Source: Alphaproteobacteria bacterium (lineage in GTDB: Bacteria > Pseudomonadota > Alphaproteobacteria > RF32 > CAG-239). Taken from it: a stretch of 64,000 nt of DNA. The stretch is from assembly GCA_017939155.1 (NCBI GenBank), contig JAGAZZ010000055.1, forward strand, positions 1 through 64,000, written 5' to 3'. The translations under genes were made by a program, and so were the position numbers. The notes under the pieces are model-generated. The model worked only from the letters and a program-made list of their open reading frames with translations, was not told the origin of the DNA and did not search any database. This document shows, in pieces, positions 1 to 64,000 of this stretch; positions within the stretch are counted from its first letter, which is position 1, and each line of letters begins with the position of its first letter.

Positions 1-156
1 AACGAAGCGCTTGAGCGCTCTGAAAAAGCGGCAAAGTCCGCCCGAGAAGTCAAAGCCGCGGTGAAAGGACGGAAAAAGGAGATTCAACAGGCGGCTTCTG
101 AAAGCCTAAAAGCTATTTATGGGCTTGCCCCGTGGCATCAAAGCGGGAGAGAGTAG
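1..156 (+). CDS. C-terminal end of an unidentified protein (truncated by window edge)
   Basis: An open frame runs from the first base to a TAG at 154-156 and gives the last 51 residues of a protein whose start lies outside the window. The visible part is rich in Lys, Glu and Ala, looks helical, and ends in a Trp-His-containing tail (LAPWHQSGRE). I do not recognise the family. It lies on the same strand as the following penicillin-binding protein, separated by 82 AT-rich bases. Confidence 0.6.
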   Translation, partial: NEALERSEKAAKSAREVKAAVKGRKKEIQQAASESLKAIYGLAPWHQSGRE

Positions 157-238
157 GTTGTTTTTTAGTGTGATTATTAACGGTTTTCTAACTAAAGGCG
201 GATTATATTTTAGATTAATTATCTAGGATTTTGCGCTG

Positions 239-2092
239 ATGGGACGGACAGGACTTAAAAGACAAAAGTTACGAGCCGAGGCAAAACCAGCCAAAGCTCA
301 AAAAAAGACATTAAGAAAACCAAAGAAGAAGACTAAAAAAACGACAAAGCGGCGGTCACTTTGGCTGATGCTTTTTATGGCGGCGTTGTGGGTTTTGCTC
401 GTTTTGATGATTGTGGCGGGCGTGTATGTTTGGCATTGTCAGGCGACATTACCGGCGTTTTCCAGGGCGGTTTATGTTGAGCGTGAGCCGGGGGTGAAAA
501 TTTTGGCGGCCAACGGGCAGGAGCTGACCTCTTACGGGGCATTGTTTGCTGAGCCGGTTGATGTGGCAAAATTGCCCTCTTATGTTTCGCGCGCGGTGAT
601 TGATACGGAAGACAGGCGTTTTTATAAGCATAGCGGGTTTGACTATATCGGCTTTGTGCGGGCAATGGCGGTGAATGTTGTTAAACGGCGCTATGCGCAA
701 GGGGCTTCGACCATTACCCAGCAGGTGGCGAAAAACTTGTTTTTAACCCAAGAAAAGAGCATTAAGCGCAAAGTGCAGGAGTTTTTGTTGGCACGCTGGC
801 TTGAAAAAAATTTCAGCAAAAATCAGATTTTAAATATTTATCTTAACCGCGTGTTTTTCGGCAGTGGCGCGTATGGGATTAACGCGGCGGCGAAGCGGTT
901 TTTTAATAAAAACGCAAAAGATTTGAACTTGAGAGAGGCGGCGATTTTGGCAGGTTCGCTTAAAGCGCCCAGTCGGTATAATTATTTGCGAAATAGAGAA
1001 CAAGCTTTGAAAAGAGCTGAAGTGGTGCTGTCTTTGATGGAACGAGCGGGGACAATTAGTGCTAAAGAACGAGCAGAGGCGTTGAAACTTCCGCTTGGCA
1101 ACAGTCGGGAAAGAATGATTTTGGGTATTCGCTATTTTGGTGATTATATTATGGCGGGACTGCCGGAATATCTTAAAGACAGGACAGATGATATTTATGT
1201 TAAAACAACGCTTGATTATAATTTGCAGCAGCGGGCGGAATACCTTTTACGCAAACATTTAAGAGCCAATAAAAAGAACAATGTGACCGAGGGTGCCGTG
1301 GTGATTTTGGACAACAAGAGCGGGGCGATTAGGGCGATGGTTGGCGGGTTTGACTATAACAAGAGCCAGTTTAACCGCGCAACGCAGGCGCAGAGGCAGG
1401 CGGGCTCTTCGTTTAAGCTATTTGTTTATTTAACAGCGTTTGAAAAAGGATTTTCGCCGGATGAAATGTTGGCGGATGAGCCCATTCAAATTGATGACTG
1501 GAAGCCTGAGAACTATGATAAACGGTTTCACGGGGCGGTCAGCCTTAAGGAGGCGTTTGCCAAATCTTTGAACGTGGCGACGGTTGATTTGGCAACATAT
1601 TTATCTTTAGAAGAGATTATTTCAACCGCGCTTAAACTCGGTATTACGACAACGGTTAAAGATGAGCCGTCAATTGTTTTGGGAGCGGCTGAAGTTCGGG
1701 TGCTTGATATGGCGGCGGCGTATGGGGCGACGGCAAATGACGGTTATGCGGTTTTTGCGTATGCCATTGAAAATATTAAGGATACGGACGGCAAGGTGCT
1801 TTATCAACACAAACCGGCTGAAAAAGTGCGCGTGTTATCAGAGCGAACGGTTCAAAACATCAATCTTTTAATGCGTGAGGTAGTGCTTAAAGGAACCGGC
1901 AAAAAGGCAGGAAAAATTGCCGGAGCGCGCGGCAAAACCGGAACATCGCAAAACTATCGCGATGCTTGGTTTATCGGCACAAACTCAAGATACACCGCGG
2001 CGGTTTGGGTCGGCAATGACGATAACAGCCCAATGAAAGAGGTTGGCGGAGGGAGTGTGCCGACGGAGATTTGGGCGGATATTATGAAGTAG
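239..2092 (+). CDS. Class A penicillin-binding protein (PBP1A family), bifunctional transglycosylase/transpeptidase
   Basis: Inner-membrane enzyme that polymerises lipid II glycan strands and cross-links stem peptides. A very basic cytoplasmic tail (residues 1-40) precedes one membrane helix (about 41-64). The GT51 transglycosylase domain follows, with the catalytic Glu124 in the DTEDRRFYKH motif, GASTITQQ near 155-162 and RKVQE near 177-181. The transpeptidase domain carries the three expected motifs: SSFK at 390-393 (nucleophile Ser390), SLN at 443-445 and KTGT at 566-569. At 617 residues it is shorter than E. coli PBP1a (about 850) and has no room for the OB-type insertion between the two domains, so it is a compact version. 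The ATG at 239 is the first in frame; the Shine-Dalgarno is weak. The gene converges with the next one, with a single base between the stops. Confidence 0.93.
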   Translation: MGRTGLKRQKLRAEAKPAKAQKKTLRKPKKKTKKTTKRRSLWLMLFMAALWVLLVLMIVAGVYVWHCQATLPAFSRAVYVEREPGVKILAANGQELTSYGALFAEPVDVAKLPSYVSRAVIDTEDRRFYKHSGFDYIGFVRAMAVNVVKRRYAQGASTITQQVAKNLFLTQEKSIKRKVQEFLLARWLEKNFSKNQILNIYLNRVFFGSGAYGINAAAKRFFNKNAKDLNLREAAILAGSLKAPSRYNYLRNREQALKRAEVVLSLMERAGTISAKERAEALKLPLGNSRERMILGIRYFGDYIMAGLPEYLKDRTDDIYVKTTLDYNLQQRAEYLLRKHLRANKKNNVTEGAVVILDNKSGAIRAMVGGFDYNKSQFNRATQAQRQAGSSFKLFVYLTAFEKGFSPDEMLADEPIQIDDWKPENYDKRFHGAVSLKEAFAKSLNVATVDLATYLSLEEIISTALKLGITTTVKDEPSIVLGAAEVRVLDMAAAYGATANDGYAVFAYAIENIKDTDGKVLYQHKPAEKVRVLSERTVQNINLLMREVVLKGTGKKAGKIAGARGKTGTSQNYRDAWFIGTNSRYTAAVWVGNDDNSPMKEVGGGSVPTEIWADIMK

Positions 2093-2093
2093 G

Positions 2094-2441
2094 CTAAACG
2101 CCCATATCGCGGATAAAGCGCGTACTGGTGATTGCACCGTTGCGATATTTGCCACGCACCTCGATTAAGTGGTTGTCAAACTTGCGCCAGTTGCTGACAG
2201 CAGAGCGATTTTTGGTAAAATCAAGCGCGATGACGGTATGACCGGTGTTTTCAACCCTTTCGTTATATTCAGGCATGGAGCAGGAAGAACTGCCGGCGGT
2301 TAAATCAACTCTAGCCAGGCGGATAAAACCGCGACCGTTATCTTCAAAATATGTGCCGCACCAGTTCAGCGTTTCGGAAGCCTCAGCCGCCAAACTCAAC
2401 ACACAACATAAAAATAGAGCAGGCAAACTAAGTCTTTTCAT
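2094..2441 (-). CDS. Small secreted protein of unknown function
   Basis: A 115-residue protein with a clear Sec signal peptide (MKRLSLPALFLCCVLSLAAEA, cleavage probably after ASEA or near it) and a mature domain of about 93 residues containing two cysteines that could form a disulfide (one in LNWCGTYF, one in SSSCSMPEY). The start is backed by AAGGAG eight bases upstream. The mature part looks like a small beta-rich domain, ending in STRFIRDMGV. I do not recognise a family. It is convergent with the PBP gene and divergent from the glycosyltransferase at 2607, so it is probably monocistronic. Confidence 0.75.
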   Translation of the reverse strand: MKRLSLPALFLCCVLSLAAEASETLNWCGTYFEDNGRGFIRLARVDLTAGSSSCSMPEYNERVENTGHTVIALDFTKNRSAVSNWRKFDNHLIEVRGKYRNGAITSTRFIRDMGV

Positions 2442-2606
2442 GGTAAAAACTCCTTCTTTCTTAATTTTCGGTTAACATATAATCCATATTTTGGGAAATG
2501 TCAAGAATATTTTTGTCTATATATTCGGCTAATTACATAAAAAAATGTTTTAAGAGGCGTTAAAGAATATTTAGCATATTTTTGTTATGCTCAAGGAAAG
2601 AGAGGG

Positions 2607-3974
2607 ATGATGACGATTTTTTTTAATATTAAGCAATTGTTTTTATTTTGTTTATTACTCGCGTGCTGCCAGTTTTGGTTTGAAGGCGGTTTGTTGATAG
2701 CGGGCGGGGTGACGTGTGGGGTACTTGCGTTTTGTTTTTATAAGGACAAAAACGGTTTAGCTCTAAATGCGATTTTTTTTAGCGCGTTTTTGTTGAATTT
2801 ATGGTATGTTTTAGCAAGTTTTGGGAATGTGCGGCAGTATGATTATTTTAATTTTGTGATGTTTGCCGATTATTTTGTTCAAAACGATTTCTTTTTATTT
2901 CGACCTTTAGGGTATTTGCAGTCTGTTTATTTTCAGCCGCCGCTTTGGGGAGGCATTGCCGGAATTTTTATGAAAGTGCTTGAATTTGATTATGTGCGCT
3001 TTATCAGTTTGTTTGCGGTGTCGGGGGCTATGATTTATTTTTGGCGGTTGACGGGGGAGCTAGGGTTTAAGAATTATATCCGGCTTCTGACGTTTGGGTG
3101 GTTTTGCTTTTTTCCGTTTCAGGGGATTTTGGCAAATTTGGTTAATAATGACGCTTTAGTTTATTTTTTGATGACGGCGATGCTTTATTATGCGTATCGG
3201 TGGCTTGTTTTGAAGAGAATGCGTGAGGCGCTTATTTTGAGCGGTTTGCTTTTTGCGGCGGGGATGATTAAATTTTCCGGATTGATGATGGTACCGGCGT
3301 TGGGCGTGCTCGGGCTTTATAAATTAATGACGGCGCAAGACAAGCTTTCTCGGGGGCTGTGGGCACAGTTCGGTGTTATCGGGGCAGGGGCTTGTTTGGG
3401 CTTTGCCTGGGGGTGGTTTTTGCTTTATTTTGGTTTGCCGTTGGTGCCGCCACCACAAAATAATGCTTATCAAAATATGGCGGCGTATAGCCTTGCAGAC
3501 AGGCTGTTTTCTTTTAATACGGCGCTCTATCCGTTTGCCGATGTGCAAACAGGCGGAATTGAGGCAAATGTTTTTCTGGCGCTTCTTAAAACCTCCCTTT
3601 TTGGCGAATGGCGTTGGAACGGGGCGTTTTGGGCAGAGGTGATGTATGCGGAAGGGATTTTGTTTGCGTTGTTTGGCGTCATCAGTTTCTTTTATTTGTT
3701 AAAATATAAAATCGGGGCTGGTTTTGCGTTTAACGGCTTTTTGATTGTTTTGGTGTTTTCCGTCTTAGGGGCGTGGGCAAATTTTTGGCTTGATTATCCG
3801 TATTTTTGTTCTTCCGAGTTTCGGTATACGGCGATTTTGCTGCCAGCGTCCTTGCTTTGGATGGGAAATTTCCTTGATAAAAAAAGCCTGCCAAAGGGAG
3901 TGATTTATGCTTTGGCAGGCGGTGTGGCGTTGCTTGCAGTTGCAAGAATTATGCTTTATCTACATACCATTTAA
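2607..3974 (+). CDS. Polytopic membrane glycosyltransferase (GT39/ArnT-like, C-type GT fold)
   Basis: A 455-residue integral membrane protein with about ten to twelve hydrophobic helices. The pattern is that of lipid-linked-sugar glycosyltransferases of the PMT/GT39 type: a first periplasmic loop with acidic and aromatic residues (GNVRQYDYFNF, residues about 74-84), a QPPLW motif near 110, and NDALVYFL near 190 followed by GMIKFSGL. Such enzymes move a sugar from a polyprenyl phosphate to an envelope acceptor on the periplasmic side. The substrate cannot be told. The tail overlaps the end of rfbB on the other strand by 26 bases, and the rhamnose operon next door suggests work on surface polysaccharide. 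Two ATGs in tandem (2607, 2610) follow a good AGAGAGGG site. Confidence 0.7.
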   Translation: MMTIFFNIKQLFLFCLLLACCQFWFEGGLLIAGGVTCGVLAFCFYKDKNGLALNAIFFSAFLLNLWYVLASFGNVRQYDYFNFVMFADYFVQNDFFLFRPLGYLQSVYFQPPLWGGIAGIFMKVLEFDYVRFISLFAVSGAMIYFWRLTGELGFKNYIRLLTFGWFCFFPFQGILANLVNNDALVYFLMTAMLYYAYRWLVLKRMREALILSGLLFAAGMIKFSGLMMVPALGVLGLYKLMTAQDKLSRGLWAQFGVIGAGACLGFAWGWFLLYFGLPLVPPPQNNAYQNMAAYSLADRLFSFNTALYPFADVQTGGIEANVFLALLKTSLFGEWRWNGAFWAEVMYAEGILFALFGVISFFYLLKYKIGAGFAFNGFLIVLVFSVLGAWANFWLDYPYFCSSEFRYTAILLPASLLWMGNFLDKKSLPKGVIYALAGGVALLAVARIMLYLHTI

Positions 3975-4962
3975 CGGTTTTGATGATACCGGTATCAAAA
4001 GTTTCATCCGGTTTGTAGCCGAGTTTTTGGGTAATCTTTGTCGGGTCTATCGCGTAGCGGAGGTCGTGTCCGGCACGGTCTTTGACAAAGGTTATCAGCT
4101 CGGCATATTTTTTGCCGTCTTGGCGCGGGCGCATTTCATCTAAGATTTGGCAGATTGTCCGGGTGATTTGTATATTCGTGCGTTCGTTATGCCCGCCGAC
4201 GTTGTAGGTTTCGCCCGATGTGCCGTTATGATAGATGATGTCTATGGCTTTGGCATGGTCGGTGACGTAAAGCCAGTCGCGGATGTTTTGCCCGTTACCG
4301 TAAATCGGAATCGGCGATAAGGCCAAACAGTTGCGAATAATGGTTGGGATAAGCTTTTCGCTGTGCTGCTTGGGACCGTAGTTGTTTGAACAGTTGGAGG
4401 TAGTCGTATTTAATCCAAAAGTGTGATGATAAGCTCTGACTAAAAAGTCTGAGCCGGCTTTTGAGGCTGAATACGGACTGCTCGGGGCATAAGGGGTCGT
4501 TTCCGTGAAATAACCTTCAGCGCCTAATTGTCCGAATACTTCATCGGTTGAGATATGGTGAAAACGATTGTTTTCTTTGCCCTTTTTGGGGGTATTCGGG
4601 GCATCAAACCAGTGGGTGCGCGCGGCTTCTAAGAGATTAAACGTCCCTAAGAGGTTGGTGTTGATGAAAGGTCTTGGACCGGTGATGGAATTATCCACGT
4701 GAGATTCGGCGGCAAAGTGGATAACGCCGGTGAAATCGTATTTATCAAATAAATCATTTACGAGCTTTTCGTCGCAAATATCGCCTTTGACGAATGTGTA
4801 GTTCGGGTTGTTTTCCACTTCTTTTAAGTTTTCGAGATTGCCGGCATAAGTCAGCTTGTCCAGATTAACGATTTTATAATCGGGATGAGCTGTCATAAAA
4901 TAGGGAATGAAATTTGAGCCGATAAAGCCGGCGCCGCCGGTGATTAAAATTGTTTGAGACAT
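3949..4962 (-). CDS. rfbB: dTDP-glucose 4,6-dehydratase
   Basis: Second step of dTDP-L-rhamnose synthesis: NAD-dependent oxidation, dehydration and re-reduction of dTDP-glucose to dTDP-4-keto-6-deoxyglucose. It is an extended short-chain dehydrogenase. The Rossmann motif GGAGFIG is at residues 9-15, the ISTDEVFG motif carries the Thr-Asp-Glu catalytic set, and the YSASK motif supplies the catalytic Tyr and Lys. The reading frame is open from 4983, but the ATG at 4962 is preferred: it has AAGGA eight bases upstream and gives the usual N-terminus, MSQTILITGG. This start lies 19 bases inside rfbD, so the two are translationally coupled. It is the last gene of the operon. Confidence 0.95.
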   Translation of the reverse strand: MSQTILITGGAGFIGSNFIPYFMTAHPDYKIVNLDKLTYAGNLENLKEVENNPNYTFVKGDICDEKLVNDLFDKYDFTGVIHFAAESHVDNSITGPRPFINTNLLGTFNLLEAARTHWFDAPNTPKKGKENNRFHHISTDEVFGQLGAEGYFTETTPYAPSSPYSASKAGSDFLVRAYHHTFGLNTTTSNCSNNYGPKQHSEKLIPTIIRNCLALSPIPIYGNGQNIRDWLYVTDHAKAIDIIYHNGTSGETYNVGGHNERTNIQITRTICQILDEMRPRQDGKKYAELITFVKDRAGHDLRYAIDPTKITQKLGYKPDETFDTGIIKTVKWYVDKA

Positions 4963-5768
4963 TTTATCAATCCTTCTTTCCAATGGGGTATTTCAAGGTT
5001 AAAGCGTTGTTTGATTTTGGCTTTATTTAAAACCGAATAGTGCGGACGGTGCGCCGGGGTGGGGTAGGCTTTGCTCTCTATCGGATAAACTTTGCAAGAA
5101 AGCTTGGATTGCGCCATAATCTCAAGTGCAAAGTCATACCACGAGCAGACGCCTTCGTTGGTGAAATGATAGATTTCTTTTTCGCCTGATTTGATTTGCG
5201 GCAGGGCTTGAACGATGGCTTCGGCTAAATCATAGGCGTTGGTCGGGGTGCCTACTTGGTCAAAGACAACGTTTAAGCTTTCTTTTTGGTTGCCTAATTT
5301 GCGCATTGTCTTAACGAAATTTCCGCCGTGCGGGGAATAGAGCCAAGCGGTGCGGATAATGATGGCGGTTTTAGCGTTTTCAAGCACGTTTAACTCGCCT
5401 TCGCGTTTGGTCTTGCCGTATACCGAAACGGGGTGTGTCACGTCCTCTTCATTATAGGGTTTATTGTTTGTGCCGTCAAAAACATAATCGGTTGAGATGT
5501 GTATGATGTTTTTGCCGTATTTGGCAAGATAAAGCGGCGCAAGGGCGTTGACCTTACGGGCGTTTTCTTCATCAGCTTCGGCTTTGTCTACGGCGGTGTA
5601 AGCGGCACAGTTTATGATAAACTCAAATTTATTGGCTCTAAGATAATCTTTGACCTTGGTTTCATCGGTTAAGTCCAAGGTTTCACGGTCAATATAAACC
5701 GCTTTATCTTTTAAGAGGCTTTGCAGGGCGGTGCCTAATTGCCCGTTTGCTCCAGTTACTAAAAACAT
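4944..5768 (-). CDS. rfbD: dTDP-4-dehydrorhamnose reductase
   Basis: Last step of the pathway: NADPH-dependent reduction of dTDP-4-keto-L-rhamnose to dTDP-L-rhamnose. It is a 274-residue short-chain dehydrogenase/reductase, close to the usual length. The N-terminal cofactor motif is TGANGQLG (residues 5-12), followed by ISTDYVFDG near 92-100 and the catalytic YGKTKREGE near 117-125. It overlaps rfbC by 10 bases upstream and the rfbB start by 19 bases downstream. Confidence 0.95.
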   Translation of the reverse strand: MFLVTGANGQLGTALQSLLKDKAVYIDRETLDLTDETKVKDYLRANKFEFIINCAAYTAVDKAEADEENARKVNALAPLYLAKYGKNIIHISTDYVFDGTNNKPYNEEDVTHPVSVYGKTKREGELNVLENAKTAIIIRTAWLYSPHGGNFVKTMRKLGNQKESLNVVFDQVGTPTNAYDLAEAIVQALPQIKSGEKEIYHFTNEGVCSWYDFALEIMAQSKLSCKVYPIESKAYPTPAHRPHYSVLNKAKIKQRFNLEIPHWKEGLIKCLKQF

Positions 5769-6307
5769 GGTTCTAAATCCTTTAAATGCGGGTGGTTTAA
5801 ATCGCGTTCCAAAACATTGGCTTTGCTTAGGTCAATCTGCCAGTCAATGTCTAAGGCGGGGTCATTGACGCAAAGGCCGCCCTCGGCTTCTTTAGCGTAA
5901 AAATTATCACATTTATAGGCAAAAACGGCAGTTTCAGAGAGTACGGAAAAGCCGTGAGCAAAGCCACGGGGGATTAAAAGCTGCTTCCCGTTTTCTCCTG
6001 ACAAGCGGACGGCAACGTGTTGTCCAAAAGTTGGCGACTTGCGGCGGATGTCAACGGCAACGTCTAAAACTTCTCCCGAGATGACGCGGACGAGCTTTGC
6101 CTGCGCATGGTCACCTTTTTGGAAATGCAGCCCCCGGATGGTGCCATAAGTTGAGAACGACTGATTATCTTGTACAAAGTCATAATAGAGACCGTTTTGT
6201 TCAAACTCTTTTTTATTATAACTTTCGAAAAAATAGCCGCGTGCGTCTTGGAACACACGAGGGGTGAGGATATAGACACCCTCTAAGTTTGTTTTAGTAA
6301 AGTTCAT
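5759..6307 (-). CDS. rfbC: dTDP-4-dehydrorhamnose 3,5-epimerase
   Basis: Third pathway step: double epimerisation of dTDP-4-keto-6-deoxyglucose to dTDP-4-keto-L-rhamnose. This is a 182-residue cupin, the standard size. Visible motifs are DARGYFFESY near 22-31, the IRGLHFQ motif carrying the catalytic His, and the RGFAHGF strand with its conserved His, followed by the acceptor-binding Tyr region (FAYKCDNFYA). The start overlaps the rfbA stop by 14 bases, and its end overlaps rfbD by 10, consistent with a single coupled transcript. Confidence 0.95.
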   Translation of the reverse strand: MNFTKTNLEGVYILTPRVFQDARGYFFESYNKKEFEQNGLYYDFVQDNQSFSTYGTIRGLHFQKGDHAQAKLVRVISGEVLDVAVDIRRKSPTFGQHVAVRLSGENGKQLLIPRGFAHGFSVLSETAVFAYKCDNFYAKEAEGGLCVNDPALDIDWQIDLSKANVLERDLNHPHLKDLEPCF

Positions 6308-7181
6308 GATTTTCCTCGTAGACTTTTTTTAAGTATTCTTTGTAGGGTATGCCGTCTTTTAGGCGGTTAATTAACTTTTGCATTTGGGGTGCGTTGATAA
6401 ACCCCTGGCGAAAAGCAATTTCTTCAATGCAGGCAAGTTTTAAGCCTTGGCGCTGTTCGATAATCTGCACAAACTGAGAAGATTCCATTAAGCTATCAGG
6501 CGTGCCGGCATCAAGCCAAGCGTTGCCGCGCTTTAAGGGGATAACGTTTAAGCGCTTTTCTTTTAAGTAAAGTTTGTTTAAATCAGTGATTTCGAGTTCG
6601 CCTCGCTTGGAGGGCTTTAGGGAAGCGGCTTTTTGAGTGACATCCGAGGGGTAAAAATAAAGCCCGGTTACGGCGTAGTTTGATTTTGGCTTCTTAGGCT
6701 TTTCTTCGATGGATACGACACGTTTTTCATTATCAAACTCAATGACGCCAAAGCGCTCGGGGTCAGAAACATGATAGCCGAAAACGGTGGCGGTGTTGTT
6801 GTCTTCGTGAACAATTGAACGATAAGTTTTCATTTGGGACTGGATGTAGAAAATATTATCACCCAAAATCAGGCAGACTTTGTCATTATTGATAAAATCT
6901 TTGCCCAAAATAAAGGCTTCGGCAATACCGTTCGGGTTGTCCTGAACTTTATAAGAAAGGTTTAAGCCTAAATCTTTGCCGGTGCCGAAAAGGCGCTCAA
7001 TGTTAGGGGTATCCTGCGGGGTGGAGATGATGAGGATGTCTTTTATGCCAAAGAGCATTAAGACCGAGAGAGGATAGTATATCATCGGTTTGTCATAGAC
7101 CGGCAAGAGCTGTTTTGAAACACACTCAGTTAGAGGGTAGAGTCTGGTGCCGGAGCCTCCGGCCAGGATAATTCCTTTCAT
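6294..7181 (-). CDS. rfbA: Glucose-1-phosphate thymidylyltransferase
   Basis: First committed step: dTTP plus glucose-1-phosphate to dTDP-glucose. A 295-residue nucleotidyltransferase of standard length. The N-terminal signature GGSGTRLYPLT (residues 8-18) binds the nucleotide; KQLLPVYDKPMIYYP follows (about 23-37) and LGDNIFY marks the metal-binding Asp near residue 110. AAGGA lies just upstream, inside the end of the DUF2207 gene, whose stop is only 3 bases before this ATG. The order rfbA-rfbC-rfbD-rfbB supplies the full route to dTDP-L-rhamnose. Confidence 0.95.
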   Translation of the reverse strand: MKGIILAGGSGTRLYPLTECVSKQLLPVYDKPMIYYPLSVLMLFGIKDILIISTPQDTPNIERLFGTGKDLGLNLSYKVQDNPNGIAEAFILGKDFINNDKVCLILGDNIFYIQSQMKTYRSIVHEDNNTATVFGYHVSDPERFGVIEFDNEKRVVSIEEKPKKPKSNYAVTGLYFYPSDVTQKAASLKPSKRGELEITDLNKLYLKEKRLNVIPLKRGNAWLDAGTPDSLMESSQFVQIIEQRQGLKLACIEEIAFRQGFINAPQMQKLINRLKDGIPYKEYLKKVYEENHELY

Positions 7182-7184
7182 AGT

Positions 7185-9266
7185 TTAATCCTTTTTTGTG
7201 GTTGGAACGATGAGCTTTTGGTAACAAGCTATCAGCTCAAAAGCTTCGACGTTTTTAAACTTGTTTTCAAGCCCGAAAGCGTAGATGTAGGGCATTTTGG
7301 CGGGAAAGTCGCGCGCAGATACGACCAGTTCGGGATTTTTTTGCAGATAAGATTTATATTCTTCGGTTTCTTTAATCTTGTTACGCAACAGACCGTTACG
7401 GCGCGAAAAGGCGCGATAATAAAAGATGATGAGCCATATACTTATAATCATAATGGCGGCGTATAGCGGGGAGGTGTAAATTGAAAGCCAGCCGGCGATA
7501 CTTAATAAGCTTAAGCTTGAAAAAGCTTTGAGCGCCAAATTGACGGCGTTGCTTTTAGGGCGAAACGTGAAAGCCAAAGTGTATGGGGTGGAAAGAAGCG
7601 TACAGCCTGTGATGACCCAAAAGGTGTGAAGCGGGTTAACGGCAATGCTTGCGGCTCCGATTATACCGCAGAGAAGCATGGCAAAACTGAAAACAAGATA
7701 TAAAGCGTTTAGCTTTAAGGCGTAGAGATAATACTGTTTATAGGTTTCGCGTTTTAGGATAAGAAAGGCCCGCTTGAGCTTTAAGAAAGAGGTTTGGTCT
7801 GAAACGCAGGCGGTTTCATTGTTTGGAAAAAGGGCTAAGAGGAGCTTTTTTTCAAACCTTGAGAGTTTTTTTAAGTTATCGGTTTTTTTGATTAAAACCG
7901 CTCCGGCTGCGTGCTCTTTTATTATGCAGATATTTTTGGCACATAAGTTTAACATTTCAGCCAAGAGAGACTGTGCGTCAAGCAGGTTGGTGTTAAAAAG
8001 TCTGAACAATGCGGGGGTCTTTTTTATTGATGCTTTGGTTTTATCTTGGTTGCGGCGGATTTGGGTCAGCGAAATTTTAAGCCCTAGGAAAATGGCAATA
8101 AGCGCTAAGACGGCAAACAAAACGGCACCGTGGTCTTGAATGAACCAAAAATATTTTTTGGTAAAGTCGGGGGCTATTAAGGTGTTTTTATCCAAGGTTA
8201 AGAAAAGGTGGATGTCATCGCCGACAGCTAAAGCTTCCGTGTCGGCAAAGGCAAGCGAATTTTCGTTTAAGGAGGTAATGGTGACACGTTTAGGATTTAT
8301 GCCCTGTTTGGTGCTTGCAAGCGCGTTTTGGGCAAGAAAAGCACGTCCTTGCGGCAGTGAGACGAGAGCGTTGGCGGAACCAACAACATTTTTTAAGGTT
8401 TTGGCGGTTATATTCCAATAGACTTCGGCAAAATTGTCATAAAACCAAACGGCGCGGTCAATCGTGTAGTTAAAACGATAAGTGTAAATTCCGGTTGGGA
8501 GGTTAAGCGGTTTTTCGGGCTCAATGTATAGGTGAGAGCCTACTTCGGTGATTTTGTAGGGAGTGTTTGTATCGTTTATGGTGACGGAATCAAGCTTAAT
8601 GTCGAGCCGACGGCGGGCATTGTTTCTTGAGTAAGTGTATTTGGGCAGAATGCGGAAGAAACCGGTCGGAAAGTCTTGATTATTTGAAACAAAAACAAAT
8701 TCTTCACTGACGTTAATTAGTCCGGTTGGTTCAATTTTGATTGTGGTTAGGAGATAGGCGATATGCTCTTCAGCGGGAGCAATAATTTCTTTGTCTTCAG
8801 AAAGCTTGATGGTGACATAGGGGAAATCCGGGACAAAAGGTTCGGCTTTTTCGTTTGGTTCAACAAGTTTATAGAATGTGCCGTCTAAGGTCAAATTTTC
8901 ATTAAGCGTTTCAGTGCTTTGCGCGCGCTCCAAACTTTTTTGATAAATTTTATCATAGGCGGAAAGAGTGTCTTGTTGTTTTTGCTTTAATTCTTCCACA
9001 TCAATGACGCTGGTGGAGGAGGGAATGGCGGCTTCTTCAAGGCTCATATTAGCCGGTGTGGCTATTTTTAAGCGTTTGGCAAGGTAGGCTCTCAGCGCTT
9101 CTGTGTCATTTAAGTCTGGAATTTCTTTATAAAGTTCCTGCAGTTCTTTAGCTGAGGGAGGCAAAAAGGGCAACGGTCCTTCAGCAGCGCTGCGGACAGA
9201 CGCTTGAGCAAAAAGAGGCGTTATGAGCGCTATGATTAAAAGTGCTTTTTTTAAAAACTTCTTCAT
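7185..9266 (-). CDS. DUF2207-family predicted membrane protein
   Basis: A 693-residue protein with a Sec signal peptide (cleavage near ITPLFAQA-S) and a periplasmic N-terminal half. The latter includes a segment typical of DUF2207 (YRFNYTIDRAVWFYDNFAE near residue 265, then WNITAK). A membrane helix lies near 378-398, a cytoplasmic segment follows, then a group of about four helices near 520-640 and a basic tail. Function is unknown in the family. It is the first gene of the rfb operon, 3 bases from rfbA, so it is likely co-transcribed with rhamnose synthesis. It diverges from the GlmU-like gene at 9379; the 112-base gap should hold both promoters. Confidence 0.8.
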   Translation of the reverse strand: MKKFLKKALLIIALITPLFAQASVRSAAEGPLPFLPPSAKELQELYKEIPDLNDTEALRAYLAKRLKIATPANMSLEEAAIPSSTSVIDVEELKQKQQDTLSAYDKIYQKSLERAQSTETLNENLTLDGTFYKLVEPNEKAEPFVPDFPYVTIKLSEDKEIIAPAEEHIAYLLTTIKIEPTGLINVSEEFVFVSNNQDFPTGFFRILPKYTYSRNNARRRLDIKLDSVTINDTNTPYKITEVGSHLYIEPEKPLNLPTGIYTYRFNYTIDRAVWFYDNFAEVYWNITAKTLKNVVGSANALVSLPQGRAFLAQNALASTKQGINPKRVTITSLNENSLAFADTEALAVGDDIHLFLTLDKNTLIAPDFTKKYFWFIQDHGAVLFAVLALIAIFLGLKISLTQIRRNQDKTKASIKKTPALFRLFNTNLLDAQSLLAEMLNLCAKNICIIKEHAAGAVLIKKTDNLKKLSRFEKKLLLALFPNNETACVSDQTSFLKLKRAFLILKRETYKQYYLYALKLNALYLVFSFAMLLCGIIGAASIAVNPLHTFWVITGCTLLSTPYTLAFTFRPKSNAVNLALKAFSSLSLLSIAGWLSIYTSPLYAAIMIISIWLIIFYYRAFSRRNGLLRNKIKETEEYKSYLQKNPELVVSARDFPAKMPYIYAFGLENKFKNVEAFELIACYQKLIVPTTKKD

Positions 9267-9378
9267 ATCTTATCCTTTGATGTTGCGCCGCTTGAGGTTT
9301 TATGATAGCAGTATAGCTGATTTGCAAGTTATGACAAGTTATAATGAAGAAAAGTTAACAAATATTATCGAGGGCGCT

Positions 9379-10110
9379 ATGGAAAAAGAAAATATTGCAG
9401 CGATTATTTTAGGAGCAGGTAAGGGGACGAGAATGAAGTCTGATTTACCGAAAGTGATGATGCCAGTTAGTGGAAAGCCGATGATTAAACACATTATCAA
9501 CACACTTGAAGAGATGGGAACAAAAGAGATTGTGACGATTATCTCAAGTGACGGCGAACTGGTGAAGAAGGAAACGGCGCCGTATAAAACCGCCGTGCAG
9601 GCGCAACAACTCGGCACCGGACACGCTGTTCTTTGTGCCAAAGAGGCTTTGAAAGGGTTTGAGGGGGCAGTGCTTGTTATTTTCGGCGATACGCCGCTGA
9701 TTAAAAAAGAAACGTTTTTAAAAGCGGTCAAGAAAATCCGCGAAGGGTATGCCGTGGTTGTTTTGGGGTTTGAACCCGAAGACGCGGCGCGTTACGGGCG
9801 GCTTAAGATGGACGGCGGCGAGCTCTTGAGTATTGTTGAGTTTAAAGACGCTACGGATGAAGAAAAGAAAATTACGTTTTGCAATTCGGGCTGTATGGGC
9901 TTTGATGGCAAATATTTATTTGAGATATTAGAGCGAATCGGCAATGAAAATGCGGCGGGCGAGTATTATCTTACCGATGCGGTTAAGATTGCGCGCGAGA
10001 TGGGGCTTAAATGCACGGCGATTAAAGGTGACGCCAAAGAGGTGGCAAGTGCCAACACGCGTGAAGAATTAGCGCTTTTAGAGCAATTTTATAAGGAAAG
10101 ACAAGCGTGA
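9379..10110 (+). CDS. Single-domain GlmU-like nucleotidyltransferase (UDP-GlcNAc pyrophosphorylase domain)
   Basis: Resembles only the N-terminal uridylyltransferase domain of GlmU, which joins UTP and GlcNAc-1-phosphate. The signature GAGKGTRM sits at residues 11-18, followed by SDLPKVMMPVSGKPM, QQLGTGHAV, the metal-binding FGDTPLI and NAAGEYYLTDAV. The protein ends at 243 residues, without the left-handed beta-helix acetyltransferase half (full GlmU is about 450). The frame is open from 9223, but ATG 9379 is chosen because GAGG lies eight bases upstream and the conserved motif begins eleven residues in. The stop overlaps the next gene's GTG start (GTGA). Either a separate acetyltransferase completes the pathway or this enzyme has another sugar substrate. 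Confidence 0.85.
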   Translation: MEKENIAAIILGAGKGTRMKSDLPKVMMPVSGKPMIKHIINTLEEMGTKEIVTIISSDGELVKKETAPYKTAVQAQQLGTGHAVLCAKEALKGFEGAVLVIFGDTPLIKKETFLKAVKKIREGYAVVVLGFEPEDAARYGRLKMDGGELLSIVEFKDATDEEKKITFCNSGCMGFDGKYLFEILERIGNENAAGEYYLTDAVKIAREMGLKCTAIKGDAKEVASANTREELALLEQFYKERQA

Positions 10111-10547
10111 TTAAAGCTTTTAGAGAGCATTGGTTCGGGCTCATTTTGAGTGTGATGGTGCTGATGTGCGCGTGTTTTGTGCTGGTGGTTGCGATTGCGC
10201 CGCATGGGGATGCTAAAATGCGCGGATTTACACCTTGCACCTACACTATGGCGGCAGAGCTCGGACAAACCGGAGAAGCGGTTAAAGTTATTGAGGTGAT
10301 GAAAATTGTCGGTAGGGGCTTTTTTTGTTATGGCAAAGTGATGAAAGAGGGGATGAGCCTCTTTTTAAACGGAAAGCAAAAAACACCTTGGGCAAACTAT
10401 TTGTTTGAACCCGAGGTTGTGAAAGATGAATTTGCCGGTGAGGTAACGGAACCTTTTTCCGAAGATTTACTCAAAGCTAATTTGCTTGATGAGGACGAAG
10501 AAGAGCTTTTGGTTAATGATGAACATAAGGAGAATGACAATGACTAA
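10107..10547 (+). CDS. Small membrane-anchored protein of unknown function
   Basis: A 146-residue protein beginning at GTG 10107, which overlaps the stop of the upstream nucleotidyltransferase as GTGA. One hydrophobic helix (about residues 9-31) is followed by a presumably periplasmic domain with two conserved-looking cysteines (GFTPCTYTMA and GRGFFCYGKV) and an acidic, Asp/Glu-rich tail. The family was not recognised. It sits between the GlmU-like enzyme and pepF, and its end overlaps the pepF start by 8 bases, so the three genes form one translational unit. Confidence 0.7.
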   Translation: MIKAFREHWFGLILSVMVLMCACFVLVVAIAPHGDAKMRGFTPCTYTMAAELGQTGEAVKVIEVMKIVGRGFFCYGKVMKEGMSLFLNGKQKTPWANYLFEPEVVKDEFAGEVTEPFSEDLLKANLLDEDEEELLVNDEHKENDND

Positions 10548-12336
10548 GTTTGAAAAAATGCCCGAGTGGGATTTGAGCGAGTATTATAACGGGACGGATG
10601 ATAAAAAGATTGATGAAGACATTGCGCTATATGCTAAAAAAGCAAATGATTTTGCGCTTAAATACCGCGGAAGAGTGGCAAAACTTGACGCGGAGGCGTT
10701 TTTGGGCGCGCTTAAAGAGATTGAGGAGATGGATAGAATTGCCTCAACACTTGGCGGTTTTGCCAGCCTTAATTCATCCACGCAATTGACGAATCCTAAG
10801 GCGTCGGCTTTGTATCAACGCGTGGTTGAGGCGCTTAATGACGCCGGAAAAAATCTGGTGTTTTTTGCGCTTGAATATAACAAGCTTTCTGAAAAAGCAG
10901 TTTCAAGCCTTTTGAGCGATGAGCGGATTGCCTTTTATAAGCCGTATTTAAAACGGGTGCGCAAATATAAACCCTTTGAGCTGTCGGAAGATATTGAAAA
11001 GACTTTGCTTGAAAAAGATGTTACTTCAGGGTCGGCCTGGGTGCGGTTTTATGAAGAGTTTATGTCAAGACTTGCGTATACGGTTGGCGGCAAAACCTAT
11101 AATGAGGCCGAGGTGGGCAAGTTTTCAATGGATGCTGATTCAAAAGTGCGTGAAGAAGCGGGTAAGGAGATTAACCGCGTTTCTAAAGAGCATAGTTTTG
11201 AAGTGGCGTATATTTACAATATGATTATGAAAGACAAGGCGGTTGAAGATGAAAAACGGGGCTTTAAGCTGCCGATGTCCTCGCGCAACCTTGCCGAAGA
11301 AGTGAGCGATGAAACGGTGGAGAGCTTGGCAAAGACGGTTAAAGCAAATTATAAAAATATTGCTTGGCGGTTTTATAAGCTTAAAGCCAAATTGCTTGGG
11401 GTTGAGAAAATCGAGTATTGGGACAGAAATGCGCCGTTGCCGTTTGAAGATGATAAAAAATATTCTTGGCAAGAGGCGGTTGATACCGTTTTGCAGGCAT
11501 ATAACGAGTTTTCGCCGAAACTTCACAGCGTGGCGCGGGATTTCTTTGATAAGCCGTGGATTGATGTTGCGCCTAAAGAGGGCAAACGGGGCGGGGCGTT
11601 TTGCTCGTCGCCTTTGGTGGACGGACACCCGTTTTTGTTATTAAACTTTGTCGGCAAGCGCAACGATGTTTTGACCTTAGCGCACGAATTAGGGCACGGC
11701 TGTCATCATCAGCTCAGGCGCAACAACGGGCTTTTGAACGAAACAAGCCGGATGACAACCGAAGAAGTGGCGTCGGTGTTTGGCGAGATGTTAGTGTTCC
11801 AGTCTATGCTTAACAATGCGAAAACAAGAGAAGAAAAGATTTCTTTGCTTGCAATGAAGATTAACGATATGATTAACACGGCTATTCGCCAGATTGCGTT
11901 TCACTTTTTTGAAGTTCGCGCGCACAATGAGCGTAAACATGGTGAGGTTTCGGTTGAGCGTTTGAATGAGATTTGGTTAGAAGAGATGAGAGAAAGCTTA
12001 GGGCCGTGGGTTAACGTTGATGAAAACTCCGCGCACATTTGGGAACAAATTGGACATTTCTTCTTTTTGCCGTTTTATGTGTATGCGTATTCTTTTGCTG
12101 ATTGTGTGGTTAATTCGCTTTATTGGCTTAAACTTCAAGGGAAAGTAGAGAACTTTGAAGACAAGTATTTAGAGCTGCTGTCTAAAACCGCTATTGGCGA
12201 TTATGAAGAGATTTTTGCGCCGTTTGGGCTTAACCCGAGAGATGAAGCGTTTTGGCAGGGGGGGCTGGACTTGATAGGGTATTACTTAGATGAGCTTGAA
12301 TCTCTCTTGGATAAAGGGGAAAATTTTGTGAACTAG
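10540..12336 (+). CDS. pepF: Oligoendopeptidase F (M3 family zinc peptidase)
   Basis: Cytoplasmic metallopeptidase that cuts short peptides. The zinc site is HELGH at about residues 382-386, with the third ligand in the following ETSRMTTEEVASVF helix, exactly as in M3B peptidases. The N-terminal helical domain (WDLSEYYNG onward) and a length of 598 residues match the family. The frame is open from 10486; ATG 10540 is preferred because AAGGAG lies seven bases ahead and the conserved domain starts nearby, whereas ATG 10534 is almost on top of that site. The last eight codons and the stop lie inside the left arm of a long palindrome (12298-12453), which is unusual. Confidence 0.93.
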   Translation: MTKFEKMPEWDLSEYYNGTDDKKIDEDIALYAKKANDFALKYRGRVAKLDAEAFLGALKEIEEMDRIASTLGGFASLNSSTQLTNPKASALYQRVVEALNDAGKNLVFFALEYNKLSEKAVSSLLSDERIAFYKPYLKRVRKYKPFELSEDIEKTLLEKDVTSGSAWVRFYEEFMSRLAYTVGGKTYNEAEVGKFSMDADSKVREEAGKEINRVSKEHSFEVAYIYNMIMKDKAVEDEKRGFKLPMSSRNLAEEVSDETVESLAKTVKANYKNIAWRFYKLKAKLLGVEKIEYWDRNAPLPFEDDKKYSWQEAVDTVLQAYNEFSPKLHSVARDFFDKPWIDVAPKEGKRGGAFCSSPLVDGHPFLLLNFVGKRNDVLTLAHELGHGCHHQLRRNNGLLNETSRMTTEEVASVFGEMLVFQSMLNNAKTREEKISLLAMKINDMINTAIRQIAFHFFEVRAHNERKHGEVSVERLNEIWLEEMRESLGPWVNVDENSAHIWEQIGHFFFLPFYVYAYSFADCVVNSLYWLKLQGKVENFEDKYLELLSKTAIGDYEEIFAPFGLNPRDEAFWQGGLDLIGYYLDELESLLDKGENFVN

Positions 12337-12453
12337 CTCGCGGGAGGGGCTACTCTGCAGGCGGGTCACGTACCTCTATGTACGCTCCCCGCCTTTGGCA
12401 GGCTCCCGCGGCTATTTCGCAAAATTTTCCGCCTTTCTCCGGAGAGGAACTCT
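12298..12453. repeat. Twin-GTAC palindromic element 1, overlapping the end of pepF
   Basis: A long imperfect inverted repeat. The left arm (12298-12350) and right arm (12400-12453) match for most of their length: GGAAAATTTTGTGAA pairs with TTCGCAAAATTTTCC and CTCGCGGGAG with CTCCCGCGGC. An inner stem pairs GCGGG with CCCGC around two GTAC tetramers (12370-12373 and 12380-12383) 6 bases apart. The left arm contains the final codons and stop of pepF. It would form a strong hairpin in the mRNA and could act as a terminator or 3' stabiliser. Confidence 0.8.
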
Positions 12454-12502
12454 AAGGGGGTATAATTGCGTGCTGCGCACAGGTTATTTTTCGGAGCGTG
12501 CT

Positions 12503-12757
12503 AAATTGTGAACTAGCTCGCGGATGGAAGCCCCTTATAACTTGCTTCGTAAGGGTGCAGTTGTTCTGCACCCTAACTTCGCTTCGGACAAGCCAACTCT
12601 AGGTTCACTTAATTGGCGTTACCGCCAAGTCGTGGACCAAGAGTTGCTATAGTTCTCGGTAAAAAATGTTCACTGAACATTTTTTGCCTGCGAACCCTCA
12701 CGTACGCCTAAGTACGCTCCGGTTTATAAGCGGACATCCGCGGCTATTTCGCAATTA
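12503..12757. repeat. Twin-GTAC palindromic element 2, long form with nested hairpins
   Basis: Outer arms AATTGTGAACTAGCTCGCGG (from 12504) and CCGCGGCTATTTCGCAATT (12738-12756) pair imperfectly and carry the same end sequence as element 1. Inside are three further hairpins: AGGGTGCAG/CTGCACCCT at 12552-12574, TTGGCG/CGCCAA at 12613-12628, and a 12-bp arm pair at 12661-12685. The twin GTAC core is at 12702 and 12712. The middle section is shared with the element at 62311. The sequence between here and 13064 holds no credible gene. Confidence 0.75.
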
Positions 12758-12830
12758 ATCCCACTCCTTGGTTGGAGTGCGTGGCGTGGTAGTTTTTATA
12801 GACTCTTGCGTGCTTCGCACAGGTTGTGGA

Positions 12831-12968
12831 TTGCCGCGGTTGCGTATGGCTAACGCCATGCACCTCGCAATGACTCAAGGAAGGGAGTGGTGGTGTTTCT
12901 CCCTCGCAAGGACTTAAGAGAAGTTTGCCGCGGTTGCGTATGGCTAACGCTATGCACCTCGCAATGAC
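12831..12968. repeat. Two direct copies of a 44-base repeat in a gene-free stretch
   Basis: Copies at 12831-12874 and 12925-12968 differ at one position and end in CACCTCGCAATGAC. This resembles dispersed repeats with the GTCATTGCGAGG core known from many proteobacterial genomes. Nearby, a small hairpin unit GCGTGCTTCGCACAGGTT (about 12808) also occurs in variant form near 12470, inverted near 13041, and near 25213. Short open frames across 12744-13061 are repeat translations without a ribosome site and are not called as genes. Confidence 0.7.
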
Positions 12969-13064
12969 TAGCAAAAGAGGCATCCCTCCTCCGTGAGTCA
13001 TTACGAGCCCAGCCGTAAGGCACAAGGGCGTGGTAATCCATAACTTGTGCGTAGCACGCAAATT

Positions 13065-13092
13065 AAAAAGGCTCTGGTTCAGAGCCTTTTTT
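13065..13092 (-). terminator. Intrinsic terminator of the autotransporter gene
   Basis: Hairpin AAGGCTCT-ggttc-AGAGCCTT flanked by A and T runs. It lies ten bases past the stop of the autotransporter gene and is usable on either strand; the position fits the minus-strand gene. Confidence 0.85.
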
Positions 13093-13102
13093 GTGTGTCC
13101 GC

Positions 13103-16100
13103 TTAGAACTTGTATTTGATTCCGAGGTCAAAGAGCTTCGGATTGTTCTTTTGGATGATTTGGTTAAACTTCGCATAGATGCTCAAGTCTTTGTATTCGT
13201 AGTCGATTGCGGCCTCTAAGAGCGCACGGTCGTGCGTATAGATGTTTGCATAATCGTTGATGGAATACCAGCCGTTAGAGCCTTTGACGCGGGCTCTGAT
13301 GTCATCATACGGAGAACCGAGTTCGCGATAATATGCGCCGCCAACCTTAAAGCCGAGTTTGCCGTATTTTTCAAGCGAAACTTCTTTTTTGAGGAACAAG
13401 CCGATACCTGCTTCAACCGAGAGGTTGTGCGTCTTGTTGGTGGCAAGAGCCAACTCGCTTGAGCCTTCATCTAAGCCGTCTTCGGTGTAGCCGATAGCGT
13501 TTAAGTATAACGCCGGTTCTAAGGAAGCAAAGCCGTTAAGGTCAATGGTGTAGCGCAACTCGTTGGTGAAGCCGTAGAATATGTCGTTGATGTCGGCTTT
13601 TTTGTTGCCGCCTCTTTCAAGGTCACCATAACCATAGCCGAAGCTTAGGATAGAAGCGAGGTTTAACTTTTCGGTGAACTTATGCAGATAGGGGATGAAG
13701 ACGCTGACGATGTTCAAATCTCTACTGCCGCCGCGGTCATACGAAGAGGAGAGCTGGGTGAAGCTCAAGCCTAAGCCTAAACGGTTTTTATTATCAAGCC
13801 GTTTGTCGCCGAAGGTGTACATTGACGTAGCCGAGAGGTCATAGCCTGAGAGAACGGCTTTGTTCTTGGTTTCGAGCGATACCGAATCCGCACCGGCGAT
13901 GACACGATAGTTTTCATCTGACGGTTTTAAGATGGTGTCTGCAATGTTGCGGTTTAAGCTCTTTAAGGCCATAAAGTTTTCATCGGCAAAGTTTGGCATA
14001 ATGTCATAGCCTAAGTCTTTAGCTGTGAGCTGACGTGCCTCTTGCGCTTCGGTTTGGCTCTTTATGGCGTCATACATCTCAACAAGTTTGCCTTGCTCGT
14101 AGTTTGAGGTTAAGTATTTGGCGATAGAGCTGTTGGGTGTAAACTCAGCAAAGTCTTTACGTTCCAGCCGGTGACCGTCCGCGGTGACCTTGGCGTCAAA
14201 GAGAGCAGATTCCGAGATGAGGTTTAGGTTTGCCAAATCATCGGCTTTGAGCGCGCCCTCGGCGGCGTAGGTGTCTTCATTTGAGCCTAAGACATTGGAA
14301 ACGCCGAGCGTTAAGTCACCCTCAAGGGCTTCGGCCTCGATTGAACCGCCTTTTTCAAGGTAAACCCGACCGTCTAACATATCAAGGTTGGCTTTGCCGC
14401 TAAAGGCTAAGATTTTTTCGTTTCTTAAATCTGCACCGTTCAGGGTTATGCCGGCGTCGCCTTTTTCCGTGCCGTTGACATAGATGGAGCCAGAGTTTAA
14501 GACAGTGTTAACGTTGGCGTTTTTCTCGATATAAATACCGTGGGCTTCGTCACCTAAGGCTTTGATGATACCTTTGTTTTCAACGAGTGCGCCTTCGCCG
14601 TCTTTGACGTAGATACCATAGGCTTTGGCACCCGTGACGTCAATAATGCCGTCTTCCGCGTTGACGATATGGTTTGCGCCTTCGCCCAAGATACCGATAG
14701 CGGTGCCGTCTTTACCGTCTATTTTAATCAGACCTTGGTTGATGGCTTCAACGCCTAAGCCTGCGTGAATACCGATAGCGGTGCTGTTTTGGCTTTCAAT
14801 ATTGTTTTCAATATTGATAGTGCCTTGGTTGATGACAGTTTGGCTTTGGTCTGAGAACATACCGATTGCGGTGGTGTTGGCGAGGTTTTGCAAGCTGATG
14901 GTGTTTTCTTTTGGGTTTACCAATGGCTCTGTGGAGGAGGTGCCACGCATACCGTAGATTTCATTTTGCAGACCGGTAGCGGTTGTGGCTGTGGCTGCGG
15001 TGTTTTCTTCACATTTTCCGCATCGTACAACTTCAGGGTGTTCTGTTTTGGCGCAGGTGTTAACGGATGTTGATTTATAGATGTATTGCGCGTCTATTGG
15101 GATATCAATTGCTGTAGGATTTATCGGGCTTATATGGTCACTTGGAACTATTTGGGATACGTCTATGGGGCAAATAGCACCTGTACCACTGCTTAAACTA
15201 CATCTGTAACAGTTTGTGTGATAGCCGAGTGGACAAGCAGTACAACCGGAACGGACATGGCACATTGTGCCGTTATAGGTTTTTTCGGTGTATGTCCATC
15301 CGGTGCCAATAGCTATCTGAGGGAATTCAAATCCGATTTTTCCATCGCATCCATAGTTGCATTTATAGCATTGCTCGTCGCCGCTAAAGACATCCGTTAT
15401 GGCAGTTGTCGACGTTGCTATAAAGCCGGCTACTTCAGCGGCAGGACAAGCGCTTGTGCTTGAACCTATGATACCTGAAGAGCAGGCTTTAGCGGTACAT
15501 TTGCCGCAGACTTTTCCTCCGGACATACCGGAAGAGGCAAAATCCCAGCCTTTAGAACCGGAAGAGCCGCAGCTAGCTACGCTTTGATAGGTGGTGCTGT
15601 AGCCGTCATCGCAAGGGATGTCATCACCGCCTTGGATATAGCAGCCTAAATTAGCTGCTTCATTATTGTTAAGTGTGTAGTCAACCCGTTTAGCGACGCA
15701 TTGGGTTCCGGTAGCTGTTTGGCAAGCACCTTGGTCGCCGTAGTAGCCGACCTCACTTTTGCAGTTATATGTACAAGTGACACAAGGGTTGCCATTAGAG
15801 TCAGTCTTTCCTGTTGTGCTTGAACTTAAGAAAGTAATGTAAGGGTAATCATCTCGACAAGAGGTGTTACAAGTTACTTTCGGACCGCCACGGTGCCAGC
15901 AGGTTTTGCCGTTTTCGGTGGTTTGAGTGCAGGTGTAGCTATCACCGTTTTCGCATTCGCCTTTATCAGCGTAGTAGTTCTCATCTTCATTACAGGTGTA
16001 ATTACAGGGGTAGCATGGGCTATCACCATAGTAAGAACCGGATGAAGTGCCTAAAGAAGCGGTTAAGGAATCATAAGGAGCACAGCCGCTTAATTGGGTT

Positions 16101-19100
16101 GTTTGACCGGTCGGGCAGAGCTTTTTCTCGCATTTAGCGCAGGAATAGCTCCCTGCTGTTTGATATGGGGTGATAAACTTCCAACCGTTATCGCCTGAGG
16201 TGCCGCAGTTTTTGATGTCTGTGGTGCTCTTATAGCCGCTGGCGGTGTCGCAACCATTGGGTTTATAGCAAAGGACACTTCCTCCGTGCACGATGTTGGT
16301 ATTAGTCTGAGCATGGTTTACTTGAGTATATGAAATTCCTTCTTTTTTCGAACCTATGCCTCCCCAACCGTTTGCCGTGTCACAGTCCCATTTACAACTA
16401 TAACAATTTCTAGAACCAACAGGTTTTGCTTCTTCTTCGGAAACGATGAAGCCTTCTGTTGTTGTACAAGCGGTTTCGCTCGGGTGAGTGCCTGGGCATT
16501 CTGAGTTACCGGTGCGGTGATAGCAAGTTGCATAACCAAAATCTGATTCGATTTTTTCGCAAGTGTAACCGCCTTTGGCGCAATCGCTTTCGGTTGCGTA
16601 ATAGTCTTTGCTTGTGTCACAGCCATCGACCTTATAACAAGTTATGTAATTTGTTTTCGGTGTGGTGATGTGAGTTGAACAGGTGTATCCGGTCGGACAA
16701 CTGCCTTCTGCCCAGCCAGTAGCACACGTCCAGGAACAGGTATAACAACCATAGTCATCTTCTGATTCATTTGCTAATTCATAGCCTGTACCACCATCGG
16801 AACATTGGGTTTTATATTCATCATCGGCACATTGGTGGTCACCGCGTTTCCAACAGGTGTTGCCGGTTCTTTCTGTAACCGAGGTGCAGGAGAATGAGCC
16901 GCCGTCTGTGCATTGGGCTTCAGATGCGTAATAGCCATTGTCTTCATCGCAAGAGTAGTTACAGGTGTAACATGGGGTGTCACCGGTATAGCCGACGGCT
17001 GAAGTGCCGATGCTGGCAACTAATGAGGCGTATGAGTCAGGGCAATTACGGGCGGTGGTGGCGGTGCCGGTATCGCAAGGCAATTCCAGACAACTGGAAC
17101 AAGCATAGCCGTCTAAGAGTGCAGGTGCGCCGTCCCAATCCCAACCGTTTGAGCCGGAAGTACCGCAAGCGTCTAAGGTGGAGGTGCTTCGGTCATAATA
17201 ACCGTTATCAAAATTACAGCCGGTGATTTTGGTACATCTGGTGGTGGTGCCGTTAAGGGTTTGTTCGTTTCTTTCGCCAAAGAAGATTGTTTGACTATAG
17301 TTCCAATATTCAGTGCTGTCTTCCCAGCCGGAATCGCACTCGAGCGAACACTTGTAGCAGTCTTTGCTTCCTACGGTGGTGTGGTCTACTTGTTTGGCAA
17401 CGATACCTTTTTTGACGGTAAGGCTTGAACAAGCGGTTTCGGTGTAGTCGGTGTCACATCCTAAGGTGCCGGTGCCACTCCAGCAGGTAAGGCTTGCGTC
17501 ATAAGAGTTATAGTGAGCCGTGCAGGTTGCATAATTTGCTTTGCAGGTGTCGCCATCGTTATAAATGCCATCAGCACAATCGGTCACTTGTATACATTTT
17601 TCGCAGTTTGTGTCGGTTGCTTCAACACAAGCCGGATTTCTCCATATATTACGTTTGAAATAGGTTGTGTTTACATCTCCCTTATCCATTAGAACGTAAT
17701 TTGGGGGACAGCTAAATGGCTTTTCGCCCCTTTGCCAACAGCCGGAGCCGGTGGCAGATTCGGTGCAGGTATAACCGCCGGATGTACAGCTTGATTCAGA
17801 AGTGTAGGGGTGTGTGCTCGGACAACCGTTATCTTTATAACAGCTTAAAGTGATGTTTCGATAGGTGTCGTTTATTGAGGCTTCGGTACAATCTCTTCCC
17901 GCGCGGCAGGTTCCCTCTGTCCAACCGCTGTTACAACTGTATTGGCAAGAATAACAAGTTTGTGTGCCGCTTTTGCCCTCGTTGGTGGGGGTTGTGGTGA
18001 TGTTGTCATTTTTTGAGCATTGCGCTGTATGAGAATTTGCCGGACAGGGTGTGGTTGTGCTTGATTTTACCCAGCAGATGGCGGTGCCAACCGGAGTGGG
18101 GACGCCAGTTTCTGTGCAGGTGTAACCAAGATTGCTGCTATTTGCTTCGCAGAGGCTCTGGCTTGTAAAGTGAGTTGAGTTGTTGCAGTCATAACTACAA
18201 CTATAACATTGTTTACTGCCAACAGGAACAGGTCCGCCTTGTGAAAGCGTTGTTCCGGTTGTAGCAGAGTCGCAGGGGGATTCATACGGATGTGATGACG
18301 GACATTGCGGGTCGCCTCTTTCCCAACAGCTGTGACCGGTGAGATAGGTTACTATATGACACTCATAAGAGCCGCTTGACGTACATTCTGATTCGTATGT
18401 ATAGAAACCATTGTCTTCATCACAAGAGTAGGTGCAGGCGTAACATTTGGTGTCACCGTTATAGCCGGTGGAAGATGAGCCAAGGTCAGCTTTTAATGAG
18501 GTGTGAGGTTCACAATTGCCGGCAGTGGTGGCAGAGCCTGTGGGGCAGGGCAACTTTTCGCATTGTGCGCAAGTGGTGCCGTCTTTAGTTTGAGAATTGA
18601 TAAATTTCCAACCATTTGAGCCGGAAGTGCCACAGTTATAAATGTCAGTGGTGTTCTTATAGCCGTTTGTGGTGCTACAACCGGTGATTTTACCGCAGGT
18701 GGCGCCATGTTCGGTATTGCAAGTTCCGGCGAACGCGGTGCCGATGGGGCAGTTTGACGATTTCCAGCCGTTTGCGGTGTCACAACCATAAGAGCAAGAG
18801 TAGCATTTTCTTGAGCCGACGGTTGTTTCATCTTGGGTAAGTTTGATACCTGATTTTGTCGGTGTGGCACAAGCGGTTTCGTTCGGGTGAGTTGAAGGAC
18901 AGGGTTGGTCACCCTTGTGTCTCCAACAGCCGGTGTCTGTGGTTGATTCTTCGCAGGTAAAGCCACCGGATTCACAAGCGGATTTTGAGGTGTAAGGATA
19001 GGTTGACGGACAGCCGCTTCTCATCCAACAGCCGGAACCTGTGGCTGATTCGAGGCAGGTGTAGCCACCGGCTTGACAGGTTGCTTTAGAAGTGTAGGTG

Positions 19101-22100
19101 TGCGTGGTCGGGCAGATTGGTTTTAAGCAAGCGACCGGCGTGGTGATTTTATTGGTTCCGTCAGGACAGCTTTTGCCTGCGGGGCAAGATGAGCCTGCCT
19201 GCCAGCCGTTGGCAGTGTCACAAGCATAAGAGCAGATATAGCAGGTGCCGTCCTCGTAGGGTTTAGGAGTTTCGCTGGTCTTAAAGCCGGTTGCGCTTGG
19301 GGTACAGTGGTTTTCTTGTTCACCGGGGGGGCAGTGGAAATCGCCATCTCTTTTCCAACAGGTGTAAGTTCTTGAATTAACAGTTTTATCTACCCTTGTG
19401 CAGGTTTGAGTTCCACCGTCTTCGCATTGGTCTTTATCGGCGTAATAGCGGTTGTCTTCATCACAAGAGTAATTACAGGTGTAACATCTGTCATTTCCGT
19501 TGTAACTGGTGGAAGATGCGCCTAATTGAGCGGTTAATGGCGCTTCAGCGTTACATCCGTTAACTGTGGTTGATGTGCCGGTCGGGCAAGGTTTTTTCTC
19601 GCATTGAGCGCAAGAAGCCGAGCCTTGGTCAACAGGATTGATAAATTTCCATCCGTTATCGGCAGTGGTGCCGCAGACGGTGAGTGTGCTGTCATCTTTA
19701 TAGGCTAAGGCGTTGTTACACTCATATTCGCATTTATAACATAATTTAGAGCCGACGGTAATTGGGGTATGCGGTACAAGTGTAATACCGGTTTTGGCAT
19801 CGGTACACGGGGTTTCCTGGTAGTCATCCGGACAATCTTGGTCCCCGGTTTGTTTCCAACAGCCGGAGCCGGGGGCTGACTCTGAACAGGTAAAACCACC
19901 GGATTCGCAAGCAGCTTTTGTGGTGGCGGTGTAGCCTGCGGGACAACCATCATCATGATAACACGTGATAGATTTGTTGCGGTATGTATCATTTATTGAG
20001 GCTTCAGAACAATCTTTTCCTGCCGGGCAGTTCGCGGCTGCTGTTCCTTGTTTCCAGCCGGCGGTGGTGTTGCATTGATAAGCGCAATCATAACAGTCAC
20101 TTGTTCCACTTTGACCGGTGACGTTAGGGGTGGTGAGGATTGCATTAGTGCTGTCAACTAAGCATTGTGCCGTGTTTGAAGGCGGGGTGCAGGGCGTTGG
20201 CGCTGCGTTCTTTTTCCAACAACCGCCGGCGCTTTGAGCGCATTGATAGCCGATGTTTTCTGCGGCTTGTTCACAGAGGGCTTTGGTGGCGTAATAGCCC
20301 TTTGTGGTGTTACATATATTTTTAGTGTAACATCCGGTTACGTCAACAATGCAAGTGTATTCAGAATTTGCCGTGGTGCAGGCGCTGTTGTTATCATAAT
20401 AACCTTGGGTCGGGTCACATTTATCTTTTTTATAACAGTCGGCACCTTTGGAACGATAGGGGTCAGTTAAAGAGGCGTATTTGCAGAGCCACCCGGTCGG
20501 GCAGTTGCTTGCAGTGCCTGATTGCCAGCCGTTTGCGGTATCGCAAAGATATGTACAATCATAGCAATCATCTTCGCCGCTTTTGGCGACAACGGACGGG
20601 GTTGTCTTAATACCGTCTACAGTTAAACATTCATTGATATGCGATGGGGTGGGACATCCTGCAGGGTCGTCTTTGACATAACAGTTATGAGCTGTTTTGA
20701 CGCAAGTGTAGGACGGGTTTGCCGCCGTGCAGGCGGTGTCGGTTGCATAGTAGCCGTGGGCGGCATCGCAAACACCGACAACATAACAACCGGTTGCATC
20801 TATCGTGCAGACGTGCTCAGGGTTAGCGTTTTGGCAAGCTGTTGTGTTGTCAAAATAGCCGTGTGTGGTGTCACAACCGGTCGGGGTATAACATTTTGCC
20901 CCGCTTGGCATTGTTATTTCAGAACACGTTTTTCCGGCAGGGCAGGTTGCAAACCAGCTATGTGCGGTGTCGCATTGATAATTACAGTTATAACACGGGG
21001 CGTCACCAACCTGAGTTTCGGTTTGACCATTAGTGTAGCCGGTGCCGATTTGGCATTGTGTGCGGTTCGGGTGTGAAGCAGGACAGTCAGCATTACCATC
21101 GTGTTTCCAACATTGAGAGCCGGGGGCGGATTCGGTGCAGACATAACCGCCTTCTTCGCATTTGCTTAAGTTCGTGTAAGGATAATCCGGCGGGCAGGCT
21201 GAGGTGGTGTTATTATAGCATTTTTTGCCGTTTGGCATGGTTATATCAGTACATTTTCTGCCGGCAGGACAGGTTGTTTGCCAGCCGTTTGCAGTGTCAC
21301 ATTGATAATCACAATTATAACACGGGGCATCGCCGACCGGCGTTTCGGTTTGACCGTTAGTGAAGCCGGTGCCGGTTTGGCATTGGTTTCTGCTCGGATG
21401 TGTGTCAGGACACTCGGCATTGCGGCTATGGCGCCAACACTCTGAGCCGGGAGCAGATTCGGTGCAGACATAACCGCCGGCTTCGCAAGCGGCTAATGTG
21501 GTATAATAGGTAAAGTCTGTCGGACAGCCGTCATCACGATAACAGATAAGGGTTTTGTTGCGGTTGGTGTCATTGATGGCAACATCTCTGCAGACACGAC
21601 CGGCACGACAGTTTGCTGCGGCTGAGCCTTGTTGCCACCCTGAAGCGGTATCGCATTTGTAGTCACACTCCAAGCAGTCATCCGGACCACTTTTGCTAAC
21701 GGGGGTCGGGGTGGAGATAATACCGGTTTGAGTTTCACAAAGGGCTGTATGCGAATTGGGCAGACATTCGGTCAACAAGGTAAAATTCGGCAACCAGCAG
21801 AGGTTTTCTTGTTGGGTACAATGATAGCCGATATTAGCGTTTTCGCATGAAGCTTGGTTCGGGTGGTGACCGTTTGCTATGTCGCAGACATCTTTTATGT
21901 AACAGCCGTTAGTAACAGTTTTGCAGGTGTAGCCGGGATTGCTGTTACGACATTCATCATCATTGTCATAATAACCTTTTGAGGTGTCGCATTTGGCGGG
22001 GTACCAACATTGGTTTTCATTTAATTCGCAAACAATGCCGGGATGATAAGCGGCACAAAAACCTAAGTTATCATAACGTTTGTCTTTCTCATTACAGGTA

Positions 22101-22756
22101 TAAGAGCATTGATAGCATTGTTGGTCACCGGATTTGTTTGCGGTGGGGGTGGCAGTGGTGATATGGTCAGCTTTGTCTTCGCAAGCGGTTTGTTCACCGG
22201 TTGGGCAATCTACCGGAATACACGCTGTTTTGTCAGAGTTCGGTGTCCAAAATTCATCACAGGACTCAAGGCGATTCTTGCCTTTACAATGTGAACATTG
22301 ACCGTGTTCGGGGCATTCATCTAACGGGTATTTGCTTTTGTCACAGCCTTTGTCATCATCGTGCAACAGGGCATACGCGCCGGCGGCGGCGCCGACACCG
22401 ATAAGGGCAAGCCCGGCGGGGGAGACTTTTACTTTTTCACCGACGATTATGGCACAAACAGGGTCATTATCATCATGACAAGGGACTTTGGTCGAGGCGC
22501 CGAATTTTAAGAGGAGAGCGTAGGCGTCGCGGTCTTTATTTTGTTGAGCAAGGCAAAGGGCAGTGTTTTTATCTTGATTTTCTATGTTTATATAATGCTT
22601 ATATTTGTTTAAGCGTGCGGTATCGTTTTCTTTTGCCCAAGAGTATAAGTGCTCAGGGGTGAGTTTAGCGGCAGCGTTAGCGTCACTAAAACCTGCTGTG
22701 AATACAGCGGTCACGGACAATAAACTTAAAACAAAAAGTTTTTTTAATCTTTTCAT
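13103..22756 (-). CDS. Giant cysteine-rich autotransporter (type V secretion), 3217 residues
   Basis: Predicted surface protein. A Sec signal peptide (residues 1-29, ending DANA-A) is followed by an ankyrin-like stretch (about 35-90), a Gly/Ala-rich hydrophobic segment (111-131), a very long cysteine-rich region (about 138-2585), a beta-helix-like region of repeating NxGxI / GIYV strands (about 2590-2850) and a C-terminal autotransporter barrel (about 2950-3217) ending in the outer-membrane signature YKF. Roughly one residue in nine of the sampled passenger is Cys. I count 20 copies of C-[YLV]-x-C-x-[YLW]-x-C, most followed by DTANGW or DEDN, spaced about 115 residues apart. Between them recur units of the form GGYxCxExxxGSGCW and CPxxHPxxTxC. 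GGGAGAG lies upstream of the ATG. The gene stands alone, with its own terminator. No known adhesin family was recognised in the passenger. Confidence 0.85.
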   Translation of the reverse strand: MKRLKKLFVLSLLSVTAVFTAGFSDANAAAKLTPEHLYSWAKENDTARLNKYKHYINIENQDKNTALCLAQQNKDRDAYALLLKFGASTKVPCHDDNDPVCAIIVGEKVKVSPAGLALIGVGAAAGAYALLHDDDKGCDKSKYPLDECPEHGQCSHCKGKNRLESCDEFWTPNSDKTACIPVDCPTGEQTACEDKADHITTATPTANKSGDQQCYQCSYTCNEKDKRYDNLGFCAAYHPGIVCELNENQCWYPAKCDTSKGYYDNDDECRNSNPGYTCKTVTNGCYIKDVCDIANGHHPNQASCENANIGYHCTQQENLCWLPNFTLLTECLPNSHTALCETQTGIISTPTPVSKSGPDDCLECDYKCDTASGWQQGSAAANCRAGRVCRDVAINDTNRNKTLICYRDDGCPTDFTYYTTLAACEAGGYVCTESAPGSECWRHSRNAECPDTHPSRNQCQTGTGFTNGQTETPVGDAPCYNCDYQCDTANGWQTTCPAGRKCTDITMPNGKKCYNNTTSACPPDYPYTNLSKCEEGGYVCTESAPGSQCWKHDGNADCPASHPNRTQCQIGTGYTNGQTETQVGDAPCYNCNYQCDTAHSWFATCPAGKTCSEITMPSGAKCYTPTGCDTTHGYFDNTTACQNANPEHVCTIDATGCYVVGVCDAAHGYYATDTACTAANPSYTCVKTAHNCYVKDDPAGCPTPSHINECLTVDGIKTTPSVVAKSGEDDCYDCTYLCDTANGWQSGTASNCPTGWLCKYASLTDPYRSKGADCYKKDKCDPTQGYYDNNSACTTANSEYTCIVDVTGCYTKNICNTTKGYYATKALCEQAAENIGYQCAQSAGGCWKKNAAPTPCTPPSNTAQCLVDSTNAILTTPNVTGQSGTSDCYDCAYQCNTTAGWKQGTAAANCPAGKDCSEASINDTYRNKSITCYHDDGCPAGYTATTKAACESGGFTCSESAPGSGCWKQTGDQDCPDDYQETPCTDAKTGITLVPHTPITVGSKLCYKCEYECNNALAYKDDSTLTVCGTTADNGWKFINPVDQGSASCAQCEKKPCPTGTSTTVNGCNAEAPLTAQLGASSTSYNGNDRCYTCNYSCDEDNRYYADKDQCEDGGTQTCTRVDKTVNSRTYTCWKRDGDFHCPPGEQENHCTPSATGFKTSETPKPYEDGTCYICSYACDTANGWQAGSSCPAGKSCPDGTNKITTPVACLKPICPTTHTYTSKATCQAGGYTCLESATGSGCWMRSGCPSTYPYTSKSACESGGFTCEESTTDTGCWRHKGDQPCPSTHPNETACATPTKSGIKLTQDETTVGSRKCYSCSYGCDTANGWKSSNCPIGTAFAGTCNTEHGATCGKITGCSTTNGYKNTTDIYNCGTSGSNGWKFINSQTKDGTTCAQCEKLPCPTGSATTAGNCEPHTSLKADLGSSSTGYNGDTKCYACTYSCDEDNGFYTYESECTSSGSYECHIVTYLTGHSCWERGDPQCPSSHPYESPCDSATTGTTLSQGGPVPVGSKQCYSCSYDCNNSTHFTSQSLCEANSSNLGYTCTETGVPTPVGTAICWVKSSTTTPCPANSHTAQCSKNDNITTTPTNEGKSGTQTCYSCQYSCNSGWTEGTCRAGRDCTEASINDTYRNITLSCYKDNGCPSTHPYTSESSCTSGGYTCTESATGSGCWQRGEKPFSCPPNYVLMDKGDVNTTYFKRNIWRNPACVEATDTNCEKCIQVTDCADGIYNDGDTCKANYATCTAHYNSYDASLTCWSGTGTLGCDTDYTETACSSLTVKKGIVAKQVDHTTVGSKDCYKCSLECDSGWEDSTEYWNYSQTIFFGERNEQTLNGTTTRCTKITGCNFDNGYYDRSTSTLDACGTSGSNGWDWDGAPALLDGYACSSCLELPCDTGTATTARNCPDSYASLVASIGTSAVGYTGDTPCYTCNYSCDEDNGYYASEAQCTDGGSFSCTSVTERTGNTCWKRGDHQCADDEYKTQCSDGGTGYELANESEDDYGCYTCSWTCATGWAEGSCPTGYTCSTHITTPKTNYITCYKVDGCDTSKDYYATESDCAKGGYTCEKIESDFGYATCYHRTGNSECPGTHPSETACTTTEGFIVSEEEAKPVGSRNCYSCKWDCDTANGWGGIGSKKEGISYTQVNHAQTNTNIVHGGSVLCYKPNGCDTASGYKSTTDIKNCGTSGDNGWKFITPYQTAGSYSCAKCEKKLCPTGQTTQLSGCAPYDSLTASLGTSSGSYYGDSPCYPCNYTCNEDENYYADKGECENGDSYTCTQTTENGKTCWHRGGPKVTCNTSCRDDYPYITFLSSSTTGKTDSNGNPCVTCTYNCKSEVGYYGDQGACQTATGTQCVAKRVDYTLNNNEAANLGCYIQGGDDIPCDDGYSTTYQSVASCGSSGSKGWDFASSGMSGGKVCGKCTAKACSSGIIGSSTSACPAAEVAGFIATSTTAITDVFSGDEQCYKCNYGCDGKIGFEFPQIAIGTGWTYTEKTYNGTMCHVRSGCTACPLGYHTNCYRCSLSSGTGAICPIDVSQIVPSDHISPINPTAIDIPIDAQYIYKSTSVNTCAKTEHPEVVRCGKCEENTAATATTATGLQNEIYGMRGTSSTEPLVNPKENTISLQNLANTTAIGMFSDQSQTVINQGTINIENNIESQNSTAIGIHAGLGVEAINQGLIKIDGKDGTAIGILGEGANHIVNAEDGIIDVTGAKAYGIYVKDGEGALVENKGIIKALGDEAHGIYIEKNANVNTVLNSGSIYVNGTEKGDAGITLNGADLRNEKILAFSGKANLDMLDGRVYLEKGGSIEAEALEGDLTLGVSNVLGSNEDTYAAEGALKADDLANLNLISESALFDAKVTADGHRLERKDFAEFTPNSSIAKYLTSNYEQGKLVEMYDAIKSQTEAQEARQLTAKDLGYDIMPNFADENFMALKSLNRNIADTILKPSDENYRVIAGADSVSLETKNKAVLSGYDLSATSMYTFGDKRLDNKNRLGLGLSFTQLSSSYDRGGSRDLNIVSVFIPYLHKFTEKLNLASILSFGYGYGDLERGGNKKADINDIFYGFTNELRYTIDLNGFASLEPALYLNAIGYTEDGLDEGSSELALATNKTHNLSVEAGIGLFLKKEVSLEKYGKLGFKVGGAYYRELGSPYDDIRARVKGSNGWYSINDYANIYTHDRALLEAAIDYEYKDLSIYAKFNQIIQKNNPKLFDLGIKYKF

Positions 22757-23086
22757 AATAGCTCTCCCTTTATTTGCGAAATATCCCTTTGTTTTAACGC
22801 AAATAAAATTTCAGTTCTTAATTATTGGCGTGTTTTTGATACACTATTTAATGCGTTTTTAGCATAATAAATTTGGTTTGTAAAGATATTTTTTGTATAA
22901 AAATCATAATTTAAAGGATAAAAAGCGGCGGTAGCCGAGTCATTGCAAGGGATTGCGCAACATCAAGAAAATTCTTGCACGAATCGGATAAGTCCATTTT
23001 TTTAACCGAATGTTAAGAAGTTATTAACTCAATGTTAATTTTTGTCTAAAATTTAAGCTTTTGCGATTCGGAAAGGAAGGGGATTT
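22757..23086. other. AT-rich intergenic region upstream of the autotransporter
   Basis: A 330-base gap between two minus-strand genes. It should hold the autotransporter promoter, but I see no convincing -35/-10 pair. A fragment at about 22937-22960 (GTCATTGCAAGGGATTGCGC) looks like a degenerate member of the CGCAATGAC-type repeats. CAAGAAAATTCTTG near 22970 is a short palindrome. No coding frame was seen. Confidence 0.5.
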
Positions 23087-23575
23087 TTATTTTATTTCTT
23101 CGTCTTTTTTGATACCGTAAAGCACCGAGCGCGGCATCCAGCCCTCAATTTGGTTTTCAAACTCCAAGAGGCAGAAAGAGCGGTTGCAGCGTTTGATTTT
23201 GGCAACAACGCCGTTTTCAGCGCGGGCGATAATGTCAGCGTTTAAGCTGTCTTTGCGGTAAATATCATTTTGTCCGGGTTCAACAACGAGCGCGTAACGA
23301 GCGTTGGTTAAAAGATTTTTTCTGACCCAAGAAGTGGTGCCTTCAAAATCACGGATTTTGCGCCATTGCTCATATTCGGCGATGATTTCGACCGGGTGGT
23401 TTTGCTGTTGATAAATCCATTCTATCGGGTAGCGGATGTTCGGTCCGGAGCGGGCGTTGACCTTGTCGGCGCGCATGGCGACAAAACGGGTTTCGGCGGG
23501 GCTTAATTCTATAATTGAAGCCGCGGCGTTGCCGGACGTGAAAATAAAAAGCAGAAACAACAAAAATAAACGCAT
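23087..23575 (-). CDS. Secreted bacterial SH3-domain protein (SH3_4-like)
   Basis: A 162-residue exported protein: signal peptide to about residue 19 (TSGNAAA), then two SH3-like segments. The first contains KVNARSGPNIRYPIEWIYQQ and WRKIRDFEGTTSWVRKNLL, and the second EGWMPRSVLYGI. Variable-length RSGPN...W...G..GWV patterns are the hallmark of bacterial SH3 domains of the SH3_4 (DUF1058) type, common in alphaproteobacteria and thought to bind peptidoglycan or periplasmic partners. Its upstream gap (23576-23733) is divergent with the M20 hydrolase. Specific function is unknown. Confidence 0.8.
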   Translation of the reverse strand: MRLFLLFLLFIFTSGNAAASIIELSPAETRFVAMRADKVNARSGPNIRYPIEWIYQQQNHPVEIIAEYEQWRKIRDFEGTTSWVRKNLLTNARYALVVEPGQNDIYRKDSLNADIIARAENGVVAKIKRCNRSFCLLEFENQIEGWMPRSVLYGIKKDEEIK

Positions 23576-23733
23576 TTTTTCCTCTTTCGGTTTTTTGTTG
23601 ATTTTAGGGGGCGGTGATTAAAAAAATCTTAAAATAATAAAGTTTTTTTAGTTCAAGCGGGTTTAATGCGGAATTTAAGGATTTATTTATAACTTATGAC
23701 TATAATGGGGCTGTTTTTTTAGGAGATAAAACG

Positions 23734-24837
23734 ATGGATTTGATAAAGACGATTGAAGATTTAATCCGCTTTCGCACAGAAACGGGAAATGCCGAAGAGA
23801 TTGATAAGTGTTTAGCGTATATTGAAAAGAGTTTTGAGGGGACGGGGGCAGTTGTTAAAATCGAGCGGTTTGAAGACGCCAGCCCGGTGATTTATCTTTC
23901 TAACAATGAAGATATGCACCAAGACGCGCTGGTGCTCGGACATCTTGATGTGGTGAAAGCCAAAGACGAGATGTTTGAACCATATATCAAAGACGGCAAA
24001 ATGTTTGGGCGCGGAACGCTTGATATGAAAAGTTTTGCCGCGGTGGCGATGAACTCGCTTCATTATGTTTTAGAGCATAAATTGCCGGTTAAATTCGGCG
24101 TTATCCTCTCCACCGATGAAGAACAGGGAAGCAAAAGCACGCACGCGTTTTTGGCGCGTTACCCTGAGCTTAACGCTAGCGTTGTGCTTGATAATGATGT
24201 GGGTGGAGATATTGGCGAGATTATTAACAAATGCAAGAATCCGGTGTTTGTTAAATTAAAGGCTCAAGGAAAGCCTGCACACGGCTCAACGCCTTGGGAC
24301 GGTTTGGACGCTAATGAAATGCTGATGAAGACGATTGCGGCTTTGCGGCAAAATTATCCGTATTATGACCTTAACAGCGGCAAACCCGCTAACACCTGGG
24401 TTGACACCATGCACGTTGCCAAGATAAGCGGCGGGGAAGTTTCTAATATCATTTCCTCTCAAGCCGAGGCGCTTTTGGACGTTCGTTTAGTGGAAACGTC
24501 TGATGTTTCCGGGCTTGAAGAAAATTTGAAAAAAGCGTGTTTTCCCGGTGTGACATACGAAATCGTGTCTTCTTCAACGCCGGTGGTTATGCGTGAGGAC
24601 AATCCGCAAATTTGGGCCTATAAAACTTTGGCCGAGAAGATTATGGGGCGCAAAATTAACTTTGTACAAATTGGCGGCGCAACGGACGCGCGTCTTTTTG
24701 CCGAAAAAGGGGCGACGGTGATTATGCACTCCGGTACCGGTGAGGGGATGCACGCGGATGGGGAGTATGTAGTTCTTCAATCCGTAGAGGAGTTGGCTAG
24801 GATACAGGTTGAGTATCTGAAGCAGATGGGGGCTTGA
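23734..24837 (+). CDS. M20-family amidohydrolase (ArgE/DapE-like)
   Basis: Two-zinc hydrolase that removes acyl groups or cuts small amides or dipeptides; acetylornithine deacetylase and succinyl-diaminopimelate desuccinylase are the family's best-known members. Zinc-binding motifs are in order: GHLDVV with His70 and Asp72, GRGTLDMK with the bridging Asp97, STDEEQGS with the catalytic Glu129 and ligand Glu130, and MHADGEYV with the last His near residue 350. The lid domain with KAQGKPAHGS follows the second motif. The length (367) fits ArgE better than DapE, but I cannot settle the substrate. AGGAG lies upstream. The gene stands alone before a repeat cluster. Confidence 0.85.
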   Translation: MDLIKTIEDLIRFRTETGNAEEIDKCLAYIEKSFEGTGAVVKIERFEDASPVIYLSNNEDMHQDALVLGHLDVVKAKDEMFEPYIKDGKMFGRGTLDMKSFAAVAMNSLHYVLEHKLPVKFGVILSTDEEQGSKSTHAFLARYPELNASVVLDNDVGGDIGEIINKCKNPVFVKLKAQGKPAHGSTPWDGLDANEMLMKTIAALRQNYPYYDLNSGKPANTWVDTMHVAKISGGEVSNIISSQAEALLDVRLVETSDVSGLEENLKKACFPGVTYEIVSSSTPVVMREDNPQIWAYKTLAEKIMGRKINFVQIGGATDARLFAEKGATVIMHSGTGEGMHADGEYVVLQSVEELARIQVEYLKQMGA

Positions 24838-24855
24838 TAAAGCACAAGTTATTTA

Positions 24856-24962
24856 GGGGGCTTGTATAGCACCGGTCATATAAGCGTCGGCGCTTGCTTA
24901 TGTACTCATTATGTACACCGCGCTCGCGGCGCCACTTATAGCACCGGCACTATCCAAACCCT
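24856..24962. repeat. Twin-GTAC palindromic element 3
   Basis: Imperfect inverted repeat whose arms run GGGGGCTTGTATAGCACCGG and TAGCACCGGCACTATCC, around a core with GTAC at 24902 and 24913 (7 bases apart). Nearly the same end sequences recur at 62311-62568, over 37 kb away. The 512-base gap 24838-25349 contains this element, element 4, and the next gene's promoter, but no credible gene; the open frame at 25054-25302 is repeat sequence. Confidence 0.75.
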
Positions 24963-25002
24963 ATGCAAAATTGCTTGCAGCGATTTTCGGTTTTAAAGTG
25001 GG

Positions 25003-25268
25003 GTGTGCTAAAGTACGGTCAAATCGCCAAAATGGCTTCCTTATGTACTAATTGTGTACACCGCGGTCGCCATTTTGACGATAGCACTGCCAATTCCGAC
25101 TAAGGCTTTGTTTCACGGTGGCTGTCGCCTTGTTCACAAAGCCAAGTCTCATTGCGTCTCGCATAAAAACAATTTCCCAAATTGTTTTTATTGCGCCGTT
25201 ATCCCACCCTCGGCGTGCTTGCGCACAAGTTATTTTTGGGGTGTGCTAAAGTACGGTCATATAAGCGT
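25003..25268. repeat. Twin-GTAC palindromic element 4 with trailing hairpins
   Basis: The main palindrome (25003-25092) pairs GTGCTA...CAAAATGGC with GCCATTTTGACGATAGCAC around GTAC tetramers at 25045 and 25055. Two more inverted repeats follow: GGCTTTGT/ACAAAGCC (25104-25143) and a perfect 12-bp pair with a CCC loop (25164-25190). From 25238 the sequence GGGGTGTGCTAAAGTACGG repeats the start of this element and runs into the ACCGG-type end of element 3, so this looks like a broken or composite copy. Confidence 0.7.
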
Positions 25269-25285
25269 TGGTGGTATGATTTTCT

Positions 25286-25314
25286 TTGACAAAGCGGGGT
25301 AAAAGGTGTATCAT
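25286..25314 (+). promoter_or_regulatory. Sigma-70-type promoter for the HExxH protein
   Basis: TTGACA at 25286-25291, a 17-base spacer, and TATCAT at 25309-25314. Transcription would start near 25321 and leave a short leader of about 29 bases containing the GGAG ribosome site. Confidence 0.75.
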
Positions 25315-25349
25315 ATTTAATTATAGAGAAATGACGTGGAGAAGATGTT

Positions 25350-27461
25350 ATGTCTTTGAAAGATGAAATGAGGGCGCAGGCCGAGGAAAAAGAAAAGAAA
25401 ATGTCTGATTCTGCGGGAATTTCAGTAGAAGATAGAACAGATATTGCCGATACTATGCGGCAAGACGCTGCAAGAAGTGTGGCGGAAGAAACTTTGCAGG
25501 TGTATCATCAATTAAACGAACCTGTGCAGACTGATGACGGGAAAGTTCAAGATGTGGATTCTTCTTTGGGGAATTGGCGCGACGGAGAAATCTTTTCAAT
25601 TGGCAATTGGCGCAATTTGGCGTGCAGAAATTATGAAAACCGTGGGAAAAGCGCCGATTTGTCACTTACTAATGAAGAACGGTTAAAATTTCAGAAAAAA
25701 CGTGCGGAATTAACAGAAGTGTTTGTTTCTAATGAAACAAGTCGTATTCAAGATGTGCCGGTAAAACCGGATGCTCTGATAGACCATAGCAAAATCAAAT
25801 TTGTTGCGGCAGAAGATGATGTTGAACATAGTGAAGCTTTTGCCTATTTTAGTGGTGGTGACCAAAGTATTACTTTTCACCAATATACGCCGGTTAATGA
25901 TTCTTCTGACCCTAATACGCCAGTCAATGATTCTTCTTTAGAATATGTGCGAGGAAATTTGATAGCCAAGACTGCTATACTTATGCATGAAAATGCACAT
26001 AAAGACCATTGGGTTTATGATGGACAAGGCATTTTGCAAACTTCACCGGTTAACGCTGCCAAATCCAATCGCCTGACTGAAACCGTGGCTTGCAGCACAG
26101 AATATCTGAATGCGGCTCACCAATACACTTTATTAAAAGAACAGGGAGTTAAAAACGTATCTGTTGCGCGGAATTACACCTTGGCGCAGGTGATGACAAA
26201 ATATAATGCGCTTGAGGCTGAGAAGCGTCCTGAATTGGGAGAGTATTTAAAGTCTGCCGGAATAGAAACGGTGCATATCAGTAAAGCGGATGATATGTTA
26301 GGTTTATGGATTGATTATGGACAGGTGGCACAAGAGCCCAAACCAAAGTTTTCCGACTATTTGAAAAGTCGGGGGATTAAAAATTTGGAAACGACAGGCG
26401 AGCCTAAAATGCAATCCGTTGACGCTTTAAAGGAAAAACTTGATGAGCCGGGAAAGGGGTATAAAGAGCTTGTTGATGAGCTTGGACTTAATAAAAATGC
26501 TCAATATCGGTTTTCTTCTGAACGACCGATTGAGGAAGTTATAGAAAATTTGCAAAGTGTGGAAAATCTGGCTCAAAAAGGTGAAGCTATTGATGGTTCT
26601 TTGGCTTATGCGGGGTTGGGGAGAGCATACGTTACCGCCGTAGACAATATGCCGATTGAGGGTATTTTGGAGATGCATGACGGCTTAAAAGAGGTTGTTT
26701 CCAAACATGGTTTTGACCCTAATAACCCTAAAAGCGTGCGTCGGGTGGTGGAGGCTTCTTCTAAATATTGGCACGAAGGATGGCGACAAGAAGCATATAC
26801 AAAGCAGATGCTTACTTCCGCTGATGTTGGGAAGATGTATTTTGATACAAAATCGTGGTCTGAACAGATAAAAATTTTGGAAAATGAGGATAAAAACTAT
26901 CAGGATGTTTCCGCGCGAATGCTTAAAGATGTGTATATCGGGCATAATACGATGGTTGATTTATCCGGTTGTCGTGATTTGCTGGATACCCTTTCAACTC
27001 CGGGGGCTTTAAGCGAATTTAGCAGACATAATATGAAGCTTGATATGAACTCTCAGGAAGAAAAAGAAATTTGGGGTAATAAAATCAATCCAGTTTCTTT
27101 AGCAGAAATGAAAGAAATTGACGCTTATTTGACTAAAAAAGGTTTGAAAACCGATGATGAAAAGATGGCGTATATGTCGCGATATATGGAAGATATGGCT
27201 TATCGCCGTGGGCAGGTTAATGATGAAGAGTTAACAGCAATCCTTATGAAATATAATAACAATATCACTTATCAGGATAATTTGAGTGTTTCTTACGGAC
27301 GTGATGGCAGGGTTAGCGCAATGCTACAAAATAAAAACTATGATTTAACCCCGTTAATGGCGTCTGTGGGGAAAGGGGATAAAGAACAATCTTCACAAAA
27401 GACGTCATCTCAAGATTATGTTCAAGCCCAAATTCGTGCGGCCAAAGATAATACAAGATAG
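25350..27461 (+). CDS. Unrecognised 703-residue protein with an HExxH putative zinc-peptidase site
   Basis: No signal peptide; the N-terminus is charged and helical. An HENAH motif (His213, Glu214, His217) follows a hydrophobic stretch (AKTAILM), as in zincin metallopeptidases. About 27 residues on, TETVACSTEYLNAAHQY offers Glu244 or Glu251 as a third ligand. Just before lies a short tandem repeat (TPVNDSS twice). Further on, YLKSAGIETV and YLKSRGIKNLE look like a duplicated helix motif. The C-terminal 350 residues are helical and unrecognised. The start has GGAG upstream and a good promoter at 25286. It is followed by a terminator, so it is monocistronic. Peptidase activity is inference from one motif and its context. 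Confidence 0.7.
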   Translation: MSLKDEMRAQAEEKEKKMSDSAGISVEDRTDIADTMRQDAARSVAEETLQVYHQLNEPVQTDDGKVQDVDSSLGNWRDGEIFSIGNWRNLACRNYENRGKSADLSLTNEERLKFQKKRAELTEVFVSNETSRIQDVPVKPDALIDHSKIKFVAAEDDVEHSEAFAYFSGGDQSITFHQYTPVNDSSDPNTPVNDSSLEYVRGNLIAKTAILMHENAHKDHWVYDGQGILQTSPVNAAKSNRLTETVACSTEYLNAAHQYTLLKEQGVKNVSVARNYTLAQVMTKYNALEAEKRPELGEYLKSAGIETVHISKADDMLGLWIDYGQVAQEPKPKFSDYLKSRGIKNLETTGEPKMQSVDALKEKLDEPGKGYKELVDELGLNKNAQYRFSSERPIEEVIENLQSVENLAQKGEAIDGSLAYAGLGRAYVTAVDNMPIEGILEMHDGLKEVVSKHGFDPNNPKSVRRVVEASSKYWHEGWRQEAYTKQMLTSADVGKMYFDTKSWSEQIKILENEDKNYQDVSARMLKDVYIGHNTMVDLSGCRDLLDTLSTPGALSEFSRHNMKLDMNSQEEKEIWGNKINPVSLAEMKEIDAYLTKKGLKTDDEKMAYMSRYMEDMAYRRGQVNDEELTAILMKYNNNITYQDNLSVSYGRDGRVSAMLQNKNYDLTPLMASVGKGDKEQSSQKTSSQDYVQAQIRAAKDNTR

Positions 27462-27479
27462 TTTTGGGATTATAAGCTT

Positions 27480-27503
27480 AACCCCGCTTTGGGCGGGGTT
27501 TTA
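27480..27503. terminator. Intrinsic terminator between convergent genes
   Basis: Hairpin ACCCCGC-tttg-GGCGGGGT followed by TTTT on the plus strand and preceded by a short A-containing stretch. It ends the HExxH gene and may also serve yacG from the other side. Confidence 0.75.
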
Positions 27504-27505
27504 AG

Positions 27506-27715
27506 TTATTCGCTTTCTTCTTCATCTATCGGGGCTTTGCCCTCGATGACGTAGCTTTCGGTGAACCATGAGCCGAGGTCTATATCCGCGCAACGTTTAG
27601 AGCAAAACGGACGATATTTGACATTATCTGTCAGCTTATGGCATATCGGGCATTTATGGACTTTAACGACCGAGGTTTGCGGGGTGTTTTCCTCAAGCGT
27701 GTTTTGTTCGCTCAT
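27506..27715 (-). CDS. yacG: Zinc-binding protein YacG (putative DNA gyrase inhibitor)
   Basis: A 69-residue treble-clef zinc protein with the four expected cysteines: CPICHK and FCSKRC, then the family hallmark DIDLGSWF. In E. coli YacG binds and inhibits GyrB. The frame is open ten codons further up, but ATG 27715 is chosen: GGAG lies eight bases before it, and it begins two bases after the rng stop. The acidic C-terminus (EEESE) is normal for the family. It is the last gene of the maf-rng-yacG set. Confidence 0.9.
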   Translation of the reverse strand: MSEQNTLEENTPQTSVVKVHKCPICHKLTDNVKYRPFCSKRCADIDLGSWFTESYVIEGKAPIDEEESE

Positions 27716-27716
27716 C

Positions 27717-28883
27717 TTAGGGCTCCACACGACCGGTGCCGCCACAAGTCGGACATTCGGCAGAAAATTGCTCTAATAGGGTCGGGTGTTTGCGACGACG
27801 CAAAACTTCCACATTACCAGCCTTGCTCAAGCCCAAAACTCTGGCGTTTTGCGGGTCTGCCGCCAGTTCTTCTGCTAGAACGTCCATCACATCACGCATA
27901 AAGCGATATTCAGATGAACCGGCAAAATCAATAATAATCTTGCCGCTTAAGTTGCGCAAGATGATTTGACGGGCGATTTCAATGGCGGCTTCGCGGTTTA
28001 AGCTATCCGTCTGACCACGGGCAACAATGCCAGCGCTGTCAACATCTATGGCAACGAAGGCTCTGGTTTCTTCAATATGAATTTGTCCGCCAGAAGGGAG
28101 ATAAACTGTTTTTTCAAGCGCTTTTTGCAGCATATCTTGTATGCCGTATTCTTCGCTTGGGTCTGCAATGTAGCGGATGGTGCCGGAGAAAACGTTTTTG
28201 ACTTTTTCTTCCAAATTATGGTCATTGACGACAACGGTTGTGAGTGTGTCTTTAAAACGACGGATTAAGTCAAACAACGGGTTTTCTTTGGCATATAATA
28301 AAGCCGGCGCAGTGGCGGAGCGGGCTTTGATGCGGATATTTTCATAAATGGCACGAAGTGCGGTCATTTCTTCTATTACAGCGTTAATGTCAGCGCTTGC
28401 CGCAGCAGTGCGGACAACCCAGCCCTCTTGGGCGTTAGCATTTTTGGCAACGGCAGAGTACAGCTCCTGACTCTTTTCATCATCATTGATTTTTTGTGAA
28501 ACGTCGATATAGCTGCCAAACGGGCGATATACCAAATAAGTGCCGGGGATTTGAACAGCGCGAACAAGCTTAGCGCCTTTTTCGGCGTGCGCTTCTTTTT
28601 GGACTTGAACAACCACACATTGCCCCTCGGTCATATTAACCTCTAAAAGCCCTTTTTCCTGCGCGCTCATAAAAGCGTCTTCGCTGTCACCAATGTTAAC
28701 CATAAAGCCGGTTTTGTCTTCGCTTAAAGGAATTTTTTTGGTAATCCGACCGAGATAAACATTGCCCTCAGCGGCACCGTTTTCCTTAAAAATATTAAAT
28801 TCCCTTAGTTGACCATTGTCCAAAAGGGCTAAGCAGGCGTCCGTGCCTGATTTTTCATAAACAATCGTATCTGCAGTTATCAT
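27717..28883 (-). CDS. rng: Ribonuclease E/G family protein (RNase G type)
   Basis: Endoribonuclease that starts RNA decay and trims rRNA ends. An S1-type region lies at about residues 36-115 (GNVYLGRI). The DNase-I-like catalytic part follows with FVAIDVDSA (Asp280) and KIIIDFAG (Asp319), equivalent to the two metal-binding aspartates of RNase E, and the zinc-link cysteines in CPTCGGTG near the end. At 388 residues it lacks RNase E's long disordered tail and is shorter than E. coli RNase G (489), as is usual for short alphaproteobacterial RNase G. Gene order with maf and yacG is a conserved alphaproteobacterial arrangement. Confidence 0.93.
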   Translation of the reverse strand: MITADTIVYEKSGTDACLALLDNGQLREFNIFKENGAAEGNVYLGRITKKIPLSEDKTGFMVNIGDSEDAFMSAQEKGLLEVNMTEGQCVVVQVQKEAHAEKGAKLVRAVQIPGTYLVYRPFGSYIDVSQKINDDEKSQELYSAVAKNANAQEGWVVRTAAASADINAVIEEMTALRAIYENIRIKARSATAPALLYAKENPLFDLIRRFKDTLTTVVVNDHNLEEKVKNVFSGTIRYIADPSEEYGIQDMLQKALEKTVYLPSGGQIHIEETRAFVAIDVDSAGIVARGQTDSLNREAAIEIARQIILRNLSGKIIIDFAGSSEYRFMRDVMDVLAEELAADPQNARVLGLSKAGNVEVLRRRKHPTLLEQFSAECPTCGGTGRVEP

Positions 28884-28915
28884 TTTATTCTTCTCCTTTG
28901 GTTTTAGAGCGGCAT

Positions 28916-29488
28916 TTATTTTATGCCGGCTCCGTTTAATATATTCTTGGTTTCGTATAAAGGCAAACCTATCACGCTTGAATATGAGCCGACAATCCTT
29001 TTGACATAGCCTTGGAGCAGACCTTCAATTTTATAGCCGGCAACACCGACCCACTCGTTGGAAGCAAGATATTCTTCAATCTCGTTGTCGGTCAGATGTT
29101 TCATCATAATTTTAGTGGTGATAGTTTTTTGGCTTAATTTTGCGTTTTTATCAACAAAACAGACGGATGTAATGACGCGATGGGTGCGCCCCGAGAGCAG
29201 TTTCATAACTTTTCTTTGAGCCTCAGCGTCAGGCGATTTACGGATTATCTTTTGACCGACGACAATAATTGTGTCAGCACAAAGGACGTTCTCGCCGGGA
29301 TTTAATTTTGCGGCGGTCAGCGCTTTGGCGCGGGCAATGCGACGGATATAGGGAAGCGGAAGCTCGTCTAACAGTTCGCTTTCGTCTATGTCAACCGGGC
29401 GTATCTGTTTGGGCTCGTAGCCTATTTGGGTTAGCAACGCGCGGCGTTGGGGCGAAGATGATGCCAATATGAAATCTTTTACAGCCAT
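28916..29488 (-). CDS. maf: Maf-family nucleoside triphosphate pyrophosphatase
   Basis: House-cleaning enzyme that hydrolyses non-canonical or excess dNTPs/NTPs to monophosphates. The N-terminal ASSSPQRRALL motif (residues 9-19) and the CADTIIVV strand with its catalytic Asp (about 70-77) are diagnostic; SGRTHRV is the third family motif. Its 190 residues are a normal length. It begins 7 bases after the dksA stop, and rng follows 32 bases further on, so dksA-maf-rng-yacG are probably one transcript. Confidence 0.93.
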   Translation of the reverse strand: MAVKDFILASSSPQRRALLTQIGYEPKQIRPVDIDESELLDELPLPYIRRIARAKALTAAKLNPGENVLCADTIIVVGQKIIRKSPDAEAQRKVMKLLSGRTHRVITSVCFVDKNAKLSQKTITTKIMMKHLTDNEIEEYLASNEWVGVAGYKIEGLLQGYVKRIVGSYSSVIGLPLYETKNILNGAGIK

Positions 29489-29495
29489 TTAAGGG

Positions 29496-29921
29496 TTAAG
29501 CCTCATCATCATGTGTTTTTTCCATTCTTTCGTGGCGTTCTTGAGCCTCTACGCACAATGTGGCGATAGGGCGCGCCATTAAACGACCAATACCGATTTC
29601 TTCGCCGGTTTCTTCACAATAGCCGTAAGAACCGTCTTCAATGCGCTCAAGGGCTTGGTCTATCTTCATAATCAGCTTTCTGGCGCGGTCTTTGGTGCGC
29701 AAGTCAAGAGATTTGTCGGTTTCAAGCGAAGCGCGGTCTACGTCGTCCGGTTGGTTTAGACCGCCTTGGCGCAAATCATCCAAGGTGTCGTTTGATTGGG
29801 CAATCAGCTCCTTTTTCCAATCAAGAAGCTTTTGGCGAAAATACTCGAGTTGCATCTCGTTCATATATTCTTCTTTTTTGTTCGGGGTGTAATCCGGCGG
29901 TAGAATGACTGAGTTTACCAT
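29496..29921 (-). CDS. dksA: DksA-type RNA polymerase-binding transcription factor
   Basis: Binds the secondary channel of RNA polymerase and, with ppGpp, adjusts rRNA and amino-acid promoters. The coiled-coil hairpin covers about residues 20-105 and bears the tip aspartates in NQPDDVDRAS. The zinc-finger region reads YGYCEETGEEI...LCVEAQERHE: only two of the four classical cysteines are left, the partners being Thr and Ala, a pattern seen in other alphaproteobacterial DksA proteins. Length 141, close to E. coli DksA (151). A second ATG (residue 20, MNEMQLEYF) is an alternative start; the first has GGAG-type sequence upstream (AAAGGAGAACACCATG). Confidence 0.93.
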   Translation of the reverse strand: MVNSVILPPDYTPNKKEEYMNEMQLEYFRQKLLDWKKELIAQSNDTLDDLRQGGLNQPDDVDRASLETDKSLDLRTKDRARKLIMKIDQALERIEDGSYGYCEETGEEIGIGRLMARPIATLCVEAQERHERMEKTHDDEA

Positions 29922-30031
29922 GGTGTTCTCCTTTGTTTTTGATTTAGGCTGTTGCCAATTTAAAATATTTTCCTAACAACATAGCAACAGAATTTTTGTC
30001 TGCAAGCAAAAAAAGACATTAATCAACTATT

Positions 30032-30658
30032 TTAGCTGAAAATCCAGGTGATAGTGTTATCCTCTCTTTGGTTGCAGGCGCTCAATGCATCGGTTATGGT
30101 CAGGCGAATGTTGGCAGCCGGCATATTTGTTGAGTTTGGCATAACAGTGTGAACTGTAGGGATGCCGGTTGTTTTATGAAAGGAATGTTCATATCTCCAG
30201 GCAAATTTATTATTGACAATAAGCGTGTCCATTTCTGAGCCGTCACCGTAAAATTGCCCTTGAGTTAAAATTTCAACACAGCCGCCTTGGAAAATATGGT
30301 CAAAGGTGATGAAAAACATATATTTGCCAACGACTTCTGTGTCTGTGTCAGGACCGGCGGTGACCGAGCCGCCTAAAGCATGGCGCGCGGTGCCGGGGGC
30401 TGCGCGCATATCAAGAGGAATGGCGTGCTGGGCATCCATGTGGGCAATGGAGAGTTGTGTATAATCCTCATCGGCGGCAGTAAACTGGACGATTGCCTTT
30501 TTAAAATCTAAGACCTGTTGGGCGGTTCTGCCGATTTTGTAGCGCCTGAAAGCTCCGCTGATATATTGGGCGATAGAAGCGCCCAAAACGATAAGCAGGC
30601 TTATATACATTATGGTTTCAAGCATTGTACGACCGGATTCATCGCTTTTATTGTACAT
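30032..30658 (-). CDS. Prepilin-like protein with type IV pilin N-terminus
   Basis: A 208-residue protein with a class III signal: a short polar leader ending in Gly, then RTMLETIMYISLLIVLG, which gives Glu at position +5 after cleavage. This is the recognition pattern of prepilin peptidase. The hydrophobic helix leads into a globular domain with a few cysteines (GGCVEIL and SACNQRE). ATG 30658 is preferred over the frame's first ATG because AGGGAG lies just upstream. No pilus assembly genes are near; it may be a minor pilin or pseudopilin. A second such protein is at 58949. Confidence 0.75.
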   Translation of the reverse strand: MYNKSDESGRTMLETIMYISLLIVLGASIAQYISGAFRRYKIGRTAQQVLDFKKAIVQFTAADEDYTQLSIAHMDAQHAIPLDMRAAPGTARHALGGSVTAGPDTDTEVVGKYMFFITFDHIFQGGCVEILTQGQFYGDGSEMDTLIVNNKFAWRYEHSFHKTTGIPTVHTVMPNSTNMPAANIRLTITDALSACNQREDNTITWIFS

Positions 30659-30804
30659 CTTTGTCTCCCTTTTTAATCTTAAACAGCGTAGCATATTTTT
30701 TCAAAAAATACAAGAAATTTGTGTGATAACCGCAATATTTTTCTATACTTTTTTAGAAAGAACAGTTAACTTTCAAAAAAGTCTGTTTTTTAGGAGTGAT
30801 TAAA

Positions 30805-31278
30805 TTGAGCAAAAGAATATTGATTACATTTGGATTTGTTTTAGTGTTCGGGATAGCGGCTTTTGTGCTTTTTTATATGAAAGGGAGACCGGAGCCGGTT
30901 TTGGAAGAAAAAAATTTCAGTGAGGAAGTTCATTCCTACAGAGCTGATGATTTAAACAGCGGATGTGCGCTTGATGATAAGGTTTTCTGCGCTATTGAGC
31001 GCGCGGTTAAATGCACGATGGCGCCTGAGTTTGAAGGTTGTGACAAGAAACATGTGCCGAGTTTTGTTTTGGGTAAAATTAAAGATGTGGTTCGCCCGAC
31101 GGAGATGTCGTTTAAGATTGTTAAGATTAAGCCGATTATCGGGGAAAAGGATATTGCCGTTTATACGCAATCTGATTGTGACACGATATGGTTTGGGTTG
31201 TGCAAAGGAACGGTGGTTTATTCGCTCAGCCCGAAAGGTGATGACTGGGCGGTGACGAATATCTACGCGCTGGAGTAA
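30805..31278 (+). CDS. Single-pass membrane protein of unknown function
   Basis: About 157 residues. An N-terminal membrane helix (ILITFGFVLVFGIAAFVLFY) anchors a periplasmic domain of about 125 residues with six cysteines (GCALDD, FCAIERAVKCT, FEGCDK, SDCDTIWFGLCKG), probably disulfide-bonded in pairs. I prefer the TTG at 30805 because AGGAG is eight bases ahead; the in-frame GTG at 30796 overlaps that site. The C-terminal half resembles small periplasmic beta-domains, but no family is recognised. It is followed by its own terminator. Confidence 0.65.
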   Translation: MSKRILITFGFVLVFGIAAFVLFYMKGRPEPVLEEKNFSEEVHSYRADDLNSGCALDDKVFCAIERAVKCTMAPEFEGCDKKHVPSFVLGKIKDVVRPTEMSFKIVKIKPIIGEKDIAVYTQSDCDTIWFGLCKGTVVYSLSPKGDDWAVTNIYALE

Positions 31279-31300
31279 AACAGTTTAGCTTTAAGCAAGA

Positions 31301-31327
31301 AGCAGGGGAAAGCCCTGCTTTTTTTGT
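31301..31327 (+). terminator. Intrinsic terminator
   Basis: AGCAGGG-gaaa-GCCCTGCT followed by seven T residues, 22 bases after the stop of the membrane protein gene. Confidence 0.9.
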
Positions 31328-31355
31328 TTTTCGCAAAATGTGTGACAAAATTATG

Positions 31356-31384
31356 TTGACAAAAAACAGCCTGAGTGGTATAAC
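31356..31384 (+). promoter_or_regulatory. Consensus sigma-70 promoter for the M16-like gene
   Basis: TTGACA at 31356-31361, a 17-base spacer and TATAAC at 31379-31384. The predicted start of transcription (about 31391) lies downstream of the frame's first ATG at 31338 and so rules that codon out, leaving ATG 31440. Confidence 0.85.
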
Positions 31385-31439
31385 AATTCTGTTCTTTATA
31401 TTTTTATTGCGAATTATTAATCAAAAAAAATTTTTTTAT

Positions 31440-32648
31440 ATGGAAAAGTTTAAGTTAAGTAACGGCCTGCAAGTTATGAATGCGGGGTATTCTAAAGATT
31501 ACACAGTATGTGTAGGGTTTAGTGTCGGTTATCTGAACGAGCCCAAACCCGGGCTGGCTCATTTGTTTGAGCGTCTGATTTTGATGCAAAAGCGCGGTGT
31601 TCTGCCGTATTACGGCGGTACGTCGACGGCTTTCGGCTTGTCGGGAGATGATATTGAGGAAGTGCTGGAAACTCTGGCAAAGAGCATTTCTGCAATTGAA
31701 ATTACCGAGGAAACCGTGGCTTTGGCTAAGGCTGAAATCAGCGAACAGGTTGCCGGCAAAGAAATTCCGGTGCGCCAAGAAATGCGCGGTATGTTCTATC
31801 GCTTGGTCTTGGGCTTGGAACAGCCGGTTGACGCGTATTTGGAACACATCAATTCGTATAGTGTTGATGATGTCAAGAGCTTTAAGGCAAAGTATTACAC
31901 GGCGGCTAATGCCATTTTGCTTGTTGCCAGTCCGGATAATACTTTTTATGGCTTGCGTTCAAAAGTCGAAGCTTTATTCGGCGGGCTTGAAAGCGGTGAA
32001 AAGCAAGGCGGTTTTCTTAAGAAAACTTATTGCGGCGGTTATGGTCATGTCAACTCGTTTGACGGTATTAACCGCGTGACTTTCGGGTGGGATTTGTCTA
32101 AGTTTTGTATCAAGGGCAATTCTGTTTTGGAGGTTTTGTTGCAGGCGTTTGTGAAAGAGCTCGGGCAAAATTATATCAAGGCGCGTTTGTTTAATGTGTC
32201 AATTGATATGAAAATTGTGAGCTTTTTCGGGGTTTCGCTCTTGAGAGTAATTGTTTATTCTAAAGATGCGAGCTTGAGCGATTTGAGCAGAGTCGTCTAT
32301 GTGACCATCAAAAAGATGTGTGTGCACGGCTATGAAAAAGAATTGCCGAAAATGCAAGCGGACAAGCCTGTTGGTGATACGTCAAACGTTTCAGACCTTC
32401 CGGAAGAGCGGTTGTTTGAGATTTTTGAGCAAGTGACCGGACAGATTGATTTCGTTACTTATGATGAAAGTGCTGACAGCAAGAGCTCACTTGAGGAAAC
32501 CACGAGCGAAGACATCAAGCTTTTGGCGCATCGGCTTTTTGTTGGTGAAAAGTTTACTTGCGTCACCGTGTCGGTGCCAAACGGCGATGAAGGTTTGCAG
32601 GAAAAGATTTTGTCATCTTTTACAAGATTGAAAAATCGTATGCTGTAA
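31440..32648 (+). CDS. Degenerate M16 (insulinase/mitochondrial processing peptidase-like) protein
   Basis: A 402-residue protein with the two-lobed M16 layout: KLSNGLQVM at the start, GFSVGYLNEP, then PGLAHLFERLIL where active members have the HxxEH zinc motif. Here it reads HLFER (His41, Glu44, Arg45), so the second zinc His is replaced by Arg, and the loop that follows is shortened. A non-catalytic role is therefore likely, as for other inactive M16 subunits. The second lobe contains YSVDDVKSFKAKYYTAANAIL, a typical M16 segment. There is no signal peptide. ATG 31440 has no Shine-Dalgarno, only an A-rich leader, but the promoter position supports it. A terminator follows. Confidence 0.75.
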   Translation: MEKFKLSNGLQVMNAGYSKDYTVCVGFSVGYLNEPKPGLAHLFERLILMQKRGVLPYYGGTSTAFGLSGDDIEEVLETLAKSISAIEITEETVALAKAEISEQVAGKEIPVRQEMRGMFYRLVLGLEQPVDAYLEHINSYSVDDVKSFKAKYYTAANAILLVASPDNTFYGLRSKVEALFGGLESGEKQGGFLKKTYCGGYGHVNSFDGINRVTFGWDLSKFCIKGNSVLEVLLQAFVKELGQNYIKARLFNVSIDMKIVSFFGVSLLRVIVYSKDASLSDLSRVVYVTIKKMCVHGYEKELPKMQADKPVGDTSNVSDLPEERLFEIFEQVTGQIDFVTYDESADSKSSLEETTSEDIKLLAHRLFVGEKFTCVTVSVPNGDEGLQEKILSSFTRLKNRML

Positions 32649-32657
32649 CAATAACAA

Positions 32658-32683
32658 AAGGCCTCCCTTGCGGAGGCTTTTTG
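32658..32683 (+). terminator. Intrinsic terminator of the M16-like gene
   Basis: GCCTCC-cttgc-GGAGGC followed by TTTTT, ten bases past the stop. Confidence 0.85.
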
Positions 32684-32742
32684 TTTAGCTGTGGTGTTTT
32701 GATTTGAGAAGAAAAAAATATCAACATATTATTTTTCATATA

Positions 32743-32823
32743 TTGACTTTTATGTCATAGCGGGGTAGAAGTTAGTTCATAATGGCGAAGTGTCATTATA
32801 AGCTCCTTTGGGGGCTTTTTTTT
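32743..32823 (+). ncRNA. Candidate short transcript (small RNA or 23-codon small ORF)
   Basis: A promoter-like pair (TTGACT at 32743, 17 bases, TAGAAG at 32766) is followed about 50 bases later by AAGCTCC-tttg-GGGGCTT with eight T residues (32800-32823). Together they would make an RNA of about 45 bases. The same DNA also holds ATG...TAA at 32782-32853, encoding a 23-residue hydrophobic peptide (MAKCHYKLLWGLFFVLGLLA...) without a clear ribosome site. The two readings compete, because the terminator hairpin lies inside the small frame. The 288-base gap 32649-32936 holds nothing else apart from terminators. Confidence 0.35.
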
Positions 32824-32891
32824 GTTTTAGGGCTGTTGGCTGCGGGCAACTAAAGGGAAAACTAAAAATAATTACGGTTTAACCAAGATGT

Positions 32892-32931
32892 AACAAAACT
32901 CCGTAAAGCATAAGCTTTGCGGAGTTTTGTT
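32892..32931 (-). terminator. Terminator of the 32937 gene
   Basis: Long hairpin AACAAAACTCCG...CGGAGTTTTGTT just beyond the stop of the minus-strand gene; near-perfect 12-bp outer arms with an inner AAGC/GCTT stem. Confidence 0.8.
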
Positions 32932-32936
32932 AAGGG

Positions 32937-33917
32937 TTAGCGATACCTTTCGAGATTAATCCCGATTGTGGCGGCTAAGTTTTTTTTCAGGGCGGCAAAA
33001 GGATAGCGGTTAATGTCTATCGCTAAAACCTCAATGCCAAGGTCCCCTAAAACTTTTTTGCGCTTTTCCCGTGAAGCGGAAATAATGTTTTGATACATTT
33101 CTTTCCTGTCTTCATAGCTTAGGGCAGCGCTACGATGCACTGCCATTTTCAGGCTAAGCAGGACATAAGCGTCGAGCTTTTTTTGCATCGGTTCCTCAAG
33201 TTCGCGCAGGTTTAACATTTTGACATCGGCGCCAAAATATTTAAGCCCGAGCATTTCGGCGGCTTGTTCTCTCCCGCTTCGTCCGTTTAGGCAGGATAGA
33301 TTGTTATAACACAATCGGAGCTCTGAAAGTGTCATCTTTTGGATTTTCATCATGGCCTGAAGCACGCTTTCCTTAAATTGGATTAGTTTTTCGCGGTTGG
33401 GACCGATACGGATGACATTTTCGTAAGCAATATCCATTTTGAGGCTCAATGTGCCACAGAGTTTGGCGTATTGCTTTTTTTTCAGCAGCTCTTTTTCCTT
33501 GCTTTGCTCTAAAAGCTCGGTTGTGCTGTCCATCACTTGTTCATAAATCTTTTTTAGAGGATTTTCTTCGGTGATAAACAGGCAATCGTTGGCTCTTATC
33601 TGCCATTTTTTGCCGACACGGGCGTAGCTCCTGAGCTCATAGCTGTTCGCATTATCCCGCCATATTTGGAGGTGCTTTTGCGGACGATAAGAAAGCATTT
33701 CGGCTTTTTTGATGTAAAACTCTTCTTTGGTGATTTCGCGCAACGTGTTAGTGTGAACATCGCTACTCCTGTTATATGTGAACATATAATAGGCGTTTTC
33801 AACGCGGAAGATGTCTTTGCAGGAAAAAGCGGAATTGTCTTCTGCATGGCTCTTGAACTTGAGCATCTCATCTACTTTTACAAGAAAAGAGATTAGGGGA
33901 TTTTTGTCTTGTTTCAT
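32937..33917 (-). CDS. Unrecognised 326-residue cytoplasmic protein
   Basis: No signal peptide and no membrane helix. The N-terminal 125 residues appear beta-rich (YYMFTYNRSSDVHTNTLR, LQIWRDNANSYELRSYARVG), then the protein becomes charged and helical, with a coiled-coil-like segment around residues 130-160 (TELLEQSKEKELLKKKQYAK). I do not recognise a family. It heads no obvious operon: 103 AT-rich bases separate it from the next minus-strand gene upstream, and it has its own terminator. Confidence 0.6.
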   Translation of the reverse strand: MKQDKNPLISFLVKVDEMLKFKSHAEDNSAFSCKDIFRVENAYYMFTYNRSSDVHTNTLREITKEEFYIKKAEMLSYRPQKHLQIWRDNANSYELRSYARVGKKWQIRANDCLFITEENPLKKIYEQVMDSTTELLEQSKEKELLKKKQYAKLCGTLSLKMDIAYENVIRIGPNREKLIQFKESVLQAMMKIQKMTLSELRLCYNNLSCLNGRSGREQAAEMLGLKYFGADVKMLNLRELEEPMQKKLDAYVLLSLKMAVHRSAALSYEDRKEMYQNIISASREKRKKVLGDLGIEVLAIDINRYPFAALKKNLAATIGINLERYR

Positions 33918-34020
33918 AATTGTATTATTTTAATTTATTTTACATAATTCTAAGTTTGTCTTTGGGAGTATAACATAGTGTGTGGACAAAAACAAGCTTT
34001 TTTTGTAAAAAAATAAAAAA

Positions 34021-34827
34021 TTAGTTTAAACGGTTGTTTTCTGCGGCATAGCCCGGCATATTTTTGAGCGGACGGCGGATATATTCATAAGTTTTGGTGT
34101 CGTCTGTTTTAGGGACAATGTGCCAATATTTAAATAATTCCGGTGAGAGCTGACAAGCCAGGCGCAAGATTTTTTCGGTGGCTTCATTGTCATAAAACTC
34201 AGCGAACGCGGCAAAAACCAAACCATAGACAACGGCTTGGTCTATGAGCATTTGTTGCATGGCGGGCGGGGCGGCGGCGACACGGTTTAGGGTTTGGTTT
34301 AACTTCTTTTCAAGATAGAGGAGTGTGGTGCGGACACGATTATGGTTGAGGTCGGTCAAAAGCTCTTTTTGCAAACCGTCGGCGCGGCTGATGTTTAGAA
34401 AAACCTTAAAGGAATGCAATAATGCGTAGAGGTGCGAGGTGGCGCAAGACGGCAGGTAGTGGCGTAAGACTTTGATGATTTTTTTATCTTCTGCGTTGTT
34501 TTTTATCATGGCAAAAATGAGCTGAAACAGATGAAAGCCTTTTAGGTCTTTTTTGTTGAGCTTGATGTAGGCGGATACGGTGTTGGTGCGGGATTGGGCA
34601 AGTTCTTCGTGCAACTCGTTTATTTTGAGGTTTATCTTATTGTTTTCAATGAGTTTGGTTAGTTTTTCTTCCAGCTCGCTAATATCGGGCTCGGCGGTTT
34701 TTTGTACGACGGCGGAAACTGCTTTTTTGGAACGTTTGAGGCTGACATCAAACAACAGCAAAAACGGTATCATCAACAGCAGGAAAGGGAGAATATGCAG
34801 CATAATCACGAGTACAAAATGCAACAC
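34021..34827 (-). CDS. Membrane-anchored helical protein of unknown function
   Basis: A 268-residue protein. One strongly hydrophobic N-terminal helix (about residues 1-27, MLHFVLVIMLHILPFLLLMI) is followed by a charged helical domain with a short coiled coil near 48-75. The rest looks all-alpha with repeated helix pairs, somewhat TPR-like, but no clear repeat can be aligned. It starts 46 bases after the end of the TPR gene, and the two share the layout of one N-terminal anchor plus a cytoplasmic helical domain, so they are probably co-transcribed and may act together. Confidence 0.6.
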   Translation of the reverse strand: MLHFVLVIMLHILPFLLLMIPFLLLFDVSLKRSKKAVSAVVQKTAEPDISELEEKLTKLIENNKINLKINELHEELAQSRTNTVSAYIKLNKKDLKGFHLFQLIFAMIKNNAEDKKIIKVLRHYLPSCATSHLYALLHSFKVFLNISRADGLQKELLTDLNHNRVRTTLLYLEKKLNQTLNRVAAAPPAMQQMLIDQAVVYGLVFAAFAEFYDNEATEKILRLACQLSPELFKYWHIVPKTDDTKTYEYIRRPLKNMPGYAAENNRLN

Positions 34828-34873
34828 GGTCGTTTTCCTTATAAATTGAAGTATAACAGAGGGGATATAGATG

Positions 34874-36298
34874 TTATTTTTGAGATTGCAATATGTCTTG
34901 AGGGTTAGCTTTCAGGGACAGGGTTGTGATGAGCTCTTGGTCATCAATGGTTTTGGCGTAAGCAAGTGCCTGCTCAAGATAAGTTTTAGCCGTGGCTTCA
35001 TCTTTTTCAAGCAGGGCAATTTGGGCTAAATTGCCATAATCTATGGCAGCGCCTTTGAGGCGGTTTTTAGCGTGTTCCAAATCAAGGGCTTGTTTTATCA
35101 GGGTTTTAGCTTTGTTTAGGTTATTTTGTTTTAACTCAATTAAGCCTAACATGGTGTAAGCATTAGCGGGATAATAAAGGGTTGAGGGGGGCGTTTTTTC
35201 TTGAATTAAAGAAGTGAGGATTTTTTTGGCTTGATTGTAATTTTCTTTGAGATAAAAAATTTCTGCTTTCAGGTATAGGGTTTCAAAAATGCCGGCGCGG
35301 TGGTTCAGGGTTTGGTTGAGGTTAAGGGCGATGTCGGCATATTTTAAGGCTTTGTCGGGGCGGTTTGTTTTTAACATAATTTTAGAGAGCATTTCGGCGG
35401 CGAAAGCCTGCGCTTGCGGCGTGCCGTTTTTAAGAGCGTTATTATAAAATTTTTCTGCGCTTTTGAGGTCTTGGTTTAAAAATGCGGCTAAGCCTTGGCG
35501 GTTATTGATGTCGGCAAGCGTTTTTGTAAGGTTATTGGTTTGAGCGATGTCAGCGGCTGATTTTAGATATTTTTGCGCTTCGGTATAATTTTCGCGGCTG
35601 ATTTCGATAATACCGAGATAGGCTTCGGTTTCGGCCATCTTAGCGGTTAAGTTAAGTGTGGTATAAATTTTTTTGGCTTCTCTGTACATCGTGTCTGCAA
35701 CATCGAAAACACCGGTTATTCGGTAAATGTGTCCGAGAGCGGCATAACACTCGGCTTCTTCATAGAGATAATTCAGCTTTTTATAGGATTTTAAAGCGCT
35801 TGAAAGGTGATATGACGCACTTGACATATCGGTTTGATAGAGTTCGTTTAAGGCTTTTAAGTAGTTATATTTGGCTTTAAGTGCGCGGGGGGTGAAAACA
35901 GGGAGAATCATATTTTCGATTAAGTGAGTGAAGTCACTCTTTTGCTCTAAAAGTTGGGAGAGCTCAGCGTCTAAAAGTTGCAACCGGAGGTTTTGGGGAG
36001 ATTTTTTTAAAGAGAAGCGGACTTTTTTGGCGGCTTGGTTTAAGTTTTTCATAGCATGGCGTTCAAGTTTTAAGGTGAGGTGCGGGCGGAGATGAAAAAA
36101 AGTTTGGAAGCACTCTTGTTTTATCGTGCCTGAGGAATAAAAAAAAGGGAGTTCTTTTTTGCGGAAAGTTTGGAGAATTTTTAGCGTTGTTTGTTTTTCA
36201 TAAGCGCGCAACCTTAAGCGCAGAGCAAATAACAGCAGGGTTATGCTGATGATAATTAATTCGGCAAAAAAGAATGTGTTTAGGGTTAAATATTGCAA
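34874..36298 (-). CDS. Membrane-anchored TPR-repeat protein
   Basis: A 474-residue protein with an N-terminal membrane helix (about residues 9-28) and a long array of tetratricopeptide repeats from about residue 140 to 455. The TPR signature is visible several times: YEEAECYAALGHIYRITGVFDVA, AETEAYLGIIEISRENYTEA, NAYTMLGLIELKQNNLNKA, DYGNLAQIALLEKDEATA (Ala8, Gly/Ala, Tyr/Ala20-like pattern). Such proteins are scaffolds for complexes, and partners cannot be told from the sequence. The gene is divergent from the LonB-type protease at 36375 with a 76-base gap, and leads into the membrane-anchored helical protein downstream. Confidence 0.8.
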   Translation of the reverse strand: MQYLTLNTFFFAELIIISITLLLFALRLRLRAYEKQTTLKILQTFRKKELPFFYSSGTIKQECFQTFFHLRPHLTLKLERHAMKNLNQAAKKVRFSLKKSPQNLRLQLLDAELSQLLEQKSDFTHLIENMILPVFTPRALKAKYNYLKALNELYQTDMSSASYHLSSALKSYKKLNYLYEEAECYAALGHIYRITGVFDVADTMYREAKKIYTTLNLTAKMAETEAYLGIIEISRENYTEAQKYLKSAADIAQTNNLTKTLADINNRQGLAAFLNQDLKSAEKFYNNALKNGTPQAQAFAAEMLSKIMLKTNRPDKALKYADIALNLNQTLNHRAGIFETLYLKAEIFYLKENYNQAKKILTSLIQEKTPPSTLYYPANAYTMLGLIELKQNNLNKAKTLIKQALDLEHAKNRLKGAAIDYGNLAQIALLEKDEATAKTYLEQALAYAKTIDDQELITTLSLKANPQDILQSQK

Positions 36299-36374
36299 AA
36301 TCTTTACTCTATGTTAGCTTTTTTAAATTTATAGTAAGGTCAGTTGATGATATATATAAGGGATATTTTTTAAA

Positions 36375-38813
36375 ATGGCTATTACGAAATTAACTTCCGA
36401 GCAACTTTATCGCAAATGCGACGCTTCTAAATTTGAATTTACCACAACGGCTGATTTGGAAGAACGCCTTTCCGCTCTTGGGCAGGACAGGGCAATCAGC
36501 GCGGTGGAGCTTGGGATTAATATTAAATCCCGCGGGTATAATTTGTTTTGCTTAGGACCTGAGGGAACCGGCAAGACAAGTTTGGTTAAAAGAATCCTTG
36601 AGCAGGAAGGCAAAAAACGCCCGACGCCGGATGATTGGGCGTATGTGTATAATTTTGATGAACCGCACCGCCCGATTGCAGTTAATTTTCCGGCGGGAGC
36701 AGCCAGCGGTTTTGCCAAAGAAATGGACGAGTTTGCCGAGTTTTTAGAGTTTGATTTGCCTGAAGCGGTCAAAAATGAAATTTATGACGAACAGCTTAAG
36801 TCCATTCGAGAAAAATATCAGGAAAAGCGCAACGATTATATTAAAGTTTTGCAAAAGAAAGCCAAAGGCAAAAAGGTTTCGTTATTGCATATGCCGATGG
36901 GCGTTGTGGTGGCGCCGATGAAAAACGGTGAGATTATCAGTCCGGATGTGTTTGACACCTTAAGCGAAGAAGAAAAAGACGAGATTATGGCTGACCTTAA
37001 CGCGATGCAGGAGGAAATTGCCGCTCATCAGGACGATACGCCGCAATGGGAAGAAAAGCAAAGCGAAGAGATTAAAAAGCTGCAGGAAAAAATCGTGAAA
37101 GATGCGATTAAAAAACCGCTTGACGAGATTAAAGCTAAATATAAGGGGAATAAAAAAGTTGCCGATTACCTTAAAACCGTGCGTACTTATATCCTTGATA
37201 ATATCACGACATACGTTCCCGATTACGGACAGGATAATAAACCCGATGCGTCGGCAGACGAGCCGATGGCGGGACTCTTGAGCCAACTTAAAGGGCAACA
37301 AGATGAAGATAAGTTTGGCAAATTTAAGGTTAACGTGGTGGTTAAAAATGTGCCGGAAAGCGGCGCGCCGATTGTGCTTTTAGACCATCCGACACAAGGG
37401 AATCTGGTGGGAAAAGTTGAACGTATCCAACAATTTGGTGCGCTAATCAGCGATTTTTCCTTAATAAAAGGCGGAGCGTTGCATAAAGCCAACGGCGGTT
37501 TCTTGTTAATTGACGCGCGCAAACTTTTGTTACAGCCGTATTCTTGGGACTCTTTAAAACGCGCGCTTGCTTCTAAAGAAATCAAAATTGAGGCACCGAG
37601 CGAAGATACCAGTTTTTCTACCATTTCGCTTGACCCGCAACCGGTTCCGTTGGACGTTAAAGTGGTGATGACGGGTGATGCCGAGCTTTATGAACTTTTG
37701 AGCGAACGTGACCCCGACTTTACGGATTATTTTAAAGTTGAGGCTGATTTTGGCGGCGTGATTGACAGAACTGATGAGAATGAAATTGAATATGCCAAGC
37801 TAATTGGTTCTTTATCCAAGAAAAAGAATTTGCGCTCGCTTAACAAACAAGCAGTTGCCCGCGTGATTGAATATTCTTCGCGTTTGGCTGATGACACCGA
37901 AAAATTAACTGCGCACGTTGCCTCTATCGGCGATTTATTAAAAGAAGCTGATTTTTGGGCTCGAAAGTCCAAAGCCAGCCAAATCGGCAAAAATCATATT
38001 GAGCAGGCGATTAATTCGCAGATTTATCGCTCGGATAGAATTAATAAAGCCATGCTTGAGCAGATTGACAAAGGGACGATTTTGCTTGATGTTAAAGGCG
38101 AACGTGTCGGACAGATTAATGGTTTGGTTGTCTATAACTTCACCCGCAATTCGTTTGGTAAACCGGCACGCATTACGACCCAAGTTCGTTTGGGACGCGG
38201 TGAGTTTATCAACATTGAGCGTGAAGTGGCGATGAGCGGACCTATTCACTCTAAAGGTGTTTTGATTTTGCAATCCTTAATTTCTAATCGTTTTGCTAAA
38301 CATTCGCCGCTATCTCTTTCTGCTTCCATCGTTTTTGAGCAATCCTACGGTGGCGTTGACGGCGACTCGGCTTCGTCTACCGAATATTACTGTATGCTTT
38401 CAGCCATCTCGGGGCTTCCGATTAAACAATCTATGGCCGTCACCGGTTCTATTAACCAGTTTGGTGAAATTCAGCCCATCGGCGGTGTAAACGAAAAAAT
38501 CGAAGGCTTTTTTGAAGTATGCAAATATAGCGGTCTTACCGGCACCCAAGGCGTGATTATTCCACGAACCAATGTCGTTAACCTTATGCTCAAAGAAGAA
38601 GTTGTTGAAGCTGTCGCAAACGGACAATTTCATATCTTTGCCATAGACACCGTTGATGATGGCATAGAGCTTTTGACCGGTGTTAAAGCCGGCATCGCCG
38701 ATAAAAATGGCAAATTCCCCAAAGGGACGGTTAATTATCAGGTACAGCAGAGTCTGAATGAATATTATAAGGACTATGTGCGTTGCGCCCGTGAGACTCA
38801 CGGCGCTTTGTAG
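36375..38813 (+). CDS. LonB-like ATP-dependent protease (AAA_32/Lon family)
   Basis: An 812-residue soluble fusion of an AAA+ ATPase and a Lon-type serine protease, like the E. coli YcbZ/LonH group. The Walker A motif GPEGTGKTS lies near residues 62-70, split from the rest of the ATPase by a long coiled coil (about 130-290, EKRNDYIKVLQKKAKGKK onward). The Lon protease domain is at the C-terminus with the catalytic Ser in GDSASSTEYY (about residue 663) and the catalytic Lys in GGVNEKIEGF (about 706). It has no N-terminal substrate-binding LAN domain, so it is not classical Lon. The TAG stop lies inside the left arm of a palindrome (38806-38935). Confidence 0.88.
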   Translation: MAITKLTSEQLYRKCDASKFEFTTTADLEERLSALGQDRAISAVELGINIKSRGYNLFCLGPEGTGKTSLVKRILEQEGKKRPTPDDWAYVYNFDEPHRPIAVNFPAGAASGFAKEMDEFAEFLEFDLPEAVKNEIYDEQLKSIREKYQEKRNDYIKVLQKKAKGKKVSLLHMPMGVVVAPMKNGEIISPDVFDTLSEEEKDEIMADLNAMQEEIAAHQDDTPQWEEKQSEEIKKLQEKIVKDAIKKPLDEIKAKYKGNKKVADYLKTVRTYILDNITTYVPDYGQDNKPDASADEPMAGLLSQLKGQQDEDKFGKFKVNVVVKNVPESGAPIVLLDHPTQGNLVGKVERIQQFGALISDFSLIKGGALHKANGGFLLIDARKLLLQPYSWDSLKRALASKEIKIEAPSEDTSFSTISLDPQPVPLDVKVVMTGDAELYELLSERDPDFTDYFKVEADFGGVIDRTDENEIEYAKLIGSLSKKKNLRSLNKQAVARVIEYSSRLADDTEKLTAHVASIGDLLKEADFWARKSKASQIGKNHIEQAINSQIYRSDRINKAMLEQIDKGTILLDVKGERVGQINGLVVYNFTRNSFGKPARITTQVRLGRGEFINIEREVAMSGPIHSKGVLILQSLISNRFAKHSPLSLSASIVFEQSYGGVDGDSASSTEYYCMLSAISGLPIKQSMAVTGSINQFGEIQPIGGVNEKIEGFFEVCKYSGLTGTQGVIIPRTNVVNLMLKEEVVEAVANGQFHIFAIDTVDDGIELLTGVKAGIADKNGKFPKGTVNYQVQQSLNEYYKDYVRCARETHGAL

Positions 38814-38935
38814 GGGAAATTTTGTGAATTGACTCGCGGGAGGGGCTACTCTGCAAGACAGTCACGTACTTTTATGTACGCTCCTGTCTTTTGGTAGGCT
38901 CCCGCGTTCACTTCGCAAAATTTCCCGCTACAAAG
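38806..38935. repeat. Twin-GTAC palindromic element 5, overlapping the protease stop codon
   Basis: The left arm begins CTTTGTAGGGGAAATTTTG, where TAG is the stop of the LonB-type gene. The right arm ends CAAAATTTCCCGCTACAAAG, so the pairing extends into the coding sequence. Inner arms CGCGGGAG/CTCCCGCG match element 1. The GTAC tetramers are at 38866 and 38876. Together with element 6 and a promoter, it fills the 411-base gap 38814-39224, which contains no gene. Confidence 0.8.
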
Positions 38936-38964
38936 TTTGGAGCTTGAAATTGAGTTTGTGGGGA

Positions 38965-39110
38965 AGCCTGTCTTCGGTCGGGTCACGTACTAATTTGTAC
39001 GCTCCTCTCTCTTGCAGGACATTCAGGGCTACTAAAGCAAAATTCCGCGGTTTTTAAGCATGAGTTGAGATTTTGTATGTGGATGGAGATTGTCTTCGGT
39101 CGGGTCATGG
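38965..39110. repeat. Twin-GTAC element 6 (degraded)
   Basis: GTCTTCGGTCGGGTCACGTAC with GTAC at 38987 and 38997, then GCTCC, as in elements 1 and 5. The outer arms are weak. GTCTTCGGTCGGGTCA is repeated once more at about 39091-39106 without a core, which suggests decay or partial duplication. Confidence 0.55.
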
Positions 39111-39173
39111 GCAGCTTGTTGTCTTTGAATTAGGAACTTTCGTTGGCAAAAGCAAATTTTTTTTATTTTTAGC

Positions 39174-39202
39174 TTGCTTTTGGGCGAGAAATGGAGTATG
39201 CT
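39174..39202 (+). promoter_or_regulatory. Promoter of the small membrane protein gene
   Basis: TTGCTT (39174-39179), 17 bases, TATGCT (39197-39202). The predicted transcript start near 39209 precedes ATG 39225 by only about 16 bases and excludes upstream in-frame starts. Confidence 0.6.
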
Positions 39203-39224
39203 TTGCTTGTTAAAGTTATTTATT

Positions 39225-39566
39225 ATGAGAGAATTAATATTTTTTATCAACTACAATAAGTGGTTGAGTGCGTTTTGCGCAATCGGGGTATTATTTTCGG
39301 CATTTTATTGCTTGTGCCCGTTTGTTTGTGCTGTACCGTTTGAGGATTTCCAGATTTTTAGAGTTTTGGATTTGCCGGATGCGGTATTGATTAGTTGGGA
39401 GGTCTTGCACCAGTTGTTTTTTGTTGTGTTTATTGTGGCATTTTGCACGATATTTCACAACACTTCAAAACATTTGGCAATAGCCTTAAGAGAAATGGGA
39501 TATATCGGGATAATTAATGTTATCAGCCTTATCCTGGTCATTCTTTTGAATTATCTTTATGCTTAA
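39225..39566 (+). CDS. Small three-helix membrane protein of unknown function
   Basis: A 113-residue protein with three hydrophobic helices: WLSAFCAIGVLFSAFYCLCP, LFFVVFIVAFCTIF and IGIINVISLILVILLNYLY. The N-terminus is short and charged (MRELIFFINYNK). The start at 39225 is chosen from the promoter position; there is no good Shine-Dalgarno, only an AT-rich leader. The family is not recognised. It faces the helical-protein gene at 39596 across a shared terminator. Confidence 0.6.
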   Translation: MRELIFFINYNKWLSAFCAIGVLFSAFYCLCPFVCAVPFEDFQIFRVLDLPDAVLISWEVLHQLFFVVFIVAFCTIFHNTSKHLAIALREMGYIGIINVISLILVILLNYLYA

Positions 39567-39597
39567 AAAAATAGTCCGACAACTCGGACTATTTTTT
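39566..39597. terminator. Bidirectional terminator
   Basis: AAAAATAGTCCGA-caac-TCGGACTATTTTTT, between convergent genes and overlapping the stop of the minus-strand gene by a few bases. Confidence 0.9.
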
Positions 39598-39901
39598 ATT
39601 TATCTTGGTTGTTTTTATCGGGAGATTCCTGCTTTTTGCAGAGGTTTTTTAGTTTTTCTATGGCGGCTTTGCCTTGGTTGATGAGCTCGTCAGCGTTTTC
39701 TTCGACTTTTTTTAAGTAAGTATCTTTGTTTTCTTCAATTGAGTGGTTCAGCTTGTTCATTCCCGAGGCCAGTTTTTCAGCATTTTTGTTATTATTTTCT
39801 TCGGCTGATTTTTGTGCATAGTCTTCAAGCTTTTGCGTGCTTTTATTCGCAAGATTGATGGCTTTTTCAGCAATTTGGCTGATTTTTTTTGCTATTGTCA
39901 T
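39596..39901 (-). CDS. Small all-helical, Lys/Asn/Glu-rich protein
   Basis: A 101-residue hydrophilic protein without a signal peptide. It is almost free of aromatic residues, with a continuous amphipathic, coiled-coil-like pattern (AEKAINLANKSTQKLEDYAQK, EENKDTYLKKVEENADELINQ). The composition resembles apolipophorin or phasin-type and stress proteins, but no family can be assigned. GGAACC-type sequence upstream gives only a weak ribosome site. It shares a bidirectional terminator with the convergent membrane protein gene, and diverges from amiC across 202 bases. Confidence 0.65.
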   Translation of the reverse strand: MTIAKKISQIAEKAINLANKSTQKLEDYAQKSAEENNNKNAEKLASGMNKLNHSIEENKDTYLKKVEENADELINQGKAAIEKLKNLCKKQESPDKNNQDK

Positions 39902-40103
39902 CTGGGTTCCTTTATGTATTAAGTTTGTTTTGATAGATTATAGGATGGGGTTGGTGAAAAAATGTTTAATAAACCGGTAAAAATAGCTCAAAGTTTTGCT
40001 TATGGGCTAAAAGGTCAGGTGGCGTTTTAAGAGGTTTTTAAGAAATTGTGGGTTAGTCTTAAAAAAAGTTGTAACTTCTATGATGCCGAGGTAGTTTTCT
40101 TCT

Positions 40104-41291
40104 ATGAAAATGTGTCATCTTATCGATATAAAAAATTTTTTTAGAATCGCTGTTTTAGCGATATGTTTTTGCTTGGCTGTTGTTTCGGGTGCTAGAGCCT
40201 CTAACATGATTAAAGATATTCGTTTGGGCAACCAAAACGACGGAGTTCGAATCGTGCTTGACGGGTCGGAGAGATTTTCATACGATGCTTTTTTGCTCGG
40301 TAATCCCTCAAGATTGGTGATTGACTTAAAAGATGCGGTTTGGCAGAATACGCCAAAGGTTTCTAAAAACAGCATTATCAGCGGGTTTCGGGCGGCGGAT
40401 TTATCCGGTGGAAAAAAAGGCAAGCGGCTTGTGTTTGAGCTGAAAAACGATGCGAACATTAAGCGTAAGTTTATGCTTGAACCACAAGCCGGACAGAAAA
40501 ACTGGCGTTTAGTGCTTGATTTGAGCACCAGCGGGACGGTACAGCCCTCTAAAACCTCGGTTCTTAAGACGCAGACACAATCTTCTCCGGTGAAGCGTAA
40601 GAAAATTGTAGTGCTTGACCCTGGACATGGCGGTAAGGACCCTGGGGCTATCGGGCGCTCTTTTAAGACATACGAAAAAAATATCACGCTTTCGATGGGG
40701 CAAGAGCTTAAACGACAGCTTGAGGCGAAAGGATTTAAGGTTTATATGACGCGTTCAACAGATATTTTTATTCCGCTTAGGAAACGTGTGGCGATTGCCA
40801 GAAGCTACCATGCCGATTTGTTTATCAGCTTGCACGCGGACAGTACGCTTAACCGCAAAGCGCAGGGGCTTTCTATTTATACGCTTTCAGAAAATGCGTC
40901 GGATAAAGAAGCTGAAGCGTTGGCAGAGCGCGAAAACAAAGCCGATATTATTGACGGGATGGACTTTTCGGATAATTCACCGGAAATTAATGATGTGTTG
41001 ATTTCTTTATCACAGAACGACAGCCGCAATAAGTCTTCCAAATTTGCCGGTTATGTGGTTAATGAGATGAAGCAGAGGGTTAAGCTTGTCAGCAACGCGC
41101 ATAAGTTTGCGGGGTTTGCGGTATTGAAAGCACCGGATATTCCGTCAGTTTTGGTTGAACTCGGGTATGTGTCCAATTATAGCGAAGAAAAGTTTTTACG
41201 CCAGCCTGCGTATCGCAAAAAGCTTGGGGAAGCGATTACCAAGGCGGTTATGCGATATTTTAATGACCCGGAAGTGGCGTCAGCGCTTTGA
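40104..41291 (+). CDS. amiC: N-acetylmuramoyl-L-alanine amidase (AMIN + Amidase_3)
   Basis: Periplasmic zinc amidase that cuts septal peptidoglycan between MurNAc and L-Ala during daughter-cell separation. A signal peptide (to about residue 32, SGARA) is followed by an AMIN targeting domain (about 33-140, KDIRLGNQNDGVRIVLDG) and an Amidase_3 domain. Zinc ligands are His in DPGHGGKD (about 174), Glu in TYEKNITL and His in SLHAD (about 243); the catalytic Glu is in VELGYVSN (about 351). Length 395 matches AmiC/AmiB of the family. Amidases of this type need EnvC-like LytM activators; a degradative M23 protein is encoded at 56162 but is not next to this gene. Confidence 0.93.
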   Translation: MKMCHLIDIKNFFRIAVLAICFCLAVVSGARASNMIKDIRLGNQNDGVRIVLDGSERFSYDAFLLGNPSRLVIDLKDAVWQNTPKVSKNSIISGFRAADLSGGKKGKRLVFELKNDANIKRKFMLEPQAGQKNWRLVLDLSTSGTVQPSKTSVLKTQTQSSPVKRKKIVVLDPGHGGKDPGAIGRSFKTYEKNITLSMGQELKRQLEAKGFKVYMTRSTDIFIPLRKRVAIARSYHADLFISLHADSTLNRKAQGLSIYTLSENASDKEAEALAERENKADIIDGMDFSDNSPEINDVLISLSQNDSRNKSSKFAGYVVNEMKQRVKLVSNAHKFAGFAVLKAPDIPSVLVELGYVSNYSEEKFLRQPAYRKKLGEAITKAVMRYFNDPEVASAL

Positions 41292-41299
41292 TATTTTTT

Positions 41300-41322
41300 A
41301 AGCCCCGTTTTTGACGGGGCTT
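41300..41322. terminator. Bidirectional terminator between amiC and mutS
   Basis: AAGCCCCGT-tttt-ACGGGGCTT (approximate loop), ten bases from both stop codons. Confidence 0.85.
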
Positions 41323-41332
41323 ATTTGTGAGG

Positions 41333-44089
41333 TTATTTTATTTTGGCTTTTAACTCATAGAGCTTGTCCAGCGCTTCGCGCGGAGAGAGGTTGTCTATGT
41401 CTAACAGCTTTAGTTCTTCTATCACAGGGTTTGGTTTAGGTGTGGCTTCTTCTTGTTTTTGTTTAAATGTTTCAAATAAGGGGAGCTCACTTTCCATAGC
41501 GTTAATGTTTTTGCGGTTTTTCTCATCTTCAAGGATGTTTAGAACCTGTTTGGCGCGTTTGAGCGTTAGGGGCGGAAGACCCGCCAGTTTGGCAACGTGT
41601 ATCCCGTAAGAGCGGTCAGCCGCGCCATCAATTACCTCGTGGAGGAAGATAACCTCGCCTTCAAACTCTTTGATTTTCATACAATGCAGGCTCAAAGCTT
41701 TAAGGGTTGTGTTTAATTTGGTCAGCTCGTGGTAGTGGGTGGCAAAAATGGTGCGGCATTTGTTAACCTCATAAAGTTGCTCAACGACCGCCCAGGCAAT
41801 GGACAGCCCGTCAAACGTGGCGGTGCCGCGACCGATTTCATCTAAAATGACAAATGAGCGTTCGGTGGCGCGGTTTAAGATAGCGGCGGTTTCAACCATT
41901 TCAACCATAAAAGTGGAGCGTCCGCGCGCTAAATCATCGCTGGCGCCAACGCGGGAAAAGAGTTTATCTATCACGCCGATACGCGCACTTTGAGCCGGAA
42001 CATAAGAGCCCATTTGCGCTAAGATAGCGATTAAAGCATTTTGGCGCAAAAAGGTGGATTTACCCGCCATATTCGGACCGGTTAAGAGCCAGAGGCGGTC
42101 TTCTTCATGATTAAGCGAGCAGTTATTGCCGATAAAAGAGGAGCCTGCGGCTTCTTTTTTCATCACGCTTTCGACAACCGGATGACGCCCGTCGATGATG
42201 GTAAAGTCCATATCTTCAGTGATGACGGGGCGGGTGTAGTTATTTTCAACTGCAAGCTCTGCCAATGAGGTGGCGACGTCTAAGGCGGCGATAACTTTTG
42301 CCGAACCGGTGATGGCTTGGGCTTGAGATAAGGTGTGCTCAACCAAGTTGTCAAAAATTTCAAGCTCAAGAGCCAAAGCTTTTTCTTCCGAATTATTGAC
42401 AAGGCTTTCAAGCTCGGAAAGTTCGGCTGTGGTGAAACGCATGGCGTTTAGAACGGACTGGCGGTGAATAAACTTTTTATTTTCAATAAATTTATCCGTG
42501 TATTTGGTTGGCACCTCAATAAAGTAGCCGATAACCGAGTTGCTTTTGATTTTGATGGCGTTCACACCGGTTTCTTCGCTGTATCGGGCTTTTAGCTTTT
42601 CACACTCGGCTTCTGTTTCGGGACGACAGTTTCTTAAGTGGTCAAGAGCGGCGGAAGCGCCATCTTTGATGAAGCCGCCGTTTCTGGTTAATCCGGGGAG
42701 GTCTTCGCGTTTTTCTTTTAACATTGAGGAGATGTTGTGCTCTAAGGTGTCGTGGTTGTGAAAATCGTTTACCAGCGTTAAAAGAGACTGTGGCGGGAGG
42801 GTGTAGATACTGTCTTTTTGATAGTTGGCAAAATTTTTAATTGCAGATTGAATGTAGGGGATAATTTTTAAGGTTTGCGCTAAATCAAACAAATCTTTCG
42901 GACCGCCGCGACCGATACTTAAACGCTGGACGGAGCGCTCCATATCCAAACATTTGGCAAGCGCCCGGCGACAGTAGCGGCGAACATCTGGGTTGTCAAT
43001 GAAAAACGTGACCATATCCAGCCGGTCGTTTATTTCACGGATGTTGGTGATTGGCGAAGCGATACGTTCGGCTAAAAGCCTGCCGCCGATACCGGTGAGG
43101 GTTAAGTCTATACAGTCTAACAGCGATATGCCGCCCGGAGTTGTCGGGTTTAAGAGCTCTAAGCTGCGGCGTGTGGCAAGGTCTATCTCCATTAAATTAT
43201 CATCCACGACGTGAACCGGAATTGTCAAGCGGGGAAGCAGACCTTTTTGCGTGTTTTTGACATAATCAAGCAGGACGCCCGCTGCCACCAGCTCGTGTCT
43301 GGAGAAATCGCCAAACGCATCCAAGGTTTTGACTTTGTAGGCTTCAAGCAAGGTGTTTTGGGCACTTTCATAGTTAAACAGGCTTTTTGATAAAACCGAC
43401 AGACGGTCTTTATATTCGCCAAACAGGCTGTAATATTGCGGGTATTCCAAAAGTTTGTCTTCAATTAGAAGCTCGGCGGGAGATAACCTTGCCAACGCAG
43501 ACGAGATAACCGTTACGGCAGGCGTTTTGCCGAGATTTAACAATTCGGTGAAAAAGGCACCGGTGGAAATATCAAGCCAGGCTAAGCCAATGCCGGTGGT
43601 GCGGGCATAAAACGAAACAATGTAGTTGTTGCGTTTGGCATTAAGTAACGAGTCTTCGGTTAAGGTGCCGGGGGTGACAAGGCGGACGACTTCCCGGTTG
43701 ACGGCTTTGGCACCGCGCTTTTTGGCTTCTTCGGGGGTTTCGGTTTGTTCGCAAATTGCTACTTTATACCCCATTTTGATTAAGCGGGCGAGATAGAGTT
43801 CATAAGCATGGAACGGCACGCCGCACATGGGAATTTCTTTATCTTGAAATTTGCTGCGACTGGTTAAGGTTAAGCCCAAAGCGCCCGAAACGGTGATGGC
43901 GTCTTCAAAAAACAATTCGTAAAAATCACCCATCCGATAAAACAGCAGATACTCCCAGTTTTCATATTTTAACTTAACATATTGGTCCATCGCAACGGAG
44001 ATATGCTTGTCTTTGACTTCATCAAAGGTGGCGGGGGCATTGTTTTCAAATTCGGTTTGTTCGGGGGTGTTAATGAAAGTATTGTCCAT
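41333..44089 (-). CDS. mutS: DNA mismatch repair protein MutS
   Basis: Recognises base mismatches and small loops and starts repair with MutL. The N-terminal mismatch-binding motif is GDFYELF, with the Phe56-x-Glu58 pair that stacks on the mismatch. The connector and lever/clamp domains follow. The ATPase at the C-terminus has the Walker A motif GPNMAGKST near residue 670, the Walker B/signature DEIGRGTATFDG near 750, and the ATHYHEL motif after it. It is 918 residues long, slightly above E. coli MutS (853), partly because of a longer N-terminal leader (residues 1-30). It stands alone; mutL is not in the window. Confidence 0.97.
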   Translation of the reverse strand: MDNTFINTPEQTEFENNAPATFDEVKDKHISVAMDQYVKLKYENWEYLLFYRMGDFYELFFEDAITVSGALGLTLTSRSKFQDKEIPMCGVPFHAYELYLARLIKMGYKVAICEQTETPEEAKKRGAKAVNREVVRLVTPGTLTEDSLLNAKRNNYIVSFYARTTGIGLAWLDISTGAFFTELLNLGKTPAVTVISSALARLSPAELLIEDKLLEYPQYYSLFGEYKDRLSVLSKSLFNYESAQNTLLEAYKVKTLDAFGDFSRHELVAAGVLLDYVKNTQKGLLPRLTIPVHVVDDNLMEIDLATRRSLELLNPTTPGGISLLDCIDLTLTGIGGRLLAERIASPITNIREINDRLDMVTFFIDNPDVRRYCRRALAKCLDMERSVQRLSIGRGGPKDLFDLAQTLKIIPYIQSAIKNFANYQKDSIYTLPPQSLLTLVNDFHNHDTLEHNISSMLKEKREDLPGLTRNGGFIKDGASAALDHLRNCRPETEAECEKLKARYSEETGVNAIKIKSNSVIGYFIEVPTKYTDKFIENKKFIHRQSVLNAMRFTTAELSELESLVNNSEEKALALELEIFDNLVEHTLSQAQAITGSAKVIAALDVATSLAELAVENNYTRPVITEDMDFTIIDGRHPVVESVMKKEAAGSSFIGNNCSLNHEEDRLWLLTGPNMAGKSTFLRQNALIAILAQMGSYVPAQSARIGVIDKLFSRVGASDDLARGRSTFMVEMVETAAILNRATERSFVILDEIGRGTATFDGLSIAWAVVEQLYEVNKCRTIFATHYHELTKLNTTLKALSLHCMKIKEFEGEVIFLHEVIDGAADRSYGIHVAKLAGLPPLTLKRAKQVLNILEDEKNRKNINAMESELPLFETFKQKQEEATPKPNPVIEELKLLDIDNLSPREALDKLYELKAKIK

Positions 44090-44176
44090 TATTTTCTCTT
44101 TTTAACTAATTCTAAAGTATGGGACAGTATAATTGAGATATATTTGTTAGTCCATGATAATTTTTGAGATATACTA

Positions 44177-45601
44177 ATGATAAATCACGATGAAGAATTT
44201 TTAGGCATTGACAAGAGCTCGGGGTTTTCTTTAAGAGTTTTGGCGTTATCGGTGCCGGCGGGGGTTATTTTTTTGATTTTAGGGATGTTTGACTTGCTGC
44301 CGGCGAGCTTGGCGCTGTTGTCTTATATCAGCATTTTGTTTTTTAACACGGTGTTTTTGCTGCCGCTGTCAACCGAAATCCAGCAGGTGAAGCGCTATAT
44401 TCAAAATCTTGCCGAGGGGGAAACAGAAGAAGAACTGCTCAAAAAAATGACAGAAAAAGAAACAAGGGATTTGACGGAAGCGATTAACTCCATGCACCGG
44501 TTTTGGATGGCAAAACAAGAACAGCTTGAAAACCGGACGTTGACCGACGCGGCGGTGTTGGATATTTTGCCTGACCCGTTGGTGATTATTAATAAGACCG
44601 GCAATATTATCGGGGCGAATTTGGCGGCAAGAAGACTGTTTGAAGTTGATTTGACGAATAAAGACGTTCGGAGCTTGGTTGAGGATAACGGTTTTGTTTC
44701 GGCAATGGAGAGAGTTTTGGGGCTTGAAGCACGGACGGCAGAGTTTAGGCTGTGTTTGAAAGAGCTTAAGGAAAAGCCGAAGTTTTATGTCAGGATTGCC
44801 AGACTTTCGTGGTTTGCCAAAGGAGAAGTGGCGGCGGTGGTGTCTTTTTATGATTTAAGCAAAGCACTTTCTCTTGAGCAAATGCAACAGGATTTTGTGG
44901 CTAATGCAAGCCATGAGCTGAGGACACCTTTGTCGATTATTTCCGGATTTATCGAAACTTTAATGACCACGGCCAAAGATGATGACAAAGCGCGTGAGAA
45001 GTTTTTGAAAATTATGAGTGAACAGACGGTGTATATGGCGGCGCTGATTGAGAACCTTTTGTCACTTTCCAAAATTGAGTTGTCGGTTGCGACCCCGCCT
45101 GTTGACAAAGTGAGTGTCAATGCGGTGATTAAAGAAGTTAAAAACGCTTTGGAACTCAAGTTTTTGGAGCATAAGCTCACGGTTAAAGCTCAGTTTGCCA
45201 GACTGCCAAAAATTACGGCTGACGAACAGCAGGTGATGCAGGTGATTAGAAACCTTTTGGATAACGCGGTAAAATATGCAACGCCTGAAACAGAGATTTT
45301 GATTGCAACACAAAAAGTGGCGCAGGTGCCGGCGCACCGCTATTATGAGGTGGGGGCAGGAGATGCGGTTGAAATCAGCATTGCCAATGTCGGCGTGCCG
45401 ATTGCCAAAGAGGATTTGGAGCGTTTGACTGAACGTTTTTATCGTTTGCAGGAGCATAAAAACAAGAATATCAAGGGGACGGGGCTGGGGCTTTCTATTG
45501 CGGCGCAGATTATTAAACGGCATAAGGGCAATATGCTTATCAGCTCAAAAGACGGTGTGACGACATTTAAGGTTTATCTGCCGCTTGTGCTTGAGGCATA
45601 A
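44177..45601 (+). CDS. PhoR-like membrane sensor histidine kinase
   Basis: A 474-residue kinase. Two membrane helices lie near residues 20-62 with almost no periplasmic loop. A HAMP-like linker (about 65-110) and a PAS domain (about 118-225, DPLVIINKTGNIIGANLAAR) lead to the HisKA helix with the phospho-accepting His in NASHELRTPLS (about 246). The HATPase part has NLLDNAVKYA (N box) and GTGLGLSIA (G2 box). The architecture matches PhoR, sensing phosphate through the transporter rather than directly. No response regulator or pst genes are nearby, so the partner is unknown. The gene is followed by AT-rich sequence. Confidence 0.88.
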   Translation: MINHDEEFLGIDKSSGFSLRVLALSVPAGVIFLILGMFDLLPASLALLSYISILFFNTVFLLPLSTEIQQVKRYIQNLAEGETEEELLKKMTEKETRDLTEAINSMHRFWMAKQEQLENRTLTDAAVLDILPDPLVIINKTGNIIGANLAARRLFEVDLTNKDVRSLVEDNGFVSAMERVLGLEARTAEFRLCLKELKEKPKFYVRIARLSWFAKGEVAAVVSFYDLSKALSLEQMQQDFVANASHELRTPLSIISGFIETLMTTAKDDDKAREKFLKIMSEQTVYMAALIENLLSLSKIELSVATPPVDKVSVNAVIKEVKNALELKFLEHKLTVKAQFARLPKITADEQQVMQVIRNLLDNAVKYATPETEILIATQKVAQVPAHRYYEVGAGDAVEISIANVGVPIAKEDLERLTERFYRLQEHKNKNIKGTGLGLSIAAQIIKRHKGNMLISSKDGVTTFKVYLPLVLEA

Positions 45602-45655
45602 AAAAACGCCCGAGTGAACTGTTTAAAAAGTTGGATAGTTTCAAAGAGTTTGGTT

Positions 45656-46066
45656 TTATAGAGTATAGAATTTCTTTTCTGTTTCTGTAAAGCTTTTGGA
45701 AGAACAAATCGCCGCATTTATTTTTATTTTAACAATATCTGGCACTTCTCCAATATAATCAACTTTATTGTCATTATATAATTTTTCAAAATCATTTACC
45801 AGAATGGTTCCTAAATGTTTTTTATCACATTGTACACAGGACTCATCTTCAGTTAGAGAATCCCAGTCGCATTTGAAAAGATTGGCAATACTGCCCAAAT
45901 CGTAACGCATAACTCTTTTAACATTATTAACTTGTGACGTAACATATAAATATTGCACTTCTTCCGGAAGTTTTTTTATAATGATAATTCTATGTTCACC
46001 TTTTGGTAAAGGAGCTCTAAAAGCAACCCATTTCTTAGTAGGAACAATATTGAATGGGAGCCTCAT
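45656..46066 (-). CDS. Putative toxin of a Panacea-type toxin-antitoxin pair
   Basis: A 136-residue protein encoded downstream of the Panacea gene and overlapping it by 32 bases, an arrangement typical of toxin-antitoxin pairs. The N-terminal half is beta-rich (KKWVAFRAPLPKGEHRIIII, EVQYLYVTSQ) and a CVQCDKKHLGTILVNDFEK segment and IVKIKINAAI helix follow, a layout reminiscent of MazF/PemK-like small barrels. That likeness is inference. ATG 46066 is preferred: AAGGA lies eight bases upstream, whereas the frame's first ATG (46075) touches that site. The pair is more AT-rich than its neighbours, which suggests transfer. The product could also be a non-toxic partner. Confidence 0.6.
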   Translation of the reverse strand: MRLPFNIVPTKKWVAFRAPLPKGEHRIIIIKKLPEEVQYLYVTSQVNNVKRVMRYDLGSIANLFKCDWDSLTEDESCVQCDKKHLGTILVNDFEKLYNDNKVDYIGEVPDIVKIKINAAICSSKSFTETEKKFYTL

Positions 46067-46625
46067 CAAAATCATCCTTCATCGCTTGTAAAAAGTCTTC
46101 ATCCTCTGTGAAAGGGTCTTTATTTATACCATATTTTTTAGAATAAAATAATTCTTGAGGGTTTTCAAAAAAATCTTTCAAATTCATATCTTCATTTTGT
46201 TTTTTGTTTTGCCACTCTGGATAATCATGAGTTATTTCACTTAACTCATAGTGGGAAAAACCACCGTATGTATTCAAGGCAAAATCTAATGCTTCAATAT
46301 AACTTTCAGATAGCTCATCACATCCCTGATTGACGATTGATACACTATTTTCATCCAACTCTTGAATATCATTGAGCAAAATAAATTCGGCAGAATTTAC
46401 CCCTCGTGCATTACCTTTCATATTGTTATAGGTATAATATGCGACAGGTCCGCGTTGCATAGCTTTATATGTATCTCCTGAACCAAGTATACCAAAATGC
46501 CTAATATGATACCTGTCTGCAAAATATAACAATTTTAACAAATACATTCTACTGTATTTGTCAGGGTTGTTACTATTTTTTTGCAAATAATATAAAGCTT
46601 GCAAAATTTTTCTTAACGAAAACAT
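46035..46625 (-). CDS. Panacea-domain (SocA/DUF4065-like) antitoxin
   Basis: A 196-residue protein with the Panacea (DUF4065) signature: YSRMYLLKLLYFADRYHIRHFG near residues 24-45, then RGPVAYYTYN and a helical C-terminus with SHYELSEITHDYPEW. Panacea domains are known as antitoxin modules that neutralise several unrelated toxins, and SocA of Caulobacter is a proteolytic adaptor for its toxin. ATG 46625 is chosen for its AGAGG site; the frame is open 24 codons further up. The acidic C-terminal extension (about 150-196) overlaps the start of the partner gene. Direct partner contact is inferred from the gene overlap. Confidence 0.8.
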   Translation of the reverse strand: MFSLRKILQALYYLQKNSNNPDKYSRMYLLKLLYFADRYHIRHFGILGSGDTYKAMQRGPVAYYTYNNMKGNARGVNSAEFILLNDIQELDENSVSIVNQGCDELSESYIEALDFALNTYGGFSHYELSEITHDYPEWQNKKQNEDMNLKDFFENPQELFYSKKYGINKDPFTEDEDFLQAMKDDFDEAPIQYCSY

Positions 46626-46802
46626 TTTAATCCTCTTTAAAGCAGGTTCTGCTCTTCTAAAATACTCTATTATACTAGCTTTTCTTTTATTTAACATATA
46701 TTTATCAAAAAGTCAACATATTTTGTCTATATAATCCACAAGTTTATAAAAAACTTCTTACACTATTTCAAAAATGTGCTAATCTTTTTTAGAATTAGTA
46801 TA

Positions 46803-46846
46803 AAAAAAATCCCGAAAATTGCTGGTGCAATCTTCGGGACTTTTTT
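46803..46846. terminator. Bidirectional terminator
   Basis: TCCCGAA-aTTGC...GCAA-tcTTCGGGA (46810-46839) with an A run on the left and a T run on the right, at the end of the 46845 gene. Confidence 0.85.
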
Positions 46847-47669
46847 ACTTAACCAGCCGTATAATAAAATGGCTTAATAGGACAGATGTCCCTATTATGG
46901 CCAGATATACGAGCAAAATGCAAAACCATGTTTCAGGATATGGTTGTGGCATTTTTAGCGTGTTTTCATTGAGCTCTAGTGAGCTGATAAAAACATGGTT
47001 GTTTGCCTCATAGAGGTAAACTTCTTGCCCTATTTTGGCTGTTTTTTCTGTCTTGATGTCTTCAGTTAAGGCAAGTGGTGCCGTCATTGAATTGTCAAGA
47101 GTGACAAACTCGGGGGTAATTTGGGTTATTATTCCCTTTTGCAAGGGTTCCAGTCTCCCGAATTTCTTATGCGCCAGCATAACAAATACGCTATACATTA
47201 TCATGCTGAACATGATATACGTCAAGAATTCTCTAGTACTTAAGAAACCTTTCTGTATTCTGTGAGCGATAATGGTAAACAACACTAACATGATAATGAC
47301 CACAGGCCAAAACTGAGGAAGTGTTTTGTTTTCATATTTGTCTATCGCCTGGTTGATGCTTTTGGCATCCTCAATGCTATGTTTGCTGGCAAAGAATTTG
47401 CTGCCGTCTTGATAGACGTATACCGTATCTTTGACGGCTAACACTCTATGACTTAGCCCAAAGGCTGAGAGGTAGTCCACCTCAGCGTCTTCGAGCAACC
47501 AAGTCTTGTCTTTTTTCTCTTTTAGAGAGTGTATTGACAAGGTGTTTTGGTTACTGTGAATCGCCGTGATGACACCATAATCAGCTACTTTGTAGTCGAC
47601 ATTTACCATGCGTGAGCATGATGTAAAAAGCATTGCCAGGAAGGCAAGAATTGTTGTTATTTTTTTCAT
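46845..47669 (-). CDS. Putative lipoprotein with membrane helices, paralogue of the 47805 gene
   Basis: A 274-residue protein beginning with a lipoprotein signal (MKKITTILAFLAMLFTSCS, lipid-carrying Cys at residue 19). An N-terminal beta-rich domain carries YGVITAIHSNQNTLSIHSL and DTVYVYQDG, then two helices in the middle (WPVVIIMLVLFTIIAH and YIMFSMIMYSVFVML), a second beta domain (KGIITQITPEFVTLDNS) and a C-terminal helix after PYPETWF. ATG 47669 is preferred over 47684 because it gives a normal lipoprotein signal. The two beta domains look like copies of one another. It is homologous in tandem with the next gene; function is unknown. Confidence 0.7.
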   Translation of the reverse strand: MKKITTILAFLAMLFTSCSRMVNVDYKVADYGVITAIHSNQNTLSIHSLKEKKDKTWLLEDAEVDYLSAFGLSHRVLAVKDTVYVYQDGSKFFASKHSIEDAKSINQAIDKYENKTLPQFWPVVIIMLVLFTIIAHRIQKGFLSTREFLTYIMFSMIMYSVFVMLAHKKFGRLEPLQKGIITQITPEFVTLDNSMTAPLALTEDIKTEKTAKIGQEVYLYEANNHVFISSLELNENTLKMPQPYPETWFCILLVYLAIIGTSVLLSHFIIRLVK

Positions 47670-47782
47670 AATTATATTTGCCACGGACTATCAATGAATG
47701 ATAGTTTAATACGTGGCCTTCTAAATTAATAATATTTGTTTACGAGATAATTATATGATAAAAAATGATTTGTGTCAAATAA

Positions 47783-47806
47783 AAAAACGCCCGAGGGGGC
47801 GTTTTT
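47783..47806. terminator. Intrinsic terminator
   Basis: AAAAACGCCC-gag-GGGGCGTTTTT, at the stop of the 47805 gene; its last bases overlap the stop codon. Confidence 0.85.
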
Positions 47807-48635
47807 AGATTTTTTTGGCGATGACTTTGGCTGTTATTTTAGCCAAGGCTAAAATGATTAAACATAACACCATGGTTTTAAACCATATTTCGGGATATGC
47901 CTGCCAGGCTGTCAGCGCTTGTGCATTGAGCTTTTTTGAGCAAACGAAAATGCTGCCGTTATGAGCCTGATTTGTTGGCGCATAGCTGTAAAGGTGGACA
48001 TATTGTCCGGCTTTGAGCCCATCTTTCGGGGTAACGGTTGTCAGCTTATAACACGGGAATGTGAATGACTTGTCAAGCGTTATCCTGTCTGCGGTGAGGT
48101 TGGTAACGGTTCCTTCTTTGAGCGGGTATAATCTGTATCCGGCGTTTAGCACGGTTACGGCTAAGAAATATAATATTATAAACGTGGCTATGCTTTGCAC
48201 AAAGATACTTTGCCTGTCTTTTATTTTTTTTACAAATAAAGCGGTAAGAAGTATAAATGCGACTAAGATGATAAGTCCGGCGTTAGGAACGTTCTGCCAG
48301 TAATATTTGCAGAGCATTCGGTTTATTTCTTTAGCGTCATCGATATTGCACTGGGTCGGCAAAAAATTTTTGCCGTCGTGATACAGATATATCGTGTCAC
48401 CGATGTTTAATACATTGGTGTAATGAAGGACATTGAGCGTGAGCTCATCGCAAGTTGAAGAGGTCAACCACTCTTTTGAGGTTTCGTCTTGCAGAGATAA
48501 AACCGTCAGCGTGTTGGTTTTAGCATCTATGGCGGTGATTATGCCGTGTTCTGCCAACTCATAGTCTGTGCTGATGATGCGCGAGCAAGATGATAAGAGC
48601 GTTGCCAAAAAGGCGAAAAATAATACTTTTTTCAT
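47805..48635 (-). CDS. Putative lipoprotein with membrane helices, paralogue of the 46845 gene
   Basis: A 276-residue tandem paralogue: lipoprotein signal MKKVLFFAFLATLLSSCS, then the same order of domains. Matching segments are DYELAEHGIITAIDAKTNTL against DYKVADYGVITAIHSNQNTL, DTIYLYHDG against DTVYVYQDG, LYPLKEGTVTNLTADRITLD against LEPLQKGIITQITPEFVTLD, and AYPEIWF against PYPETWF. Identity is clearly below half, so the duplication is not recent. Each gene has its own terminator and leader, so they can be expressed separately. The lipid anchor combined with internal helices is unusual; the topology is uncertain. Confidence 0.7.
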   Translation of the reverse strand: MKKVLFFAFLATLLSSCSRIISTDYELAEHGIITAIDAKTNTLTVLSLQDETSKEWLTSSTCDELTLNVLHYTNVLNIGDTIYLYHDGKNFLPTQCNIDDAKEINRMLCKYYWQNVPNAGLIILVAFILLTALFVKKIKDRQSIFVQSIATFIILYFLAVTVLNAGYRLYPLKEGTVTNLTADRITLDKSFTFPCYKLTTVTPKDGLKAGQYVHLYSYAPTNQAHNGSIFVCSKKLNAQALTAWQAYPEIWFKTMVLCLIILALAKITAKVIAKKI

Positions 48636-48707
48636 AATTTTTATTTTTTAATTAATAATACGTTTTCAAAGAGAGCGTATGACAAAAAATGATGTTTGTC
48701 AATAAGA

Positions 48708-48745
48708 AAAATCCCTTCCGTTTTGAGGCGGAAGGGCGTTTTTTT
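48708..48745. terminator. Bidirectional terminator
   Basis: CCCTTCCG-ttttgagg-CGGAAGGG (48713-48736) with A and T runs on either side, next to the stop of the small Ser-rich gene. Confidence 0.85.
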
Positions 48746-48917
48746 AGCTTAATGAAGATGAGCTTTTTGAGCTTGATTTTCTGCCGGCTTTACGTTCGGA
48801 CCCGGCAGAAGAAGAACGACCGCGGCTTGAGCTTGAAGAAGACTTTTTGCGCGCACTTGATGAAGAGCTCTTTAATTCATCAATTTGGCTTTGTAAATTA
48901 TCAATACAATCAGACAT
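48744..48917 (-). CDS. 57-residue Ser/Lys/Arg-rich small protein
   Basis: A short gene with a strong AAGGAG site six to seven bases before the ATG at 48917 and a terminator at its stop. The first 16 residues (MSDCIDNLQSQIDELK) form an amphipathic helix with one Cys. The rest is low-complexity: 25 of the 57 residues are Ser, in blocks separated by Arg, Lys and Gly (SSSSSARKKSSSSSSRGR). It resembles intrinsically disordered, nucleic-acid-binding tails, but no family can be named. The ribosome site and terminator argue that it is translated despite its size. Confidence 0.7.
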   Translation of the reverse strand: MSDCIDNLQSQIDELKSSSSSARKKSSSSSSRGRSSSAGSERKAGRKSSSKSSSSLS

Positions 48918-49013
48918 TTTTTTCTCCTTGTTTTGTTTAAGAAACAGAGGAGATATATGGTAAAAAAGCGGGGTTTAAATGGGTTATAAACGCATTATCA
49001 GGCGGTTATAGCA

Positions 49014-49847
49014 TTATAGCGAGCGTTTGGGGGAGGCTTTATAGGTGCCTAAAAAGTGTATGCTTTCGGAATAAAACTTAAGTTCTTCCAACGCTAAGCA
49101 AAACTCTTTTCTTGACGGGTGAGATTCTATTTCAACATAAAACTGCGTGGAGGCAAAATTGCCGGTTGCCATATAGCTTTCTATTTTAGTTAAATTGATG
49201 TTATTGGTGGCAAAACCGCCTAAGGCTTTGTATAGCGCGGCAGGGATGTTTTTGACCTTGAAAACGAGCGAGGTGATAAAATTAGAGCCGTCGTCTTCGA
49301 TGAGCGTTTTGTCTTTGCTCATAATCAGAAAACGCGTGGTGTTATTAGAGTCATTTTCAATATTTGCGGCTAAAATCTGCATCTTATAAATTTCTGCTGC
49401 CAGTTTGGAAGCGATGGCGGCGGTTGTTAAATCCTTGGTGGCGATAATCTGCTCGCAGGATTTGGCGGTGTCTATGCGTGAAATCGGCTTGATGTTGTGT
49501 TTTTTTAAGTATTTTGAGCATTGAGCCAACGCCTGAGGGTGCGATTGTGCGGATTTGATATTCTCAAGTTTGGCTTCCGGCAGAGCTAAGAGCTGGTGTT
49601 CAACCCTTAAAAAATGTTCGGCTCTGATGGTTAAGTCTGTTTTCGGGAGCAGGAAATGCACGTCAGACACGCGACCGGCGTTTGAATTTTCTACCGGAAT
49701 AACGGCAAAATCAGCCTGTTTTTCATCAACCAGCTCTAGTGCCTCTTCAAAGGTATCAGAGGGGATGTATTCGGCATTAGGGAAAAGCTCGGTGCAGGCA
49801 ATATGCGAATATGCGCCCAAGGCGCCTTGAAAAGTGATGCGTGTCAT
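49014..49847 (-). CDS. pheA: Prephenate dehydratase
   Basis: Converts prephenate to phenylpyruvate in phenylalanine synthesis. The catalytic PDT domain starts at once (TRITFQGALGAYSHIA) and contains VIPVENSNAGRVSDV and the NTTRFLIM motif with the essential Thr-Arg-Phe (near residue 170). A C-terminal ACT domain for feedback by phenylalanine follows (SLVFKVKNIPAALYKALGGFA). In its regulatory motif KIESYMATG the usual ESRP reads ESYM, so the allosteric response may be altered. The 277 residues match the monofunctional form, without chorismate mutase. The gene stands alone. Confidence 0.93.
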   Translation of the reverse strand: MTRITFQGALGAYSHIACTELFPNAEYIPSDTFEEALELVDEKQADFAVIPVENSNAGRVSDVHFLLPKTDLTIRAEHFLRVEHQLLALPEAKLENIKSAQSHPQALAQCSKYLKKHNIKPISRIDTAKSCEQIIATKDLTTAAIASKLAAEIYKMQILAANIENDSNNTTRFLIMSKDKTLIEDDGSNFITSLVFKVKNIPAALYKALGGFATNNINLTKIESYMATGNFASTQFYVEIESHPSRKEFCLALEELKFYSESIHFLGTYKASPKRSL

Positions 49848-49932
49848 TTTAACTCCTTTTTTGTTTTGGGGGAGTATAAGCGCATAATATTGGTGTTGTC
49901 AATGCTGAGATGAGTTTTTTTATAATTTGGGG

Positions 49933-50051
49933 AACGATAGATTAATCCTACATCTTTTTGTTATTCAAGTCAAGATAAAACAGTATTTTTTATGAAAAAT
50001 CAAAGAAAAAAGAAGCTTTCTTTTTTATGGAAAGTTTTTGAATCTATCGTT
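49933..50051. repeat. Inverted repeat of about 120 bases upstream of the YwqK-like gene
   Basis: A perfect 11-base inverted repeat (AACGATAGATT at 49933-49943 and AATCTATCGTT at 50041-50051) bounds AT-rich DNA with a central AAGAAGCTTTCTT-type hairpin. It lies in the 248-base leader between pheA and the 50096 gene. It may be a small mobile remnant or a regulatory structure. Confidence 0.5.
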
Positions 50052-50095
50052 GGTTAAATGATGTTGATTTATAACTTTTATTAAGGAGAGGGATT

Positions 50096-64000: not shown

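Follow-up and report, generated by a model that had tools for sequence, protein, structure and literature searches.

The gene at positions 13103 to 22756 of the window, by which we mean the whole stretch of 64,000 nucleotides that was analysed, encodes an autotransporter in which a known export system carries a new class of passenger. Its passenger is built from cysteine-dense repeats, and this repeat family is absent from every library searched. A sequence-only reading of the same DNA had regarded the protein as a possibly new class of surface repeat protein, and the description fits the passenger repeats, while the export system is of a known kind, type Va. The explanation towards which we lean, by a modest degree, is that this type Va autotransporter presents a long rod of about 20 Cys-stapled beta-hairpin modules, which would be exported in the reduced state and oxidised outside.

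Architecture of the protein and its passenger

The large frame was confirmed as real, with 3217 residues on the minus strand, the strand being unstated in the earlier reading. The gene, its parts and its nearest neighbours are listed in Table 1. An assembly artefact was ruled out by an 80%-identical partial ortholog and by a gene neighbourhood that other species share. The window gave no matches in Rfam and tRNA scans. Window positions 12300-13061 are non-coding and may hold a palindromic repeat element: they contain direct and inverted repeats in pairs, including 45-nt copies at 12831 and 12925 that are 98% identical.

Table 1. Features of the autotransporter gene and its flanks, in window coordinates
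Feature	Position	Strand	Basis
Whole coding sequence, 3217 aa, 247 Cys	13103..22756	minus	ATG at 22756, stop at 13103
Shine-Dalgarno-like AGGGAG upstream of ATG	22764..22769	minus	inspection
Putative signal peptide, residues 1-28 (basic start, hydrophobic core, ANA cleavage site)	22673..22756	minus	sequence inspection, hydropathy
Two ankyrin-like repeats, residues 31-90, including conserved C68	22487..22666	minus	AlphaFold2, Foldseek, conservation in 13 relatives
Conserved hydrophobic Gly/Ala segment, residues 111-131	22364..22426	minus	hydropathy, conservation
Cys-dense repeat passenger, residues 138-2582, 244 Cys, 20 signature motifs	15011..22345	minus	
Two modules, residues 441-640, predicted as consecutive beta hairpins	20837..21436	minus	AlphaFold2, pLDDT 95.0, pTM 0.70
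Cys-free beta-helix-like stretch and linker, residues 2591-2963	13868..14986	minus	rungs about every 26 residues
Autotransporter beta-barrel PF03797, C-terminal Phe	13106..13867	minus	Pfam profile match
Terminator-like stem GGCTCTG/CAGAGCC with T/A runs	13065..13092	minus	inspection
Small exported bacterial SH3-domain protein, just upstream of the autotransporter	23087..23575	minus	
M20 peptidase gene, divergent from the autotransporter	23734..24837	plus	

Outside the repeats, the parts that the sequence-only reading had described were recovered: a putative signal peptide, an ankyrin-like N-terminus with a hydrophobic Gly/Ala segment behind it, a beta-helix-like segment, and a C-terminal barrel ending in Phe. 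The signal peptide is plausible by inspection and by hydropathy, which peaks at residues 6-25. The head behind it is modelled by AlphaFold2 as helix pairs, with pLDDT >90 over most of the ankyrin-like region, and most of its top Foldseek matches are ankyrins (probability up to 0.98, but E above 0.2). Together the two methods give the head the paired-helix repeat fold of the ankyrin type. The window protein itself has no Pfam ankyrin match, and its paralogs have weak matches to Ank_2 and Ank_4. The Gly/Ala segment contains a hydrophobic 19-mer (residues 113-131, Kyte-Doolittle mean 1.68), is modelled with low AlphaFold2 confidence and is followed by an acidic or Gly-rich linker. At the other end of the protein, five rung-like repeats (residues 2630, 2660, 2686, 2712 and 2738) stand between the Cys-rich part and the barrel. 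The barrel domain occupies residues 2964-3217; its match to PF03797 (E 3.7e-18, 66.6 bits against a cutoff of 26) covers residues 2964-3197 and model positions 13-254 of 255, and the protein closes with LFDLGIKYKF.

The passenger consists of 2445 residues, one in ten of which is a cysteine, evenly spaced. All 247 cysteines of the protein lie within residues 68-2582, leaving residues 2583-3217 free of them, and the gap from one cysteine to the next has a median of 9 residues, with 81% of the gaps at 13 or less. The strict motif C[YLV]xCx[YLW]xC occurs exactly 20 times, the number given by the earlier reading; 2000 shuffles of the Cys-dense domain itself contained it 0.027 times on average and never more than once. 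That reading had also proposed a 115-residue repeat. The repeats are real, but the unit is not uniform: by profile alignment, with a profile built from 24 copies, the core unit has 12 Cys in about 109-118 residues and may be followed by optional extension units of 4 Cys and about 37 residues each, and an alternative shorter unit (NGW...C..C) is also present. The neighbouring cysteines at profile columns 58 and 64 are both lost 15 times, while column 58 is lost alone once and column 64 alone 31 times, so their pairing with each other is suggested rather than proved.

Profile searches proposed by the sequence-only reading assigned the barrel to PF03797 and found no match for the repeats among Pfam or NCBIfam models. 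Against PDB sequences the repeat domain gave no real match, the best being a flavodoxin at E 0.31, which was dismissed as chance. Haem attachment was likewise discarded, the passenger domain having no CxxCH. A structure prediction of two units, for which a disulfide knot had been envisaged, gave confident modules in the form of beta hairpins; this model drew on 56 aligned copies. A Foldseek search with it reached best E values of 1.3 in PDB and 0.26 in BFVD, neither of them significant, and the top rows (antibody chains and fibres, TM about 0.1) were regarded as meaningless. Because small extended folds score weakly, and PDB and BFVD alone were searched for the fold, we describe the predicted repeat fold as one without a recognised relative in these two collections rather than as a proven new fold. 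With no described family matched by sequence or by fold, the earlier view of the repeats as unrecognised stands.

Conservation, distribution and gene neighbourhood

The cysteines are the most strictly kept residues of the protein. Among the 263 Cys columns of six orthologs, taken from related species and 50-86% identical, 262 are invariant; Trp comes next, with 4 columns only, Gly and Tyr are near 58%, and Ile and Val columns are about 5% invariant. The partial ortholog L073 keeps 66/66 cysteines at 80% identity. The gene is under purifying selection: four comparisons, of which one spans the full aligned length and the other three the Cys-rich region, put dN/dS at about 0.1. Of six members that are complete or nearly so, five have an even number of cysteines in the repeat domain (244, 94, 152, 262 and 270). 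The sixth, L065, has 151 after the N-terminal region, an odd number obtained by a crude cut; the final Cys of this protein falls within the barrel region, 142 residues before the C-terminus. As the orthologs are not independent, the even counts serve as support and not as a statistic.

The earlier reading proposed to survey related genomes for a conserved barrel with a variable repeat number. The complete relatives L074 and L079 have a barrel-type end, and Cys numbers in the repeat domain run from 94 to 270 across members; several relative genes end at contig ends, as is expected of repeats. With a 371-residue piece as query, the repeat was present in 16 of 57 relatives, all of one genus. The repeat profile matched 13 of 83 family genomes, with only weak matches outside the genus, and one of 385 genomes across the class, namely the source genome. 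A scan of genome contigs gave 15 loci, all in alphaproteobacterial MAGs; its query was the conserved N-terminal head, the repeat alignment being too divergent for that use. The MAG titles that name a source refer to deer or yak rumen and colon. The autotransporter is a core gene of one genus of gut Alphaproteobacteria.

The divergent M20 peptidase gene adjoins the related autotransporter genes in 14 of the 15 relative loci. The exception, L074, shares with the window the SH3 gene on one flank and the M3-peptidase side on the opposite flank. The SH3-domain gene also lies upstream of the autotransporter in L073, L074, L076, L077 and L079. Two further genes of the window deserve mention: a PilS-type pilin-like gene (30032-30694, minus) is conserved near the locus in many related genomes, and a 703-aa protein (25350-27461, plus) has no significant Pfam or PDB match, carries the HExxH-type metallopeptidase-like motif HENAH, and has no relative seen in the 15 relative loci. 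One related genome, G003, contains two Cys-rich autotransporters resembling the window locus (L074 and L085) on two contigs, each of which ends near its autotransporter gene, so that they are possibly a tandem pair.

Within the source genome there are 11 autotransporter barrel matches, ten of them besides the window protein. A similar head is found in three other genes, with 98, 56 and 16 Cys, and none of the other full-length autotransporter genes read has more than 5. Head and tail are thus common to these paralogs while the middle varies, and the middle modules appear to be exchangeable. Two of the paralogs, L015:2130-7769 (56 Cys) and L017:2686-6285 (16 Cys), join the ankyrin-like head to other Cys-rich middles, one of which has a weak EGF-like match. 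Sister genera also encode giant Cys-rich proteins (L098-L101), in which as many as 167 Cys were counted over the stretch read; neither the signature motif nor an autotransporter barrel was recognised in the stretches read.

Redox state of the passenger during export

Profile searches found neither DsbB nor VKOR, the two enzymes that usually drive the formation of disulfides, in any of 49 family genomes, the source genome included, across 16 genera; the positive controls matched known owners, and an absence by profile search leaves room for a divergent or unrelated oxidase. The source genome's own sequence contains a DsbD-type protein with N-terminal, membrane and thioredoxin parts, together with three DsbA-like proteins (CSHC, CGYC and CGHC sites). 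That Cys-rich exported proteins occur in a family yet lacking a match to either oxidase is a family-wide puzzle. In exported proteins generally, an even number of Cys accompanies the possession of DsbA together with DsbB or VKOR, and obligate anaerobes tend to keep Cys out of such proteins; some obligate anaerobes use DsbA-like proteins without a partner, for which another electron acceptor has been proposed (PMC12453122). Autotransporter passengers that bear Cys cross with higher efficiency when dsbA is mutated or 2-mercaptoethanol is added, and folded or bonded passengers have been reported to cross as well (PMC1533851).

The sequence-only reading had offered three escapes for such a passenger, namely delayed oxidation, a dedicated chaperone and a different export route. 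Delayed oxidation fits the gene content best and is favoured, as DsbB and VKOR were not found while a DsbD-type reductant is present. The other two found no such footing: the neighbours with recognisable domains are housekeeping genes and not a chaperone beside the gene, and a different route is unsupported given the complete barrel here and the same barrel-type C-terminus in complete relatives.

In the preferred explanation, the protein would leave the cytoplasm by Sec export via its signal peptide, and the Cys-dense chain would be kept reduced in a periplasm without detected DsbB or VKOR and with a DsbD-type electron supply. The barrel would then insert, and the Cys-free beta-helix would cross first, its C-terminal end leading. 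The cysteines of each module would pair upon emergence, and a module whose cysteines have paired could not slide back. The ankyrin and Gly/Ala head would cross last, or might act as a stop that remains on the periplasmic side. The result would be a stalk or coat resistant to proteases, with the number of modules setting its length. Several observations speak for this account: the barrel and the overall architecture, the near-complete invariance of the cysteines, the extra units of 4 Cys, the joint losses of columns 58 and 64, the even Cys counts, the predicted hairpins, the low dN/dS, the Dsb gene content, and the published effect of dsbA mutation and 2-mercaptoethanol on Cys-bearing passengers. 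Against it, the three DsbA-like proteins might oxidise the passenger in the periplasm with another electron acceptor, L065 has an odd count, and an outside oxidant would be needed in the anaerobic gut. A stronger version, in which a distinct disulfide-stapled hairpin repeat evolved, the periplasm is non-oxidising, and oxidation at the exit acts as a ratchet pulling the chain through, we consider tentative and rather doubtful as a whole.

The main rival to reduced export is that oxidation takes place in the periplasm but joins only neighbouring cysteines into very small disulfide loops, which the barrel tolerates, the DsbA-like proteins acting with some other acceptor. The short gaps between cysteines and the partial co-loss of columns 58-64 agree with this reading, three candidate oxidants are encoded, and a review notes that cysteines lying close together form small loops, which would not be expected to obstruct passage (PMC8151025). 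It would, however, require about 120 bonds in a single chain in a family where 49 genomes lack DsbB and VKOR by profile search, and the modelled hairpins would form compact modules rather than tiny loops alone. We judge it unlikely, at perhaps one chance in several.

It is less probable still that the cysteines bind metal (zinc or iron-sulfur) and do not form disulfides, the passenger being a metal-holding surface polymer. Such a role would suit the CxxCxxxC clusters and a presumed anaerobic niche in which neither DsbB nor VKOR was found, and the tendency of obligate anaerobes to avoid Cys in exported proteins (PMC12453122) makes disulfide use here unusual. Histidine, however, is rare in the passenger domain (46/2445 residues) and poorly conserved (6/17 columns), the Cys counts are even with additions that come as 4 Cys, and no metal-binding family was matched. 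Very improbable, finally, is a relic barrel with the protein reaching the surface, or staying in the periplasm, by another route, for although the odd hydrophobic segment behind the ankyrin head and the sister-genus giants without a recognised barrel might hint at it, the window protein has a full-length PF03797 domain with a terminal Phe, the C-termini of L074 and L079 are of the same kind, and ten other barrel matches occur in the source genome.

Significance and comparison with known systems

A Cys-dense passenger should be the worst possible cargo for a simple autotransporter pore, and the family appears to break two rules at once, that type V secretion tolerates few disulfides and that even-Cys exports generally go with DsbA and DsbB or VKOR. 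The state that the barrel requires of a crossing passenger is an old question, and it becomes directly testable here in a natural system. The predicted repeat fold, with no significant match among solved structures, might also offer a scaffold of stable, self-stapling modules. An open-access keyword search found no title or abstract on Cys-dense autotransporters of this group.

With the type Va autotransporters (PF03797) the window protein shares the C-terminal barrel ending in Phe and probably also the signal peptide and the beta-helix-like stretch, and it differs from them in the 244-Cys passenger and in the ankyrin-like head with its hydrophobic segment. The giant proteins of the sister genera share with it a high Cys density and weak matches to the repeat profile. 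Animal-type and EGF-like Cys modules resemble it in being tandem, small and Cys-stapled; EGF profile models matched neither the window protein nor the paralog C52. IcsA and intimin demonstrate that a type V passenger can carry a native disulfide (PMC8151025), although theirs is a single bond, Dsb-dependent and without such repeats.

The low Cys content of type V proteins, on which the earlier reading had based its contrast, is confirmed by a review, in which the notable case is the chlamydial Pmps, with up to 18 Cys, whose periplasmic handling had not been examined (PMC8151025). In rPmpD, each of the 18 Cys seems to be bonded in vitro (PMC6005502). Membership in the Pmps was ruled out for the window protein, in whose 3217 residues GGA[ILV] has 0 and FxxN 2 matches; Pmp profile models gave no match, PF03797 being the sole match at E up to 1. 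Both are nevertheless autotransporters with disulfide-bonded passengers, if, as we infer, the cysteines described here form disulfides, and the window protein stands apart in having more than ten times the cysteines and in belonging to an unrelated lineage.
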